DNA of 64,000 nt. Source: Hyphomicrobiales bacterium (GTDB lineage Bacteria; Pseudomonadota; Alphaproteobacteria; Rhizobiales; Methyloligellaceae). The translations under genes were made by a program, and so were the position numbers. Below are positions 1 to 64,000 of this stretch, one piece after another (within the stretch, counting starts at the first letter, position 1; every line of letters starts with the position of its first letter). The stretch spans positions 1 to 64,000 of the forward strand of contig JAJFHP010000029.1 in assembly GCA_021775555.1 (NCBI GenBank), read 5' to 3'. The notes beneath the pieces were generated by a model that made no database searches, was not told where the DNA came from, and was given only the letters and a program-made list of their open reading frames with translations.

Positions 1-92
1 TCCGGTGTCGAAAACCGGGCGTCGAGCGCCTGCGCGGGCACTGAGAAAGCCAGTATAAGCAGTACAAAAACAGCGGTGGCCAAGGAACGCAT
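1..92 (-). CDS. Secreted or periplasmic protein, N-terminal fragment cut by the window edge
   Basis: Only the first 30 codons lie in the window. The reading frame starts at an ATG (bases 90-92) preceded by a strong ribosome binding site, GGGGAGG, at about 5 bases. The peptide begins MRSLATAVFVLLILAFSVPA and continues QALDA, a textbook Sec signal peptide: one basic residue, a hydrophobic core, and an AxA-type cleavage site (AQA) near residue 22. The mature part is outside the window, so the function cannot be stated. The gene diverges from the small periplasmic protein gene starting at 365. Confidence 0.7.
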   Translation of the reverse strand, partial: MRSLATAVFVLLILAFSVPAQALDARFSTP

Positions 93-249
93 TACAACCT
101 CCCCGTACACCCCCCAAAACCCCGGTTATTCGGGACAACGACCTGCCACTTGTTGTGGTTTTTGCTTGAGATAGAGACAGTTACCGTTGCGGTATGGCTA
201 TAGGAGCCAGATGTTGATGTCAATTTGGTGGCGCTTGCACTCGCTTTTT

Positions 250-257
250 ATGGTTAA
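250..257 (-). promoter_or_regulatory. Possible CtrA-type half-site (ATGGTTAA / TTAACCAT)
   Basis: The 272-base gap between the two divergent secreted-protein genes contains ATGGTTAA, the reverse complement of TTAACCAT, an 8-base half-site described for the alphaproteobacterial cell-cycle regulator CtrA. It is a single short match, so chance is a real possibility. Nothing else recognisable was seen in the gap. Confidence 0.22.
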
Positions 258-364
258 CGGCTCGAACAGTCTTTACGTCAGACGCAATTCCGCCGAAATC
301 GAGGGACAAATTGTTGCCCGTATGGATGGATTTCCAACCATGAACCCCAAGGGAGATGACAAAA

Positions 365-610
365 ATGATACGCAAAACATTGCTTGCGATAGCGGCTGCT
401 GCTCTTTTCTCAGGAGCGGCATTCGCGTCCAATTGCCCGAATATCATGGCTGAGATTGACGCCGCATTGCCCACAACAACTGTGAGTGCTGACGTCAAGA
501 AAACAGTCATGGATTTGCGGAAGCAGGGCGAGGACGAACACAAAGCCGGCAAACACGCCGAGTCCGTTGCAACGCTAGGGCAAGCCAAGACAATGCTTGG
601 CTTAAACTAA
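365..610 (+). CDS. Small secreted (periplasmic) protein of unknown function, 81 aa
   Basis: A short protein with a clear signal peptide: MIRKTLLAIAAAALF followed by a small-residue stretch ending AFA, with predicted cleavage before SNCPN. The mature part is about 59 residues, has one cysteine just after the cleavage site, and is charged and helical, with a motif DLRKQGEDEHKAGKHAES that resembles half of a TPR hairpin. Two in-frame ATGs exist, at 356 and 365. AGGGAG (350-355) abuts the first but sits 9 bases from the second, so 365 is chosen. A strong terminator follows at 641-672, so it is probably transcribed alone. I do not recognise a named family; small periplasmic proteins with this helix are common in Rhizobiales. 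Confidence 0.72.
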   Translation: MIRKTLLAIAAAALFSGAAFASNCPNIMAEIDAALPTTTVSADVKKTVMDLRKQGEDEHKAGKHAESVATLGQAKTMLGLN

Positions 611-640
611 TAACACTCCAGCCGATGGTTTCCGAATTGC

Positions 641-672
641 GGCGCGGGTTGCCCAACCCGCGCCGTTTTTTT
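641..672 (+). terminator. Rho-independent terminator after the small secreted protein gene
   Basis: A perfect 10-base-pair GC-rich stem (GGCGCGGGTT / AACCCGCGCC) with a four-base loop GCCC, followed by G and a run of seven T. It lies 31 bases after the stop codon at 610. Confidence 0.9.
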
Positions 673-787
673 ACCCCGTTTCCGGCAACAAGGGACCAAC
701 ATTACCCTCTAGCGTCTCTCCCCGGGTGGTTCTGGCAGAGTGGGAATGGCTGAACCACTCCATACAACAAGAAAGTGGAGGGTGTTT

Positions 788-1312
788 ATGTCGGGGAGAA
801 TTTTGCGAAAACTGGCAATTGCGTTGACTGGAGCGCTGATGGCGCTCGGGTCCCAACCGGCATTTGCGGCTGATCTGGGCGGCAAGGTTCCCTTGCCAGT
901 GCCTGAACCAATTGAAATTTCACAACCTGATTGGGCCGGTGTTTATTTCGGTGGACATCTTGGTGGCTCTGTTGACGGGGACAATGATTTTGTCGGTGGT
1001 TTACAGCTGGGGCACAACTGGCAAAACGGAAATCTGCTGTTTGGCGGGGAAGGCGATATCAGCTTCGGCGATGATACAGTTGGCACCATTCGCGCGCGTC
1101 TTGGTTATGCTGGACCTGCCTGGGCGCTATATGGCACGGCTGGTGTAGCCATCACCGATAATGATGAAGGCGTCGTTGCAGGCGGTGGTCTGGAATACAA
1201 AATAGACGAGCGCACCAGCATCGGCGTTGAAGCGCTGCATTATTCGCTCGACGATGATTTTACCGTGATACGCAGCCGGCTTACCTGGCATTTAGGCGGA
1301 CAGCATTTTTGA
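788..1312 (+). CDS. Outer-membrane beta-barrel protein (Omp25/OmpA-like porin family), 174 aa
   Basis: Signal peptide at residues 1-27 (MSGRILRKLAIALTG, then a hydrophobic core, then PAFA with cleavage before ADLGG). After a short proline-rich linker comes a small barrel with the hallmarks of the Omp25/Omp31-like family: WAGVYFGGHLGG at the first strand, alternating aromatic/glycine strands, paired D-N/D-D turns, and a final strand ending in phenylalanine (LTWHLGGQHF), as BAM substrates usually do. The start at 788 is set by GGAGGG about 5 bases upstream; an in-frame ATG at 740 would add 16 residues and spoil the signal peptide. The gene is monocistronic, with a terminator just downstream. 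Family placement is by pattern; a structural or general porin role is inferred. Confidence 0.82.
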   Translation: MSGRILRKLAIALTGALMALGSQPAFAADLGGKVPLPVPEPIEISQPDWAGVYFGGHLGGSVDGDNDFVGGLQLGHNWQNGNLLFGGEGDISFGDDTVGTIRARLGYAGPAWALYGTAGVAITDNDEGVVAGGGLEYKIDERTSIGVEALHYSLDDDFTVIRSRLTWHLGGQHF

Positions 1313-1368
1313 GTGAACCGGTTCCAGAGATCTGAAACTCCTTCACGGGGGGGATGATCCGAACGGGC

Positions 1369-1402
1369 AAAGCGCGGGAGCGATCCTCCCGCGCTTTTTT
1401 TG
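1369..1402 (+). terminator. Rho-independent terminator after the outer-membrane protein gene
   Basis: An inverted repeat AAAGCGCGGGAG / CTCCCGCGCTTT around a short loop, ending in seven T. It lies about 60 bases after the stop at 1312. Confidence 0.9.
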
Positions 1403-1515
1403 TATTTGAACATCTTCTGCCATCGGATCAACCATGATAGGCAAGCCCGTGGCAGGCAGGGATAAGTGTCATGATCGGCACTAGGGACCCCCCGCCCTGT
1501 TTCTACGGGACCCAC

Positions 1516-3138
1516 ATGTTCAATTTCAACTTGCATACACTCAAAGGCGATATTTTCGGCGGCCTCACGGCAGCAGTCGTCGCACTGCCCCTGGCCCTTG
1601 CATTCGGCGTAGCTTCCGGCATCGGTCCTATCGCAGGTCTCTATGGCGCCATCGCGGTTGGTTTTTTCGCAGCTGTATTTGGCGGCACTCCTGCTCAGGT
1701 ATCTGGTCCAACCGGCCCCATGACCGTGGTCATGGGTGTCATCGTTGCGCAGCACGCAGGAAATATATCCGAAGCATTTGCAATCGTTTTCCTGGGCGGA
1801 ATGCTCCAGATCGTGTTTGGCGCTCTCAAGCTTGGCCGCTATGTGTCCTACACGCCCTATAGCGTTGTTTCAGGTTTCATGTCCGGTATCGGGGTCATCA
1901 TTATCCTGATCCAGACTCTCCCACTTTTCGGGCTCCCAACCTCTGCGGGCGGACCGCTCGGCGCGATCAGAACCTGGCCGGAAATTGGCAACGCGCTGAA
2001 TATTGAGGCTCTGTCAATCGGCGCCCTGGTCCTGGGCATTATGATCTTCTGGCCAGCGCGCCTGCGGGCCTTCCTGCCTCCCCCACTCGCAGCCTTGATC
2101 GCTGGCACTCTTGCCGGGCTTTTCATCTTTTCAGGTGCACCGGTGATAGGCGATGTGCCAACCGGATTTCCGGCACTCACCATGCCAACATTTCCGTTCG
2201 ACCGCCTGCCAGACCTTGTTGCGGGAGCAACCACACTGGCGCTTTTGGGGTCCATCGACAGCCTGCTCACGTCTCTTGTCGCCGACTCGATCACCAGGAC
2301 CCGCCACAATTCAAACCGTGAGCTAGTTGGCCAGGGGATCGGCAATATGGTCGCGGCCCTGATTGGCGGCCTGCCGGGTGCAGGCGCCACGATGCGCACC
2401 GTGGTCAATGTGCGCGCCGGGGGCCGCACGCCCATTTCAGGTGCACTCCATGCTCTTGTGCTGCTGGCGCTGGTCCTGGGGCTCGGACCCCTTGCGGAAA
2501 AAATACCCCATGCGGTCCTGGCCGGGATTTTATTGAAAGTCGGCTGGGACATCATCGACTGGGGCTATCTGCGCCGCATCATGCGTGCCCCGCGCGACAA
2601 GGTCATCGTCATGTTCATCACCATGGGACTAACCGTGTTTGTCGACCTGATAACGGCCGTTGCCGTGGGCCTCATCCTGGCAGGTTTTATCACGGCACGA
2701 TGGCAGGAGGCCGAGCAGCTGGAGGGCGTTACAAAACTGGCGCTGCCCGATGGCGACAGCCCACTCACCCAGGCTGAACGCAGAGAACTGAAAAAGGCCG
2801 ATGGAGGTGTCTCCATCGTCTTTTTGCGCGGCTCATTCTCTTATGCCTCGGCGCGGGAACTGGCAGCACGCATTGGCGGTGAATCGCCCGGACACAAAGC
2901 CATTGTCTATGATTTCACCGAGGCCGCCCACATGGATACAAGCGCGGCACTGGCCATAGAGGAATTGATCGAGCAAGCCCGTGAAGAGCATGAAACCTGT
3001 TTCATTGCAGGACTCAGCGGTCGGGCCCTGACAACCCTGAAGGGGTTGGGGGTTCTTGACGGTTTTGCGCAAGACCATCAATTCGCAAAACGCGCCGATG
3101 CAATCAAGGCAGCCGTGAAGATCGCCCGGGCCAAATAA
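1516..3138 (+). CDS. SulP-family inorganic anion transporter with C-terminal STAS domain
   Basis: About 540 residues. The N-terminal two thirds are a multi-helix membrane domain with SulP signatures: DIFGGLTAAVVALPLALAFG at the start, then GLYGAI and GGTPAQVSGPTGPMT, and later the conserved GGLPGAGATMRTVVNVRAGG segment. The last 110 residues form a soluble STAS domain containing the YDFTEAAHMDTSAALAIEEL strand-helix. The family exchanges or symports sulfate, bicarbonate or other anions; which anion cannot be read here. An earlier in-frame ATG at 1471 adds 15 cysteine/proline-rich residues untypical of the family; neither start has a strong ribosome binding site, so 1516 is chosen on homology. 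Convergent with ilvC. Confidence 0.85.
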   Translation: MFNFNLHTLKGDIFGGLTAAVVALPLALAFGVASGIGPIAGLYGAIAVGFFAAVFGGTPAQVSGPTGPMTVVMGVIVAQHAGNISEAFAIVFLGGMLQIVFGALKLGRYVSYTPYSVVSGFMSGIGVIIILIQTLPLFGLPTSAGGPLGAIRTWPEIGNALNIEALSIGALVLGIMIFWPARLRAFLPPPLAALIAGTLAGLFIFSGAPVIGDVPTGFPALTMPTFPFDRLPDLVAGATTLALLGSIDSLLTSLVADSITRTRHNSNRELVGQGIGNMVAALIGGLPGAGATMRTVVNVRAGGRTPISGALHALVLLALVLGLGPLAEKIPHAVLAGILLKVGWDIIDWGYLRRIMRAPRDKVIVMFITMGLTVFVDLITAVAVGLILAGFITARWQEAEQLEGVTKLALPDGDSPLTQAERRELKKADGGVSIVFLRGSFSYASARELAARIGGESPGHKAIVYDFTEAAHMDTSAALAIEELIEQAREEHETCFIAGLSGRALTTLKGLGVLDGFAQDHQFAKRADAIKAAVKIARAK

Positions 3139-3170
3139 AAACGCCCGGCGCTGGGACCAGGCGTTTCTTG
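3136..3170. terminator. Bidirectional hairpin between the SulP gene and ilvC
   Basis: The 52-base gap between the convergent genes contains AAAAACGCC and GGCGTTTCTT as inverted arms around a GC-rich loop. The T-rich run on one side and A-rich run on the other allow termination in both directions. Confidence 0.6.
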
Positions 3171-3190
3171 TTCCATGACAAACCCAATGC

Positions 3191-4273
<1,083 letters not shown>

Positions 4274-4399
4274 CTAGTGGCGCTTGGCAAGGGTGTTGAA
4301 GAAAAAGTCGTGTTTCCGGAACGCAGATGACCAGTGCTGTATGCTCGCCTATAATGTATGGAAAGACCCTCCGGACACAGGGAACGGGGAAAAATTCAC

Positions 4400-4774
4400 A
4401 TGAAAAATATCGATTTCTGGTTCATTACCATGGCCATAATCTATGCCGTTCTGGGCATGGCTTTAGGGCTGATAATGGGGATCATTCAGGATATTTCCCA
4501 CACGCCGGTACACGCACACATAAATCTCGTCGGATGGGCCAGCATGGCGCTGTTCGGCCTGATCTACCGGGCGTATCCCGATCTGGCAGCATCTCCCCTT
4601 GCCCGTTTGCACTTCATCGCAATGACGATCGGGACGCCCATAATGCTGGCGGGTATTCCGCTTTCACATGCCGGCGTGACAAATGTGCCCGTAGTTGCAG
4701 GTTCAATTGCCGTCTTCACCGCAACGATTGTATTCCTCGTGAATTTTGTCAAAAACTCAGGCAAGGCTGCCTGA
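4400..4774 (+). CDS. Four-helix membrane protein related to heme-copper oxidase subunit I
   Basis: 124 residues with four predicted transmembrane helices. The segment HTPVHAHINLVGWASMALFGLIYR after helix 1 matches the helix-2 histidine motif of small single-domain proteins annotated as cytochrome oxidase subunit I-like or NnrS-like. Full oxidases are over 450 residues and need further histidines, so this cannot be a complete oxidase. It may bind heme or metal through the two histidines of HAH, which is inference. The start at 4400 is fixed by GGGGA 9 bases upstream; an ATG at 4358 has no such site. The gene sits alone on the plus strand between ilvC and ilvH. Confidence 0.7.
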   Translation: MKNIDFWFITMAIIYAVLGMALGLIMGIIQDISHTPVHAHINLVGWASMALFGLIYRAYPDLAASPLARLHFIAMTIGTPIMLAGIPLSHAGVTNVPVVAGSIAVFTATIVFLVNFVKNSGKAA

Positions 4775-4790
4775 CGGAACGCGTCCCCGC

Positions 4791-5339
4791 CTACATTGCT
4801 TCCTTGCCGCGGCCAATGGCGGCGACACCCGTGCGCGCCACCTCTACCAGACCAAGCGGCTGCATGAGCATGATGAACTGCTCGATTTTGTTCAGCCGTC
4901 CAGTGATCTCGAACACAAAATGTTCGGTCGAAGCATCTATCACCTGCGCCCGGAAGGCTTCCGCCAGCCGCAAGGCTTCAACGCGGGCCTCACCCTTGCC
5001 GGCGACCTTGATAAGCGCCAGTTCACGCTCCATCGGGTTGCCGACAACCGTGAGGTCGATAACCGTATGCACCGGCACCAGGCGCTCCAACTGATGTTTG
5101 ATCTGCTCGATCACCATCGGCGTGCCTCTCGTCACCATGGTGATGCGCGAAAGATGCGCCTCGTGTTCGGTCTCCGACACAGTCAGTGAATCGATATTGT
5201 AGCCCCGGCCGGAAAACAGCCCGATGACCCGCGCCAGAACTCCCGGCTCATTATCCACCAACACTGACAGGGTGTGAGATTCAATGGATTCGGAGACAGT
5301 CTGGCTTTGATAGTGGCTTTGCGCCGGAGACGTGTTCAT
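4791..5339 (-). CDS. ilvH: Acetolactate synthase small (regulatory) subunit
   Basis: 182 residues. An N-terminal ACT domain (about residues 20-95: HTLSVLVDNEPGVLARVIGL, FSGRGYNIDSLTVSETE) is the valine-binding feedback module of the family. The C-terminal half (ELALIKVAGKGEARVEAL to FVFEITGRLNKIEQFI) is the subunit-activating domain. It binds and activates the catalytic subunit encoded 56 bases upstream on the same strand, so the two are almost certainly co-transcribed. An extra N-terminal stretch of about 18 residues rich in Ser and Gln precedes the ACT domain. Confidence 0.96.
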   Translation of the reverse strand: MNTSPAQSHYQSQTVSESIESHTLSVLVDNEPGVLARVIGLFSGRGYNIDSLTVSETEHEAHLSRITMVTRGTPMVIEQIKHQLERLVPVHTVIDLTVVGNPMERELALIKVAGKGEARVEALRLAEAFRAQVIDASTEHFVFEITGRLNKIEQFIMLMQPLGLVEVARTGVAAIGRGKEAM

Positions 5340-5395
5340 GACTTTGGCCGTTTCGTTACTTTACTGATTTTATTGAAACTTTACGCAGAACTGGA

Positions 5396-7162
5396 TCACA
5401 CCAGAACCTTGCCCTTTTCCGAAATGGCTTCCTTGATATCACCCTCTTCGTCGGCGTCACCCAGCAACATTTCGTTGTGAGCTTCCCCTGACGGGATCAT
5501 CGGGAAGCAATTGGCCATCTTCTCGACACGGCAATCGAACAGCACCGGCTTGTCGACCTTGACCATTTCCTTGATGGCATCATCAAGTTCAGAAGGTTTT
5601 TCAGCGCGAATGCCAACGCATTTCATGGCCTCGGCCAGTTTCACGAAATCTGGCAGCGCCTCTGAATAGGTGTGCGCATAGCGCCCGTCATGCAGCAGCT
5701 CCTGCCACTGGCGCACCATGCCCATATATTCATTGTTCAAAATGAAAATCTTGATCGGCAGATCATACTGCACAGCCGTCGACATTTCCTGCATGGTCAT
5801 CTGCACAGATGCCTCACCGGCAATATCGATGACGAGCGCGCCTGGATGCGCCATCTGCACGCCAACGGCGGCCGGTAGTCCATAGCCCATGGTGCCCAGA
5901 CCGCCCGATGTCATCCAGTGGTTCGGATCATCGAAATGAAAATGCTGGGCCGCCCACATCTGGTGCTGCCCCACCTCGGTAGTGATGTAGGGATTTTTGC
6001 CCTTGGTCAGCTCATAGAGCCGCTCAATGGCATATTGCGGCATGATCGTGTCTTTGTTCTTTTTATAGCTCAGGCTCTTCCGTCCGCGCCATTCTTCGAT
6101 CTGCTTCCACCACGCCTTGTGGGCAGCCTTGTCGAGCTCGGGCGCACGCGCCTTCCACACACGGATCATTTCTTCCAGAACATGTCCAACATCGCCAATG
6201 ACCGGCAAGTCCACACGCACATTCTTGTTGATCGACGAGGGGTCGATATCAATATGGATCTTTGTTGATCCTGGCGAAAAGGCATCAAGCCTGCCTGTGA
6301 TGCGGTCATCGAAACGTGCACCTATGCAAACCATCACGTCGCAATCATGCATGGCCCAGTTGGCTTCAAAAGTGCCATGCATACCGAGCATGCCAAGCCA
6401 TTGCTTGTCGGATGCCGGAAATGCTCCCAAACCCATGAGCGTCGATGTAACGGGAAAATTGGTCAGCCGTGCAAGCTCGCGCAAAAGATTGCTCGCACCT
6501 GGTCCTGAGTTGATGACACCACCACCGGTATAGAGGATCGGTTTCTTGGCGCCTTCCATCAATTCAACCGCGGTGCGGATGGCGTCCTGATTGCCTGCAA
6601 CCTGTGGCCGGTAAGTCTTGTGGCGAACATTTGACGGGCTGACATATTCACCCGAGGCAAATTGAACGTCTTTCGGAATATCGACGACGACGGGCCCTGG
6701 ACGACCTGCCATGGCAACATAAAAAGCTTCGTGAAGAATGCGGGCCAGATCGTTCACGTCCTGCACTAGATAATTGTGCTTGGTGCAGGGGCGCGTGATG
6801 CCAACCGTGTCGCATTCCTGGAACGCATCATTGCCAATCAGATGCGTTGGAACCTGGCCGGTAAGGCAGACAATCGGAATGGAATCCATCAGGGCATCGG
6901 TCAGCCCCGTGACAGCATTGGTCGCGCCGGGCCCCGAGGTGACCAGCACAACACCTGGCTTGCCGGTCGAGCGCGCATAGCCTTCAGCGGCATGCACAGC
7001 ACCCTGCTCATGGCGCACCAGAATATGCTGGACTTGGTCCTGCTGGAAAATTTCGTCATAGATCGGCAGGACTGCGCCACCAGGATAGCCGAACATATGC
7101 GCGACTCCCTGATCGGCAAGTGCCTTGAGAACCATCTGCGCACCGGTCATTGTGCGTGCCAT
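5396..7162 (-). CDS. ilvI: Acetolactate synthase large (catalytic) subunit
   Basis: 588 residues. A thiamine-diphosphate enzyme condensing two pyruvates, or pyruvate with 2-ketobutyrate, as the first step of branched-chain amino acid synthesis. The N-terminal Pyr domain contains the catalytic glutamate (ILVRHEQGAVHAAEGYARS) and FGYPGGAVLPIYD. A central FAD-binding domain follows. The C-terminal PP domain has the cofactor motif at about residues 448-478, reading AGEASVQM and ending FILNNEYMGMVRQWQ. The usual GDG/GDA aspartate, a magnesium ligand, is glutamate here (residue 450, codon GAG at 5813-5815). It pairs with ilvH. A possible leader reading frame lies upstream at 7212-7274. Confidence 0.97.
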   Translation of the reverse strand: MARTMTGAQMVLKALADQGVAHMFGYPGGAVLPIYDEIFQQDQVQHILVRHEQGAVHAAEGYARSTGKPGVVLVTSGPGATNAVTGLTDALMDSIPIVCLTGQVPTHLIGNDAFQECDTVGITRPCTKHNYLVQDVNDLARILHEAFYVAMAGRPGPVVVDIPKDVQFASGEYVSPSNVRHKTYRPQVAGNQDAIRTAVELMEGAKKPILYTGGGVINSGPGASNLLRELARLTNFPVTSTLMGLGAFPASDKQWLGMLGMHGTFEANWAMHDCDVMVCIGARFDDRITGRLDAFSPGSTKIHIDIDPSSINKNVRVDLPVIGDVGHVLEEMIRVWKARAPELDKAAHKAWWKQIEEWRGRKSLSYKKNKDTIMPQYAIERLYELTKGKNPYITTEVGQHQMWAAQHFHFDDPNHWMTSGGLGTMGYGLPAAVGVQMAHPGALVIDIAGEASVQMTMQEMSTAVQYDLPIKIFILNNEYMGMVRQWQELLHDGRYAHTYSEALPDFVKLAEAMKCVGIRAEKPSELDDAIKEMVKVDKPVLFDCRVEKMANCFPMIPSGEAHNEMLLGDADEEGDIKEAISEKGKVLV

Positions 7163-7211
7163 TTTCCCCTCGCTCCATTCATCTCGCCGCGGTCTTATGA
7201 CCAGCCCGGCT

Positions 7212-7274
7212 CTAAAACTCTCTCATACCACCAAAAAAGGGTCGGTGCACACGCACAACAGCAGCCGGTATCAT
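7212..7274 (-). other. Candidate leader peptide upstream of ilvI (unproven)
   Basis: On the minus strand, 50 bases before ilvI, an ATG opens a 20-codon frame beginning M-I-P-A-A-V-V-R-V-H and ending at TAG. Three of the first nine codons are valine and one is isoleucine, the kind of enrichment expected of a branched-chain amino acid attenuator leader. Against it, there is no good ribosome binding site, and I could not draw a convincing terminator/antiterminator pair with a T run before ilvI. Attenuation is known for ilvBN in Caulobacter, so the idea is reasonable but weak. Confidence 0.2.
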
Positions 7275-7322
7275 GCCGGACCGGCGGCGCACCGTATCCC
7301 CGTGCGGGTTAACGGTCAACAC

Positions 7323-8249
7323 TCAAACATCAATAAATGAAACAATATTTGCTAACATACTTTCTGAATCTTTCTTAAACAAGCAATTCCACGCAATCAT
7401 ATTACTTTTAGACCATGTCAGCTGGCGTTTTGCATAACGCCTCGTTTCGGTCTTGGCGCGTTGAATTGCTTCTTCGGGCTCAATATCTCCATTAAGCAAG
7501 GCGATCAGAGGTTTGACCCCGAGCGCTCGCATAACCGGCAAGTCGACGTCGAGTTTCTGCCCGGCGAGTAATTTTACCTCCTCCAGCGCGCCCTGCTCAA
7601 GCATGGTATCGAAACGGGCATCAATGCGCTCATAAAGCATCTCGCGCGGCGGCTCGACGAATATTCGCGTCACTTGCTTCTCTCCCAAAAGCGGGTCACC
7701 AGGTTCATTCTGCCATTCGGCCAGGGACCGCCCGGTCGCGTCGAACACTTCCAGCGCGCGGATCATGCGCTGCGGGTCCGAGGGGCGCAACCGGCCGGCC
7801 ATTTCCGGATCGCGTCCGCGCAGGAGACGGTGCAAGTCCTGCCCATCCGTCTCGCGCGCCATTTCGCGCCAATATTTACGTATGTCGTCGGGTATATCGG
7901 GAACCGGAGAAAGCCCTTCCAGCAGCGCCTTGAAATACAGCCCCGTGCCGCCGGTAATGATGGGCATAAGTCCCTGACCTTCTACATCGGCAATGACAGC
8001 TTTCACATCCTCAAGCCACTGGCCCACAGAATAGGCCCGCGCGGCTGGCACAAACCCATACAAGGCATGGGGCACGCGGTCTGCGTCCTGTTCGCCCGGA
8101 CGGGCACTCAAAACCTTCAAATCAGAATAAACCTGCATGGAATCGGCATTGATGATGACACCGCCCAGATGTTCGCCAAGCGCCAGAGCCACGGCCGACT
8201 TGCCGCTCGCGGTCGGCCCTGCAATAAGAATGGCGCGAGGTTTGGACAT
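7323..8249 (-). CDS. miaA: tRNA dimethylallyltransferase
   Basis: 308 residues. It transfers a dimethylallyl group to N6 of A37 in tRNAs reading UNN codons. The P-loop GPTASGKS is at residues 11-18, followed by INADSMQVYSDLKVLSARP, the conserved switch region with the catalytic aspartate, then ITGGTGLYFKALLEGLSPVP and the C-terminal RRYAKRQLTWSKS motif that contacts the tRNA. It starts 70 bases from the divergently transcribed SHMT-like gene and lies about 160 bases upstream of ilvI on the same strand, a common alphaproteobacterial arrangement. Confidence 0.97.
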   Translation of the reverse strand: MSKPRAILIAGPTASGKSAVALALGEHLGGVIINADSMQVYSDLKVLSARPGEQDADRVPHALYGFVPAARAYSVGQWLEDVKAVIADVEGQGLMPIITGGTGLYFKALLEGLSPVPDIPDDIRKYWREMARETDGQDLHRLLRGRDPEMAGRLRPSDPQRMIRALEVFDATGRSLAEWQNEPGDPLLGEKQVTRIFVEPPREMLYERIDARFDTMLEQGALEEVKLLAGQKLDVDLPVMRALGVKPLIALLNGDIEPEEAIQRAKTETRRYAKRQLTWSKSNMIAWNCLFKKDSESMLANIVSFIDV

Positions 8250-8318
8250 AGGCTCAGTGCTTAAGGTTCTGACGACTTATTGTCATTCGTTTTTACGTGT
8301 TTCCTGCTGGAGGACAAG

Positions 8319-9641
8319 ATGGCGCAACTTGCACGCCGCGCGTGGGTTCCCGAAACCTGCGAAAATTTCATTCAGGACCTTGCGCAATCCTGTGCGGAAC
8401 TGAGCCTTCAGGATATTGAGGATGAAATTTCGCGTCTCATCGAGGAAAATATCACCATCCATGAGCGCGACTGCGTGAATCTCAATCCTGCCACCAACGT
8501 TATGAACCCAAAGGCTGAGGCTGTGCTTTCAAAGGGCCTCGGCGCACGGCCCTCTCTCGGTTATCCAGGCGACAAATATGAAATGGGACTGGAAGCGATC
8601 GAGCGTATTGAAGTGATCGCGGCGGAACTGGCAGCAGAAGTGTTCGGAGCACGGTTTGCCGAAATCCGTGTTGGCTCCGGTGCCCTGGCCAATCTCTATA
8701 CCTTTATGGCGACGACGAAACCTGGCGACCCGATCATTGCCCAGTCAGCAGATATCGGGGGTCACATCACCCACCACAAGGAAGGCGCGGCCGGTCTGTA
8801 TGGCCTTGAGATTCATAACGGACCGGTGGATGCCAACAACTACACGGTTGACCTCGACGCTCTTCGCACGCTTGCCAGGCAAGTCCGTCCGAAACTCATC
8901 ACAATCGCTGGAAGCCTCAATCTAAACCCGCACCCGGTACGCAAGGTGCGCGAGATTGCAGACGAAGTTGGCGCCTGGCTGCTGTTCGATGCCGCGCATC
9001 TGTGCGGAATGATTGCCGGCCATCAATGGCAGCAACCTCTGGAAGAAGGTGCGCATCTGATGACCATGAGCACCTATAAAAGCCTCGGGGGTCCCGCGGG
9101 CGGTCTCATCCTCACCAATGAAGCAGAACTTGCCGAGCGTATCGACGCTATTGCTTACCCGGGGCTCACGGCGAATTTCGATGTGGCAAAATCAGCCGCT
9201 CTCGCCATCACAATGCTGGACTGGAAAGAGCATGGGGACGCATATGCCAAAGAAATGGGACGCTGTGCCAAAACTCTCAGCTCAGCGCTGGCGGATGAAG
9301 GCGCGCCCGTATTCGCTGCAGACAAGGGGTTCACGCAATCTCATCAATTCGCCCTTGAGGCCGCCCCTCATGGTGGTGGACAGGCGCTGGCAAAGATCCT
9401 GCGCAAGGCCAATATTCTCTCCTGTGGCATCGGACTGCCCTTGCCCGACGTTGATGGAGATGTGAACGGATTGCGGATCGGAACGCCTGAAATTGTGCGC
9501 TGGGGGATGACAGCTCACGACATGCCGGAACTCGCACAACTGATGACACGCATCATCGTACACAATGACCCCCCTGAATCAGTTGCGGGCGATGTCATGG
9601 CCTTTCGCAAACGCTTCGACACCCTAAAGTTCATCCGTTGA
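8319..9641 (+). CDS. Divergent serine hydroxymethyltransferase-family PLP enzyme, specific reaction unknown
   Basis: 440 residues with the SHMT fold. Recognisable parts are GYPGDKY (81-87), GSGALANLY (119-127), GGHITHH (147-153), FDAAHLCGMIAG (223-234, PLP aspartate 224 and histidine 227), the Schiff-base lysine 254 in STYKSLGGPAGG, and the substrate arginine 386 in GLRIGTPE. The segment equivalent to ASENYTS, which carries the catalytic glutamate of true GlyA, is NPATNVM (56-62) and has no glutamate. The tyrosine of KYAEGYPG is also absent (RPSLGYPG), and THK around the lysine is TYK. These residues serve folate-dependent chemistry, so this is probably not the housekeeping GlyA. It could be an aldolase, transaldolase or alpha-methylserine-type enzyme. 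The start is set by GGAGGA close upstream of 8319. serB follows after 16 bases, suggesting a serine- or glycine-linked role. Confidence 0.8.
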   Translation: MAQLARRAWVPETCENFIQDLAQSCAELSLQDIEDEISRLIEENITIHERDCVNLNPATNVMNPKAEAVLSKGLGARPSLGYPGDKYEMGLEAIERIEVIAAELAAEVFGARFAEIRVGSGALANLYTFMATTKPGDPIIAQSADIGGHITHHKEGAAGLYGLEIHNGPVDANNYTVDLDALRTLARQVRPKLITIAGSLNLNPHPVRKVREIADEVGAWLLFDAAHLCGMIAGHQWQQPLEEGAHLMTMSTYKSLGGPAGGLILTNEAELAERIDAIAYPGLTANFDVAKSAALAITMLDWKEHGDAYAKEMGRCAKTLSSALADEGAPVFAADKGFTQSHQFALEAAPHGGGQALAKILRKANILSCGIGLPLPDVDGDVNGLRIGTPEIVRWGMTAHDMPELAQLMTRIIVHNDPPESVAGDVMAFRKRFDTLKFIR

Positions 9642-9657
9642 AAACCAAGGTTTTTCC

Positions 9658-10557
9658 GTGACCCACGTTCTGACAATGATTGCCGGCGCTGCTGCCCAGC
9701 CCCTCGGTAAGGCCTGCATCAAGAAAGTCTGCGCCGTGCTGCCCGCATCCGGTGAAATCACTTGGCTGTCCGAGGGTGAGGCTTGCGACATTCCATTCAG
9801 GCCTGAAGAGGGAGCAACGAACGCACAGATCACTGAGCGTGTTCGAGGAACGCTGGAGAACGCGCCGGTTGATATTGTCAGCCAAGGCACTGAGAATCGA
9901 CGCAAGCACCTGCTCGTGGCGGACATGGATTCAACTTTGATCGGTCAGGAATGTATCGATGAAATCGCGGACTATGTTGGCCTCAAGCCAAAGATATCCG
10001 AGATCACCGAACGCGCTATGCGCGGCGAGCTTGAGTTTGAACCGGCATTGCGTGAGCGGGTTGCCCTGCTCAGGGGGGTTGAAGAGAAAGCGCTCCAGGA
10101 CATTTTTGACAAGCGGATAACTCTGAACCCGGGCGCCCGCACCCTCGCGTGCACCATGGGTGCGAACGGCGCCCGCTCGGTGATTGTTTCAGGCGGCTTT
10201 ACCTTCTTCACTGCCCGCGTCGCAGAGGCTGCCGGTTTTGACGCCCATCATTCCAATCTTCTAGAGATTTCAGACGGCAAACTTACGGGCAGGGTTATCG
10301 AACCCATCCTCGGTCAGCAGGCAAAGCTCGATTCGTTGCGCCAATATCGAGAGACACTCAAGCTTGATAACGCCGAGACTCTTGCCGCGGGCGATGGCGC
10401 CAATGATCTGGCAATGCTTATGGAAGCCGGCCTGGGCGTGGCCTACCACGCAAAGCCTGTTGTCGCGGCCAGGGCCGATGCCCGCATAGATAATTGCGGC
10501 CTGACCGCCCTGCTATTCGCTCAGGGCTATGCACGCGAAGACTTTGTGAATGACTAA
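9658..10557 (+). CDS. serB: Phosphoserine phosphatase
   Basis: 299 residues, HAD superfamily. It removes phosphate from O-phospho-L-serine in the last step of serine synthesis. An N-terminal regulatory-type region of about 80 residues precedes the catalytic core. Motif I is DMDST (89-93, nucleophile aspartate 89). Substrate-recognition residues lie in RAMRGELEFEPALRERV. Motif II is IVSGGFTFF, and motifs III/IV are in LAAGDGANDLAML. The start is a GTG with AAGG 7 bases upstream. It lies 16 bases after the SHMT-like gene on the same strand, probably one operon, and is convergent with the Do protease gene. Confidence 0.96.
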   Translation: MTHVLTMIAGAAAQPLGKACIKKVCAVLPASGEITWLSEGEACDIPFRPEEGATNAQITERVRGTLENAPVDIVSQGTENRRKHLLVADMDSTLIGQECIDEIADYVGLKPKISEITERAMRGELEFEPALRERVALLRGVEEKALQDIFDKRITLNPGARTLACTMGANGARSVIVSGGFTFFTARVAEAAGFDAHHSNLLEISDGKLTGRVIEPILGQQAKLDSLRQYRETLKLDNAETLAAGDGANDLAMLMEAGLGVAYHAKPVVAARADARIDNCGLTALLFAQGYAREDFVND

Positions 10558-10570
10558 AACTCAGCTCTTC

Positions 10571-12094
10571 CTACTGCTTGCCATTGACCGCCAATGCAAC
10601 AAAGCGAATTCCGCCATTCGCATCCGCTATCAGAAGCAATACGGATTTACGGCCTGACTTTCTGGCAGCCTTGATCTGGGTTTCGACCTGTTCGGGTGAT
10701 GTGATCTTTGACCTCTTCACCTCGACAATTACGTTTCCAGCCGCAATTTGTTTCCCGGCCGCGTCGCTGTCCGGATCAACCTCGGTGATAACCACGCCGT
10801 TTACGTCTTTCCCGATCTTGTGTTTGGTTCTCAGTTCGTCACTCATCGGCATAAGGGTAAGACCGAGCACAGATGTTTTTTTCGGCTCATCCTTTTTTTC
10901 TTTTTTGGTGACTTTAACTTGCTGCGATTTTGGCAACAGGCCGATGGTTACCTTGACCGTTTTCTTCTTGTCGTTACGCAGAATAACAACTTCGGAAGAC
11001 TTGCCGATCGTCGTGCGGGCAACCAGCCGTGGAAGGCTGCGCATGTTTTCGACCGCCGATCCATCGAATGACATTATTACATCGCCAACTTCGATACCGG
11101 CCTTCGCCGCGGGACTTTTCGGGGTAACACTTGCGACCAGTGCGCCCATTGGCTTGTCCATGCCGAGACTGTCGGCGATACCATCGGTTACGGACTGAAT
11201 GCGTACACCAAGCCAGCCACGCCGCGTCTCACCATATGATTTGAGTTGATCGATGATGTGGGTTGCCGTGTTTGACGGCACGGCAAAACCGATGCCAATG
11301 GAGCCGCCGGTTGGTGAAATGATCGCGGTGTTCACGCCGATCACCTTGCCATCCATGGAGAAGAGAGGCCCACCCGAATTGCCCCGGTTGATCGCGGCGT
11401 CGGTCTGGATGAACTCATCATAGGGGCCCGAATTGATATCCCGTTTTTTTGCCGAAATGATGCCGAGCGTAACTGTGCCGCCAAGGCCGAAGGGATTGCC
11501 GATCGCCATGACCCAGTCACCAACCCGCATCTTGACGGAATTTCCAAACTCAAGCGCTGTCAGGGGCTTCCCCGGCTCCGGAGTGACCCTCAGAAGGGCG
11601 ATGTCGGTCTTGGGATCGGTCCCCACAACCTTTTCAACTTTCAGCTTGGTGTCGTCGGTGAATGTGACGAAAATCTCGTCCGCCCCATCAATCACATGAT
11701 TATTTGTGACGATGAGACCGCTTGAATCGATGACGAAACCCGAACCAAGAGAATTCACCCGGCGCGGCCGGTCGGGACGTTGCTGACGATTGAAGAAATC
11801 CTCGAAAAAATCTTCAAACGGAGAGCCCTTGGGAACTTTTGGCAGCGGAATTCCCTTGCTGCCCTTGAGCGTCTGCGTCGTCGAGATATTGACCACCGCG
11901 CCCTGCAGCTTTTCTGCCAGGTCGGCGACAGATTGAGGCCCACGCACTTGCGACACGGCACCAGGAGCCATGGCGGTTATCAGCACAAGAACACAGACGA
12001 GCGCAAATCCCGCCATCCAGTTGAGCCCTCGCGAAGTGCCAAACATGGAAGCGACAGGTATCTTGGTGTTAGGACCCTTGTAGCTAGAATTCAT
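10571..12094 (-). CDS. Do-family periplasmic serine protease/chaperone (DegP/MucD type)
   Basis: 507 residues. An N-terminal hydrophobic segment (FALVCVLVLITAMAPGAV) acts as signal peptide or membrane anchor. The trypsin-like domain has the complete triad: His in TNNHVID (133), Asp in KTDIALL (164) and Ser in NRGNSGGP (240). Two PDZ domains follow (about 290-385 and 410-500). The family degrades or refolds damaged envelope proteins. GTG (12097) and ATG (12094) are adjacent possible starts after GGAGAG; the ATG is used. On the same strand as hflK-hflC-DUF2065, it may be the last gene of that envelope quality-control group, though 147 bases separate it from the DUF2065 gene. Confidence 0.94.
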   Translation of the reverse strand: MNSSYKGPNTKIPVASMFGTSRGLNWMAGFALVCVLVLITAMAPGAVSQVRGPQSVADLAEKLQGAVVNISTTQTLKGSKGIPLPKVPKGSPFEDFFEDFFNRQQRPDRPRRVNSLGSGFVIDSSGLIVTNNHVIDGADEIFVTFTDDTKLKVEKVVGTDPKTDIALLRVTPEPGKPLTALEFGNSVKMRVGDWVMAIGNPFGLGGTVTLGIISAKKRDINSGPYDEFIQTDAAINRGNSGGPLFSMDGKVIGVNTAIISPTGGSIGIGFAVPSNTATHIIDQLKSYGETRRGWLGVRIQSVTDGIADSLGMDKPMGALVASVTPKSPAAKAGIEVGDVIMSFDGSAVENMRSLPRLVARTTIGKSSEVVILRNDKKKTVKVTIGLLPKSQQVKVTKKEKKDEPKKTSVLGLTLMPMSDELRTKHKIGKDVNGVVITEVDPDSDAAGKQIAAGNVIVEVKRSKITSPEQVETQIKAARKSGRKSVLLLIADANGGIRFVALAVNGKQ

Positions 12095-12241
12095 CACTCA
12101 ACTCTCCAAGCATCTGTTAACGCGCCGCTCGCTTACCCGCGGACATATATGATTCTGTTTCACCAGGAATAATAGAGCAAACTTTCCGTGCCGAGTGCAT
12201 CAATTCACATCGGGCACGAATGTTTGAACACTTGTATTCAC

Positions 12242-12427
12242 CTAACCCCGGACCAGCCAGACAATAAGAACACCCAGCGCGACGGCGCCAGCGCCCGTCA
12301 TGCGCAAGCTCGATTCCGGCATCTGAGATGCAAGGTCAAGCATGCGCTGTCCAAATTCCGGCGCCAATGCCCAAAGCAGGCCCTCAATAACCAGAACAAG
12401 CCCGATGGCGACAGCCAGATCACTCAT
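12242..12427 (-). CDS. DUF2065 small inner-membrane protein (YjeT-like)
   Basis: 61 residues with two hydrophobic helices (VAIGLVLVIEGLLWALAP and GAGAVALGVLIVWLVRG) joined by a short loop, typical of DUF2065. Its start codon shares one base with the hflC stop (TAATG), so translation is probably coupled. DUF2065 genes accompany hflKC in many proteobacteria, including E. coli yjeT. The function is unknown; an accessory role with the HflKC complex is inference from context. Confidence 0.88.
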   Translation of the reverse strand: MSDLAVAIGLVLVIEGLLWALAPEFGQRMLDLASQMPESSLRMTGAGAVALGVLIVWLVRG

Positions 12428-13323
12428 TACTGGCCGGTTTTTTTGTCTTTCTGGCGACCGAACGGATCCTTGAGATAACGGAAGAATTCACTATCGGGCG
12501 TCAGGACCAGCGTCGTGTCATTCCCTTTCAGGCTTTTGGGATAGGCCTTCATGGACCGGTAAAACGTAAAGAACTCGGGATCACGCGAGTAGGCATCAGC
12601 AAACAGCTTGTTGCGCGCTGCTTCTCCCTGGCCGCGGATGATTTCCGATTCCCGCTTAGCCTTGGAAACCATTTCAACGGCCTCACGTTCAGCTTCGGCG
12701 CGAATCCGCCGGCGCGCGGCGTCACCGACGGCGCGCAGCTGGGCGGCCTCGGCAAATCGCTCCGCGTTCATGCGGTCATAGGTGTCCTTGAGAACATCCG
12801 GCATGAGATCGGTACGGCGAATACGCACATCGACAATATCGACCCCGAGAGACAGGGCTTCACCGCGAACCTGGTCACGAATTTCCGTCATCATGGCGGC
12901 CCGGTCCTTTGACAAGGCAGAGTCGAAACTGCGCTTGCCATATGTTTGCCGCAGAGCGGCATCGAGACGGGTCTCCAGACGATCGCGCACCTGGTTCAGG
13001 CTGGCCTGCGCCGTCTCCCTGAACTTTTGCGGATCAATGATCTTGAGCATGATGATGGCATCGACATTGTAACGCCGCCCATCAATGACTTGAACGCTCT
13101 TGTCCAGGCTTTCAAAGAACAGAAGCCTGTCTTCGACATAGACGAGTTCCTCGACAATAGGCGTTTTGAAATAAAGTCCGGGCTTGTCAACGGTTCGCTG
13201 GATCTGACCCAGCCTGATCACCAGCGCCTTTTCGCGCTCGGAGACGATGAAAACCGACGAATAAGCGACGAATACGCCAATCGCCAGAATGACCAGAAGA
13301 AGGGCTTTAATTCCGCTGCGCAT
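12427..13323 (-). CDS. hflC: HflC, SPFH-domain regulator of the FtsH protease
   Basis: 298 residues. One N-terminal transmembrane helix (KALLLVILAIGVFVAYSSVFIV) is followed by SEREKALVIRLGQIQRTVDKPGLYFKTP, the start of the SPFH/band 7 domain, then a coiled-coil rich in Arg, Glu and Ala (EAAQLRAVGDAARRRIRAEAE). With HflK it forms a large periplasmic-facing cage that encloses FtsH and limits access of substrates. It overlaps the hflK stop and the DUF2065 start by one base each, a tight operon. Confidence 0.96.
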   Translation of the reverse strand: MRSGIKALLLVILAIGVFVAYSSVFIVSEREKALVIRLGQIQRTVDKPGLYFKTPIVEELVYVEDRLLFFESLDKSVQVIDGRRYNVDAIIMLKIIDPQKFRETAQASLNQVRDRLETRLDAALRQTYGKRSFDSALSKDRAAMMTEIRDQVRGEALSLGVDIVDVRIRRTDLMPDVLKDTYDRMNAERFAEAAQLRAVGDAARRRIRAEAEREAVEMVSKAKRESEIIRGQGEAARNKLFADAYSRDPEFFTFYRSMKAYPKSLKGNDTTLVLTPDSEFFRYLKDPFGRQKDKKTGQ

Positions 13324-14414
13324 TACTGTGCTCCTGGCTTGATTATGGGGTTGGCACGGCTTTGTTTCCTGATTTCGGGCAAGGGTAGATAGGGCACAAC
13401 GCCGGTTCCCGATCCCCCTTGATTGGGTTCGATAATCACCTTGTTGGTGTTCGAGTAAACATCTTCAAGGGTTTCCAGGAACAGTCGCTGACGGGTCACG
13501 TCCTTGGCCTTGACGTACTCGTCATAGACGGAAATAAAACGTTGCGCCTCACCATCTGCCTCATTGACCACCCGTGCCTTGTAGGCCTTGGAGTCTTCGA
13601 CGATTTTCGATGATTCTCCGCGCGCTTCACCCAGCAGCTTGTTGCGATATGATTCCGCTTCACGAATAAACTTGTTCTGGTTCTGCTCGGCGCGCTGCAC
13701 TTCCTCGAACGCATCGATCACAGTGGGAGGCGGGTCAGCTTTCTCAAGCTTCACGCCGGTGATGCGGATTCCTGAATTATAAGAATCCAGCGTGCTCTGA
13801 ATTTGCGCCAGCACCAGATTCTGCGCTACGAGACGCCCTTGCGTACGAATTTGGTCACCTGCAGTGCGACCAACAACCTCGCGCATGGCACTTTCAGCCA
13901 CAACACTCACAAGCCTTTCAGGCTCGCGCACATTGAACAGATATTTCTGCGCGTTGGAAATCTTCCAAAGCACTGTGAACTTGATATCGACGATGTTCTG
14001 GTCACCGGCCAGCATCAGGCCTTGCGGAGAACCGCCGCGTGTGGACAGGCCGAAATTAAGCTGGTTTTCTTCCTGAACTTTTGGCGTTTCGACTGTCTCG
14101 ATGGGCCAGATAATGAAATGCAGCCCTGGCGGGGTGGACCGTGCAAACTTGCCGAAACGCAGAACAACACCTTCTTCAGAAGGGCCGACCGTATAGAAGC
14201 TGTTCATCAGCCAGATGCCAACCAGCCCGAGAAACACGAACACCCACATGAATTTGCCCGAACCGCCGCCGGGTATGGCCTGCTTCAGCCGGTCCTGGCC
14301 CCTGCGAAGCATATCTTCCAAGTCAGGCGAGGGTCCGCCGCCACCGCCGCCACTGCCGGGTCCCTGACCCCAGGGGCCTCCGCCACCACCGCCGCTTTGA
14401 TTGCTCCAAGGCAT
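13323..14414 (-). CDS. hflK: HflK, SPFH-domain partner of HflC
   Basis: 363 residues. The cytoplasmic N-terminus (about 50 residues) is a glycine/proline low-complexity stretch (GGGGGGPWGQGPGSGGGGGG), usual for HflK. A single transmembrane helix follows (FMWVFVFLGLVGIWLMNSFY), then the SPFH domain beginning GPSEEGVVLRFGKFARSTPPG and a long charged coiled-coil. It is first in the hflK-hflC-DUF2065 run. The 246-base gap upstream (14415-14660) should carry the promoter; I see no clear hairpin or repeat there. Confidence 0.96.
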   Translation of the reverse strand: MPWSNQSGGGGGGPWGQGPGSGGGGGGPSPDLEDMLRRGQDRLKQAIPGGGSGKFMWVFVFLGLVGIWLMNSFYTVGPSEEGVVLRFGKFARSTPPGLHFIIWPIETVETPKVQEENQLNFGLSTRGGSPQGLMLAGDQNIVDIKFTVLWKISNAQKYLFNVREPERLVSVVAESAMREVVGRTAGDQIRTQGRLVAQNLVLAQIQSTLDSYNSGIRITGVKLEKADPPPTVIDAFEEVQRAEQNQNKFIREAESYRNKLLGEARGESSKIVEDSKAYKARVVNEADGEAQRFISVYDEYVKAKDVTRQRLFLETLEDVYSNTNKVIIEPNQGGSGTGVVPYLPLPEIRKQSRANPIIKPGAQ

Positions 14415-14660
14415 ATCGCTGTATCCTGTCTATCTTTGCTGATTTTCGATTGAATACTCGTGCTGCTTCCTGCTGCACATTACCGGCTTTGTGTATCAGG
14501 CCTCAAGTGCCGTACATCCAACACGTGCCGATAAATCTGTGTGGGTTATAGGACACTCACCATTTCCTGACAATGCAATGCAGGAGTGTTCCTGAAACCA
14601 CTTATTCCAACACTCTGCTCGGCTGGGGCCCGCGTCAACTGTACAATCGGTAATGTGGCA

Positions 14661-15770
14661 TCAAAATGTTATGACCGAGCGGATCGATTTTCCCGCATGC
14701 ATCAGGTCAAACGCCTCGTTGATCTCATCCAGCGGCATCACATGGGTGATGAGATCATCGATGTTGATCTTGCCGTCCATGTACCAGTCGACAATCTTCG
14801 GTACATCCGTGCGCCCCCTGGCGCCTCCAAACGCCGTGCCGCGCCAGTTGCGGCCTGTTACGAGCTGGAAGGGACGGGTTGATATCTCCGCGCCCGCGGG
14901 CGCCACGCCGATGATGATCGAGGTGCCCCAGCCCTTGTGGCAGCATTCAAGCGCCTGGCGCATCACTTCCACATTGCCAATACATTCAAACGAATAATCC
15001 GCCCCGCCCCTGGTGAGGTCCACAATATAGGGCACGAGGTCTCCCTCGACCTCGGACGGGTTGACGAAATGAGTCATGCCGAACTTTTCCGCGATCGCCT
15101 TGCGTCCCGGGTTGAGATCAACGCCGACGATCATGTCCGCGCCCGCGATCCGCGCACCCTGAATGACATTGAGACCAATACCGCCAAGACCGAAGACAAC
15201 CACATTGTCGCCAGGCTTCACCTGGGCCGTATTCATGACTGCGCCCAGCCCCGTGGTAACGCCGCAGCCGATGTAGCAAATCTTCTCGAAGGGAGCATCT
15301 TCGCGCACTTTTGCGAGTGCTATCTCCGGCACGACCGTGTGATTGGCGAAGGTCGAGGTGCCCATATAGTGAAACAGCTTCTCACCGCCTGACGAGAATC
15401 GGCTTGTCCCATCAGGCATCACGCCCTGCCCCTGGGTTTCGCGGATCGCCTGGCAGAGATTTGTCTTACCCGACGTGCAATATTCGCAGGTTCGGCATTC
15501 GGGTGTGTAGAGCGGTATAACGTGATCGCCCTTTTTTAGGCTTGAGACGCCTTCGCCCACATCAACCACCACGCCTGCGCCTTCATGTCCGAGGATAGAA
15601 GGGAACAATCCTTCCGGGTCAGCGCCCGAGCGCGTAAACTCGTCTGTATGACAAACACCCGTTGCCTTGATCTCGACCAGAACCTCCCCTTTCCTGGGGC
15701 CTTCCAGATCGACATCAACTATCTCAAGAGGTTTGCCCGCCGCCGTTGCGACTGCCGCGCGTGTTTTCAT
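14661..15770 (-). CDS. Class III alcohol dehydrogenase / S-(hydroxymethyl)glutathione dehydrogenase
   Basis: 369 residues, zinc-dependent medium-chain dehydrogenase. Catalytic zinc ligands are Cys40 (GVCHTD) and His62/Glu63 (LGHEGAG). The structural zinc site has Cys92, 95, 98 and 106 ([16 protein letters not shown]). The NAD-binding motif is [20 protein letters not shown]. The sequence follows the glutathione-dependent formaldehyde dehydrogenase subfamily (for example [20 protein letters not shown] and the [16 protein letters not shown] segment). It oxidises the glutathione adduct of formaldehyde and also reduces S-nitrosoglutathione. The start at 15770 has GGAGG 8 bases upstream. It sits 71 bases after folA on the same strand, between folA and hflK, which are commonly close neighbours in related genomes. 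Confidence 0.92.
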
Positions 15771-15841
15771 GTTGCCTGCCTCCCAGTCGTTTTGATTGCT
15801 TGTTTGCACCAAGTTTGTCAGCGCTCGACGCCAAGGGCAAG

Positions 15842-16363
15842 CTAGCGAATACGCTCAAGCACGACGAAGCTGTAATCTGCCGCGTCCTTGGCGCCTGCGG
15901 CATGGCGTTCTCGCGAAATCTCACGCCATTGTGCCTTGTTAATCCGTGGGAAGAACGTATCGCCATCGGGGCTGTAATGAATCTCCGACAGATAAATGCG
16001 GTCGGCCACGGGCAGCGTTAACTCATAGATTTGCGCTCCGCCTATAACAGAGATTTCATCGGCGCCGCGCGCCCGCGCTTTTTCCCGCGCCAACACAAGC
16101 GCATCTTCAAGATTTGCTGCAATTAGGATACCTGGTGCCTGGAACGACGTGTTGCGGGTAACAACGATATTGTCACGGCCATCAAGGGGCTTGCCGATTG
16201 ATTCAAATGTCTTGCGGCCCATGATGAGGGGCTTGTTCATAGTCACCTTGCGGAAAAACTTCAGATCGGATGACTGGTGCCAGGCGAGACCTCCCTGCCA
16301 GCCTATTACGTCATTCTCCGCCACCGCAACCACGAGCGCGATCCGGGCATCTTCTCCAGCCAT
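15842..16363 (-). CDS. folA: Dihydrofolate reductase
   Basis: 173 residues. It reduces dihydrofolate to tetrahydrofolate with NADPH. Conserved features are [19 protein letters not shown] at the start, the acidic active-site residue in SSDLKFFR, the NADPH motif [10 protein letters not shown], and VIGGAQIY. One oddity: the loop usually reading LPWH is LAWH here, so the proline of the substrate/inhibitor pocket is alanine. The ATG follows directly after the thyA stop, so the two are translated together; thyA makes the dihydrofolate that this enzyme recycles. Confidence 0.95.
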
Positions 16364-17158
16364 CTAGACCGCCACCTTCGCCTTGATATGAGGATGCGGG
16401 TCATAGCCGGTGAGTTTGAAATCATCATAGACAAAATCGAAAATCGAGCTCACTTGTGCGTTTATTTCCATGCCGGGAAGCGCGCGCGGATCGCGCCTGA
16501 GTTGTTCATCCACCTGCTCAAGATGATTGAGATAGAGATGTGCATCGCCAAAGGTGTGGATGAACTCGCCCGGTTCCAACTCGCTCACCTGCGCCAACAT
16601 CAGCGTCAACAAGGCGTAGGAGGCAATATTGAACGGCACCCCCAGGAATATATCGGCTGAGCGCTGGTAGAGCTGGCAGGAGAGCTTGCCCTGCCCCACC
16701 CAGAACTGAAACAGGCAATGACAAGGGCTGAGTGCCATCCGGTCCAGCTCCGCGGCATTCCAGGCCGAGACGATATGGCGGCGCGAGTCCGGATTGCTTC
16801 TCAAGTCCTTCACGAGCTGCGTGATCTGATCGACCTGTCCTCCCCCCGCTCCGGGCCAGGACCGCCACTGATGCCCGTAGACGGGCCCAAGATCCCCGTT
16901 CTTATCCGCCCACTCATCCCAGATGGAAACACCTTGGCTGTTCAGATAGGCGATGTTGGTGTCGCCTGCGAGCATCCAGAGAAGTTCATGAATAATGGAC
17001 TTGAGGTGGAGCTTCTTGGTTGTGAGCAGGGGAAAGCCCGCGCCCAACTCAAACCGCATCTGGTAACCGAATACGGACAGCGTGCCGGTGCCGGTGCGGT
17101 CTTCCTTGCGTAGGCCATTTGCGCGGACATGCGCCATGAGATCGAGATATTGCTGCAT
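16364..17158 (-). CDS. thyA: Thymidylate synthase
   Basis: 264 residues from the chosen start, the same length as the E. coli enzyme. It methylates dUMP to dTMP using methylene-tetrahydrofolate. Motifs: [15 protein letters not shown] at the start, [12 protein letters not shown], the phosphate-binding and tryptophan-rich [13 protein letters not shown], the nucleophile cysteine in [10 protein letters not shown], and [19 protein letters not shown]. An in-frame ATG at 17200 would add 14 residues not seen in the family; neither start has an obvious ribosome binding site, and 17158 is chosen on alignment. It abuts folA. Confidence 0.96.
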
Positions 17159-17257
17159 GGGCACAAGAATAACGCGATTCTCCACTAAGGCGCGAGCCAT
17201 GGCAGGCAGTCAGATTTGCGCGACCTGCCTTGATCGCCAAAAGATCAGCCGAAACCC

Positions 17258-17494
17258 CTAGACTGGCTCACCATCCGTGTCTTCAAGACAGCTGAGCTGG
17301 TGATGCAGCACCTTGAAGTCGAGCTTGGCATGTTTGGTGAACACGGCCACGGTGCTGTCAATATCTTCGTTCGTCTTCGCGATGAACGACTGACATTCTG
17401 TCTTTTTCATGAAGGTTTCAGGAAACTGGCCAACCATCATGGAGACGGGCTGGGTATTCGAGGTCATGAAGAGAACGAGAACTGCTTTCCACAT
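17258..17494 (-). CDS. Small protein of unknown function, 78 aa
   Basis: The start ATG (17492-17494) has a strong ribosome binding site, AAAGGAG, 7 bases upstream, which supports real translation. The product begins MWKAVLVLFMTSNTQPVSM, a short hydrophobic N-terminus that may be a signal peptide or membrane anchor, then KKTECQSFIAKTNEDIDSTV and ends LSCLEDTDGEPV. Two cysteines are spaced about 35 residues apart. It lies about 100 bases upstream of thyA on the same strand. I do not recognise a family. Confidence 0.55.
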   Translation of the reverse strand: MWKAVLVLFMTSNTQPVSMMVGQFPETFMKKTECQSFIAKTNEDIDSTVAVFTKHAKLDFKVLHHQLSCLEDTDGEPV

Positions 17495-17803
17495 CAGATT
17501 ACTCCTTTGCTGTGGTCCGTTCTCCTCCCTATGTCCGCCTCTCTTGCATGGAGGCACAGGCCCCTCAAACTACTTTTCCTGGTGTTTGGACCGAGCCTGA
17601 ATGTCAGTGTGACCGTTAACCCTTTATTGTCTGTAAACGCACATGAGATAATTGCGGGTTACAACCCAAGGTGGAAAATTTTAAAATAGAATCAATGACA
17701 TGAATCTTGACCGGGCCGCCCGGCAGCGCATCGCAAAATAACCCTCCAGCACCGAATGTGCTATGATGGTCTCCTGTGTCAGAAGTGCATCAGGTATTGA
17801 ACC
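17495..17803. other. Intergenic region between two divergent small genes
   Basis: A 309-base gap without a credible gene. It must contain the promoters of the two flanking orphan genes. A short perfect inverted repeat CCGGG-CCG-CCCGG lies at 17711-17723, and a single TTAACCCT, similar but not identical to a CtrA half-site, is near 17615. Nothing else recognisable was seen. Confidence 0.5.
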
Positions 17804-18187
17804 ATGTTCAACTCTTGCCGAAAAATTTTTTATGTTGCGGGCCTTGCCCTTGCTTTAGCTGGACAATACACGCCTGGGAACGCCCAAAACGTCAGGGGTC
17901 TGAACGAGAACAGCGTCAGCGGAGGCACTACGCAGCCTGCCCTGCCCCCGAGTGAAGGGGCATCGCAGTTCCTCATAGAACCGGAAGCCCAGATCAAGGG
18001 CGATACCATCAAGCAGAAAACATACCGCTCTGACCCGGCTGGCCAAAACCAGAATTGGAATCTGGATATTGGCCGGTTTCAGGGAGACTATAACGAAGAC
18101 CCCAAGAGTGCGCTTGACGCTCCGGACAACGACACCTTCTCCGGTGTGCGCCTGAGACTGCCCTTCCGTGGCGGTACGGAACAATAA
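17804..18187 (+). CDS. Secreted protein of unknown function, 127 aa
   Basis: Begins MFNSCRKIFYVAGLALALAG and reaches NA before QNVRG, a standard Sec signal peptide with cleavage near residue 28. The mature part is hydrophilic and probably disordered, rich in Asn, Gln, Gly, Pro and Asp, with no cysteine and no recognised domain, and ends in RLRLPFRGGTEQ. The ribosome binding site is weak (AGG about 10 bases upstream). A 200-residue frame on the other strand overlaps it fully, but the signal peptide and residue composition favour this strand. Confidence 0.6.
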   Translation: MFNSCRKIFYVAGLALALAGQYTPGNAQNVRGLNENSVSGGTTQPALPPSEGASQFLIEPEAQIKGDTIKQKTYRSDPAGQNQNWNLDIGRFQGDYNEDPKSALDAPDNDTFSGVRLRLPFRGGTEQ

Positions 18188-18286
18188 ACAAGAATCTCTT
18201 CCTACGACTTGGATATAGTGAAAGAGGCCGTGTGGGCCTAGAATTCCGTTATAAACCCGCACCCCATTCACGCGAGAAATCAGCTC

Positions 18287-19249
18287 ATGAGCAAACCCGT
18301 TATACTCGTCACACGTAAGCTTCCCAGCGCCGTTGAAGCCCGGCTCTCCGCAGATTATGAAGCACTGCTCAACCCGCAAGATGCGCTCTATGAACGCGAC
18401 GAGTTGCTGAAACGCGCCGAAGGAGCAGATGCGATCATGCCCTGTCACACGGAGCATTTCGACGCGGACATCTTCGAGCGGCTACCAAAGTCGGTAAAAA
18501 TAATCGCTAACTTTTCCGTCGGCTATGACCATGTGGACACGGACGCCGCCAAGAAAGCCGGCGTCGTCATCACCAATACGCCCGATGTGCTTTCTGATGC
18601 CACGGCAGAGATTGTTATGCTGTTGATCATTGGTGCTGCGCGGCGCGCAGGTGAAGGCGAGCACCTGGTGCGCACCGCCACCTGGAAAGACTGGAGCCCG
18701 GCCTTCATGGTCGGTACGCAGGTCACAGAAAAGACCCTTGGCATTGTTGGTCTCGGGCGTGTCGGCAAGGTCGTGGCCGAACGCGCACGCGGATTTGGCA
18801 TGAAAATCCTCTACCACGATGCGTTCCGCCAGGAGGAGGAAGAGAAAAAGGGCGCGGTCTATTTCGAAACTATGGAAGACATGCTCCCTCACTGCCAATT
18901 CCTGTCGCTCAATGCGCCTAACCTCCCCTCCACGGTAGGCATGCTGAACGCGGCGCGCATTTCCCTGCTCCCGGAAGGAGCGATCGTGGTCAATGCGGCG
19001 CGTGGCACACTTGTCGATGACGAGGCATTGATCGCCGGGCTCAAGGCAGGGAAACCGGCCGCCGCCGGGCTCGATGTCTATAACAATGAACCCGGCATTG
19101 ACCCGCGCTATAAAGAGCTTCCCAACACTTTCTTGCTGCCTCATATCGGTTCTGCAACGGCGGAGACCCGCGACGCCATGGGCTTTCGCGCGCTCGACAA
19201 CCTCGATGCCTTCTTTTCAGGTAAGGAACCTGGAGACCGGGTGGCCTGA
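18287..19249 (+). CDS. D-2-hydroxyacid dehydrogenase (glyoxylate/hydroxypyruvate reductase type)
   Basis: 320 residues. NAD(P)-binding Rossmann motif GLGRVG at 155-160. The catalytic set of the family is complete: Arg239 (NAARGTLVDDEAL), Glu268 (DVYNNEPGID) and His286 (LLPHIGSAT). NFSVGYDHVD (75-84) is the substrate loop typical of glyoxylate/hydroxypyruvate reductases. It likely interconverts a 2-keto acid such as glyoxylate or hydroxypyruvate with the D-hydroxyacid; exact substrate and NADH or NADPH preference are not determined. It stands alone on the plus strand, 140 bases before an MFS transporter gene. Confidence 0.9.
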   Translation: MSKPVILVTRKLPSAVEARLSADYEALLNPQDALYERDELLKRAEGADAIMPCHTEHFDADIFERLPKSVKIIANFSVGYDHVDTDAAKKAGVVITNTPDVLSDATAEIVMLLIIGAARRAGEGEHLVRTATWKDWSPAFMVGTQVTEKTLGIVGLGRVGKVVAERARGFGMKILYHDAFRQEEEEKKGAVYFETMEDMLPHCQFLSLNAPNLPSTVGMLNAARISLLPEGAIVVNAARGTLVDDEALIAGLKAGKPAAAGLDVYNNEPGIDPRYKELPNTFLLPHIGSATAETRDAMGFRALDNLDAFFSGKEPGDRVA

Positions 19250-19389
19250 CGGGGCACAGCAAGGACGGTTCCCGCACCCATGCCCAAAGCGCAGACCTGC
19301 CCTGCGCTCTTGACCGGTGCCGCCATCGGGTGAATTGCTATATCCGCGCAGAGTGCTTCACCGACGACGTGTGACTGAACAGGTTATCC

Positions 19390-20646
19390 ATGACCGGCCT
19401 TAGCCAACTCTTCCCTTTGCTGACTGCTGCCGGCATCCTGCTTGCGGGTAACGGCATCCAGGGCACGCTGATTACGCTTCGCGCCCATGCGGAAGGGTTT
19501 CAACCGGCCCTTATCGGGCTCATCGGCACGGCTTACTTTGCCGGCTTTGCCCTGTCCTGCTTCGCCACGCCGCATATGATCCGGCATGTCGGCCATATCC
19601 GTGTATTTGCCGCGTTGGCGGCCATCGCGTCCGCGGCCACCCTGTCGCTTGTCCTGATCGTCGATCCCTATATGTGGATAGTGATGCGGTTTGCCACGGG
19701 CTTCTGCTTTTCGGGGCTTTTCACGGTCATGGAAAGCTGGCTGGCGGCAAGTTCGAAAAACACTGACCGGGCGAGAATTCTAAGCGTCTATCGGCTGATC
19801 GATATGGGTGCCAACGCCGGTGCGCAATTTCTGCTTCCTGCTTTTGGCGTTCTTGGGTTCGAACTGTTCGCCATCATTGCGATGTTCTTTGCAGTATCTC
19901 TTGTACCGATTTCGCTTGCCGACCGTTCCAACCCAAAACCGCCGGAAGCTTTCAGTTTCGATTTGCGCAAAGTCTGGATCATTTCACCACTGGCTTGCGC
20001 CGGTTGCCTGACACTGGGCATGACCAATTCCGCCTTCCGCCTGATCGGTCCACTCTATGCAGATGCCATGGGTATGGATGCTGCCGGTGTCGCTTTATTC
20101 ATGAGCGCGGGCATCGTCGGCGGGGCGGCACTTCAGTTCCCACTCGGATATCTATCCGATATGCTGGACCGGCGCTGGATGATTATCATGGCGACACTTG
20201 GCGCCATGTTGGCTGGTTTGCTGCTCTCCACGGCTGAACCGGGCAATCAGATCCTGATCTATGCGGGTTCATTCCTGTTCGGCGCATTCGCACTGCCGCT
20301 TTACTCTCTCTCGATCGCCCACGGCAATGACCAGGCTGAACCCGGCCAGTATTTACTCGTCGCTGCGGGTCTGATTTTCTTCTTCGCCATGGGCGCGACC
20401 GTAGGACCACTCCTCGCTTCACTCGTTATCGACAAGTTTGGTGCACCTGCCTTCTTTGCCTATACAAGCTCGGTGCATGGCATACTTATTGTAGTTACAT
20501 TCTTACGCATGGCCATTCGTCCGGAAGTGGTAGACAAGGGGAAGTCAAGCTTCGCTTTCCTGCTGAATACCTCACCTGTGTTCGTCCGCATGGCAACCCG
20601 TAAGAATGGCAAGAAAAGCGAAAAACCTTCAAAAACGTCGACCTGA
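19390..20646 (+). CDS. Major facilitator superfamily transporter (YcaD-like), 12 helices
   Basis: 418 residues with about twelve hydrophobic helices. The N-half contains GIQGTLITLRAHAEGFQPALIG and GTAYFAGFALSCFATPHMIRHVGHIRVF, resembling the cytoplasmic loop 2/3 signature of MFS drug or metabolite exporters. RFATGFCFSGLFTVMESWLA is characteristic of the YcaD/UMF subgroup. The C-terminus is a charged lysine-rich tail (RKNGKKSEKPSKTST). The substrate is unknown. It may share a transcript with the upstream dehydrogenase but could equally have its own promoter. Confidence 0.86.
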   Translation: MTGLSQLFPLLTAAGILLAGNGIQGTLITLRAHAEGFQPALIGLIGTAYFAGFALSCFATPHMIRHVGHIRVFAALAAIASAATLSLVLIVDPYMWIVMRFATGFCFSGLFTVMESWLAASSKNTDRARILSVYRLIDMGANAGAQFLLPAFGVLGFELFAIIAMFFAVSLVPISLADRSNPKPPEAFSFDLRKVWIISPLACAGCLTLGMTNSAFRLIGPLYADAMGMDAAGVALFMSAGIVGGAALQFPLGYLSDMLDRRWMIIMATLGAMLAGLLLSTAEPGNQILIYAGSFLFGAFALPLYSLSIAHGNDQAEPGQYLLVAAGLIFFFAMGATVGPLLASLVIDKFGAPAFFAYTSSVHGILIVVTFLRMAIRPEVVDKGKSSFAFLLNTSPVFVRMATRKNGKKSEKPSKTST

Positions 20647-20699
20647 CAGACATCAACCACCTCTCAACCTTTTTTTTGCCCTCTTAGTGGCATATATAG

Positions 20700-21040
20700 A
20701 ACCTGCCGGTCTCGACCGGATATGGCGATAAATGGCCGTTGTAATAAACCATTCGGACCCGGGGGCGGTACCCGGCGCCTCCACCATATGCCGCTCAGGT
20801 TGTTAGAGCGATTTTCAAAGCGGCATCTGATGGGGGCGAAATAGGATCGACGAGGGTGTAAAGAGCGTGTTTTTGCCCGGCATGGTACCACCGTTATCGG
20901 ACCATCAAGTAGTTGCAAATGACAACTATGCTGAGGCACGTCTCGCTGCGTAGCGGCGCGACAGTCTCGAAATTAAGACCTGACCTTTCGCAAGGTTAGG
21001 CGCGGTTCGGAGGGCACCGGGCAACAGAAGCCCTCCACTT
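20700..21040 (+). ncRNA. ssrA: Two-piece (circularly permuted) transfer-messenger RNA
   Basis: The permuted alphaproteobacterial form. The acceptor piece comes first, about 20700-20786. It has a hairpin CCGGT-CTCG-ACCGG at 20706-20719, a T-arm (stem CCGGG/CCCGG) and the 3' end CGCCTCCACCA with CCA at 20784-20786. A linker removed in processing follows, then the coding piece from 20832 (GGGGGCGAAATAGGATCGACG). The 5' GGGGGCG pairs with CGCCTCC of the acceptor piece to close the tRNA-like stem. The tag frame is at 20915-20953, and a pseudoknot-like stem GGAGGGC/GCCCTCC (21009-21036) lies near the end. Exact 5' and 3' ends are estimates. It rescues stalled ribosomes; sspB is the next gene. Confidence 0.95.
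20915..20953 (+). other. ssrA: tmRNA tag-peptide reading frame (ANDNYAEARLAA)
   Basis: The codons GCA AAT GAC AAC TAT GCT GAG GCA CGT CTC GCT GCG followed by TAG encode ANDNYAEARLAA. The AND start, the acidic middle bound by SspB and the LAA end bound by ClpX are all present. This is the degradation tag added to nascent chains during ribosome rescue. Confidence 0.95.
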
Positions 21041-21103
21041 GATTTCATGCGGGGATTTATCCTTACCGTATGCCAACTGGATAAATTGAGTTAAAAGAGG
21101 GCA

Positions 21104-21667
21104 ATGGCTGAGGATCAGATCAGATATGACGTGATGACGCAGGACGCCCTGCGCGGCGTCGTGCGTTCCGTGCTTGAGCAGATTGCCAAGACCGGACTAC
21201 CCGGCGAGCATCACCTCTACATCGCTTTTGACACCCATGGCCCAGGGGTATCGGTGTCGAACCGCCTGATGGAGCAGTATCCGGACGAAATGACTATCGT
21301 CCTGCAGCATCAGTTCTGGGACCTTGAAATTTCCGAAGAGCGGTTCGAGGTCAAACTGTCCTTCAACAATGTTCCTGAACGGCTGGTGATCCCTTACACC
21401 GAGATAAAGGCGTTCTATGATCCAAGCGTTCAGTTCGGCCTGCAATTCGGTGATCACGGTGCCGCCAACGATGCGGACCAGACAGGCGGAAGCCTGCCGG
21501 GCCTGATCGACGACGCCGACGCCGCAACCGGATTGCCGGCTGTCGCCGATGCGACCGGCGGCAAGTCAGATGACGGCCGGGCGTCGGGTGCGCGCAGTTC
21601 CGACAGTGAAGCACCGGAAGGTCCGGCTGCTGAAGTGGTCGAGCTAGACGCGTTTCGTAAAAAATAA
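21104..21667 (+). CDS. sspB: SspB, ClpXP adaptor for ssrA-tagged proteins (alpha type)
   Basis: 187 residues. The folded domain (about 1-125) has the alpha-type SspB pattern: MTQDALRGVVRSVLEQIAKTG, HHLYIAFDTHGPGVSV, TIVLQHQFWDLEISEERFEVKLSFNNVPERLVIPYTEIKAF in consecutive parts, then DPSVQFGLQF. A disordered acidic linker follows, ending VVELDAFRKK, the conserved tail that docks on ClpX in this family. It tethers tagged proteins to ClpXP. It lies about 65 bases after the tmRNA gene; AGAGGG precedes the ATG. The adjacency links tag and adaptor. Confidence 0.94.
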   Translation: MAEDQIRYDVMTQDALRGVVRSVLEQIAKTGLPGEHHLYIAFDTHGPGVSVSNRLMEQYPDEMTIVLQHQFWDLEISEERFEVKLSFNNVPERLVIPYTEIKAFYDPSVQFGLQFGDHGAANDADQTGGSLPGLIDDADAATGLPAVADATGGKSDDGRASGARSSDSEAPEGPAAEVVELDAFRKK

Positions 21668-21770
21668 CCTGGCATTTATCCCTGTATGAGCTGAACGACG
21701 TGCTTCAAACGCCACGCTCCTTGCGCTACACAAGCGGCCAATGACACAGGCTGGCGATAAGGACGGGGAT

Positions 21771-23165
21771 ATGACCAAGACGCGGACAGAAACGGACTCC
21801 TTCGGCCCACTTGAAGTCCCTGAGGACAAATATTGGGGCGCACAAACACAGCGGTCTCTCAGCAACTTCAAGATCGGCGTTGAGACCATGCCACCGCCAC
21901 TGGTGCGCGCGCTCGGGATTGTGAAGCACTGCGCCGCGCGCTCAAACATCGCCTTTGACAATATCGAAACGAAACTTGGCGAAGCGATCGCGGCCGCCGC
22001 TCTGGAAGTCACGGAGGGAAAACTCGACGATAATTTCCCGCTCGTTGTCTGGCAAACCGGGTCCGGCACCCAGTCAAACATGAATGCCAACGAGGTGATA
22101 GCAAACCGGGCGATTGAACTGCTGGGTGGCACGATCGGATCGAAAGACCCCATCCACCCGAACGATCATGTGAACCGGTCCCAGTCCTCCAATGATACAT
22201 TTCCAACGGCCATGCATATCGCCTCCGGTGAACAGGCTGTTCATGCTCTTGTTCCGGCATTGCAAAAACTGCGCAATGCGCTGAACGACAAGGCGCAGGA
22301 ATGGGTTGATATCATCAAGATTGGCCGCACCCACACCCAGGATGCAACGCCGGTCACTTTGGGTCAGGAATTTTCCGGCTACACCGCCATGGTCGACAAC
22401 GGCATCCGCCGTGTCGAACAGGCCCTGCCCGCCATCTACGAGCTGGCGCAAGGAGGCACCGCGGTCGGCACTGGCCTTAACACCAAGACGGGATTTGCGG
22501 AAAAATTCGCCGAGGAGGTCGCCAATTTCACCAAGCTGCCATTCGTGACTGCCCCCAACAAATTCGAAGCGTTGGGCACCCATGATGCCATGGTTGAACT
22601 TTCAGGTGCGCTGAACACCGTATCGGTCAGCCTGTTCAAGATCGCCAATGACATCCGCCTTCTGGGATCCGGCCCGCGTTCGGGCCTTGGAGAGCTGGAA
22701 CTACCGGAAAACGAACCGGGCTCATCCATCATGCCGGGCAAGGTCAACCCGACCCAGTGCGAAGCCCTGACAATGGTCTGCACCCAGGTCATGGGGAATA
22801 ACACCACCTGCACCATTGGCGGCAGCCAGGGCCATTTCGAGCTCAATGTCTACAAGCCGGTGATTGCCTATAACGTCCTGCAGTCCATCAGGCTGCTGGC
22901 AGACGCCAGCGTCAGCTTTACCGACAATTGCGTGGTGGGTATCAAGCCCAATCTTGAACGTATAGCCGATCTGATGGAAAGATCGCTCATGCTGGTCACC
23001 TCTCTTGTGCCCGAAATTGGCTATGACAAGAGCACCGAAATAGCCAAGACCGCACATAAAAACGGCACCACTTTGCGTGAAGAAGCGTTGCGGCTGGGAT
23101 ATGTGAGCGAGGAGGAGTTTGACCGCATTGTCCGCCCTCAGGACATGATCGGGCCGAGCGACTAG
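21771..23165 (+). CDS. fumC: Fumarate hydratase, class II
   Basis: 464 residues. It interconverts fumarate and malate in the TCA cycle, without an iron-sulfur cluster. Motifs: [22 protein letters not shown] at the start (read in two parts), [40 protein letters not shown], the signature loop [19 protein letters not shown], and a C-terminal domain. The start at 21771 has AAGGA about 7 bases upstream and matches the E. coli enzyme; an earlier in-frame ATG at 21741 adds ten residues. It runs into a small ribbon-helix-helix gene 15 bases downstream. Confidence 0.97.
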
Positions 23166-23180
23166 GACGCAAAGGGTTCC

Positions 23181-23429
23181 ATGGCAGGCAAGCCGAAAAA
23201 GCGTTCCCTGACCATTGCCGGGCACCGCACCAGTATCTCGCTGGAAGACGATTTCTGGAATGCGCTTCACGAGATGGGCAAAGCGCAAGCTCGTTCTGTT
23301 CCGGACCTCATCGCAGAAATAGATGCTGGGCGGGGGTCAAGCGGTCTTTCCAGCGCCATCCGCAGTGCAATTCTCTCATTTTACCGGACGAAGTTGAACG
23401 CCAGCGAATTCAAGCCCGGCCAAGACTAG
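23181..23429 (+). CDS. Ribbon-helix-helix domain protein (RHH_4 type), 82 aa
   Basis: The segment KRSLTIAGHRTSISLEDDFW is a beta strand followed by the first helix of a ribbon-helix-helix DNA-binding fold, and ALHEMGKAQARSVPDLIAEI continues it. SSAIRSAILSFYRTKL is a final helix. The family is a common neighbour of fumC in alphaproteobacteria. It probably represses or fine-tunes nearby or cell-envelope genes, but its targets are unknown. It is 15 bases after fumC, likely in the same transcript, and its TAG stop overlaps the stop of the convergent AsmA-like gene. Confidence 0.82.
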   Translation: MAGKPKKRSLTIAGHRTSISLEDDFWNALHEMGKAQARSVPDLIAEIDAGRGSSGLSSAIRSAILSFYRTKLNASEFKPGQD

Positions 23430-26400
23430 TTACCCGGCCCGTCGGAGAATGGATCAAACCGGGGTGCGGATCGCCGCGCGGCCGGCGGTGTATCAGGTGT
23501 TGTCTGCCCGTCCGGTAACGCTGCCGGTGCGGGAAGCGGGGTCGGCGCCGGGGCAGCACCTGAAGTTGGCGCTGGTGGTGTCACATTTTGCTGCCATGGC
23601 AGAGCAGGCGCAGGCTGTGCAGTAGCTCTTGGCGCAGGCCGCGGGACAGCTGGAACTCGTGGTTTGCGTCTGGGTAACGGAGCCACGGACGGTTTTTTAA
23701 CCGGTTGCGGAGCAATGGCCGTCGCTGGAGGCGCTGTTGCTGCCTGCGGCACGACTGCCGCAACAGGTGGGGTGGTCGCCGGGCTAGGAGGCACGGCGGG
23801 AGGGGCTGTAGCCGGGCCAGGCGGTGCAGAGGCGGGCGGCGCTTTCTGAACCTGTTGCGGAATAACTGCTTCGACAGGTGGAGCGGTTGCAGGACTGGGT
23901 GGCGCGACGGGAGCGGACGGTTTCTTCTCTGGTTTGGGAATAACGGCTGCAACGGGTGGTGCAGAAGGTGCGGTGGCTGGCGCCGGTGGCACCGCGGCGG
24001 GTGGCGGTTTCCTCACGGGTTGCGGAACGGCTGCCATGGCTGGCGCGGGAGGTGCTTGTGGCCGTGAAACCGTAAGTTTGCGTATCGGCAGTGGCGGCAC
24101 GGGTCCCGGGGGCACAGTAGCACTTGCGGGCGGCCTGGGTTTTGGCGCCTGGGCAGTCTTCTCGATTGCCGGCTGTTTGGGCTTGTCTTCGGGCTTCTTG
24201 CCTGTCACATCCAGTTTTTCCAGCCGCTCAACATCCTTTTGCATCTTGCGGATGGTGACATAGCGGGCGAGCCCCGTGGTATCGATCTTCGGCTGCAGTT
24301 TGCCGATATCCTTCAAGGCCCCGGTGAAGATCAGGGAGACGCGCGGTTTGGCACCCACTGTGCTTTCAGCCGCCTGTAATGCCCACTCGCTATCCAGCTC
24401 AAGCGTCGCAAGTTGCAAATAGCTGGCAACGGTGACGCGTCCCTCCGAGTCGCTAAGCGCGAGTTTGTCAAACTCCAGGACGCCGTTGCTCACCCGGAAG
24501 GGGGCATTGATCGGTGAAAAAGCCATCTCGGAATTTTTTAGGTTTTCAGCAACTCGGCGACCCAGCTCTGCTTCGTCCACGCCACTTGTAGATTTCTCAC
24601 GCTGGGCGGTGCTGGCGGCGGCATGAGCCGCACCGAGAGAAAAACCGTTGATCTTACCTGCACCGAGTTCGAGCTTGCCTGCTCCACTCAGACCCGAAGC
24701 AAGACCGCGCGGCGTAAGACCCTCGCCTTTCAGCGAAATGGTAATGTCAGTGGGCGCATTCACCAGAACGCCACCGTCCGAAGTCACTGTCATGCGCTCA
24801 AGTCGTAGTCCACTGACTTTCGCTTGAGCATCTACCGCCATGCCGCCGCCACGAGTAGTCAATTCGCCACTGGCTGTAAATGTCCCGCCAAAAAGGCCGC
24901 CCTCAAGCGCAGAGACCTTGAGGGATCCTTGTGAGAGCTTCGCCTGCATTTTTGCCTGGTTCAGCACCAGCTCGCCGGTCAGCCGCAACCGTTCCGTCTC
25001 AAGCGAAAAGGCACCATCCGCACTGGCCAGCTGACTTGCGTTAAATGGCGCATCTGGCCAATACCCCCCGACCTGCGAAACACCACGGATAATCTGTGAA
25101 TTTTCCTGGTTCCTGTGCCAGGCTACCATCGGCGCGAACAGGCGCGGCAGCGAGACCTCGTCTGCGACGACACGGGCCGCGAATACGGGCCTGTCCCCGG
25201 TCATATCAATTTGCCCATCGCCGGAAAATGTTGCACCACCTAGCGTCCCCTTAACATCAGACAATCTGGCGACGTAGCCTGTGGACTCAATGCTGGCCTC
25301 CAGACTGGCCGGTTCTGAGCCATGCCCTGGCGCGCCCCGGACACCAATGAGTGCCAGTCCAGCCGCTGTATTTTGCGTGGAAATATTAGTGGTGCCGGAA
25401 AAGCTGTTACCAGTATCCGCAACACGGTAAGTGCCCTGAGTGATCCAGTTGGCACCACCCGCATTCAAGGTCATTTTTGTTTGCAAACCGGTATTCGCCA
25501 CACCGCTTGTCTCAAGAGAAACCTTTCCTGCACCAGCACTAAAAGCGGCGAGGTCATTTTGCTTGAGATGTGGCCGCAATTGCTGCAGCAACTGAGCGCC
25601 CGAGTCATTGGTCAAGCTGCCCTGCAATGAAATTTGGCTTTCACCCCACTTCGCCGGCACGCCATCCATGCCCAGTTTCAATTGCAGGTCGCTTTTGCCG
25701 AGTGAGCCCTCAAGCTGAATATCAAGCCCTGTTTTACCTTCATCCACTGAACGTATCGCCGCGGTCACCTGCACTGGGGTCATTGCCGCCAGGCGTTGGG
25801 GTGATCCCTTGGCGATACCAGGCAATTCCAGAAATTCTCCCAGCGAGACAAGGCCCGCTCCGTTATCGGCATGCAAGGCAAGGGTAACATTGCCCTGAGG
25901 TTTGTCACCTAGCCCCGTAAGGCGGCCACCTGCCTGAATGCTAACCCCGGAACCCGCTTTCAGATTCAGTTGCCGGATATCAAGTGCGCCCTTGTTGAGC
26001 GTGAGTTTGGCCTCCAGTGCACTCTCTCCAAGCCCGCTGAATGACACCGCGCCAATGTTCACATCGGCCGCAGCGCGCATATTTCCAAGCCACGTCCCGG
26101 ACGCACCCGCCTTGGCCGCATCCCCCTGCTTTTTCTCACCGCCCGCACCCAGCAACGCCCAGAGCGACTTCGCCGAAGCGCTTGAGCCAAGCACTCTTTC
26201 AAGATCCATCTTGTCACTGTTCAATGTCAGTGAGATTTCGCCATCAGCACCACCACGATATGTGAATGCACCCTTGAAGGCAGAGCCGAACAATTTCCCC
26301 TCGCCCTGCTCAAGCGATAACAAGTCCGGACCAGTGGAAAGCTCGCCATTCAGCAAAAAATCACCCGGCTGCGTAGCCGCGCTGGGTTCACTGGCAACCC

Positions 26401-27721
26401 CCGCCCAGCGCAACAGCCGTGACAAGCTGGGCCCCTGGACAGATATCGGACCTTTGAATATGGCTCCTCCCTCGCCTTTCGAGAGGAAACCTTCCAGTTT
26501 GATCTTGTTGTCTCCGGGCAACCGCGCTGACAATCTTGATAGCTCCAGCTTCTTGTCCGCGACGGACATCGAAACCTGCACATTTGTCGCAAGGTCACCG
26601 GCGAGAACCGCCTGGTCCAGAAACAATCTCATCGAGCCTTCCCGGACGACAGAAATCCGGTCCAGAAGCTCATTGGCCAAGCCGGCCAGCGCCACGTTCA
26701 GCTTTGGTGGCGCGGCTTTGGATGACCCGGACCAACTGTCCAGATCAACCCATCGCGAAGAAAATGTGCCACCCACCACAAGCCCCTTGTCGAACTTGAT
26801 ATCGAGGAGACCGCGCACGGTCTGGGGCTTGTCGTTCCTAGTGACAACCAGTTCCACATCGTTGAACTGTGCGCCGGTGAGACCGGCAAAAATTTCGGAC
26901 TTGATTTCAAATGGCGCGGGGCTTTCAGCCTTTTTGTCCGCGTCTTTCTTTTCATCGGATGCTGTATCATCGGCCAGGCGGGCATTGAACACGCCCTTGA
27001 ATACCGGGATGGCACTAACACCCCGCACCGCCCCATCGATCGAAAATGATTCCTTGGCTTCGGGGCTGCGCACACTTGCTTTCAGTCGTATCTCCCCATT
27101 TTTTTCCGGCCGGCCGGTAGAAAACTTCAAATCCCGAAGCTTGTCTTCCAGCTGGAAGTTTCCGGTGAACTTGTAGGGTCCGCTAAGAGAACGCGCGCTC
27201 AGTTCACCGTTAAGATTCTCGATAACTGAATCGGGCTCAGGATTTCCCCGCCATATATTGACCGTCGCACTGTTGATCTCGACTGAGTTAAGCGCAACGT
27301 CTTTGGGAATGAACGGCATATCGACCGCCTCCCCGCCTATACCTGCCCAGTTTCCCGAACCATCCTTGGCAATCCGGAGGTTGAGCACGGGCTGATCGAT
27401 TTCAACGGAACGTGCTTCGATATTACCACGTAGCAGAGGCGGCACGGACAACCACACGGTAAATGAGCGGGCGGCTGCAAAGGGGGTATCGAAGCTGCCT
27501 TTGGCATCTGCCACATTGATCGTCTCGAAACGCAGCACCGGTGCGGGAAGCAGCGTCAGAGACACATCCCCGCCAACATCAACTTTTCGGCCGATAAGCT
27601 TGGTCGCCTGCGCTTCGAACACATCGCGATAATCATTCCAGTCCACGAAATAGGGCGCGGCAAACAGGGTGCCCATCGCCAATGCCAATAGCCCGGCCAG
27701 AAAGAGTAAAAATGAATTCAT
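23426..27721 (-). CDS. AsmA-family giant envelope protein with proline-rich C-terminal tail, 1431 aa
   Basis: One N-terminal transmembrane helix (SFLLFLAGLLALAMGTLFAAPYFV in two parts) starts the AsmA domain: DWNDYRDVFEAQATKLIGRKV, VSLTLLPAPVLRFETINVAD, then SVEIDQPVLNLRIAKDGSGNW. The middle 900 residues are beta-rich repeats of the AsmA/TamB bridge type, ending with an AsmA_2-like region (GLTPRGLASGLSGAGKLELG). The final 257 residues are Pro/Ala-rich. AsmA-like proteins are thought to carry phospholipids between inner and outer membranes. The start at 27721 is chosen because the hydrophobic segment begins there; GGAGG lies about 11 bases upstream. A GTG- or ATG-type earlier start at 27745 is possible. 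It runs alone on this strand and converges with the ribbon-helix-helix gene. Confidence 0.88.
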   Translation of the reverse strand: MNSFLLFLAGLLALAMGTLFAAPYFVDWNDYRDVFEAQATKLIGRKVDVGGDVSLTLLPAPVLRFETINVADAKGSFDTPFAAARSFTVWLSVPPLLRGNIEARSVEIDQPVLNLRIAKDGSGNWAGIGGEAVDMPFIPKDVALNSVEINSATVNIWRGNPEPDSVIENLNGELSARSLSGPYKFTGNFQLEDKLRDLKFSTGRPEKNGEIRLKASVRSPEAKESFSIDGAVRGVSAIPVFKGVFNARLADDTASDEKKDADKKAESPAPFEIKSEIFAGLTGAQFNDVELVVTRNDKPQTVRGLLDIKFDKGLVVGGTFSSRWVDLDSWSGSSKAAPPKLNVALAGLANELLDRISVVREGSMRLFLDQAVLAGDLATNVQVSMSVADKKLELSRLSARLPGDNKIKLEGFLSKGEGGAIFKGPISVQGPSLSRLLRWAGVASEPSAATQPGDFLLNGELSTGPDLLSLEQGEGKLFGSAFKGAFTYRGGADGEISLTLNSDKMDLERVLGSSASAKSLWALLGAGGEKKQGDAAKAGASGTWLGNMRAAADVNIGAVSFSGLGESALEAKLTLNKGALDIRQLNLKAGSGVSIQAGGRLTGLGDKPQGNVTLALHADNGAGLVSLGEFLELPGIAKGSPQRLAAMTPVQVTAAIRSVDEGKTGLDIQLEGSLGKSDLQLKLGMDGVPAKWGESQISLQGSLTNDSGAQLLQQLRPHLKQNDLAAFSAGAGKVSLETSGVANTGLQTKMTLNAGGANWITQGTYRVADTGNSFSGTTNISTQNTAAGLALIGVRGAPGHGSEPASLEASIESTGYVARLSDVKGTLGGATFSGDGQIDMTGDRPVFAARVVADEVSLPRLFAPMVAWHRNQENSQIIRGVSQVGGYWPDAPFNASQLASADGAFSLETERLRLTGELVLNQAKMQAKLSQGSLKVSALEGGLFGGTFTASGELTTRGGGMAVDAQAKVSGLRLERMTVTSDGGVLVNAPTDITISLKGEGLTPRGLASGLSGAGKLELGAGKINGFSLGAAHAAASTAQREKSTSGVDEAELGRRVAENLKNSEMAFSPINAPFRVSNGVLEFDKLALSDSEGRVTVASYLQLATLELDSEWALQAAESTVGAKPRVSLIFTGALKDIGKLQPKIDTTGLARYVTIRKMQKDVERLEKLDVTGKKPEDKPKQPAIEKTAQAPKPRPPASATVPPGPVPPLPIRKLTVSRPQAPPAPAMAAVPQPVRKPPPAAVPPAPATAPSAPPVAAVIPKPEKKPSAPVAPPSPATAPPVEAVIPQQVQKAPPASAPPGPATAPPAVPPSPATTPPVAAVVPQAATAPPATAIAPQPVKKPSVAPLPRRKPRVPAVPRPAPRATAQPAPALPWQQNVTPPAPTSGAAPAPTPLPAPAALPDGQTTPDTPPAARRSAPRFDPFSDGPGN
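23429..24199 (-). repeat. Proline/alanine-rich degenerate repeats coding the tail of the AsmA-like protein
   Basis: About 257 codons dominated by Pro and Ala, with imperfect units of the form PPVAAVIPKPEKKPSAP, PPVEAVIPQQVQKAPPAS, PPVAAVVPQAATAPPAT and PATAPP repeated between. The units are about 25-35 residues long and each carries a lysine/arginine-proline pair. The stretch starts at GKKPEDKPKQ after the last folded segment and ends FDPFSDGPGN. It is a low-complexity expansion within one open frame. Confidence 0.75.
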
Positions 27722-27809
27722 TTCCGTTTGTCCTCCCGGCACCAAATCAACACTCGCCGGAACTTCCTTTAACCAGCCTGCTGACTGATTCTGTCTAGAC
27801 TATAAGCTC

Positions 27810-29216
27810 TCACGCCACTTCGACAACTTTACCAGGATTAAAAATATTGTGGGGGTCGAGAGTCTTTTTTATGGCACGCATCACGTCAACGCCCGAACCA
27901 TGCTCGGCCCGCATATATTTCATTTTACCAGTTCCCACGCCATGTTCACCGGTACAGGTGCCATCCATCTCCAGTGCCCTGCCGACAAGCCGGTCCAGGA
28001 ACCCCCTGGCGGCCTCTACCTCCTGCCCATTGTCCATATCAATCAACGGCAATACATGAAAATTTCCATCACCAATATGCCCGACGATGGGAGCCACAAG
28101 GCCCAACTCGGCAATATCCTTACCCGTCTCGACTAGGCACTCCGCAAGACGCGAGATTGGCACACAGACATCTGTCGCGATAACCTCGGCACCAGGCCTG
28201 TAGGTGCGCGCCGCCCAATAGGCATCATGGCGGGCGGTCCACAGCTTGTTGCGATCTTCCGCCCTCTCGGCCCATTGATACTCACCGCCACCATTGTCAG
28301 CTGCGATTTGTGCAAATGTTTCGACCTGTTCTCGCGTCGATGCTGTGGTTCCATGAAATTCCAGAAAAAGCGTAGGTGATACGGGCAAGTCCAGTTTTGA
28401 ATGTTTATTGCAGGCTTCAATCTGCACTTCGTCCAGGAATTCGACGCGCGCCAGTCCAAGGCCAAGCTGGATGGCCATGATGGTTGCATCACACGCTCCT
28501 TGCACGGTTTCGAAGGGACAAACCGCTGACAGAACAGATTCAGGAATGCCATGCAGCCTGAGTGACAGTTCGGTGATGATGCCGAGTGTTCCTTCAGAAC
28601 CGACCAGCAGACGGGTGAGATCATACCCGGCGGAGGATTTGCGGGCTCGTCGCGCGGTGCGCACCACCGACCCATCCGCCATGACCGCAGTGAGATTTAT
28701 AACCGCATCGCGCATGGTGCCGTAACGCACTGCATTGGTGCCCGAGGCCCGCGTTGCCGCCATTCCGCCAAGAGTAGCGTCTGCTCCCGGATCAACGGGA
28801 AAGAACAGGCCCGTGTCGCGAAGATGCTCGTTGAGTTGCTGGCGAGTAACACCGGCCTCAACCACGCAATCGAGATCTTCCTCGTGCACGGCCAACACCT
28901 TGTTCATATGTGAAAAATCCAGCGAGAGCCCGCCATGTGGCGCGTTTAAATGCCCCTCCAGCGAGGTGCCGGCCCCGAAGGGAATGACCGGCACACTGTG
29001 TTCGGAACACAACTTGACGATTGTAACAACCTCTTCCGTGCTCTGGGGATATACAACTGCATCCGGGGGCTGGTTGGGTAGCCATGTGAGCGTGCTACCA
29101 TGCTGTTCACGCACATCTGTTCCGGTTGAAATCCGATTGCCAAGGCTCTTTTTCAAGGCGGCGAGGACCGTCTCGATTGCGCTGGTCTCAACCCGTTCGG
29201 CGGTTTTGACCACCAT
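27810..29216 (-). CDS. FAD-linked D-lactate / glycolate-type dehydrogenase
   Basis: 468 residues of the VAO/PCMH flavin family. The FAD domain (about 35-215) has PDAVVYPQSTEEVVTIVKLC, VIPFGAGTSLEGHLNAPHGG, and DPGADATLGGMAATRASGTNAVRYGTMRD in consecutive parts. The cap domain has GHIGDGNFHVLPLID (metal/substrate histidines) and GTCTGEHGVGTGKMKYM near the end. The pattern is that of mitochondrial-type D-lactate dehydrogenase (cytochrome) and GlcD. It oxidises D-lactate or a related 2-hydroxyacid and passes electrons to the respiratory chain; the exact acid is not determined. AGGAGG lies 8 bases before the ATG. It stands alone. Confidence 0.9.
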   Translation of the reverse strand: MVVKTAERVETSAIETVLAALKKSLGNRISTGTDVREQHGSTLTWLPNQPPDAVVYPQSTEEVVTIVKLCSEHSVPVIPFGAGTSLEGHLNAPHGGLSLDFSHMNKVLAVHEEDLDCVVEAGVTRQQLNEHLRDTGLFFPVDPGADATLGGMAATRASGTNAVRYGTMRDAVINLTAVMADGSVVRTARRARKSSAGYDLTRLLVGSEGTLGIITELSLRLHGIPESVLSAVCPFETVQGACDATIMAIQLGLGLARVEFLDEVQIEACNKHSKLDLPVSPTLFLEFHGTTASTREQVETFAQIAADNGGGEYQWAERAEDRNKLWTARHDAYWAARTYRPGAEVIATDVCVPISRLAECLVETGKDIAELGLVAPIVGHIGDGNFHVLPLIDMDNGQEVEAARGFLDRLVGRALEMDGTCTGEHGVGTGKMKYMRAEHGSGVDVMRAIKKTLDPHNIFNPGKVVEVA

Positions 29217-29350
29217 GAGGATTACCTCCTGCCCCTCATCAATTGAAAATTCGAGATTCAGTCTAGCAAATCAAGGGGCTTGGCCGAAAGGGACTGGACG
29301 CCTAACCTCTAAAATCGAATCGGGCATGGACCGAGGGAAAACACCTAAGG

Positions 29351-31066
29351 ATGGCCAGCTCACAAGACGCCGGAAAAGACAAGCAGACTGACCGGACCGA
29401 AGCGCCTGCTGCTACTGGCAGGCTGCACGGTGCGCGCCATATCAACCTTTGGTTCGTTCATCTTATTCACGACCGGATGATGCCCAACTTGCGGGCGTTT
29501 CTGGGGGAGCGTCAGCTTCTGGTGTGGGCCGTGGCCCTGTTCATCGGCATCGGGTCGGCATATTTGGCCATTCTCTTCCGCACTCTAATTGGCCTCATTC
29601 AATTGCCATGGCTCGGAACGGTTAGTGAGAATGTCTATGCAGCCGCCACCCAGACACCGTGGTGGGTCATTCTGATGGCACCTGCCCTGGGTGGTCTGGC
29701 CGTTGGACTTTTCCTTCAATATGTCATGCCGGGCCGCCGCCCTCACGGGGTTCCCGATGTCATGGAGGCGCGGGCGTTGTTCGGTTGCCGGATTCCGGCT
29801 CAAACCGGTCTTGGCAGTGCCCTCGTTTCCGTGGTTTCACTCGGCTCGGGCGCATCCGCTGGACGTGAGGGGCCTGTTGTCCATCTCGGAGCCACGCTGG
29901 CGTCGGTGCTCATGGATGTGTTCAAATTTTCACACGCGAGCCGGCGCACATTGCTGGCCTGCGGTGTGGCAGCGGCGGTTTCAGCCTCCTTCAATGCGCC
30001 AATTGCCGGCGTGCTGTTTGCCCACGAGGTCATCCTCGCCCATTACGCCATGCGCGCATTTGTCCCAATCGTCATATCGAGTGTTGCAGCAACGATCATC
30101 GCCAGAATCCATCTTGGCGATTTTCCGGCCTTCTTCATCCCCGATTACGCGATCACGTCCTATTGGGAGTTTCCCGCCTTCGCACTGCTGGGCGTCACCT
30201 GCGCCGGGGTGGCCATTGCGTTTCAGTTCACGGTGGTTGCCAGCAACCGGGTCGCGGAATCAATCGATGTGCCCTTATGGACCCGGCCGGTGATTGGCGG
30301 GTTGATGGTCGGCATGATCGCCATCTGGTTCCCACAGGTTCTGGGAGTTGGCTATGATGCCACCGACGCCGCACTGAAACATCAATTTCCCCTCTCCCTG
30401 CTGCTCATGCTGCTCGTGGTCAAAACCATCGCAACGGCCATCACCCTGGCAAGCCGCTTTGGCGGCGGCGTATTCTCGCCTTCGCTCTATCTCGGGGCCA
30501 TGTGCGGTGGCGCCTTTGGCATTATCGCCGCGAGCTTTTTTCCCACAGTCGCATCCAGCGAAGGCCTTTATGCGATTGTCGGAATGGGTGCCGTCGCAGC
30601 TGCTGTACTTGGCGCGCCTATTTCCACCACGCTCATCGTGTTCGAGCTCACCGGCGGGTACGAGATGACCATCGCCCTGCTGCTCGCCATTTCCGTATCA
30701 ACGGGCCTGACACAGGCCGTTCACGGGGAAAGTTTTTTTCAATATCTGTTATCGACACGAGGCATCTTTCTTAAAGACGGCCCCCACAAGCACATTATGC
30801 GCTCCCTGAAGGTCAGTGAATTCATGCTGCCTGCCGAAAGCCATATTTCGGAAAGCCTTGAAGACTTCGAAGAAGAAGGGGCTTGGCTGACGCCGGAGGA
30901 CACAGTGGAGTCCGCTCTCAGGGCCTTCGACCGGACCGGACATATCCGCCTGCCGGTCATGGAGAGCCAGGACACTGGCAAGCTCGCGGGTTGGGCGGAA
31001 CATCTCGATGCGCTCAATACGTTTAACGCTGCCCTGATTGAGGCCAGCGAGGAAGAACATAAATAA
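29351..31066 (+). CDS. ClC-type chloride channel/antiporter with C-terminal CBS-like domain
   Basis: 571 residues. The membrane domain (about 50-440) has the ClC filter segments: GSGASAGREGPVVHLGAT (gating glutamate of GREGP), ASRFGGGVFSPSLYLGAM and GAPISTTLIVFELTGGYEM. The first filter, GSGIP in the E. coli antiporter, reads PHGVPDVMEA here, the variant of the GHGVPEVM subclass. The C-terminal 100 residues contain one CBS-like unit (WLTPEDTVESALRAFDRTGHIRLPV, in parts), degenerate. Whether it is a channel or a proton-coupled exchanger is not decided. The ATG follows TAAGG with no spacer; GAGGG lies about 13 bases upstream. A GC hairpin follows the stop. Confidence 0.9.
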   Translation: MASSQDAGKDKQTDRTEAPAATGRLHGARHINLWFVHLIHDRMMPNLRAFLGERQLLVWAVALFIGIGSAYLAILFRTLIGLIQLPWLGTVSENVYAAATQTPWWVILMAPALGGLAVGLFLQYVMPGRRPHGVPDVMEARALFGCRIPAQTGLGSALVSVVSLGSGASAGREGPVVHLGATLASVLMDVFKFSHASRRTLLACGVAAAVSASFNAPIAGVLFAHEVILAHYAMRAFVPIVISSVAATIIARIHLGDFPAFFIPDYAITSYWEFPAFALLGVTCAGVAIAFQFTVVASNRVAESIDVPLWTRPVIGGLMVGMIAIWFPQVLGVGYDATDAALKHQFPLSLLLMLLVVKTIATAITLASRFGGGVFSPSLYLGAMCGGAFGIIAASFFPTVASSEGLYAIVGMGAVAAAVLGAPISTTLIVFELTGGYEMTIALLLAISVSTGLTQAVHGESFFQYLLSTRGIFLKDGPHKHIMRSLKVSEFMLPAESHISESLEDFEEEGAWLTPEDTVESALRAFDRTGHIRLPVMESQDTGKLAGWAEHLDALNTFNAALIEASEEEHK

Positions 31067-31067
31067 A

Positions 31068-31083
31068 CCCCGGTTTTCCGGGG
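31068..31083 (+). terminator. GC-rich hairpin after the ClC gene, weak as a terminator
   Basis: CCCCGG-TTTT-CCGGGG forms a perfect six-pair stem directly after the stop codon. No T run follows, so factor-independent termination is uncertain; it may only mark the 3' end of the message. Confidence 0.4.
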
Positions 31084-31119
31084 TACCCGCACGCCATACG
31101 ATGTTGTAGTTCTGTTCTC

Positions 31120-33456
31120 ATGCAAAAGAATCACGCGCAACACGCTCACCCCCTTCCCGATGGCGATTCTCAGGAAATCCCTGAAGCCACCCCGTCCCTT
31201 TCGGCGCGAGCGATGGCGCTGCCGGCCTATCTGGATGATCTGAACGGTCCGCAGCAAGAGGCGGTGACCGAGCTTGACGGACCGGTGCTTGTGTTGGCCG
31301 GAGCGGGTACCGGAAAGACCCGCGTCCTCACCACGCGGATTGCGCATATCCTCAATTCCGGGCGCGCGCGCCCGGAACAAATTCTCGCCGTCACCTTCAC
31401 CAACAGGGCGGCGCGCGAAATGAAATCCCGCATCGGATCATTGATTGGTGGACAAGTGGAGGGCATGCCCTGGCTTGGCACTTTCCATGCCATTTCCGCG
31501 CGCATCCTGCGCCGGCACGCTGAACTGGTGGACCTCACACCCAGCTTCACAATCCTTGATACGGACGATCAGATCCGGCTGTTGAAACAATTGCTTGAAG
31601 CAGAGAATATCGACCCGAAGCTTTACCCTGCGCGCCAGCTTGCCGCCCATATCGATAATTGGAAAAATCGTGGCCTACTGCCGGACAAGGTTCAGGGTGG
31701 TGAAGCCTTCGTCTTCGCCGAGGGACGTGGTGCCAATCTCTACGCCCAGTATCAAGCTCGTCTCAAAGACCTGAACGCGGCGGATTTCGGCGATCTGCTG
31801 CTGGAGTGCCTGCGCCTGTTCCAGGAAAACCAAACCGTGCTGAGCGAGTATCAGGACCGGCTGCGCTACATGCTGGTGGACGAGTATCAGGACACCAATG
31901 TTGCGCAGTATCTCTGGCTCAGGCTGCTTGCTCAGGGCGGCGGCAATATCTGCTGTGTTGGCGATGACGATCAGTCGATCTATGGATGGCGCGGGGCTGA
32001 GGTTGGCAACATCCTGCGCTTCGAGCGTGACTTCCCCGGCGCAAAGGTCGTCCGGCTGGAAGAAAATTACCGTTCCACCGGGCATATACTGGGCGCTGCA
32101 TCAGCCCTCATCGCACATAATAGTGAGCGGCTCGGTAAAACGCTGCATACGACAGGCGATGACGGTGAAAAGGTCAGGCTCCAGGGTTGCTGGGATGATG
32201 AGGAAGAGGCTCGCGCCATTTGCGAGGATATCGAGCAACTTCAGCGCCAGGGGCATACCCTCAACGAGATTGCCATCCTGGTGCGCGCCTCGTTCCAGAT
32301 GCGTGCCTTTGAAGACCGCTTTGTCACGCTCGGGCTTCCCTACCGTGTGATCGGCGGTCCCAGATTCTACGAGCGCCAGGAAATTCGCGACGCCACCGCC
32401 TATTTCGAAGCCACGCTGAACCCGGCCAACGATCTAAAATTCGAGCGCATCGTCAACACGCCGCGCCGCGGCCTTGGAGATGCAACACTCAACATCATCC
32501 ACACCCATGCCCGCGCGCACGCCATCCCCGTCATGCAGGCGGCACGCACGCTGGTGGAAACCGAGGAACTGAAACCCTCCCAGCGCCGTTCTCTGACGGA
32601 CCTGCTGGCCCAGTTTGACCGCTGGCGGGCGATGGTCGAAACCATGCCCCACACGCAGCTGGCGGAACTGATCCTTGATGAGTCCGGCTACACGACCATG
32701 TGGCAGAACGACAAATCGCCCAAAGCCGCCAGTCGTCTCGATAATCTCAAGGAACTGATCCGGGTGATGGAGGAATATGACTCTCTGGCAGGATTTCTTG
32801 AACATGTATCGCTGGTGATGGATCGCGATGGCGACAATGGCGAGGACATGATCAATCTCATGACGCTGCACTCAGCCAAGGGGCTTGAGTTTGACAGCGT
32901 GTTTCTTCCCGGCTGGGAGGACGGTCTTCTTCCCCACCAGCGTTCCCTGGACGATACTGGCTCCGCGGGACTGGAAGAAGAACGCCGACTTGCTCATGTG
33001 GGACTAACTCGTGCCAAGGCTTACGCCAAGATAACCTTCGCCCAAAACCGGCGCACCCACGGCCTGTGGCAGCCTGCAATCCCGTCGCGATTTATCGACG
33101 AGTTGCCTGAGGGTGATGTCCAGGTGGAAGACCCGGCCAACCAGAATGGTAGCTATGGTGTCAGCCGTTTCGATAGTGAGCAGTCCGCATTTTCCGGAGA
33201 CTATGGTACGCCCGGGTGGCAGCGTGCGCGCGCTCGAAAGGCTCAAGGCTCGGCACCAGGTGGACCACCCACCCTGGAGTTGAAGGCAATTGACACTCTT
33301 TCTTCAGCAGATACAGACTTCAAGGTGGGCGAACGCATCTTCCATCAGAAATTTGGCTATGGCGCTATTGAGCGCATTGACGGCAACAAGCTCACAGTCG
33401 AGTTCGAAAAGGCGGGCCAGAAAAAGGTCGTCGACAGCTTTGTCGTACGGCATTAG
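31120..33456 (+). CDS. uvrD: UvrD/PcrA-type DNA helicase
   Basis: 778 residues, superfamily 1A helicase. Walker A is GAGTGKT at 61-67. Further motifs are LAVTFTNRAAREMKSRI (Ia), MLVDEYQDTN (II), GDDDQSIYGWRGAEV (III), VRLEENYRS (IV), INLMTLHSAKGLEFDSVFL (V) and EERRLAHVGLTRA (VI). The C-terminal module (ERIFHQKFGYGAIERIDG) is the UvrD/PcrA tail that contacts RNA polymerase or UvrB partners. It acts in nucleotide excision and mismatch repair. The first 35 residues are extra and may be absent if an ATG at 31213 is used; no ribosome binding site decides it. It is 1 base from the convergent mscS-type gene. Confidence 0.93.
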   Translation: MQKNHAQHAHPLPDGDSQEIPEATPSLSARAMALPAYLDDLNGPQQEAVTELDGPVLVLAGAGTGKTRVLTTRIAHILNSGRARPEQILAVTFTNRAAREMKSRIGSLIGGQVEGMPWLGTFHAISARILRRHAELVDLTPSFTILDTDDQIRLLKQLLEAENIDPKLYPARQLAAHIDNWKNRGLLPDKVQGGEAFVFAEGRGANLYAQYQARLKDLNAADFGDLLLECLRLFQENQTVLSEYQDRLRYMLVDEYQDTNVAQYLWLRLLAQGGGNICCVGDDDQSIYGWRGAEVGNILRFERDFPGAKVVRLEENYRSTGHILGAASALIAHNSERLGKTLHTTGDDGEKVRLQGCWDDEEEARAICEDIEQLQRQGHTLNEIAILVRASFQMRAFEDRFVTLGLPYRVIGGPRFYERQEIRDATAYFEATLNPANDLKFERIVNTPRRGLGDATLNIIHTHARAHAIPVMQAARTLVETEELKPSQRRSLTDLLAQFDRWRAMVETMPHTQLAELILDESGYTTMWQNDKSPKAASRLDNLKELIRVMEEYDSLAGFLEHVSLVMDRDGDNGEDMINLMTLHSAKGLEFDSVFLPGWEDGLLPHQRSLDDTGSAGLEEERRLAHVGLTRAKAYAKITFAQNRRTHGLWQPAIPSRFIDELPEGDVQVEDPANQNGSYGVSRFDSEQSAFSGDYGTPGWQRARARKAQGSAPGGPPTLELKAIDTLSSADTDFKVGERIFHQKFGYGAIERIDGNKLTVEFEKAGQKKVVDSFVVRH

Positions 33457-33457
33457 C

Positions 33458-34792
33458 TCAGCCTGATTGCTTCACTGGCTTCCTCACCACACTGCCCTGC
33501 GGATCAGTCGCCTTAAGACTGCGGGCCTCACGCTGGACAAACGGCATGCTGATGCCATTTTCCTCAAGTGAATCCCAAACCAGGAACAACACGTCTGAAG
33601 AAAATTTGTTTGGCCCGTCATCAAGTCCGTCAACCCAAAATTCGACACCAAACTCAACTCCTGTCTCACCAAAACTGCGCAATTCACAATCCGGCTCTTC
33701 AGGCTCCCGAAGCACGCGCGGATGAGAAGCAACAGCCGCCGTTACGATCGGCGGCACCTTGTGGAGGTCCGTATCGTAGGTGACTGAAAATTCCACCTCG
33801 TAGCGCTGACGCGGATCATCGCGGGTCCAGTTCACAAACCGGGTGGTGATAAATTTTTCATTCGGGACATTGATTTCCTTACCGTCGAATGTCTCGAGGG
33901 TCGAGGAACGCATATTGATTTCTTTTAACATCCCCGTCTTGCCGTCCTCCAGCTCGATATAGTCTCCAACGCCAATCGAGCGTTCCAGCAGGATGATAAT
34001 CCCTGAAATGAAATTGGATGCAATCTGCTGAAGACCAAAGCCAAGCCCCACGCCCAGCGCACCACCAAAGACAGTCAAGGCTGTCAGGTCCAGACCCAGC
34101 ACCTGCAACAGCAGGACAAAGACGACCATATACAGAATGATTTCGAACAGCTTGGCAAACAATTCGCGTGTTGGCACATCAAGAGAATCCTGCCCGCGAA
34201 TGACATTCTGACCAGCAGAATTTGAAATTCGGCCAAGCCAGAACAAAAGGGCAGCTGCCACAGCTGCCTTCATCAAGAAATAAACAGAGAGACGGATATT
34301 CCCTATTTCCAGGGATATGCCATCGAGAAACATAACGGTTTCGTCAAACCAGCCGAAGACCTGAAGCGTGGCCACGGGAATACCAACATAGAGACAAAGA
34401 GCCCTGATAAGAGGGTGGGTGATAAACCGGTTGATCGCGGAATAGAGAAGGAACACAACGCCAGCACTTTGAGCCAATCGCACAAGCCATGCAGTACCTA
34501 CACCGGCAGTGGAAACCTCGATGGCAATCGCCAAGAAAAAGACTGTCAGCAGGGCAAACAGCAAATCCTGGCAGGCGAACAGGATTTTTCTCACGCTGAG
34601 AAACGTACCTTTACGGGGTTCCTTATCGAAAAAACTCAACCGCGACTTGATCTGTTTGGCAACGATATGTGCAATTGCAACCGCAATGATGACGGCACCA
34701 ACCTGAGCATAAAATTGTGGGCTGGTGGCCCAACGAAGAATTGTTTGGAGCGCTTCCAGTCCGAACGCCTGTATGTCTTCGATATTCAACAT
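33458..34792 (-). CDS. Mechanosensitive ion channel of the MscS family
   Basis: 444 residues. About six hydrophobic helices precede the MscS core. The pore-lining helix is the glycine/alanine pattern ALTVFGGALGVGLGFGLQQI, followed by the conserved ASNFISGIIILLERSIGVGD and the beta-domain segment GKTGMLKEINMRSSTLETFDGKEI (in parts). The C-terminal cytoplasmic part (YEVEFSVTYDTD, EFGVEFWVDG) matches the MscS cage. It releases solutes when osmotic down-shock stretches the membrane. The 131-base gap to the divergent monooxygenase gene must hold both promoters. Confidence 0.93.
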   Translation of the reverse strand: MLNIEDIQAFGLEALQTILRWATSPQFYAQVGAVIIAVAIAHIVAKQIKSRLSFFDKEPRKGTFLSVRKILFACQDLLFALLTVFFLAIAIEVSTAGVGTAWLVRLAQSAGVVFLLYSAINRFITHPLIRALCLYVGIPVATLQVFGWFDETVMFLDGISLEIGNIRLSVYFLMKAAVAAALLFWLGRISNSAGQNVIRGQDSLDVPTRELFAKLFEIILYMVVFVLLLQVLGLDLTALTVFGGALGVGLGFGLQQIASNFISGIIILLERSIGVGDYIELEDGKTGMLKEINMRSSTLETFDGKEINVPNEKFITTRFVNWTRDDPRQRYEVEFSVTYDTDLHKVPPIVTAAVASHPRVLREPEEPDCELRSFGETGVEFGVEFWVDGLDDGPNKFSSDVLFLVWDSLEENGISMPFVQREARSLKATDPQGSVVRKPVKQSG

Positions 34793-34923
34793 GGAAAAAC
34801 TCCGGGTTGCGGTGTGCTTTTTGCTGGAGAGTTGCTGTATAGCATCGGCAGGATGCGGACAATCTGTATCACGCCACTCGTGCGCCTCTAGCGATCAACA
34901 TCTATCCATGGAAGATTGACTAC

Positions 34924-36030
34924 ATGGCCCGGGATAATCTGGACATTCTCATCGTTGGCGCAGGCCCGGTCGGCCTGACAGCAGCTGTGGAGCTGACCCG
35001 GCGCGGCTTTTCGCCCCGCTTAATCGAGAAAGACACCAGGCCACATAAAGAATCACGCGCGCTCGCCATCAATCCACGCTCCATGGATATTCTGGAACCC
35101 AACGGCGCGACGAAGCGGTTTATCAAAGCAGGCATCAAGGCGCGCGGCATGAACTTCCATGCACCTGACAGGCTGCTGTTTCGTCTGGACATGCGCAACA
35201 TTCCTCACCCGGTGCGCAAATACATGCTGGTGCTGCCGCAGGTCGAGACCGAGAAGCATCTCATCGCGACACTTGGCGGAAATTCAAAGGTGGACTGGAA
35301 AACCGAGCTGACGGGTCTTGTGCTGAAAGGTGGCAAACCAGCCGTGACGCTCAAGCGCAATGGTAAAACTGAAACACTCTCACCCGATATTGTTATCGGA
35401 GCGGATGGCGCTCATTCAACTGTGCGCAAAGCGCTTGGGATCAATTTTATCGGTGAAGCCTATGAACATGACTGGGGTTTGGCGGACGTCCATCTCGATG
35501 GACTTGCTCCCGAAGAGCTTCACATTTTTGATCTGAGCCCCCTGCTCATTGGGTTTATTCCCATTCGCGGTGACCTGTTTCGCGTCGTCGCCGACACGAC
35601 GAATGTTTTTGATCACATGCCCTCCTGTGTGAAAGTGAAAAAGGTAATCTGGGAATCACAATTCAGGATTTCACATCGCCAGGTGGAGACCTATCAAAAG
35701 GGCCCAGCGTTTCTTGCTGGTGATGCGGCGCATATACACTCGCCCGTCGGCGGGCGCGGAATGAACCTTGGCATCGAGGATGCGGCCTGGCTTGCCTATC
35801 TGATCGCGCAAGATGATACGGAAAGCTACACGCAGCATCGTCACCCAGTTGCAAAAAATGTGCTTGAGAAAGTTGACCGGGCCACACGAATTATTTCTTC
35901 AGATGGATCTGTCACAACCTTTCTCAGGCGGTTTGTGTTTCCCTACATAGCGCGGCGCAATTTTGCACAGCGCAATGCCTTCAGGAATATTACCGGTCTG
36001 GACACGCCTGCCCCGCCATGGCTCGAATAG
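34924..36030 (+). CDS. FAD-dependent monooxygenase (UbiH / PHBH fold)
   Basis: 368 residues. The N-terminal dinucleotide-binding motif is LIVGAGPVGLTAAVELTRRG, the middle motif is IVIGADGAHSTVRKALG (the DG fingerprint) and the third is GPAFLAGDAAHIHSPVGGRG followed by MNLGIEDA, the FAD-ribityl motif. This three-motif set defines class A flavoprotein hydroxylases such as UbiH, PHBH or phenol hydroxylases. The substrate is unknown. It ends 9 bases before prmA, so the two are likely co-transcribed, a link with no obvious metabolic meaning. Confidence 0.9.
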   Translation: MARDNLDILIVGAGPVGLTAAVELTRRGFSPRLIEKDTRPHKESRALAINPRSMDILEPNGATKRFIKAGIKARGMNFHAPDRLLFRLDMRNIPHPVRKYMLVLPQVETEKHLIATLGGNSKVDWKTELTGLVLKGGKPAVTLKRNGKTETLSPDIVIGADGAHSTVRKALGINFIGEAYEHDWGLADVHLDGLAPEELHIFDLSPLLIGFIPIRGDLFRVVADTTNVFDHMPSCVKVKKVIWESQFRISHRQVETYQKGPAFLAGDAAHIHSPVGGRGMNLGIEDAAWLAYLIAQDDTESYTQHRHPVAKNVLEKVDRATRIISSDGSVTTFLRRFVFPYIARRNFAQRNAFRNITGLDTPAPPWLE

Positions 36031-36039
36031 ACGTGCCTC

Positions 36040-36915
36040 ATGGCTCAATCCTCGCACAAGGCCATCGTGACCCTGCCGCGTTCTCAGGCTGAGACCCTCG
36101 CCGTAATCCTGAGTGAACTATACTGGCCGCTTCCTGAAGCTGTAGGCCTGTTCGACAACGAAGATGGCAGCTGGTGCGTAGAGGCAACCTTTGACACATT
36201 TCCTGACGTGGCAAGGCTGAATGATTTCTTAGATGCCCAGGGCATGAGTGACGGTTCACTTGTCCTGCAAGAAATCCCGGATACCGATTGGGTGTCCCTC
36301 TCCCAAGCTGGTTTGCACCCGGTGCGCGCCGGTCGCTTTGTCATCCATGGCAGTCATGACCGGGACAAAGCACATGGAAACCGCTGGGCCATAGAGATTG
36401 AAGCGGGCCAGGCCTTCGGCACCGCTCATCATGGCTCTACTCTGGGATGCCTCAGGGCAATCGACGATCTGGCGAAACGAACGCATTTCTCCAATGCGCT
36501 GGATATCGGCACCGGCACCGGCGTTCTGGCCATCGCCGCGGCACGAGCCTTGAGAGCGCAGGTCATTGCAAGTGACGTTGACCCTATCGCTATCAAAACG
36601 GCGCGCGAGAATATCGGTAGAAACCGTGCGGCAACGAATGTGCAAACAATCACGGCGGACGGATTGGGTCACCCGCTTATTCGCCTCAACAGTCCTTACG
36701 ACCTCGTCATCGCCAATATTCTCGCCACACCACTCATCGCCATGTCGCAGGGTATCGCCCGGGCGCTACGGCCCGGCGGCGTTGTCATTTTGTCAGGGAT
36801 AACACGCGAACAGGTGGGGCGCGTAGCCGCTGCCTATGGTGCAGCCGGCTTTACGCGCCTCGCCCGATTCACGATTTCAGAGTGGGTGACGCTGGTCTTA
36901 CGCAACGCCCGTTAG
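36040..36915 (+). CDS. prmA: Ribosomal protein L11 methyltransferase
   Basis: 291 residues. An N-terminal substrate-recognition domain of about 110 residues (PLPEAVGLFDNEDGSW) precedes the Rossmann methyltransferase domain with GTAHHGSTLGCLRAIDDL, the SAM-binding LDIGTGTGVLAIAAAR and DLVIANILATPLIAM, which takes the place of the usual NPPY-like motif IV. It trimethylates several lysines and the N-terminus of L11. It lies 9 bases after the flavin monooxygenase gene and converges with a small gene 3 bases away. Confidence 0.94.
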   Translation: MAQSSHKAIVTLPRSQAETLAVILSELYWPLPEAVGLFDNEDGSWCVEATFDTFPDVARLNDFLDAQGMSDGSLVLQEIPDTDWVSLSQAGLHPVRAGRFVIHGSHDRDKAHGNRWAIEIEAGQAFGTAHHGSTLGCLRAIDDLAKRTHFSNALDIGTGTGVLAIAAARALRAQVIASDVDPIAIKTARENIGRNRAATNVQTITADGLGHPLIRLNSPYDLVIANILATPLIAMSQGIARALRPGGVVILSGITREQVGRVAAAYGAAGFTRLARFTISEWVTLVLRNAR

Positions 36916-36918
36916 CCG

Positions 36919-37128
36919 TTAGCCCCGGCGAACCCGCGCGATATCTGCGGGTAAATATCCAAGTTTTGTCAGGTACTCATCGTCCATACCCCGGAAGTGA
37001 CGGGCGATGCGAACTTGTGCTGCTTTCTCCTGAGCTTCAATCATCCGCCAGAAGAAACGGCCCAGCCAGCCTCCGAACGATGCGCCGGGCTTGGCGCCCG
37101 GGATGTTGGTGTAGGTTGTTGCGGTCAT
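36919..37128 (-). CDS. Small DUF1127-like protein, 69 aa
   Basis: The ATG has AAGGGG about 8 bases upstream. The protein has a glycine-rich N-terminus (GAKPGASFGGWLGRFFWRM), a charged helix (IEAQEKAAQVRIARHFRGM) and a C-terminal DDEYLTKLGYLPADIARVRRG, which resembles the helix-turn of DUF1127 (the usual form is LLRDIGLTRADI). In alphaproteobacteria, DUF1127 proteins are small and often induced by stress or nutrient limitation, some acting on RNA. Family assignment is tentative. Confidence 0.62.
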   Translation of the reverse strand: MTATTYTNIPGAKPGASFGGWLGRFFWRMIEAQEKAAQVRIARHFRGMDDEYLTKLGYLPADIARVRRG

Positions 37129-37337
37129 GGCAATCCCCTTTTCGCTGGATTAACGCCAACCCAACAAGGTCAGCGAAGTTGACTTAAAGGTAAGGCATAT
37201 CGACTTTAGGAGTAGCCGGTATGCTGCAATGCAGCACTGCGCCTCACGCATGGCATTTGTCATAATCTGGTTGCCATTGATTCGGGCGGACGAAGCTCGC
37301 GTTGATTGCGCACCGACCAACGCGTACAAAGCCTGTC

Positions 37338-39161
37338 ATGTTTCAGAGCTTTAAAGAAATTGCAGACCCGTCAAAGGGCAGGCCCCGGGTGGCGCAACTG
37401 CGCAAGGAGTTGAATAAGCGAAAGCTGGCAGCATTCCTGGTGCCCCATGCAGATGAACACCAGAACGAATATTTGCCACCCGGTGCGGAACGGTTGTCCT
37501 GGCTCACCGGGTTTACCGGGTCTGCGGGCATGGCCATTGTCGGAATCAGATCCGCCGCGCTGTTCGTCGATGGTCGCTATACTCTGCAAGCGCCAGGGCA
37601 GGTCGATGGCCGCGTTTTCGATGTTTTACAAATCCCTGGAAATAAACCTGCTGACTGGCTGAAAGTTACCCTGAAGAAGGGAGACGCGCTCGGCTATGAT
37701 CCGCGACTTCACACGATCAGGGCCATAGAGCGCATGCAGAAAACAGCCAATGAGGCTGGGCTGCGAATGGTCCCGCAGGATGAAAACCTGGTCGATGCCA
37801 TCTGGAAAGACCGCCCGGCCGCTCCGCGCAAGGCTGTGAGCTTGCATCCGCTCAAATATGCAGGTGAGCTCGCAGCCAGGAAGATAGCCTCTGTTCAAAA
37901 GCAACTGAGAAATGCCAATGCTGACTGCGTGGTTATCACGTTACCGGAGTCCATTGCCTGGCTGGTGAACATTCGCGGACAGGACGTGCCCCATACGCCT
38001 TTGCCGCTCTCCTTCGCCATCATCCCAAAAAAGGGGAAACCAGAGCTTTTCATTGCGCCTGAAAAACTTGCCGCAACTGTCCGCAAGGCTCTGGCAAGGG
38101 ATGTGAAGCTGTGCCCTCCGGCAAAAATGGCTCCTGCCCTTGCGGCTATAGGCAAGGCAAAAGGCAAGGTACAACTCGATCCCGAAACCGCCTCCCAGTG
38201 GTTTGCGAACCAGCTTGAACAAGCCGGTGCCGAGATTGTCCATGGCACCGATCCCTGCCTTGCCCTGAAGGCGAGGAAAAATAAAACCGAGATTGCTGGG
38301 ACACGCGCCGCGCATCAACGCGACGGCGTTGCCATGTGTCGCTTTCTCGCCTGGCTCGATGCCAAAGCTCCTTCGGGAAAGCTTGATGAAATTTCGGCAG
38401 CGAAAAAACTGGAAAGCTTTCGAAGGCAAACAGGTGAACTCAAGGAAATCAGTTTCGATACGATTTCCGGAGCGGGAGCCAACGGGGCAATTGTGCATTA
38501 CCGCGTGAGTGAGAGCAGCAATGCACAACTCATACCCGGAACGCTTTACCTGGTTGATTCAGGTGCGCAATATCTCGACGGTACGACGGACATCACCCGT
38601 ACGGTCTCTCTCGGTGCCCCAACGGGTGATATGCGCCGTCATTTCACCCTTGTCCTGAAAGGGCATATTGGCTTGGCTGCAGCGCGATTTCCCAAGGGAA
38701 CGCGGGGCGTTGACCTCGATCCACTGGCGCGCTCACCCTTGTGGAATGCCGGTCACGACTTCGACCATGGAACGGGCCATGGCGTGGGGAGCTATCTGAG
38801 CGTTCATGAAGGGCCGCAAAGCATCTCCAAACGAGGCATGGTGGCGCTGGAGCCCGGCATGATTATCTCCAATGAACCGGGCTATTACCTGGAAGGACAT
38901 TATGGCATTCGTATCGAGAACCTAGTGCTGGTTACTCGCGCGAGAAAGGTGAAAGGTGGCGATAGGCCCATGATGGGTTTTGAAACTTTGACGCTCGCGC
39001 CCATCGACCGGCGGCTTATCGACCCTGCTCTTCTCACCCGCGATGAACTCAAATGGCTCAACGCCTATCATGCACGGGTGCTGAAAGAGATCAGCCCTGA
39101 ACTTAGCGTCAGGGACAGAAAATGGCTGGAACAAGCAACAATCCCGATGGAGGCAAAATGA
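37338..39161 (+). CDS. pepP: Xaa-Pro aminopeptidase (aminopeptidase P, M24B family)
   Basis: 607 residues, the long two-creatinase-domain form. Two N-terminal non-catalytic domains (GERL, SWLTGFTGSAGMAIV; MVPQDENLVDAIW) precede the pitta-bread catalytic domain with all metal ligands: the two aspartates in VDSGAQYLDGTTDITRT, the histidine in DHGTGHGVGSYLSVHEGP, and the glutamates in MIISNEPGYYLEGHYGIRIE (in parts). It removes N-terminal residues before proline. A TTG-started frame at 37302 is possible but 37338 (ATG) is preferred; neither has a clear ribosome binding site. It overlaps the next gene by 4 bases. Confidence 0.94.
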   Translation: MFQSFKEIADPSKGRPRVAQLRKELNKRKLAAFLVPHADEHQNEYLPPGAERLSWLTGFTGSAGMAIVGIRSAALFVDGRYTLQAPGQVDGRVFDVLQIPGNKPADWLKVTLKKGDALGYDPRLHTIRAIERMQKTANEAGLRMVPQDENLVDAIWKDRPAAPRKAVSLHPLKYAGELAARKIASVQKQLRNANADCVVITLPESIAWLVNIRGQDVPHTPLPLSFAIIPKKGKPELFIAPEKLAATVRKALARDVKLCPPAKMAPALAAIGKAKGKVQLDPETASQWFANQLEQAGAEIVHGTDPCLALKARKNKTEIAGTRAAHQRDGVAMCRFLAWLDAKAPSGKLDEISAAKKLESFRRQTGELKEISFDTISGAGANGAIVHYRVSESSNAQLIPGTLYLVDSGAQYLDGTTDITRTVSLGAPTGDMRRHFTLVLKGHIGLAAARFPKGTRGVDLDPLARSPLWNAGHDFDHGTGHGVGSYLSVHEGPQSISKRGMVALEPGMIISNEPGYYLEGHYGIRIENLVLVTRARKVKGGDRPMMGFETLTLAPIDRRLIDPALLTRDELKWLNAYHARVLKEISPELSVRDRKWLEQATIPMEAK

Positions 39162-39904
39162 GCCCCGTAATGCTTATCACCGGCGCTTCACGCGGTATCG
39201 GCGCGGCGACGGCGCGACTGGCAGGCCAGAGCGGCTACGCGGTTTGCGTGAATTACGTTTCCAACCGTGAAAAAGCCGAGCAGGTGGTCAGGGACATCGA
39301 GGAGAATGGCGGCAAGGCGCTCGCCGTTCAGGCGAACATTGCTGATGCTAACGACGTTGAGCGCCTGTTTCATATCTGTGATCTGGAGTTGGGGACGCTT
39401 TCAGTACTGGTGAACAATGCCGGTATTCTTGAGAAACAGATGCGTGTCGAAGATATGGACGCAAGCCGCCTCGAACGGGTGTTCACCGCCAATGTGACCG
39501 GAGCCTTTCTTTGCGCTCGAGAAGCCATAAGGCGCATGTCCACCAAGCATGGCGGCTCGGGTGGAGCAATCGTCAATGTCTCGTCTATGGCGGCGTTACG
39601 TGGCGGCCCGAATGAGTATGTGGACTATGCAGCCTCCAAGGGCGCAATAGATTCCATGACCGTCGGCCTGGCACAGGAAGTGGCGAAAGAAGGTATCCGC
39701 GTCAACGCCGTGCGCCCGGGTGTCATCTACACTGATATCCACGCCAGCGGCGGGGAACCGGGTCGCGTTGACCGTGTTGGCCTGGCAACGCCAATGGGGC
39801 GTGGCGGCACACCGGAAGAAGTGGCGGAAGCCATTCTCTGGCTGGCCTCCGACAAGGCGTCTTATTCAACGGGAACGTTTGTCGGGGTGTCCGGGGGGCG
39901 GTAG
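39158..39904 (+). CDS. Short-chain dehydrogenase/reductase
   Basis: 248 residues. The cofactor motif is TGASRGIG (about residues 8-15), followed by NNAG. The catalytic set is Ser in VNVSSMAALRG and Tyr/Lys in YVDYAASKGAID. GGTPEEVAEAILWLASDKASY and the TGTFVGVSGGR end match the classical glucose/3-oxoacyl reductase-like subgroup. Substrate unknown; a 3-oxoacyl-ACP reductase or sugar dehydrogenase would be plausible. The ATG lies inside the pepP stop (ATGA) with GGAGG about 4 bases upstream, so it is translationally coupled to the aminopeptidase. Confidence 0.9.
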   Translation: MSPVMLITGASRGIGAATARLAGQSGYAVCVNYVSNREKAEQVVRDIEENGGKALAVQANIADANDVERLFHICDLELGTLSVLVNNAGILEKQMRVEDMDASRLERVFTANVTGAFLCAREAIRRMSTKHGGSGGAIVNVSSMAALRGGPNEYVDYAASKGAIDSMTVGLAQEVAKEGIRVNAVRPGVIYTDIHASGGEPGRVDRVGLATPMGRGGTPEEVAEAILWLASDKASYSTGTFVGVSGGR

Positions 39905-43689
<3,785 letters not shown>

Positions 43690-43708
43690 TTGGCCCCCTT
43701 CAGTCTCT

Positions 43709-44557
43709 TTATCCTGAGCTTGGCTTCACATTGCGCCAGGCACGGCTGATCCATGAAGCCCGGCTTTCCCTCGGCTCCAGTCCGTCGGTTTTCAGAAGCT
43801 TGTATGCGTACTGATACCACTTGCTTTCCGGGAAGTTATGACCAAGGACGGCAGTGGCCGTCTGTGCCTCTGCATTTATACCAAGCGCCATATAGGCTTC
43901 CGCAACGCGCATCAAGGCTTCTTCGACCTGCGCCGTCGTTTGGTAATTCGTGATCACGATGCGGTAGCGGTTAATCGCCGCGAGATAGTTGTGCTGCACA
44001 AGGTAGTAACGGGCAACCTTCATCTCGGCAGCAGCCAGCATATCGGTCGTTATTTTTATCCGGTTACGTGCCTTGGGAGTATAGGGACTTTTCGGAAAAC
44101 GGCGCACCAGGGTTTCAAGCTCCTTCAACGCCAACTTTGTCCGTTTTTGATCTCTCGAGGGATCCGTTATCCGGTCATAATTCGAACTGGCGATAACATG
44201 CTGTGCAAGGGCCGCTTCTTTGGTGCCGGGATGAAGGGTTGCATAGCGCTTGGCCGCCTGGACCGCTTCAGGGTGCATACCCGCCTTGTAATAGGCATAT
44301 GACGACATCACGATGGCCCGGCGCGCGAGCGGCGAATAGGGATGGTCCCGGTCCACTTCAACGAATTTCTTGGCTGCTTCTGAGAAGTCGCTCTTGGTCA
44401 TGAGCGCGTCCGCCTTGGCATAAATCACTTCCGGTGGCTCGCCGGAGCTGATTTCTTTTTTATCAACACTCGTGCCACAGCCGGCGATTATCGCGGCGCA
44501 AGCCACGACCGCAACAAGAATTGCTTTGCTGAAAAAATTAATGACCAAAAATCTCAC
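43709..44557 (-). CDS. bamD: BamD outer-membrane assembly lipoprotein
   Basis: About 282 residues. A lipoprotein signal peptide (VAVVACAAIIAGCGTS) has a lipobox IAGC with lipid-bearing Cys near residue 27. Five TPR-like units follow (VIYAKADALMTKSDFSEAAKKF, AIVMSSYAYYKAG, KALKELETLVRRFPKSPYTPKARNRI and later ones, in parts). It is the essential Bam-complex lipoprotein. The start is uncertain: a GTG at 44608 would add 17 basic residues before the signal peptide, while GTG at 44557 or TTG at 44548 fit a normal signal peptide; 44557 is used. It lies between lpxC and recN on the same strand. Confidence 0.88.
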   Translation of the reverse strand: MRFLVINFFSKAILVAVVACAAIIAGCGTSVDKKEISSGEPPEVIYAKADALMTKSDFSEAAKKFVEVDRDHPYSPLARRAIVMSSYAYYKAGMHPEAVQAAKRYATLHPGTKEAALAQHVIASSNYDRITDPSRDQKRTKLALKELETLVRRFPKSPYTPKARNRIKITTDMLAAAEMKVARYYLVQHNYLAAINRYRIVITNYQTTAQVEEALMRVAEAYMALGINAEAQTATAVLGHNFPESKWYQYAYKLLKTDGLEPRESRASWISRAWRNVKPSSG

Positions 44558-44775
44558 CTGATGAAGCTTCGGTAGTCTAACCGCCAGCCTGTCATGCCAT
44601 TCCCGCACTTGTAGCTTGAATACGGGTTCAATGTCAGCATTGGAACACCGCGATTGTGGTGTTTTTAGGCCATCACAGCAACACGTTACCGTTGTCTAGC
44701 GTTAACCCTTGCGAGACAGACATGCGCAAGCACATCAAGCTGTAAAAAAAGGTGGGGTGGATGAAGCGCCGGAAC

Positions 44776-45726
44776 CTAGCTGCGATCGGCAGCAAAGCTG
44801 GCGGCAACCGCGCCGAAACCCGCTTCCGCGTGCAGGACTTCCCTGCGCCGGGGTGCTTCGACGATAGTCCATGCGCTCGTGTCGGCAAGAAGAGCCTTGA
44901 CGACGAGGCTGTTCAGACGATGCCCCCCGCGCTGAGAACGGTAGGCGCCCAGTATAGGAGCTCCGGCCAGCGCCAGGTCACCAACAGCATCCAGCGCCTT
45001 GTGGCGAACGAATTCGTCCGGGAAACGCAAGCCTTCGGGATTGATGACACGGTCATCGCCGATGGCGACCGTGTTTTCCAATGATGCGCCAAGTGCCAGA
45101 CCGGCAGCCCACAGGCTCTCGACATCCTTCATGAAGCCGAAGGTGCGCGCCCGCGACAGCTCATCGCGGAAACTATCAGGCGTAATTTCAAGGTGAATGC
45201 GCTGGTTGCCGATTAGCGGTGAGTCGAACTCAATTCCCACATCGACGAGAAAACCATCATGAGGCGTCAACTCGCCCCAGGCTTGGCCATCTTCGACCCG
45301 GATCGGCTTGAGGACTCTGATGTAGCGGCGCGATGCGTCCTGCTCGCGGAGACCCGCGTCATCAATAGCGTCGATAAACGGTTCTGAACTGCCATCCATG
45401 ATCGGCACTTCACCGCTATCAATTTCGATACGGATATTGTCGACCCCAAGTCCGCGTATGGCCGCAAGCATATGTTCTACTGTTGCCACGCTCGAGCCAT
45501 TGCCGTCGCTCAACACGGTGCAGAGTGTTACATTGGAGATTGCCTGGCAGGAGGCGGGAATTTCCACTTCGCCATCCGCGCCATCGGGAATAACAAAGGT
45601 GATGCCTGTGTCGGGATCCGCAGGGGAAAGGAGTATTGAGACCGGTGCGCCCGTATGGACCCCGGTACCGGTTAAGGCAATTTCACTCGCAAGAGTGGTT
45701 TGCCGATCTCCAAAGAAACGTTTCAT
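44776..45726 (-). CDS. lpxC: UDP-3-O-acyl-N-acetylglucosamine deacetylase
   Basis: 316 residues. It removes the acetyl group of UDP-3-O-acyl-GlcNAc, the committed step of lipid A synthesis. The start (MKRFFGDRQTTLASEIALTG) and TGVHTG match the family. Zinc ligands are His85 (VATVEHMLAAI), His242 and Asp246 (RHKALDAVGDL), and the catalytic base histidine is His269 (QRGGHRLNS). It lies between ftsZ and bamD. Earlier in-frame starts (to 45906) would add 60 residues with no similarity, so 45726 is chosen although its ribosome binding site is not obvious. Confidence 0.96.
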   Translation of the reverse strand: MKRFFGDRQTTLASEIALTGTGVHTGAPVSILLSPADPDTGITFVIPDGADGEVEIPASCQAISNVTLCTVLSDGNGSSVATVEHMLAAIRGLGVDNIRIEIDSGEVPIMDGSSEPFIDAIDDAGLREQDASRRYIRVLKPIRVEDGQAWGELTPHDGFLVDVGIEFDSPLIGNQRIHLEITPDSFRDELSRARTFGFMKDVESLWAAGLALGASLENTVAIGDDRVINPEGLRFPDEFVRHKALDAVGDLALAGAPILGAYRSQRGGHRLNSLVVKALLADTSAWTIVEAPRRREVLHAEAGFGAVAASFAADRS

Positions 45727-46058
45727 GCTCGAAGTGCCGTTCCCAAAACTCGGGCCAAGACGAAAATCCTGAACCCCCCAATCTGGATTCCACCGCCCCC
45801 GACACTTGCAAACTCCGACGAAACCAACTGCCAACCTGTTATACTCAGGTCTTGTATGCAGAGCATTCCGGTGCTCGTTAGCATCCTGGACAACACTCAG
45901 GAACAATAACGTGCGATTCTCTATCCAGCCAAATCACGGATATTTTCAGTCTGTTACAATTAAAAATACCTCACACGACTTTGCTAAAATATGGCTACTT
46001 TGAGCCATTTTTACACCCATTCACTGTGCTCTAAAAGCAAACTCCACCGTATAAACCT
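45727..46058. other. Intergenic region between ftsZ and lpxC
   Basis: A 332-base gap with no credible gene. About 50 bases beyond the ftsZ stop, an inverted repeat ATGGCT-ACTTTG-AGCCAT (45991-46008) has T-rich sequence on both flanks and may end part of the ftsZ message. The rest is AT-richer and probably holds an lpxC promoter. I could not place -10 or -35 boxes with confidence. Confidence 0.5.
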
Positions 46059-47705
46059 CTAATTGGCCTGCCGTTTGAGAAACGCGGGGATTTCCAAATC
46101 TCCATTTTCCTCAGCCGCTGAGACCTGTTTGCCGGCAGGTTTTGGCGCTCCGGCAGCCCGATTCAACTGCGTCCGGGTTGGCATTTCACCGGACGCTTTA
46201 TGACGGCCGGCGGAATTTGCGGAAGCTTGCACACCGGATGAGGGTTGCGTATTCAGGTTTGGTTCCTTGTCGCGAACAATCTCCGGTTCGGTGCTCTTGG
46301 CGCTCACACGTCCTGTTAGCCGCTCAAAAAAGCCTGCTTTTTTCTTCTGTGTTTCGATCCCCGGGGCGGGTTCGCCGCTGGCCTGTCCCTTCATTGCCTT
46401 TTGAGCAACAGGGGGGAAGTCCTCTTTCTTCGGCATCTTGCGTGGCGAGGTTTTGGCGACCGCAGGCGGCTGCGGTACAAAAGCCGCGGCCTTTTCATCT
46501 GCTGCCTCCTTGTCAACTGGCTTGGCCTTTGCCTGGGGTGCGCGTTTTTCAATCGTCACATCCTGCCCGCTCTTCCAGACAGGCTCTTCACCCGACTTGG
46601 TCTTGCCGTCCTGCCCGGAGGCTTCTTCCACGGGCTGCAAACCAGCGATGCGCTCGGTGAGCTTGGCCACGGTTTCATCGGCTTCGGACCTGGCCTTTTC
46701 AGGTTTCCTGGCCGGTTCAGGCACGCTGTCCTTCGCCTGTTGTTTTTCCAGTCCGGTAGCGACAACGGAGACGCGGACCTTGCCATCAAGGCTCTTGTCG
46801 AAGGTGGCGCCGAGGATGATGTTGGCACTCGCATCAACTTCCTCGCGGATGCGTGACGCGGCTTCGTCTACCTCGTAGAGAGTGAGATCATTCCCGCCGG
46901 TGACAGAAATCAGAAGTCCGGTGGCACCTTTCATGCACACATCGTCCAGAAGCGGATTGGAAATAGCAGACTCCGCCGCCTCAACCGCCCGCTGCTCGCC
47001 CGTGGCTTCGCCCGTGCCCATCATCGCCGTACCCATACCGGCCATGATGGCTTTCACATCGGCAAAATCGAGATTGATGAGGCCTTCCTTGACCATCAGA
47101 TCGGTGATGCAGCCCACACCATTGTGCAGAACCTCGTCCGCCATGGCAAAAGCATCGGCAAAGGTTGTTTTCTCCGTTGCCACCCGGAACAGGTTCTGGT
47201 TCGGAATGACGATCAGTGTATCAACATATTTCTCAAGCTCGGCGAGACCCTGGATGGCCGTGTCCATGCGGTGCTGGCCTTCGAACTGGAATGGCTTGGT
47301 AACAACGCCGACGGTTAGAATGCCTTCCTCGGACGAGGCCTTGGCGATAACCGGGGCAGCACCTGTTCCGGTGCCACCGCCCATGCCTGCTGTTATGAAT
47401 GCCATGTGGGAACCGGCCAGCTGCGCCTTGATATCAGCAATAGCCTCTTCGGCAGCGGCACCACCAATGTCGGGTTTCGATCCGGCACCGAGGCCTTCGG
47501 TGATGTGCGTCCCCATCTGGATCCGCCGTTCCGCGCTCGACATGGCGAGGGCCTGGGCGTCGGTATTGGCGACCACGAACTGGACACCTTCCAATCCGGA
47601 CTTGATCATGTTGTTCACCGCGTTACCGCCAGCACCGCCAACGCCGAACACGGTGATGCGCGGCTTGAGTTCCGTTAAATCAGGCACTTTGAGATTAATG
47701 GTCAT
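46059..47705 (-). CDS. ftsZ: Cell division GTPase FtsZ with long C-terminal linker
   Basis: 548 residues. The GTPase core ends near residue 320: [10 protein letters not shown] (21-30), the tubulin signature GGGTGTG at 109-115, and the T7 loop [11 protein letters not shown] at 211-221. Then comes a linker of about 215 residues rich in Lys, Glu, Pro and Ala, much longer than in E. coli, followed by the conserved C-terminal peptide [13 protein letters not shown] that binds FtsA and other partners. Long linkers are usual in alphaproteobacteria. It forms the Z ring. It follows ftsA by 116 bases, where an extra promoter is likely. Confidence 0.98.
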
Positions 47706-47821
47706 AGCGATCCCATCTATTCCAGTCTTCAGCGTTGGTTGCGTTTGGTTCCATGCTCACCGACGGGAAGGGGCTCCCGTCCAGTTGCGCAGCGCGCCGC
47801 AATTTACACGTCGTGCGCATG

Positions 47822-49117
47822 TCAAAAACTCTCCCTGATCCACTGGCCGACGCGGGAGAAGTATCCCGTTCCAGTCCCGAGCATCCGGGTTTGCGCGTGG
47901 GGATTGAATTCCCCTGTATCGCGCATGGCGTACTGCAAAATTCCGGTAGGAGTGGTGAAAGCCGGTCCGACACCATGTTCGGGAAGGCCGGGCAAATGTT
48001 TAGGCCGCCCAAGGCGCACTGCCTTGGAAAAAATGCGCGCCGCATAGTCCGACAGACCGGCAAGCTGGCTCGCACCACCGGTCAGGACAATATGCTTTCC
48101 AGCCGTATCACCAAGTCCCGCAGCGTCGAGACGCTCACGGGTCATTTGAAGAATTTCCTCGATGCGCTCCTGCACCAGTTGTACGACCTGGGCCTTTGAT
48201 ATCTGGTTGTACTGAGGTGCTTCAAGTTCACCTACTACCGGGTAGGAGATGATCTCTCCTTCATCGGAAGATGCGGCAAACGCGCAGCCATGCAGCGTCT
48301 TGATTCTTTCGGCTTCCTCGATCGGCGCCGAAAGGCACCGGGCCAGATCGAGCGTTATGTGATTTCCACCCATGGCAATGGCATCGCAATAGGCGAAATG
48401 CCCATCGGCAAAGACAGAGAATGACGTGGTACCGGAGCCCAGCTCGATGCAGGTGACGCCGAGCTTGGCTTCCTCTTCCGATATGGCGGAAAGCCCGGCT
48501 GCATATGGCGCGGATACCAGTCCGACCACGGACAGGTGGCAACGTTCGACGCAGAGCATCAAATTCTTGATTGGTGAACTGTCAACCGCAACCGCATGCA
48601 CATCAACACTCAGCCGTTCGGCGAGCATGCCATGCGGATCAGATATCAGGCTGTCATCGTCAAGCCGGTAACCGGTGGCCATGGTGTGCAACACCATGCG
48701 GTCATCGCGCGCCGCGTAGTCGCGCGCCGCAGCCATGACCTTGCCAACGTCATGATGTTGAACTGACTCCGTCGCAATACCGACACTGGCCGAGAAGATA
48801 TCGCTTTTCAGGCGACCACAGGAGATGGACAGGATCACGTCGTCGATAATCACACCCGCCATGCGCTCGGCCTGATCAACCGCGGCGCGAATAGCTTTTT
48901 CAGCTGCGTCCATATGGACGATCATGCCGCTCTTGATGCCCTGCGAACGCTGGTGCCCGAAACCGATTACGCGCAACTGCGTTTTCTGACCGGTTTCAGC
49001 CATATAATCCGGAACCGGCATGGCCTTGGCGATCATGCAGCACACCTTGCTGGTGCCGACATCGAGCACACCAACAAGGCTCTGTCGTTTCGCATTATGT
49101 CCGCGCTGGTGATCCAT
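47822..49117 (-). CDS. ftsA: Cell division protein FtsA
   Basis: 431 residues, actin-like ATPase. The phosphate loop is VGVLDVGTSKVCCMIA, further nucleotide motifs are VTCIELGSGTTSFSVFADG and IVLTGGASQLAGLSDYAARI. The C-terminal WIRESF amphipathic helix anchors the protein to the membrane. It tethers FtsZ. It begins 3 bases after the ftsQ stop and lies upstream of ftsZ in the canonical order. Confidence 0.97.
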   Translation of the reverse strand: MDHQRGHNAKRQSLVGVLDVGTSKVCCMIAKAMPVPDYMAETGQKTQLRVIGFGHQRSQGIKSGMIVHMDAAEKAIRAAVDQAERMAGVIIDDVILSISCGRLKSDIFSASVGIATESVQHHDVGKVMAAARDYAARDDRMVLHTMATGYRLDDDSLISDPHGMLAERLSVDVHAVAVDSSPIKNLMLCVERCHLSVVGLVSAPYAAGLSAISEEEAKLGVTCIELGSGTTSFSVFADGHFAYCDAIAMGGNHITLDLARCLSAPIEEAERIKTLHGCAFAASSDEGEIISYPVVGELEAPQYNQISKAQVVQLVQERIEEILQMTRERLDAAGLGDTAGKHIVLTGGASQLAGLSDYAARIFSKAVRLGRPKHLPGLPEHGVGPAFTTPTGILQYAMRDTGEFNPHAQTRMLGTGTGYFSRVGQWIRESF

Positions 49118-49120
49118 TTC

Positions 49121-50104
49121 TTACGTATCCTGTCCCGGAGAACCGGATTTTCCAGATGGCGCAGCAAAGACTGAGTCGCGCCGTGAGATAGAACCGTCAC
49201 CCAACCGAATGGTGACCCTGTCCGGCAGACGCAGGTCCACCGCGACCGCGTCCCCGGATAATATCTTGTGCTTGGCGTTGAGCTGATCGACTTTCTTCAG
49301 TGCCCGCGACGTATCCCCTTCAGGCAAGCGGATTTCCATGCCGTTCTGAAGTTTCAGATTCCAGCGCCTGTCCGCCACACGGATAGCGGCTTGAACCTTG
49401 TTTTTAATCTTCGGCCAATGCGCCAGTTCGTCGAGCAGGTCGCGTGCATGTTTTGCCGCGCCCTCACCCACGATCAACGGAAAACCGGTGTCTGTCCTGC
49501 CATGCAGGGTTTCGATAACCGTGCCATCCTGATCCACCAGAAGCAGAGCAGAATTGTGCTGCCACACCGCGTATGGCACGCGCTCCTCAAGCACCACGTG
49601 CAGTTGCGAGGGCAACAGCCGCATGACTTGAGCGCTGCGAACCATTGGGAGTTTCTCCAGCCTGTCCTGTGCGGCAGCGGTATCAAACGCCAATGTGGAC
49701 GTATCGCGATCCAGTCCCAGCGCCGTGACGATCGAGGCATTGCTGGTGCGGTCCTGCCCCTCGATAGTGACGCGGTTCACAGCGAAACCGGCCCGGACTA
49801 CGAGCGTTGACATTTTTTTCGTGGCGTAAGTGGCGGAGCGGTCAATATATCCGCCCACGGCCAGCCCATAGAGTGCCGCAGCGGAAATGAAGCACCCCGC
49901 CGCCATACGCCAGGAGCGTGGCATTCCCGCTGGAAGCCAGCCATGGCTGCGCCGCCGCCCCGGTTTCTGGGAACGACCCTGCCAGCTATCAGACATAGAC
50001 AATGAGATTCTGGCCCCAAGCCCCTCGCCTGATTGCGAGTTGCGGTTCCAAAATCGTGTTTTCTGTCCCTGTCGTTTGCTTTTCTTGCCGCCTAGCGGTT
50101 GCAA
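49121..50104 (-). CDS. ftsQ: Cell division protein FtsQ
   Basis: 327 residues. A cytoplasmic N-terminus of about 65 residues is strongly basic ([16 protein letters not shown]), then one transmembrane helix (AAGCFISAAALYGLAVGGYI), a POTRA domain starting VNRVTIEGQDRTSNASIV and the beta domain. It joins early and late divisome proteins with FtsL and FtsB. The start is a TTG inside the end of ddl, with GGAGG exactly 7 bases upstream, a much better site than the next in-frame ATG (49996), which has no ribosome binding site. It ends 3 bases before ftsA. Confidence 0.93.
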   Translation of the reverse strand: MQPLGGKKSKRQGQKTRFWNRNSQSGEGLGARISLSMSDSWQGRSQKPGRRRSHGWLPAGMPRSWRMAAGCFISAAALYGLAVGGYIDRSATYATKKMSTLVVRAGFAVNRVTIEGQDRTSNASIVTALGLDRDTSTLAFDTAAAQDRLEKLPMVRSAQVMRLLPSQLHVVLEERVPYAVWQHNSALLLVDQDGTVIETLHGRTDTGFPLIVGEGAAKHARDLLDELAHWPKIKNKVQAAIRVADRRWNLKLQNGMEIRLPEGDTSRALKKVDQLNAKHKILSGDAVAVDLRLPDRVTIRLGDGSISRRDSVFAAPSGKSGSPGQDT

Positions 50105-51027
50105 GATGCGTCCTCCACCATCCAGCGCAAAAATTCACCAAATTCCCAGCCCGCATGGACTGCCAGCTCTGGCACGAGTGACGTTTCCGTCATGCCGGGC
50201 TGCGTGTTCACCTCAAGACAGATGAGCCGGTCATTACCACTCGAATTTTCGTCGAAACGGAAATCCGCGCGGCTAACCCCTCGGCAACCCAAAGCTTCGT
50301 GAGCCTTGAGTGCTAGCTTCTGAATTAAATGGTAAACATCTGGTAAAATTTGCGCCGGGAGGACGTGTTTTGACCCTCCAGGAGCGTATTTAGCCTCATA
50401 GTCGTAAAAACCGAGGCCTTCGGCGGGCAAAATGTCGATAACGCCTAGGGCTGTGTCGCCCATGACGGCGCAGGTCAACTCCTTGCCCGGTATGTAGCGC
50501 TCGGCCATGATTTCATCGCCAAGTGCCCAATCTGAGGAAGTCAATTCCTGCGGAGGATGCTCATGATCCTCACGCACGATGAAAATTCCCACGCTGGAGC
50601 CTTCCGCCACCGGCTTGAGCACGTAAGGCGGCTCCATCACGTGAGATTTCGCCGCTTGCGCCCGCGTCACAATCTTGCTTTCTGCCACCGGCACTCCGGC
50701 CTTGGCGAAAACGAGTTTCGCCTGCTCCTTGTGCATAGCAACTGCTGACGCCAGCACGCCCGAATGCGTGTAGGGAATTTGCATGACCTCAAGCAGGCCT
50801 TGAACACACCCATCCTCACCCCACCTGCCATGCAGCGCGTTGAAGCAGACATCGGGTTTGATTTTCTGCAACTGCTCGGCAAGGTCGAGACCGACATCGA
50901 TGCGCGTGACCTTGTAGCCTTGGGTCTCAAGGGCATCGGCGCAGGCCTTGCCGGAATTGAGTGACACCTCGCGTTCAGCCGAGAGCCCGCCAAGCAACAC
51001 GGCCACGTGTTCAAATTTGCCGGTCAT
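50092..51027 (-). CDS. ddl: D-alanine:D-alanine ligase
   Basis: 311 residues, ATP-grasp. It makes D-Ala-D-Ala for MurF. The N-terminal segment is [22 protein letters not shown]-grasp elements include [17 protein letters not shown] and the metal/ATP site [19 protein letters not shown]. The ATG (51025-51027) sits in the murB stop as ATGA and has AAGGGA upstream; the longer frame to 51084 is not supported. Its last 13 bases include the ftsQ start and the ribosome site for it. Confidence 0.96.
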
Positions 51028-51980
51028 GATGTCCCTTCTGGAATTTGGCCGTTGGACGCAATGCCCAGCCTGCGGATTTCCCATTCAAGCTCAATACCGC
51101 TCATATCCTTCACACGTGAGCGCACAGTTTCACCAAGCTCTTCTATGTCGCTGCTACTCGCCCCGCCCTCATTTATGAGAAAATTGCAGTGCTTCTCCGA
51201 AACTTTCGCACCACCGATTTGAAACCCCCGACAACCGGCCGCATCAATGAGCTTCCAGGCGCTCTCCCCCGGCGGATTCTTGAAGGTGCTCCCGCCCGTG
51301 CGCGCCTTGATGGGTTGGGCCTGCTCACGGTACTCGGCAACGCCCTCCATCTCGGCGAGTATTTTATCGCGCTCCCCTGCCTCCCCCTGAAACAGGGCTT
51401 GGGTAAAAATATAATCAGCCGGCGCGCCGCAATGACGGTAGCTGTAATTCATATCATCAACAGTCAAGGTATGGATGTTCCCGGCACGGTCCACCGCGCG
51501 CGCCTCGACCAGAACTTCGCACGTCTCCCGTCCATGGGCGCCGCCATTCATCCTCAGCGCCCCGCCAATACCACCGGGAATCCCCCGATAGAACGCCAAT
51601 CCTGAAATCCCGGCATCGGCCGCTGCGCGCGATACCTTCACATCCGGCACCGCGCACCCGGCACGCAGGCGAATGCTGTCTTCTATCTCGATCCCGCCAA
51701 ATCCACGTCCCAACCTGATGACAACACCGGGGATCCCACCATCGCGCACCAGGAGATTTGACCCCAGTCCGATAACCGTGACCGGTAGGCCATCAGGAAG
51801 GTGTTTAAAAAAATAGGCCAGATCGGCTTCATCAGCAGGGGTGTAGAGAAGCTGTGCGGGGCCGCCGACGCGAAACCATGTGAAGTCCGACAAGGGGGCA
51901 TTGGCAACCAACCTGCCCCTGAGATCAGGCAGCTTGTGATTCAAGTCGCTGGTGAGGTCGGCAAAGGTCAATTGGGTCAC
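51024..51980 (-). CDS. murB: UDP-N-acetylenolpyruvoylglucosamine reductase
   Basis: 318 residues, FAD enzyme. It reduces UDP-GlcNAc-enolpyruvate with NADPH to UDP-MurNAc. FAD-binding elements are [58 protein letters not shown], and [22 protein letters not shown] (with the Ser acid and Lys region) in parts. C-terminal [12 protein letters not shown] and LEWEIRRLG complete it. GTG start overlaps the murC stop (GTGA); the stop overlaps the ddl start (ATGA). Confidence 0.97.
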
Positions 51981-53404
51981 TCCGCGGCGGGCTTCAGCTC
52001 ATTCAACCGCTTGGGGAGGGCATGTGTCCACTCGGTGATGGTCCCTGCTCCCAGACCGATGACCAGATCGCCGGGCTTCGCCACCTCCGTGATGAGCGAG
52101 GCCAGGTGCTCCGCGTCGTCTACCGGCAGCACATGTTCATGGCCCTGGCGCTTGAGGCCTTCGATCAGCCCTTCGCGGTCGGCGCCTTCAATGGGCTGCT
52201 CCCCGGCGGAATAAACCGGTGTGACGATGACCGTATCTGCCTCTTCAAAACAGGTGCAGAAATCACCGAATAAGTTTTTAAGTCGTGTGTAGCGGTGAGG
52301 TTGCACGATGGCGATAACCCGCTTGTCTGCTGCACTGCGGGCAGCCTTGAGCACGGCTGAAATTTCAACGGGGTGGTGAGCATAATCGTCATAGACCGGT
52401 ATGCCATTCCATGTGCCCGTCAGCATGAAACGCCGGGCAACTCCTCCAAAATTCTCAAGCGCTGCGCGTATCCGGTCGTCTGGAATACCAATCTCCGTGG
52501 CAACAGCAAATGCCGCCAGCGCATTAAGTGCATTGTATTGGCCCGGCACGGGCAGGCGCAGGCCTTTCAGCGCACGTGCCCCACCCGGAACATTTGTGCT
52601 GACATCCACATCGAAGATCGTAACACCGTCCTCCACATGGTAATTTGAGAGCCGCAAATCGGCGTCATCGGCCACACCGTAAGTGAGTACTCGCTGGCCT
52701 GTCTCATCGCGCCCGATCTGAGCGATCATCTCACGCACAATCGGGTGATCGAGTCCGGCCACGACCAGCCCGTAAAACGGTATATTGTCGAAAAAGGTCT
52801 TGAACGCGCCGTGCAGGGCTTCCAGAGATTGCCAGTAATCCATGTGTTCAGGATCAATATTGGTCACGACCCCGATACGGGTTGGCAGCGCAATGAATGT
52901 ACCGTCAGATTCATCCGCCTCGACGACCATCCACTCACCTTGGCCGATCCGGGCGTTCGAGCCCCAACTTTCGATGATACCGCCGGAAATGACAGTCGGA
53001 TCCTTGTCAGCCACCTGCAGAAGCTCGGCAATGATCGAGGTTGTCGTGGTCTTCCCGTGGGTGCCCGTAATGGAAACGGTTGCACACTCCCGCATGAGTT
53101 CCGCCAGCATTTCGGCACGGCTGATAACCGGCAGTCCCATTTGCCGTGCGGCCTCGAATTCGGGATTGTCGGGTTTGACCGCGCTTGAAAGGACCACGAA
53201 TTCAGCGCCATCGAGATTGGATGGTTCATGACCAATGAAGCAGGTGATTCCCTTGTCCATCAGACGGCGGACATTGGCGCTTTTCTTGAGGTCGCTGCCG
53301 CGCACCTCGTAACCACGGTCGTGCATGACCTCGGCGATAGCGCTCATGCCAATGCCGCCTATGCCGACAATGTGGAACGGCCCGATATTGCGGGGCATCC
53401 GCAT
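51977..53404 (-). CDS. murC: UDP-N-acetylmuramate--L-alanine ligase
   Basis: 475 residues. It adds L-Ala to UDP-MurNAc. N-terminal [21 protein letters not shown] binds UDP; the P-loop is [27 protein letters not shown] and DYAHHPVEI are conserved in the ligase family. The start ATG (53402-53404) is preferred because AAGGAG lies about 8 bases upstream; a TTG 18 bases earlier is in frame but lacks this spacing. It follows murG by 23 bases and overlaps murB by 4. Confidence 0.97.
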
Positions 53405-53427
53405 TTGCGCTACTCCTTCCAAGTCCC

Positions 53428-54528
53428 TTAAACGCGCGTGCGCGCCAGTTCCTCAATCACGTCTGCCAGCCTTGCTACCGCTTGGGGCTCTCCCAGGCTA
53501 AGCGCAGCTTTGGCGGCAAGAGAAATGCCTTCAGGCGAATCCGCAAGACGCATGATTTCGTCGCGCAAACGCTCAGCCGTAAACTCGGCCTGTTCGATGC
53601 ACCACGCGCCGCCAACTTCCTGAAGTTGTGTTGCATTCTCCAACTGATCATTGTCAATAGCATGTGGCAGGGGCACCAGTATGGCGGGCCTTCCCAGAAC
53701 GGTTAATTCGGCCACGGTCGAGGCGCCGGAACGTGCAATGACCAGATGTGCGTTCGACATGCGCTGTGGCAAATCGGGGAAGAATGTCGCCAGTTCCGAA
53801 TTGATGCCGGCTTGGGTGTAGGCAGCCGAGACGCGCTCCATATCCTCATCGCGTACCTGCTGCACCAGTTTCAACCGGGCCCTGTACGCCTGCGGCAGAC
53901 GAGTGAGCGCATCGGGAACGATATCGGCAAACACGCGCGCGCCCTGACTGCCGCCGAACACAAGCAACGAGAAGGCCTCTGCCCCGGAGCGCGTCTGATA
54001 GGGTTTTACCGCCTCGAGTACCGCATCCCGCACAGGCATTCCAACAATACGGGTTCTGGGTTGGTCGGACTGGCGATGATGCTTGGTCTTCTTGAATGTC
54101 AGGGCAATGTTGCTGGCGAAGCGGGATAAAAGGCGATTGGCGCGTCCCATAACGGCATTCGCGTCGTGAATAAGCGAGGGCACGCCAGCAAGTCGTGCCG
54201 CCAGCAACGGCGGTACGGTGGGATAACCGCCAAATCCTACAACCACGGCAGGATGTGTGTCCTTCAAAAGCGCCCTCGCGCGCCAGATACCCCGCAGCAA
54301 GGTCGTTGCCAGCTTGATGAACGCCAGCGGAGAGCGCCCACGCAAGGTCGCCGATGGTACATGGTGGACACTGCGCCCGGGGAATTCGATGCCATATTGA
54401 TCGGCCCGAACATCGGTGACCAGATCAACCTCGTAGTCCCGTCGTTTCAACTCCTGCGCAAGTGCAAAAGCCGGAAACAAGTGACCACCTGTGCCTCCCG
54501 CGGCAATCATGATTACAGGTTTGGTCAT
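53428..54528 (-). CDS. murG: UDP-GlcNAc:lipid I N-acetylglucosaminyltransferase
   Basis: 366 residues, GT-B fold, family 28. The N-terminal glycine loop AAGGTGGHLFPAFALAQELK and GFGGYPTVPPLLAARLAGVP are typical. The second domain has LVFGGSQGARVFADIVP (nucleotide binding), LVIARSGASTVAEL and VPLPHAIDNDQLENATQLQ. It makes lipid II at the inner face of the inner membrane. The ATG overlaps the ftsW stop (ATGA). Confidence 0.97.
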   Translation of the reverse strand: MTKPVIMIAAGGTGGHLFPAFALAQELKRRDYEVDLVTDVRADQYGIEFPGRSVHHVPSATLRGRSPLAFIKLATTLLRGIWRARALLKDTHPAVVVGFGGYPTVPPLLAARLAGVPSLIHDANAVMGRANRLLSRFASNIALTFKKTKHHRQSDQPRTRIVGMPVRDAVLEAVKPYQTRSGAEAFSLLVFGGSQGARVFADIVPDALTRLPQAYRARLKLVQQVRDEDMERVSAAYTQAGINSELATFFPDLPQRMSNAHLVIARSGASTVAELTVLGRPAILVPLPHAIDNDQLENATQLQEVGGAWCIEQAEFTAERLRDEIMRLADSPEGISLAAKAALSLGEPQAVARLADVIEELARTRV

Positions 54529-55697
54529 GCCTTCAATCCCCGTGACACCGGCGCAGAAGATGCAGTGCCTCCGGGCTCATGTTGCCTGCCTGCCAGTGGG
54601 CGGCGGCGCGTGAGGCCCAACGCGAAACCCATGGTAAGCGCCATGGAAATAAGCGACGACCCTCCGTAGGAGATAAAGGGCAACGTCATGCCCTTGGCCG
54701 GTAACAAACCGATATTCACGGCCATGTTGATGATGGCCTGCAACCCGAACAACGCAACAAGTCCGATGGTTCCAAGACGTATAAATATATCGCTCTCAGC
54801 ACGTACCCGCATCATGCCTCGCAGCACGATGAATGCAAACAGGCCAACAAGTACCAGACAGGCGACAAGCCCGAACTCTTCCGCTATCACGGCAAAAACG
54901 AAATCGGCATGGGAATCCGGCAAGGCCTGTTTGACCGTGCCCTCGCCCGGCCCTGTTCCAAACCAGCCGCCATTGCGAAACGCCTCAATGGCGCGGTCGG
55001 TCTGGTAAGTATCCCCGGCAGCCGGGTTGAGAAACCTGTCAATGCGCCCCGCCACATGCGGCACGGTGAGATAGGCCACCATCCCCCCCATCAGCAAACC
55101 GATTGCCAGTACCCCGACCCAGATGAGAGGCATGCCTGCAAGGTAAAACAGAATGCCCCACACGATTGTCACCAGGAACGCTTGCCCGAAGTCAGGCTGC
55201 AAAACCAGGAGCGCGACAAAAAACACGTAAAACGCGATCACGAGCGGTAGGCTCGGCACGTCGTCGCGCGACTGGGTTTCGGAGAACAGCCACGCGCATA
55301 CGACCACGAATGCCGGCTTGACGAATTCGGATGGCTGCACCGAAAAACCCGCGAACTGAAGCCAGCGGGAGGCCCCCTTAATTTCCGTTCCCAGGACCAG
55401 CGTCGCCACCATCAGTACCATGCCGGCGACAAACACCCCCAAACTCACCCGGCGGATCATGCGCGGGGAGAGCAGCGACGCAGCGATAATCACAATGAGC
55501 GCCGGGCCCATCACCAGCGCATGGCGCATGAAGAAATGAAACGTGTCGAGGCCAAGCCGCGTGGCGACCGAGGGACTGGCGGCAAGCGACAGGAGCAGCC
55601 CGCCAATCATCAGCAAAAGCACGGCGGAGAACATCAGCCGGTCCACGGTGAACCACCAGTCGGAGAGGAGCGAGCGATCAGAACGGGTCAGCCTCAT
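54525..55697 (-). CDS. ftsW: Peptidoglycan polymerase FtsW (SEDS family)
   Basis: 390 residues, about ten helices. Conserved SEDS segments include GASRWLQFAGFSVQPSEFVKPAF, LLVLQPDFGQAFLVTIVWG (catalytic aspartate in QPDFGQ), GTGPGEGTVKQALPDSHADFVFAV (with the HTDFIF-like segment) and KGMTLPFISYGGSSLISM, in consecutive parts. It works with FtsI as the septal polymerase. The start overlaps the murD stop (ATGA). Confidence 0.97.
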   Translation of the reverse strand: MRLTRSDRSLLSDWWFTVDRLMFSAVLLLMIGGLLLSLAASPSVATRLGLDTFHFFMRHALVMGPALIVIIAASLLSPRMIRRVSLGVFVAGMVLMVATLVLGTEIKGASRWLQFAGFSVQPSEFVKPAFVVVCAWLFSETQSRDDVPSLPLVIAFYVFFVALLVLQPDFGQAFLVTIVWGILFYLAGMPLIWVGVLAIGLLMGGMVAYLTVPHVAGRIDRFLNPAAGDTYQTDRAIEAFRNGGWFGTGPGEGTVKQALPDSHADFVFAVIAEEFGLVACLVLVGLFAFIVLRGMMRVRAESDIFIRLGTIGLVALFGLQAIINMAVNIGLLPAKGMTLPFISYGGSSLISMALTMGFALGLTRRRPLAGRQHEPGGTASSAPVSRGLKA

Positions 55698-57103
55698 GAG
55701 ACCTCGCTTGTGCGCAATTCAATACCTTTGAGTGCTCCCACCGCGTCTTTGAAGGCATCGCCGCGCACCGCAAAACTGCGAAACTGATCGAAGGAAGCAC
55801 AGGCCGGAGACAACAGCACTGCAGGCTCAATTGCATCACTCGCAGATGCCTCCACCGCTGCCGCCGCAACCGCCTTCTCCAGCGTTCCGCATATGGTGTG
55901 TTGGACCTGGCCATCCAGTGTTCTGGAAAAATCTTCCGCTGCCTCGCCAATCAGATAGGCATGAGAAATGCTCGGGAAATATCCTTGAAGGCTCTCGATA
56001 CCTCCCGTTTTGGCAAGACCACCTGCTATCCAGAATATGTTGTCGAAGCTCGCAAGCGCATGGGCGGCGGCATCGGCGTTGGTGCCTTTGGAATCATTGA
56101 TAAACAGCACTTTGCCCAGACGACCCACTTCCTCCATGCGGTGCTCAAGACCGGGGAACGTTTTCAACCCTTGCGCAATGGCGTCCACGTCCAGACCCAT
56201 ACCTCGTGCAAGCGCGTAGCAGACGGCGGCATTCTGGGCGTTATGCTCGCCGCGCAAAGAGCCGATGCCAGTGAGATCAAATTCAGTGATTTCATTGTCA
56301 TTTCTGTGCTCACGAAGAACGCCGTTAGAAGCACTGACACCGGTCTCGACCGGATTCCGGACCGATACCCGCGCAACGTCAAACGGCCCATCGAGCGATC
56401 CTGCAATAGCACGGCAGTGGATATCATCAACACCTATAACCGCCAGGCACCCTTCCTTCAGTCCGGAAAAAACCCGGCTTTTTACGGCTGCGTAGTTCTC
56501 CAGTGTGCCGTGCCGGTCAAGATGGTCCGGCGTGATGTTGAGCAGTGCCGCGGCATTGGCGTCCAGCCCCGGAGTGAGGTCAATCTGGTAGGAAGAAAAT
56601 TCGATCACGTAAACCTGGTCGTCCGAGAGCGGCGGAAGATCGAGGATCGCTGTTCCGATATTTCCACCAAGAGAAGCGTTCAGACCGCCCGCTTTGAGAA
56701 CGTGTGCCGTGAGCGCGGCCGTGGTGGATTTGCCATTGGTTCCTGTGATGGCCACAACGCGCGCCTTTGACCCCAGCGCTTTGCGTTCCCGAAAAAACAG
56801 CTCGGTATCGCCAATAATTTCTATTCCCGCTTTTTGTGCCTTCCTGACCGTCCAATGAGGTTCTGGATGAGTGAGCGGTACACCGGGAGCAAGGATGAGC
56901 GCCTCAAACGCGCTCCAATCCATCTCATTGATATCTGCAATCTCCATGCCTTCTGACGCGGCCGCTGTGCGAGATGCTTCTGCATCGTCCCATGCAACTA
57001 CTTGAGCGCCGCCAGCCGTAAGCGCACGCGCGGACGCAATACCGCTCAGCCCCAGCCCGAAAAGGGCCACTGTCTTTCCGTCAAAGACGTGGATTGGAAT
57101 CAT
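55694..57103 (-). CDS. murD: UDP-N-acetylmuramoylalanine--D-glutamate ligase
   Basis: About 469 residues. It adds D-glutamate to UDP-MurNAc-L-Ala. Features: FDGKTVALFGLGLSGIASARAL (UDP site), VAITGTNGKSTTAALTAHVL (P-loop), YVIEFSSYQID, ITPDHLDRHGTLENYAAVK and FINDSKGTNADAAAHALASF. The start at 57103 begins MIPIHVFDGKTVALFGL, which matches the family; a longer frame to 57142 would run into mraY and lacks similarity. A 10-base gap separates it from mraY. Confidence 0.96.
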   Translation of the reverse strand: MIPIHVFDGKTVALFGLGLSGIASARALTAGGAQVVAWDDAEASRTAAASEGMEIADINEMDWSAFEALILAPGVPLTHPEPHWTVRKAQKAGIEIIGDTELFFRERKALGSKARVVAITGTNGKSTTAALTAHVLKAGGLNASLGGNIGTAILDLPPLSDDQVYVIEFSSYQIDLTPGLDANAAALLNITPDHLDRHGTLENYAAVKSRVFSGLKEGCLAVIGVDDIHCRAIAGSLDGPFDVARVSVRNPVETGVSASNGVLREHRNDNEITEFDLTGIGSLRGEHNAQNAAVCYALARGMGLDVDAIAQGLKTFPGLEHRMEEVGRLGKVLFINDSKGTNADAAAHALASFDNIFWIAGGLAKTGGIESLQGYFPSISHAYLIGEAAEDFSRTLDGQVQHTICGTLEKAVAAAAVEASASDAIEPAVLLSPACASFDQFRSFAVRGDAFKDAVGALKGIELRTSEVS

Positions 57104-57113
57104 GGAGTGGATA

Positions 57114-58199
57114 TTAGCGCAGTTTGAGCGTTGCCAAACCAATCATCGCCAGCACGATTGAAATGATCCAGAAACGGATCACGATGGTCGGCTCCTTCCA
57201 CCCCTTCTGTTCGAAGTGATGGTGCAGCGGCGCCATTTTGAATACGCGTTTACCAGTGAGCTTGAAGGACGCCACCTGCACGATCACCGAAACTGTTTCC
57301 AGCACGAACAGGCCGCCGACAATGGCGAGCACCAGTTCATGCTTGATTGCAACAGCTATGGCCCCCAGTGAACCACCGAGAGCCAGCGAGCCCGTATCGC
57401 CCATGAAAATAGTGGCCGGCGGCGCATTGAACCACAGGAAGCCGAGCCCCGCACCCACTAGCGCACCGCAAATGATCGCCAGCTCGCCCGCCCCGATGAC
57501 GAAATGAATTTGCAGATAGTCCGCGAACACCTTGTTACCGGTGAGATATGTAATCAGCCCGAAGGTCGCTGCCGCGATCATCACCGGCACGATGGCCAGG
57601 CCATCCAGCCCATCTGTCAGGTTCACCGCGTTGCCAGCCCCGACAATGATGAAACAGCCAAGCAGGATAAAAACCGGACCGAGATCGAGAATAAAATTCT
57701 TGAAGAACGGAAATGTCAGCGAAGTGGAAAACGGCTCGGTGCCGAGTTTCACAATGATGTAAACAGCCACGGCTGCAACCGCGGCTTCGAGTGTAATCCT
57801 GATGCGGCCCGGGAACCCTTTTGAGGAGCGTGTTGTCACTTTGAGATAATCATCATAGAGGCCGATTGCACCGTAAGAGAGTGTGACGATCAGCACGACC
57901 CAAACATAGGCGTTTGATAGATTGGCCCACAGGAGGGTGGCGACCGTGACCCCCATAAGGATCATCAGGCCGCCCATGGTCGGCGTGCCCTGTTTACCGA
58001 CAATATGACTGACTGGACCGTCATCACGGATCGGCTGGCCCCTGCCCTGCTTGATCCGCAAGGCCTTGATGAGTGCCGGGCCAAACATGAAAACGCACAA
58101 CAGTGCGGTCATGGTGGCACCTCCGGTTCGGAAGGTGATATAGCGAAACACGTTGAAAAGCTGAATTTGGTCGGCAAACTCGGTGAGCCAATAGAACAT
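57114..58199 (-). CDS. mraY: Phospho-MurNAc-pentapeptide transferase
   Basis: 361 residues, about ten helices. It transfers phospho-MurNAc-pentapeptide to undecaprenyl phosphate, forming lipid I. Motifs: [30 protein letters not shown] (aspartates of the DDYxK site), [14 protein letters not shown], and [16 protein letters not shown]. The start at 58199 has AAGGA about 9 bases upstream; a longer frame to 58295 is rejected. It sits between murF and murD. Confidence 0.97.
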
Positions 58200-58227
58200 G
58201 CCTGCTTTTCCTTCCGTGGCCGCAACC

Positions 58228-59649
58228 CTACACAGGCTGCGCACCCAATTGCTGCAAATGCTTGCGAAGGGCCTCAACCAACGGCCCCATTGCACTGCCG
58301 AGCGAGCCCTTGATCATTATCGCATCACCTGCCTGAACCGCGTCCAGCAAAGCGTCTTCCAGTCCTTTGGAATTACCCGCATATGCTCCACGCCGTGATT
58401 CGGGCAAGGCATCATAAAGTGCCCGCATATGCGGGCCGCATGCAAAGACTACATCTACCCCCGCCGCGTCAACCGGCTGGGCCAGTTCGCCATGCAATTG
58501 GAAAGAAGTATTGCCCATCTCCAGCATGTCACCGAGCACGGCAATGCGACGCGTGAATTGCGCGCGCGGTGTCTCCCCCAGGCTTTCCAGCGCGGCAAGC
58601 ATGGAGGCGGGGTTTGCGTTGTAGCTTTCATCGATCAGCAAAACGCGGCCATCTTCAATCTCGAATTGCAACCGTGCACCACGCCCGGCCTGGGCGTGAT
58701 ATGTCCCAAGGGCCTTGGCCCCGGCCTGTATATCTGCTCCGCTGGCATGAAGTGCCGCAAGGACGGCAAGTGAGTTCATGACCAGGTGCCGTCCCGGTGC
58801 CCCGACACGATAAGATATTTTTTCCCCGGCGATGATGGCCCCGACGTCACTTGCATTTCCATCCGGGGTCAAGCTTTCCAGTTTTGCATCCGCCTCGTGA
58901 TGCGAGCCAAAGGTGATGATATGCTCTACCCCTGAGTCCGAGGCGCATTTTTTCAAAAACTCGAAATGAGGATTGTCGCGATTGAGTATCGCCGTCCCGC
59001 CGGGCTCCAGCCCTGAAAAAATCTCCGCCTTGGCTTTGGCAATCTGTTCCTCAGTGGCGAAGAACTCCAGATGTACAGACGCGACCGTTGTGATGATCGC
59101 CACATGCGGACGGACAAGCTTGGTGAGCGGTATGATTTCACCAGGATGGTTCATACCAACCTCAAACACGCCAAAATCATTGTCACGAGCAAAATTGGCA
59201 AGGGTCAGTGGCACACCCCAGTGATTGTTGTAGGATTTCTCAGACGCGTGAACCGTGCCCGAAGCGCCAAGAGCGAGCCGCAAGGCCTCCTTGGTGCCGG
59301 TCTTGCCGACGCTCCCCGTCACTGCAATCACGCGCGCCGAACTGCGCTCACGCGCTGCTGCACCCAGCTGGTTCAAAGCTTCCAGCGTATCGGGAACGCG
59401 GATCAGCACTCCATCGATCTTCGGCTCGATGTCCTCTGAAACCAGAGCAGCAGCTGCGCCTGCTTCAAATGCCTTTGCAACATAAGCATGGCCATCAAGA
59501 TTGTCACCGCGAATGGCCACGAACAGCGCACCGGTTTCCACCGTGCGGCTGTCGATGGAGACGCTGGTGAGATCTGGATCGCCATTTCCCGCATCATAGC
59601 CATCTGTTGCCACCAGAGCTTCTTTAAATGTCCAGAGAGGTTTGCTCAT
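58228..59649 (-). CDS. murF: UDP-MurNAc-tripeptide--D-alanyl-D-alanine ligase
   Basis: 473 residues. It adds D-Ala-D-Ala to the nascent stem peptide. [22 protein letters not shown] starts the UDP domain; the P-loop is [15 protein letters not shown]; the [13 protein letters not shown] segment and [17 protein letters not shown] are the family hallmarks. The ATG overlaps the murE stop (ATGA at 59646-59649). Confidence 0.97.
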
Positions 59650-61103
59650 TTGTCGCCACGCGCCAATGAGGACTCAACCGCCTCGTGATCGCAGAAGGGG
59701 ATGACCTTGCCGGCAATAGTCTGCCCAGTCTCATGGCCCTTGCCTGCAACGAGTAACAGATCACCTGCCTTGAGCCGCGATATGGCTGTCTCGATTGCCT
59801 CTCGCCGGTCGCCGATCTCCTCAGCACCTGCGGCTTTGCTCAAAATCTCGGCACGAATGAGCGCCGGATCTTCACCCCTCGGATTGTCGTCTGTCACGAA
59901 AACAAGATCCGCGTGTTCACTGGCGATTTTCCCCATTTGCGGACGTTTGCCCTTGTCGCGGTCGCCACCGCAACCGAATACGACCACGAGTCGGCCATCA
60001 GCGTAAGGGCGTAGTGCATCAAGCGCAGTGGCCAGCGCATCAGGTGTGTGAGCATAGTCGACAAATACAGTTGCACCCGCTTTAGACGTCGCCACATGCT
60101 CCAACCGACCTCGTGCACCTGTGAGGGAAGAGAGATGGGGAAAAACCTCTTCCGCACTTGCCCCACATGCCAAACACAGTCCTGCTGCGACCAGCGCATT
60201 GGCCGCCTGAAATCCGCCAACCAGAGGCAAGGAAACGTGAAAATCTTTTCCATCGTGACGAATTGTGAGGTGTTGGGCAAAACCGTCGCGCTTTGTCTCA
60301 ACGAGTTTCAAAGTCTCGCCGCTTCGCCCCACTGATAGGGTGGGCAAGACTCGCACCTCGGCTGCTTCAAGAAATTTTCCCGCGCCTTCGCTATCCGTAT
60401 CGACCACGACCGGCGCACCATCCACCAGAAGCGTGTCGAACAGACGCAGCTTCTGCGCGCAATAGTCCTCGAAGGTGGGATGATAATCCAGATGATCGCG
60501 GGAAATATTGGTGAATGCAGCTGCAGTGAAGTTCACTCCATCCAAACGGCGCTGCTGAAGGCCATGGCTTGAAGCCTCCAACGCCAGGTGGGTGATACCT
60601 TCAGCGCGAAGTTCGGCCAGCGCCTTATGAAGGCCAACCGGATCGGGTGTCGTATGGATGAGCGGCTTGGGCCCGGCGGGGGTATCGATACCGATTGTCC
60701 CTAGGCTCGCGGCGGCCAAACCCATGGCCTGCCAGATCTGGCGAACAAAGGCGACAACGGAGGTTTTTCCATTGGTGCCAGTGACGCCAACGATTGTTTC
60801 GGGTTGGCCCTGGTAAAACTTCGCCGCCATCAGCGCCAGGGCGCGGCGCGGGTCTGCATCCGCAATGACTGGAACACTCCAGTCGTCAGCTGCAGATGAA
60901 CCGTCAGGCAGCAGGATGGCAGACGCACCCTTTTCGATGGCCTGAGGTATAAACGCGGCACCATCCATTTGTGTGCCTGGAAGGGCCGCGAACAGCATAC
61001 CCGGGACGACTTCGCGACTGTCGGCGGTGAGGCCGGTGATCTCGACCTGCGACGCCGCGCCGTGCAACGCATGCCCGTCCCCAGCAAGCTCACCTAGCTT
61101 CAT
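59646..61103 (-). CDS. murE: UDP-MurNAc-L-Ala-D-Glu--meso-diaminopimelate ligase
   Basis: 485 residues. Features: LTADSREVVPGMLFAALPG, GVTGTNGKTSVVAFVRQIW (P-loop), TTPDP, ALEASSHGLQQRRLDGV and DYAHTPDALATALDAL. The motif DNPRGEDPALI is the signature that selects meso-diaminopimelate over lysine, so the peptidoglycan is DAP-type. It lies 53 bases after ftsI and overlaps murF. Confidence 0.97.
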   Translation of the reverse strand: MKLGELAGDGHALHGAASQVEITGLTADSREVVPGMLFAALPGTQMDGAAFIPQAIEKGASAILLPDGSSAADDWSVPVIADADPRRALALMAAKFYQGQPETIVGVTGTNGKTSVVAFVRQIWQAMGLAAASLGTIGIDTPAGPKPLIHTTPDPVGLHKALAELRAEGITHLALEASSHGLQQRRLDGVNFTAAAFTNISRDHLDYHPTFEDYCAQKLRLFDTLLVDGAPVVVDTDSEGAGKFLEAAEVRVLPTLSVGRSGETLKLVETKRDGFAQHLTIRHDGKDFHVSLPLVGGFQAANALVAAGLCLACGASAEEVFPHLSSLTGARGRLEHVATSKAGATVFVDYAHTPDALATALDALRPYADGRLVVVFGCGGDRDKGKRPQMGKIASEHADLVFVTDDNPRGEDPALIRAEILSKAAGAEEIGDRREAIETAISRLKAGDLLLVAGKGHETGQTIAGKVIPFCDHEAVESSLARGDK

Positions 61104-61156
61104 GGTAATTCCAGTGAAAATGTAATGAGCGCATGACGCGCCCGGCTCAGGAAGAG

Positions 61157-62848
61157 TTAATAGGAAGCGTTGACATGTTCGTCAAACTTGACCCCGCCCT
61201 CTTCAAGCAAGGGCGCTACCGAAAGCATGGGGCCGATGCGCTCGATAATACGACCCACGGTCGGCGCTGCATTGACACCGGCGGTTGACTTGCCACCGGT
61301 TGCTTCCACCTTTTGTGGTTCATCGAGAACCACCAGCACCACATATTCCGGGGCGTCCATCGGAAACACACCGAGGAAAGAATTCAGCAGCTTTGTTCGT
61401 GAATATTTCCCGTTCACGACCTTTTCTGCCGTGCCGGTTTTGCCGCCAACCCTGTATCCTGCAGTGTCGGCACGCTTGCCGGACCCCTGCTGCACGTTGA
61501 GCCTGAACAGGTAACGCATCAGATCGCTCGTTTGAAGTTTCACGACGCGTTTCGAACCGTGCTGGGCATCTTCACGCGAACGCGCAAGGAAGGTGGGGTT
61601 TACCTTGTAGCCGCCATTGACGAGGGTCGCGGCGGCACTGGCCATCTGTAGCGGTGTCACAGACAGGCCATGCCCATAGGCAATCGTCATGGTGTTGATA
61701 CGGCCCCATTTCTTCGGCACGATGGGTGCTGCCGACAAGCCCATCTCAGTGTTCATGCGATCAAGTAGACCGAGTTTTCCCAAAAATGCCTTATGGCGTT
61801 TAGGCCCAAGATCGAGCGCCATTTTCGCAGACCCGATATTGGAGGAATAAATAAAGATCTCTGGCACCGAAAGCCAGCGGCGCTTGGCATGGAAATCATT
61901 GATCGTGAAAGACGCGACCTTCAGCGGATTGCGGGCATCATAGCCCTTATCAAGCGATGTGACGCCTGCATCCAGCGCACCTGCAGTTGTAAACATCTTG
62001 AACACCGATCCCAGCTCAAACACGCCTGAGGTCACACGATTGAACCGGTCACTCTTGAGTGCTTCCTCACGGCGGTTGGGGTCATAGTCAGGCAGCGATG
62101 AGAGCGCGACAATTTCTCCTGAATGAACATCCAGGACGAGCGCTGCGGCAGCTTTCGACTTGTAGAGTTTCATGGCCTGGCCGAGTTCTTCACGCACCGC
62201 ATGCTGGACGCTTAAATTCATCGCCAGTCGGACCGGCTTCTGCTTGTCTGCTTTCCTCCCCGTCACCGCCACTCTGGCCGGGCGCGTATCGATGTAGGAT
62301 TCAGCGCCGGCAAGGCCACGATTGTCCACATTCACATGACCCAGAATATGAGCGGCTGTGGCGCCGGCGGGGTAGACCCGGTGCGGTTCCTGAACAAAGT
62401 CGAGACCGGGTAACCCGAGTTCATGAATCTGCGCCTGCTGGCGCGGGTTCAATTCGCGGGCAATCCACAGGAATTTGCCGCCTCCGGTGAGCCGTTTGCG
62501 CAATGTGCGCGGGTTGACATCCGTCAACACGGAAGCGAGCTGTTCTGCCGTTGTGTCAACGTCCTCGATGCGGCTGGGATTGGCGAAAAGTGATCCCATC
62601 TGGATGTCGGTTGCAAGAATACGCCCCTTTGTGTCCACGATATCGGGACGATGGACCACGGTTGAAGATGTATACAACCGAGCACCCTGATCGTTTCCTT
62701 CAGTCGGAAAACCCAACTCAACCAGGCGCGCACCCAGAACAGTAAAGGCTGATGCAAAGACAAGCGCCATCAGCCCGGCGCGTGCACGCATACGGGTTTT
62801 GTGCGTCGCGTCACGCTTGATGGTAAGATGAGAGCGAAGGCTGGCCAT
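61157..62848 (-). CDS. ftsI: Septal peptidoglycan transpeptidase FtsI (PBP3)
   Basis: 563 residues. A basic cytoplasmic tail is followed by one transmembrane helix (GLMALVFASAFTVLGARLVEL), a pedestal domain (VDTKGRILATDIQMGSLFANP, in parts) and the penicillin-binding transpeptidase domain: the active serine in GSVFKMFT (about residue 282), the YSSNIG motif and GGKTGTAEKV. It cross-links septal peptidoglycan with FtsW. It lies 29 bases after ftsL. No strong ribosome binding site was seen before the ATG. Confidence 0.97.
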   Translation of the reverse strand: MASLRSHLTIKRDATHKTRMRARAGLMALVFASAFTVLGARLVELGFPTEGNDQGARLYTSSTVVHRPDIVDTKGRILATDIQMGSLFANPSRIEDVDTTAEQLASVLTDVNPRTLRKRLTGGGKFLWIARELNPRQQAQIHELGLPGLDFVQEPHRVYPAGATAAHILGHVNVDNRGLAGAESYIDTRPARVAVTGRKADKQKPVRLAMNLSVQHAVREELGQAMKLYKSKAAAALVLDVHSGEIVALSSLPDYDPNRREEALKSDRFNRVTSGVFELGSVFKMFTTAGALDAGVTSLDKGYDARNPLKVASFTINDFHAKRRWLSVPEIFIYSSNIGSAKMALDLGPKRHKAFLGKLGLLDRMNTEMGLSAAPIVPKKWGRINTMTIAYGHGLSVTPLQMASAAATLVNGGYKVNPTFLARSREDAQHGSKRVVKLQTSDLMRYLFRLNVQQGSGKRADTAGYRVGGKTGTAEKVVNGKYSRTKLLNSFLGVFPMDAPEYVVLVVLDEPQKVEATGGKSTAGVNAAPTVGRIIERIGPMLSVAPLLEEGGVKFDEHVNASY

Positions 62849-62877
62849 GTAAGTTGTCTTTCTCGGCTTGTGAAGCG

Positions 62878-63258
62878 CTACTGCAAGGCCGCCTGTCGGC
62901 GCGTGTTTGGCGCTTCCGTCTGCCCGAGAAGGCGTGCGGCTACCTCAGCAGGGCTGGGTTGACGCAGGCCTTCATACTGCCTGGCTGTCAGGAATTGCTT
63001 GGCCTTGAGAGGTTTGAGTCCCAGGTGCTTGCGCGCCAGGCGCTCAATGCGCTTTGGACGGTTGAGATGACTCCACTCGGCCCGCAATACGGCAACAGCA
63101 TCGCGCTCGGCACGAATAGATTGTTTCACCTCCGCGATGCGCTGACCCAGCTCACGCGATTCATGTTTAAGACCGTAGATCGTATAAACGAGGGCGATCA
63201 GGCCGCCGACGAGAAGAAGATTGAACACACGCATTACTTTAAGACCCCAATAGCTCAT
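62878..63258 (-). CDS. ftsL: Cell division protein FtsL
   Basis: 126 residues. One transmembrane helix (VFNLLLVGGLIALVYTIYGL) is followed by a coiled-coil with regularly spaced charged and hydrophobic residues (RELGQRIAEVKQSIRAERDA) and a short C-terminal part. It forms a trimer with FtsQ and FtsB and activates FtsWI. Its position between rsmH and ftsI fixes the identity; sequence conservation of FtsL is low. The start may be the ATG used here or the one eight codons later; neither has a strong ribosome binding site. Confidence 0.88.
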   Translation of the reverse strand: MSYWGLKVMRVFNLLLVGGLIALVYTIYGLKHESRELGQRIAEVKQSIRAERDAVAVLRAEWSHLNRPKRIERLARKHLGLKPLKAKQFLTARQYEGLRQPSPAEVAARLLGQTEAPNTRRQAALQ

Positions 63259-63264
63259 ACTGAA

Positions 63265-64000
63265 CTAGCTTGTGTTTACAGAGAGTTTAGGCACCCCAAG
63301 CCCATCGACCTCCGCTGGAAATGGTGGCGCGCTTGTGCGCTCACCTGTGCGCAAGCGCGCTGAGCGCGCCCGCGGATTACGCCGCACCTCATCGGTGCCA
63401 GGACTGACCGCCCTGCGATGCAGCAAGCGAAAAGACGGCGCCCGCTCATCCTCGGCACTAACTGGAGCATGACGCGATGGCCGGGCCGTTTTCCCCGAAC
63501 GGCTGGCCAGAAAACGCTTCACGATCCTGTCTTCAAGTGAATGGAAGGTCACGACCACGAGCTGCCCCCCCTCGCCAAGCAAACGCTCGGCGGCAAAAAG
63601 TCCGCGTACAAGTTCGTCCATCTCCCCGTTCACGAACAAACGAAGAGCCTGGAAGGTCCGTGTTGCAGGATGTTTTTTCTCATCAGGCCTGCGCCCGAGC
63701 ACACTCACCACAATGTTCGCCAATTCGCTCGTGCGTGCGATCTTGCTGTCCTCACGTGCGGCAACGATTGCGTGCGCGATGGCCCGCGCCCGGCGCTCCT
63801 CACCCAGAACCCGGATGATTTGCGTCAGATCGCTCTCGGAAAGTGAATTCACCACATCAGCAGCACTTGGGCCTTCCTGCGACATGCGCATATCGAGCGG
63901 CCCGTCGCTTTGAAAGGAGAACCCGCGCGGAGCTTCGTCTAGCTGCATGGATGAAACACCGAGATCGAAGGTAATGCCATCGGCCCGCTCGACACTATTG
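63265..64000 (-). CDS. rsmH: 16S rRNA (cytosine1402-N4)-methyltransferase RsmH, 3' part only
   Basis: The window ends inside the gene, so only the C-terminal 245 codons are present. The reading frame is open to the last base: the first visible residues are [20 protein letters not shown], followed by [19 protein letters not shown], the MraW signature. Later landmarks are [34 protein letters not shown] and a basic C-terminus. It methylates the ribosomal decoding site. As usual it heads the dcw cluster, with ftsL starting 6 bases after its stop; mraZ would lie outside the window. Confidence 0.97.

Follow-up and report, generated by a model that had tools for sequence, protein, structure and literature searches.

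What does an enzyme do that has kept the pyridoxal phosphate (PLP) apparatus of serine hydroxymethyltransferase (SHMT), while the residues for its folate chemistry have been replaced? This question is raised by a gene next to serB in the 64-kb stretch of DNA analysed here (the window), the product of which we call P0001 (Table 1). A preliminary description had suggested that folate chemistry was lost and that an aldol or transaldol reaction on serine, glycine or a relative may have taken its place. Here, we propose, with a probability of about two in three, that P0001 is a PLP-dependent, tetrahydrofolate (THF)-independent retro-aldolase that cleaves alpha-branched serines into free formaldehyde and an L-amino acid.

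Table 1. Features of the miaA–serB region and their positions in the window; equivalent residues are those of E. coli GlyA.
Feature	Position	Strand	Basis or remark
miaA, other border of the slot	7323..8249	-	named by eye; homologous between loci
Leader, from miaA start to the ATG of P0001	8250..8318	+	leader comparison; GGAGG at 8309-8313
P0001, SHMT-fold PLP enzyme without folate residues; predicted THF-independent alpha-branched serine aldolase	8319..9641	+	440 aa
Residues 77-90, RPSLGYPGDKYEMG, in place of the GlyA segment NKYAEGYPGKRYYGG	8547..8588	+	Tyr55->Pro78, Glu57->Leu80, Tyr65->Glu88
Asp224 and His227, kept PLP-binding residues	8988..8999	+	alignment to Asp200, His203
Tyr253-Lys254, with Tyr in place of His before the Schiff-base lysine	9075..9080	+	alignment to His228-Lys229
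Arg386, kept carboxylate-binding arginine	9474..9476	+	alignment to Arg363
serB, phosphoserine phosphatase	9658..10557	+	TIGR00338 over cut-off; 16-base gap
FrmA, S-(hydroxymethyl)glutathione dehydrogenase, possible partner only	14661..15770	-	flanked by folA and hflK; TIGR02818 over cut-off

The protein and its active site

The reading frame of P0001 is intact over 440 codons and its ATG is preceded by a Shine-Dalgarno sequence, GGAGG. With near-full-length alignments to 34 relatives at 61-78% identity and a score of 154 bits against the Pfam SHMT model PF00464 (cut-off 27), the gene is real and belongs to the SHMT family, as first described. Of 25 NCBIfam models shown, not one passes its own cut-off: the SHMT model NF000586 reaches 293 bits (cut-off 335), and the second-best model, TIGR04506 for fluorothreonine transaldolase, 204 bits against a cut-off of 650. 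The AlphaFold2 monomer model has a pLDDT of 91.3, and its nearest PDB structure is the SHMT of M. jannaschii (4uqv; TM 0.86, query length), which is also the top PDB match by sequence. Residues 71-90 and 281-290 have block mean pLDDT values of 58-66 in this model, which is of the monomer only.

Residues were numbered by reference to GlyA of E. coli MG1655, and counts within the clade cover 81 sequences, namely the window and the best 80 of at least 589 confirmed relatives. The PLP apparatus is kept as had been claimed, with Asp224, His227, Lys254 and Arg386 matching E. coli Asp200, His203, Lys229 and Arg363, and these four residues are conserved in 81/81 sequences. Alignment also bore out that NPATNVM replaces ASENYTS of GlyA, that the tyrosine before GYPG is missing, Pro78 standing at Tyr55, and that tyrosine and not histidine precedes the Schiff-base lysine (Tyr253 at His228). 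The preliminary description erred in placing the key glutamate of the folate reaction in ASENYTS; the proposed catalytic residue is Glu57 of YAEGYPG, which is Leu80 in P0001. Further changes relative to E. coli GlyA are Ser35 to Ala58, Glu36 to Thr59, Gln261 to Thr284 and Asn347 to Ile371. Pro78, Leu80, Glu88 and Tyr253 are invariant in all 81 sequences (the window and the best 80 of at least 589), a fixed pattern which argues that the clade is not a degenerating copy.

In T. thermophilus SHMT, Glu53 is the proposed general base and Tyr61 binds the substrate hydroxyl, both residues extend into the neighbouring subunit, and for the THF-independent reaction, too, Glu53 is the suggested base (PMC10397204). 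From a constant offset of four, which also relates Ser31 to Ser35, we equate these residues with E. coli Glu57 and Tyr65. As Glu57 is lost in P0001 although it is the proposed base of the THF-independent reaction too, another base must be assumed. Glu88, at the place of the hydroxyl-contacting tyrosine, could be such a relocated base, in a segment that the monomer model predicts with low confidence.

Descent and the miaA–serB slot

A maximum-likelihood tree of 50 proteins, 20 of them clade members, shows the clade to be monophyletic (100/100). It falls on the same side as M. jannaschii SHMT and a protein of S. cattleyicolor (L153), which we take to be fluorothreonine transaldolase, and the division of the tree into two sides has 100/100 support as well. 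Alpha-methylserine hydroxymethyltransferases (mSHMTs), on the other hand, nest among alphaproteobacterial GlyAs (98/93). Placing P0001 on a tree, as had been proposed earlier, thus sets its clade beside M. jannaschii SHMT and apart from GlyA and mSHMT, and by this tree the clade descends with archaeal SHMT, not with GlyA. The exact positions of several long branches outside the clade (L147, L153, L114 and L121) are unsure, as long branches meet.

The genome of the window holds three PF00464 proteins: P0001 (154 bits), a protein on contig C6 (484 bits), and a canonical GlyA on contig C16 (556 bits), the presence of which the preliminary description had left to be looked up. The C6 protein has Thr and His at the places of Tyr55 and Tyr65 with Glu57 kept, and groups in the tree with plasmid proteins of Ensifer, Shinella and Paracoccus (98/93) that are presumably mSHMTs. 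The published signature of mSHMT is Thr60/His70 (PMC6411801), and the C6 protein appears to be an mSHMT-like enzyme. Glu57 with Thr55/His65 is found in 8/8 rows of the mSHMT group, in contrast to Pro78, Glu88 and Leu80 in P0001, which is without this signature; the nesting of mSHMT on the GlyA side (98/93) is a further difference between the two.

A PF00464 protein is present in 41/41 genomes searched, whereas the P0001 gene is accessory, with 28 of the 297 genomes of the order and 23 of 122 genera having it. Among Burkholderiaceae, 11 of 398 genomes contain the clade, all with proteins 81-100% alike to the query. With at least 589 relatives, the clade is probably large.

How did the gene come to lie beside serB? 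In the window, miaA on the reverse strand is followed by the P0001 gene and serB on the forward strand, and the interval of 16 bases before serB that was noted earlier is correct (9641 to 9658). The clade gene occupies the same slot in the genus (window genome G000, G001, G004, and G002, where only its 3' end is visible), and it adjoins serB in two further genomes of the family (G011 and G012). In four of four genomes from other families in which the two were found together, miaA lies directly beside serB with the slot empty (G028, G029, G034 and G037), which suggests that the clade gene was inserted beside serB; in G039, also of another family, serB has no miaA beside it. Among the best 80 of at least 589 relatives, serB follows the clade gene in only four (L004, L005, L006 and L012), the first three of which we take to be identical, contig for contig, with G001, G012 and G011. 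We therefore rejected serB as a functional partner, and the hint at function that had been drawn from its neighbourhood is weak, serB being an inherited neighbour.

In two genomes of the same genus, G006 and G007, the slot between miaA and serB is filled by an mSHMT-like gene (Thr55/His65/Glu57). Occupation by a clade gene in some sister genomes and by an mSHMT-like gene in others indicates an exchange, at this one site, of enzymes that belong to opposite sides of the family. The leaders of the window gene and the G007 mSHMT gene are identical at 52 of 67 bases counted from the miaA side and have the same end, GGAGGACAA. For the mSHMT-like gene of G006, the comparison with the window leader gives 46 identities with 9 gaps, and for the clade genes of G004 and G001, which have longer leaders, 41 and 39 identities. 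The G006 leader is hardly nearer to that of the window than the G004 and G001 leaders are.

Regulators, transporters and partner genes

Beside the window gene lies neither a LysR regulator nor a transporter, so that its own evidence consists of residues, tree and slot, and the evidence from regulators, transporters and partners described here comes from clade members elsewhere. In loci annotated with a codon-scored gene caller, a LysR of one of two families accompanies the clade gene in 51 of the best 80 of at least 589, in 42 cases divergently upstream and in 9 on the same strand, no more than 2.5 kb downstream. The other 29 of these 80 are without such a LysR, two of them for lack of sequence.

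Both LysR families are also found beside mSHMT genes. With the LysR that neighbours the mSHMT-like gene on C6 as type-A query, we searched 12 genomes, and this search was not blind: ten genomes were picked for a known type-A LysR by the clade gene (nine from a set of 16, and G036), and the window genome (self) and G001 were added. Of the seven genomes of that set outside this search, G056 too carries a type-A LysR with its clade gene (L032). In 10/10 picked genomes the best match was the LysR of the clade gene (43-55% identity), and the runner-up reached 38% at most; in G050 one gene lies between the two. G001, where no type-A LysR accompanies the clade gene, gave a best match of 31%. With the LysR of the Ensifer mSHMT as type-B query (E <= 1e-25), only 2 of 12 genomes gave matches. 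The match in Dongia, at 53%, adjoins the clade gene, with one more in that genome at 29%, and the match in Bosea G043 belongs to the cluster of another folate-less SHMT (51%). Pairwise tables agree, and in 12/12 Burkholderiaceae loci a type-B LysR lies either next to the clade gene or at the cluster's far end.

For transporters and partner enzymes we compared these 12 Burkholderiaceae loci (L115, L128-L132 and L192-L197) and 79 other clade loci, with flanks of up to 6 kb and nearly all labelled alphaproteobacterial or proteobacterial, with three hand-picked mSHMT loci out of 41 records. All 12 Burkholderiaceae clusters include an amino-acid ABC transporter gene, LivK in eight and AapJ in four. 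In G100 and G134, the AapJ next to the clade gene is 59-60% identical to that of the Ensifer mSHMT cluster; the AapJ of G043, in the cluster of its other folate-less SHMT, reaches 70%, and the other 31 AapJ matches, in nine genomes and outside these clusters, are at 35-43%. By locus, AapJ near the clade gene matches the Ensifer protein at 59-62% in L129/L130 and at 69-70% in L196/L197. Like the clade, mSHMT thus occupies the slot in sister genomes, and it shares orthologous LysR regulators and an AapJ subfamily with clade members elsewhere. That regulators, transporter and slot are common to both suggests exposure of both enzymes to the same compounds, although common regulators and slot could also mean a common inducer for a different reaction.

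The partner enzymes of the two differ. D-serine ammonia-lyase is present in 3/3 mSHMT loci and FolD with PurU in 2/3, in contrast to the clade, for which none of the three was found in 12 Burkholderiaceae loci, 79 other loci or the 64-kb window. One of these mSHMT loci, L162, is plasmid p2_Teo12 of the TRIS degrader Shinella zoogloeoides, and TRIS degradation is proposed to run via 2-hydroxymethylserine, mSHMT and D-serine (PMC10848231). L-serine ammonia-lyase, found in 0/3 mSHMT loci, follows the clade gene after 12-15 bases in three of the 12 Burkholderiaceae loci; it is full length in L196 and L197 (TIGR00720, 711 and 698 bits, cut-off 345) and shortened to 385 aa in L115. Locus L115 also contains S-(hydroxymethyl)glutathione dehydrogenase (FrmA) and S-formylglutathione hydrolase (FrmB), both over cut-off. 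Three close relatives, L131, L132 and L192, have proteins with a GFA domain, a broad Pfam family, recognised by PF04828 in the first two (43-44 bits, cut-off 24) and by 95% identity in L192, which brings loci with genes of glutathione-formaldehyde type to 4/12. L-serine ammonia-lyase is found neither in the 79 other loci nor in the window, and the only partner enzyme of those searched in these 79 is an FrmA in L004, from the genus of the window. The window has its own FrmA gene, which in the genus genomes examined (L134, L135 and L142) lies between folA and hflK whichever enzyme is in the slot, an mSHMT in the case of L142. We therefore rejected it as a linked gene and regard it as a possible partner only.

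A proposed folate-free aldolase and its alternatives

The best reading of these data is that P0001 is the folate-free counterpart of mSHMT, which uses THF (PMC7918591, PMC10848231). P0001 would form an external aldimine with 2-methylserine or 2-hydroxymethylserine and cleave the bond from C-alpha to CH2OH, with formaldehyde leaving free. Glu88 or water would serve as base in place of Glu57, and re-protonation would give an L-amino acid, L-alanine or L-serine. We infer this reaction, its substrate, the L-product, the free formaldehyde and the replacement base from genes. That the one-carbon unit leaves as free formaldehyde is suggested by the loss of the folate residues, by the lack of FolD and PurU in the loci searched and by genes of glutathione-formaldehyde type in 4/12 Burkholderiaceae loci, and a D-serine lyase with mSHMT as against an L-serine lyase with the clade suggests amino-acid products of opposite hand. 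As the two hydroxymethyl arms of 2-hydroxymethylserine are alike, this one compound could yield D-serine from mSHMT and L-serine from the clade enzyme. Residues, genomic context and the swap with mSHMT thus support the earlier view that folate chemistry is lost, and they favour the aldol half of its proposed reaction; for the transaldol half we found no support. We know of no clade member with a known activity.

Could such an activity already have a name? Alpha-methylserine aldolase, an SHMT-related enzyme with a 47-kDa subunit, was reportedly described from Variovorax paradoxus by Nozaki et al. in 2008, is said to occur also in Ralstonia AJ110405 and Bosea AJ110407, and reportedly had L-alanine as its partner in the original work. 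A review presents it as PLP-dependent and, in vitro, THF-independent, joining formaldehyde and an amino acid to an alpha-branched serine, and gives D-alanine as partner (PMC7918591). The likeness to P0001, compared by description, lies in a THF-independent PLP chemistry, predicted in the case of P0001. Residues and context fit this published activity, and P0001 is plausibly of the alpha-methylserine aldolase type. The preliminary description, which recognised no named subfamily, was right as regards the NCBIfam models shown, but a fitting activity is in the literature. Bosea carries the clade: in three of four Bosea genomes, themselves reached through clade hits, GlyA and the clade protein are the sole PF00464 proteins. 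A further folate-less SHMT of Bosea G043 (SHMTx, L147) has likewise lost Glu57 (Met), with a type-B LysR and AapJ nearby; SHMTx is thus another candidate for the enzyme published from Bosea, and has matches of 37-39% in 4 of 398 Burkholderiaceae. Among the 11 of 398 Burkholderiaceae genomes with clade hits, none is tied to Variovorax or Ralstonia. The 16S sequences obtained from three of five genomes are Burkholderia-like at 99.7% (G119) or match Burkholderia/Paraburkholderia at about 97% (G100 and G134), neither Variovorax nor Ralstonia being among them.

Other functions for P0001 can be weighed against the same evidence. Fluorothreonine transaldolase, a two-domain protein (PMC7162832), resembles P0001 in its SHMT-like first domain, its model TIGR04506 comes second among the NCBIfam models, and L153 lies on the P0001 side of the tree. 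That P0001 would be, like this enzyme, a THF-independent aldolase or transaldolase of serine, threonine or phenylserine seems unlikely, however, as identity is 31%, the 204 bits are far under 650, a protein of 440 aa lacks the second domain, and L153 retains His228. Moreover, the regulators, transporter and slot of the clade are those of mSHMT, with no link to threonine enzymes seen. Descent raises another alternative, a pterin-dependent SHMT with a different carrier such as tetrahydromethanopterin, given the grouping with M. jannaschii SHMT at 100/100 and 4uqv as closest solved structure. This we consider most improbable: the M. jannaschii enzyme keeps the SEN, YAEG and His-Lys set with Tyr55, Glu57, His228 and Asn347, none of which is found in P0001, a canonical GlyA is present in the genome, and FolD or PurU lies beside the clade gene in 0/91 loci and nowhere in the window. 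A modified SHMT that uses Glu88 for Glu57 and serves serine and glycine supply by serB is very doubtful as well. Glu88 is present in 81/81 sequences (the best 80 of at least 589 and the window) at the place of the hydroxyl-binding tyrosine, and serB is only 16 bases off, but the position of serB is inherited, Asn347, His228 and Ser35 of the folate site are altered too, and a gene in 28/297 genomes of the order is patchy next to a PF00464 protein in 41/41.

The remaining alternative comes from Rhodococcus, where AibC, despite its annotation as SHMT, is devoid of hydroxymethyltransferase activity and converts 2-amino-2-methylmalonate to L-alanine (PMC7782822). AibC thus resembles the predicted P0001 in being SHMT-like and in breaking down an alpha-branched amino acid to an L-product, and differs, compared by description, in the reaction, a decarboxylation. 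A cousin of P0001 in a similar setting is L114, from a Mesorhizobium plasmid, which is 34% identical, has the same Pro55/Leu57/Tyr228 pattern, and lies near two amidohydrolase-family proteins, a ferredoxin, an oxidoreductase, an amino-acid transporter and DhaK/DhaL. The first two of these neighbours (compare AibH1H2), with ferredoxin and oxidoreductase, recall the aib cluster, which hydroxylates 2-aminoisobutyrate to alpha-methylserine (PMC7782822), so that the folate-less branch is once more tied to alpha-branched amino acids. No annotated SHMT was found in five other AibH-type loci (L155-L159), nor AibC next to AibH homologues on plasmids, L155 and L177 included. We judge it decidedly improbable that P0001 decarboxylates alpha-branched aminomalonates, since the formaldehyde-type genes and L-serine ammonia-lyase by some clade members point to formaldehyde and serine, and since the clade gene exchanges with mSHMT in one slot.

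If P0001 is the proposed aldolase, a wider route comes into view: folate-free catabolism of 2-hydroxymethylserine and 2-methylserine by an archaeal-branch aldolase, L-serine lyase and glutathione-dependent formaldehyde oxidation, exchanged with mSHMT at one site, a proposal for and against which we find the balance even. This route would mirror that of mSHMT, with its THF, D-serine, D-serine ammonia-lyase and FolD/PurU, and the exchange in the slot would be a convergent swap, with related regulators on both sides, between two far-apart halves of a single enzyme family. In the literature consulted, which covered few subscription papers, we did not find an L-serine-forming, formaldehyde-releasing route or an exchange with mSHMT described.

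Genes of the clade are hits to the SHMT family and can readily be taken for serine hydroxymethyltransferase, by which a genome is credited with an extra one-carbon enzyme for one that is probably formaldehyde-releasing and not folate-loading. The proposed aldolase would give a function to a probably large clade of at least 589 relatives. It would also add the other-handed half to a pathway for breakdown of quaternary amino acids, among which 2-hydroxymethylserine is known as a building block of benzobactins (PMC10098953) and as an intermediate of TRIS degradation (PMC10848231). The slot between miaA and serB would then offer a natural experiment on how one solution replaces another, distantly related one at a single site.

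SHMT-family relatives and their neighbourhoods

Coordinates of SHMT-family and associated genes (residues in E. coli GlyA numbering)
Feature	Locus	Position	Basis or residues
SHMT-family protein, folate glutamate lost	L147, Bosea psychrotolerans	9478-10812	Ala55, Met57, Gln228
Class V aminotransferase-fold gene	L129	11350-12492	Pfam
Class V aminotransferase-fold gene	L130	11426-12568	86% identical to L129 copy
P0001 cousin	L114, Mesorhizobium sp. B2-1-8 plasmid	8962-10266	34% identical to P0001
SHMT-family protein, very divergent	L121 (G111)	1420-2742	Gly57, Asp126
mSHMT-like enzyme gene	L002, L148 (window genome, G000)	contig C6:7681-8811	Thr55/His65/Glu57

The Bosea protein sits on a long branch near the GlyA side of the maximum-likelihood tree, where its placement is unsure, and its gene lies in a cluster with a LysR gene, an AapJ-type transporter, a class V aminotransferase and an asparaginase. 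This cluster resembles that of the Burkholderiaceae loci L129 and L130, in both of which the class V aminotransferase-fold gene adjoins LysR; a look-alike is present in the Bosea cluster. Next to the gene for the very divergent L121 protein lie two genes identified by eye, one dioxygenase-like and the other coding for a LysE-type exporter.

The mSHMT-like gene of the window genome

LysR is divergent from this gene, which is directly followed by a sulfatase-family gene (PF00884, Pfam).

Clade members under distant taxonomic labels and the Mesorhizobium cousin

Clade members also occur in records labelled as distant from Pseudomonadota, namely Leptolyngbya (L010), SAR324 (L058) and Solirubrobacterales (L032). 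The first two pair in the tree (support 99/97), and the contig labelled Solirubrobacterales may be contamination. The Mesorhizobium cousin of P0001, the window's SHMT-family protein, is encoded within an aib-like hydroxylase cluster together with DhaK and DhaL, and this cluster possibly represents a pathway for a different alpha-branched compound.
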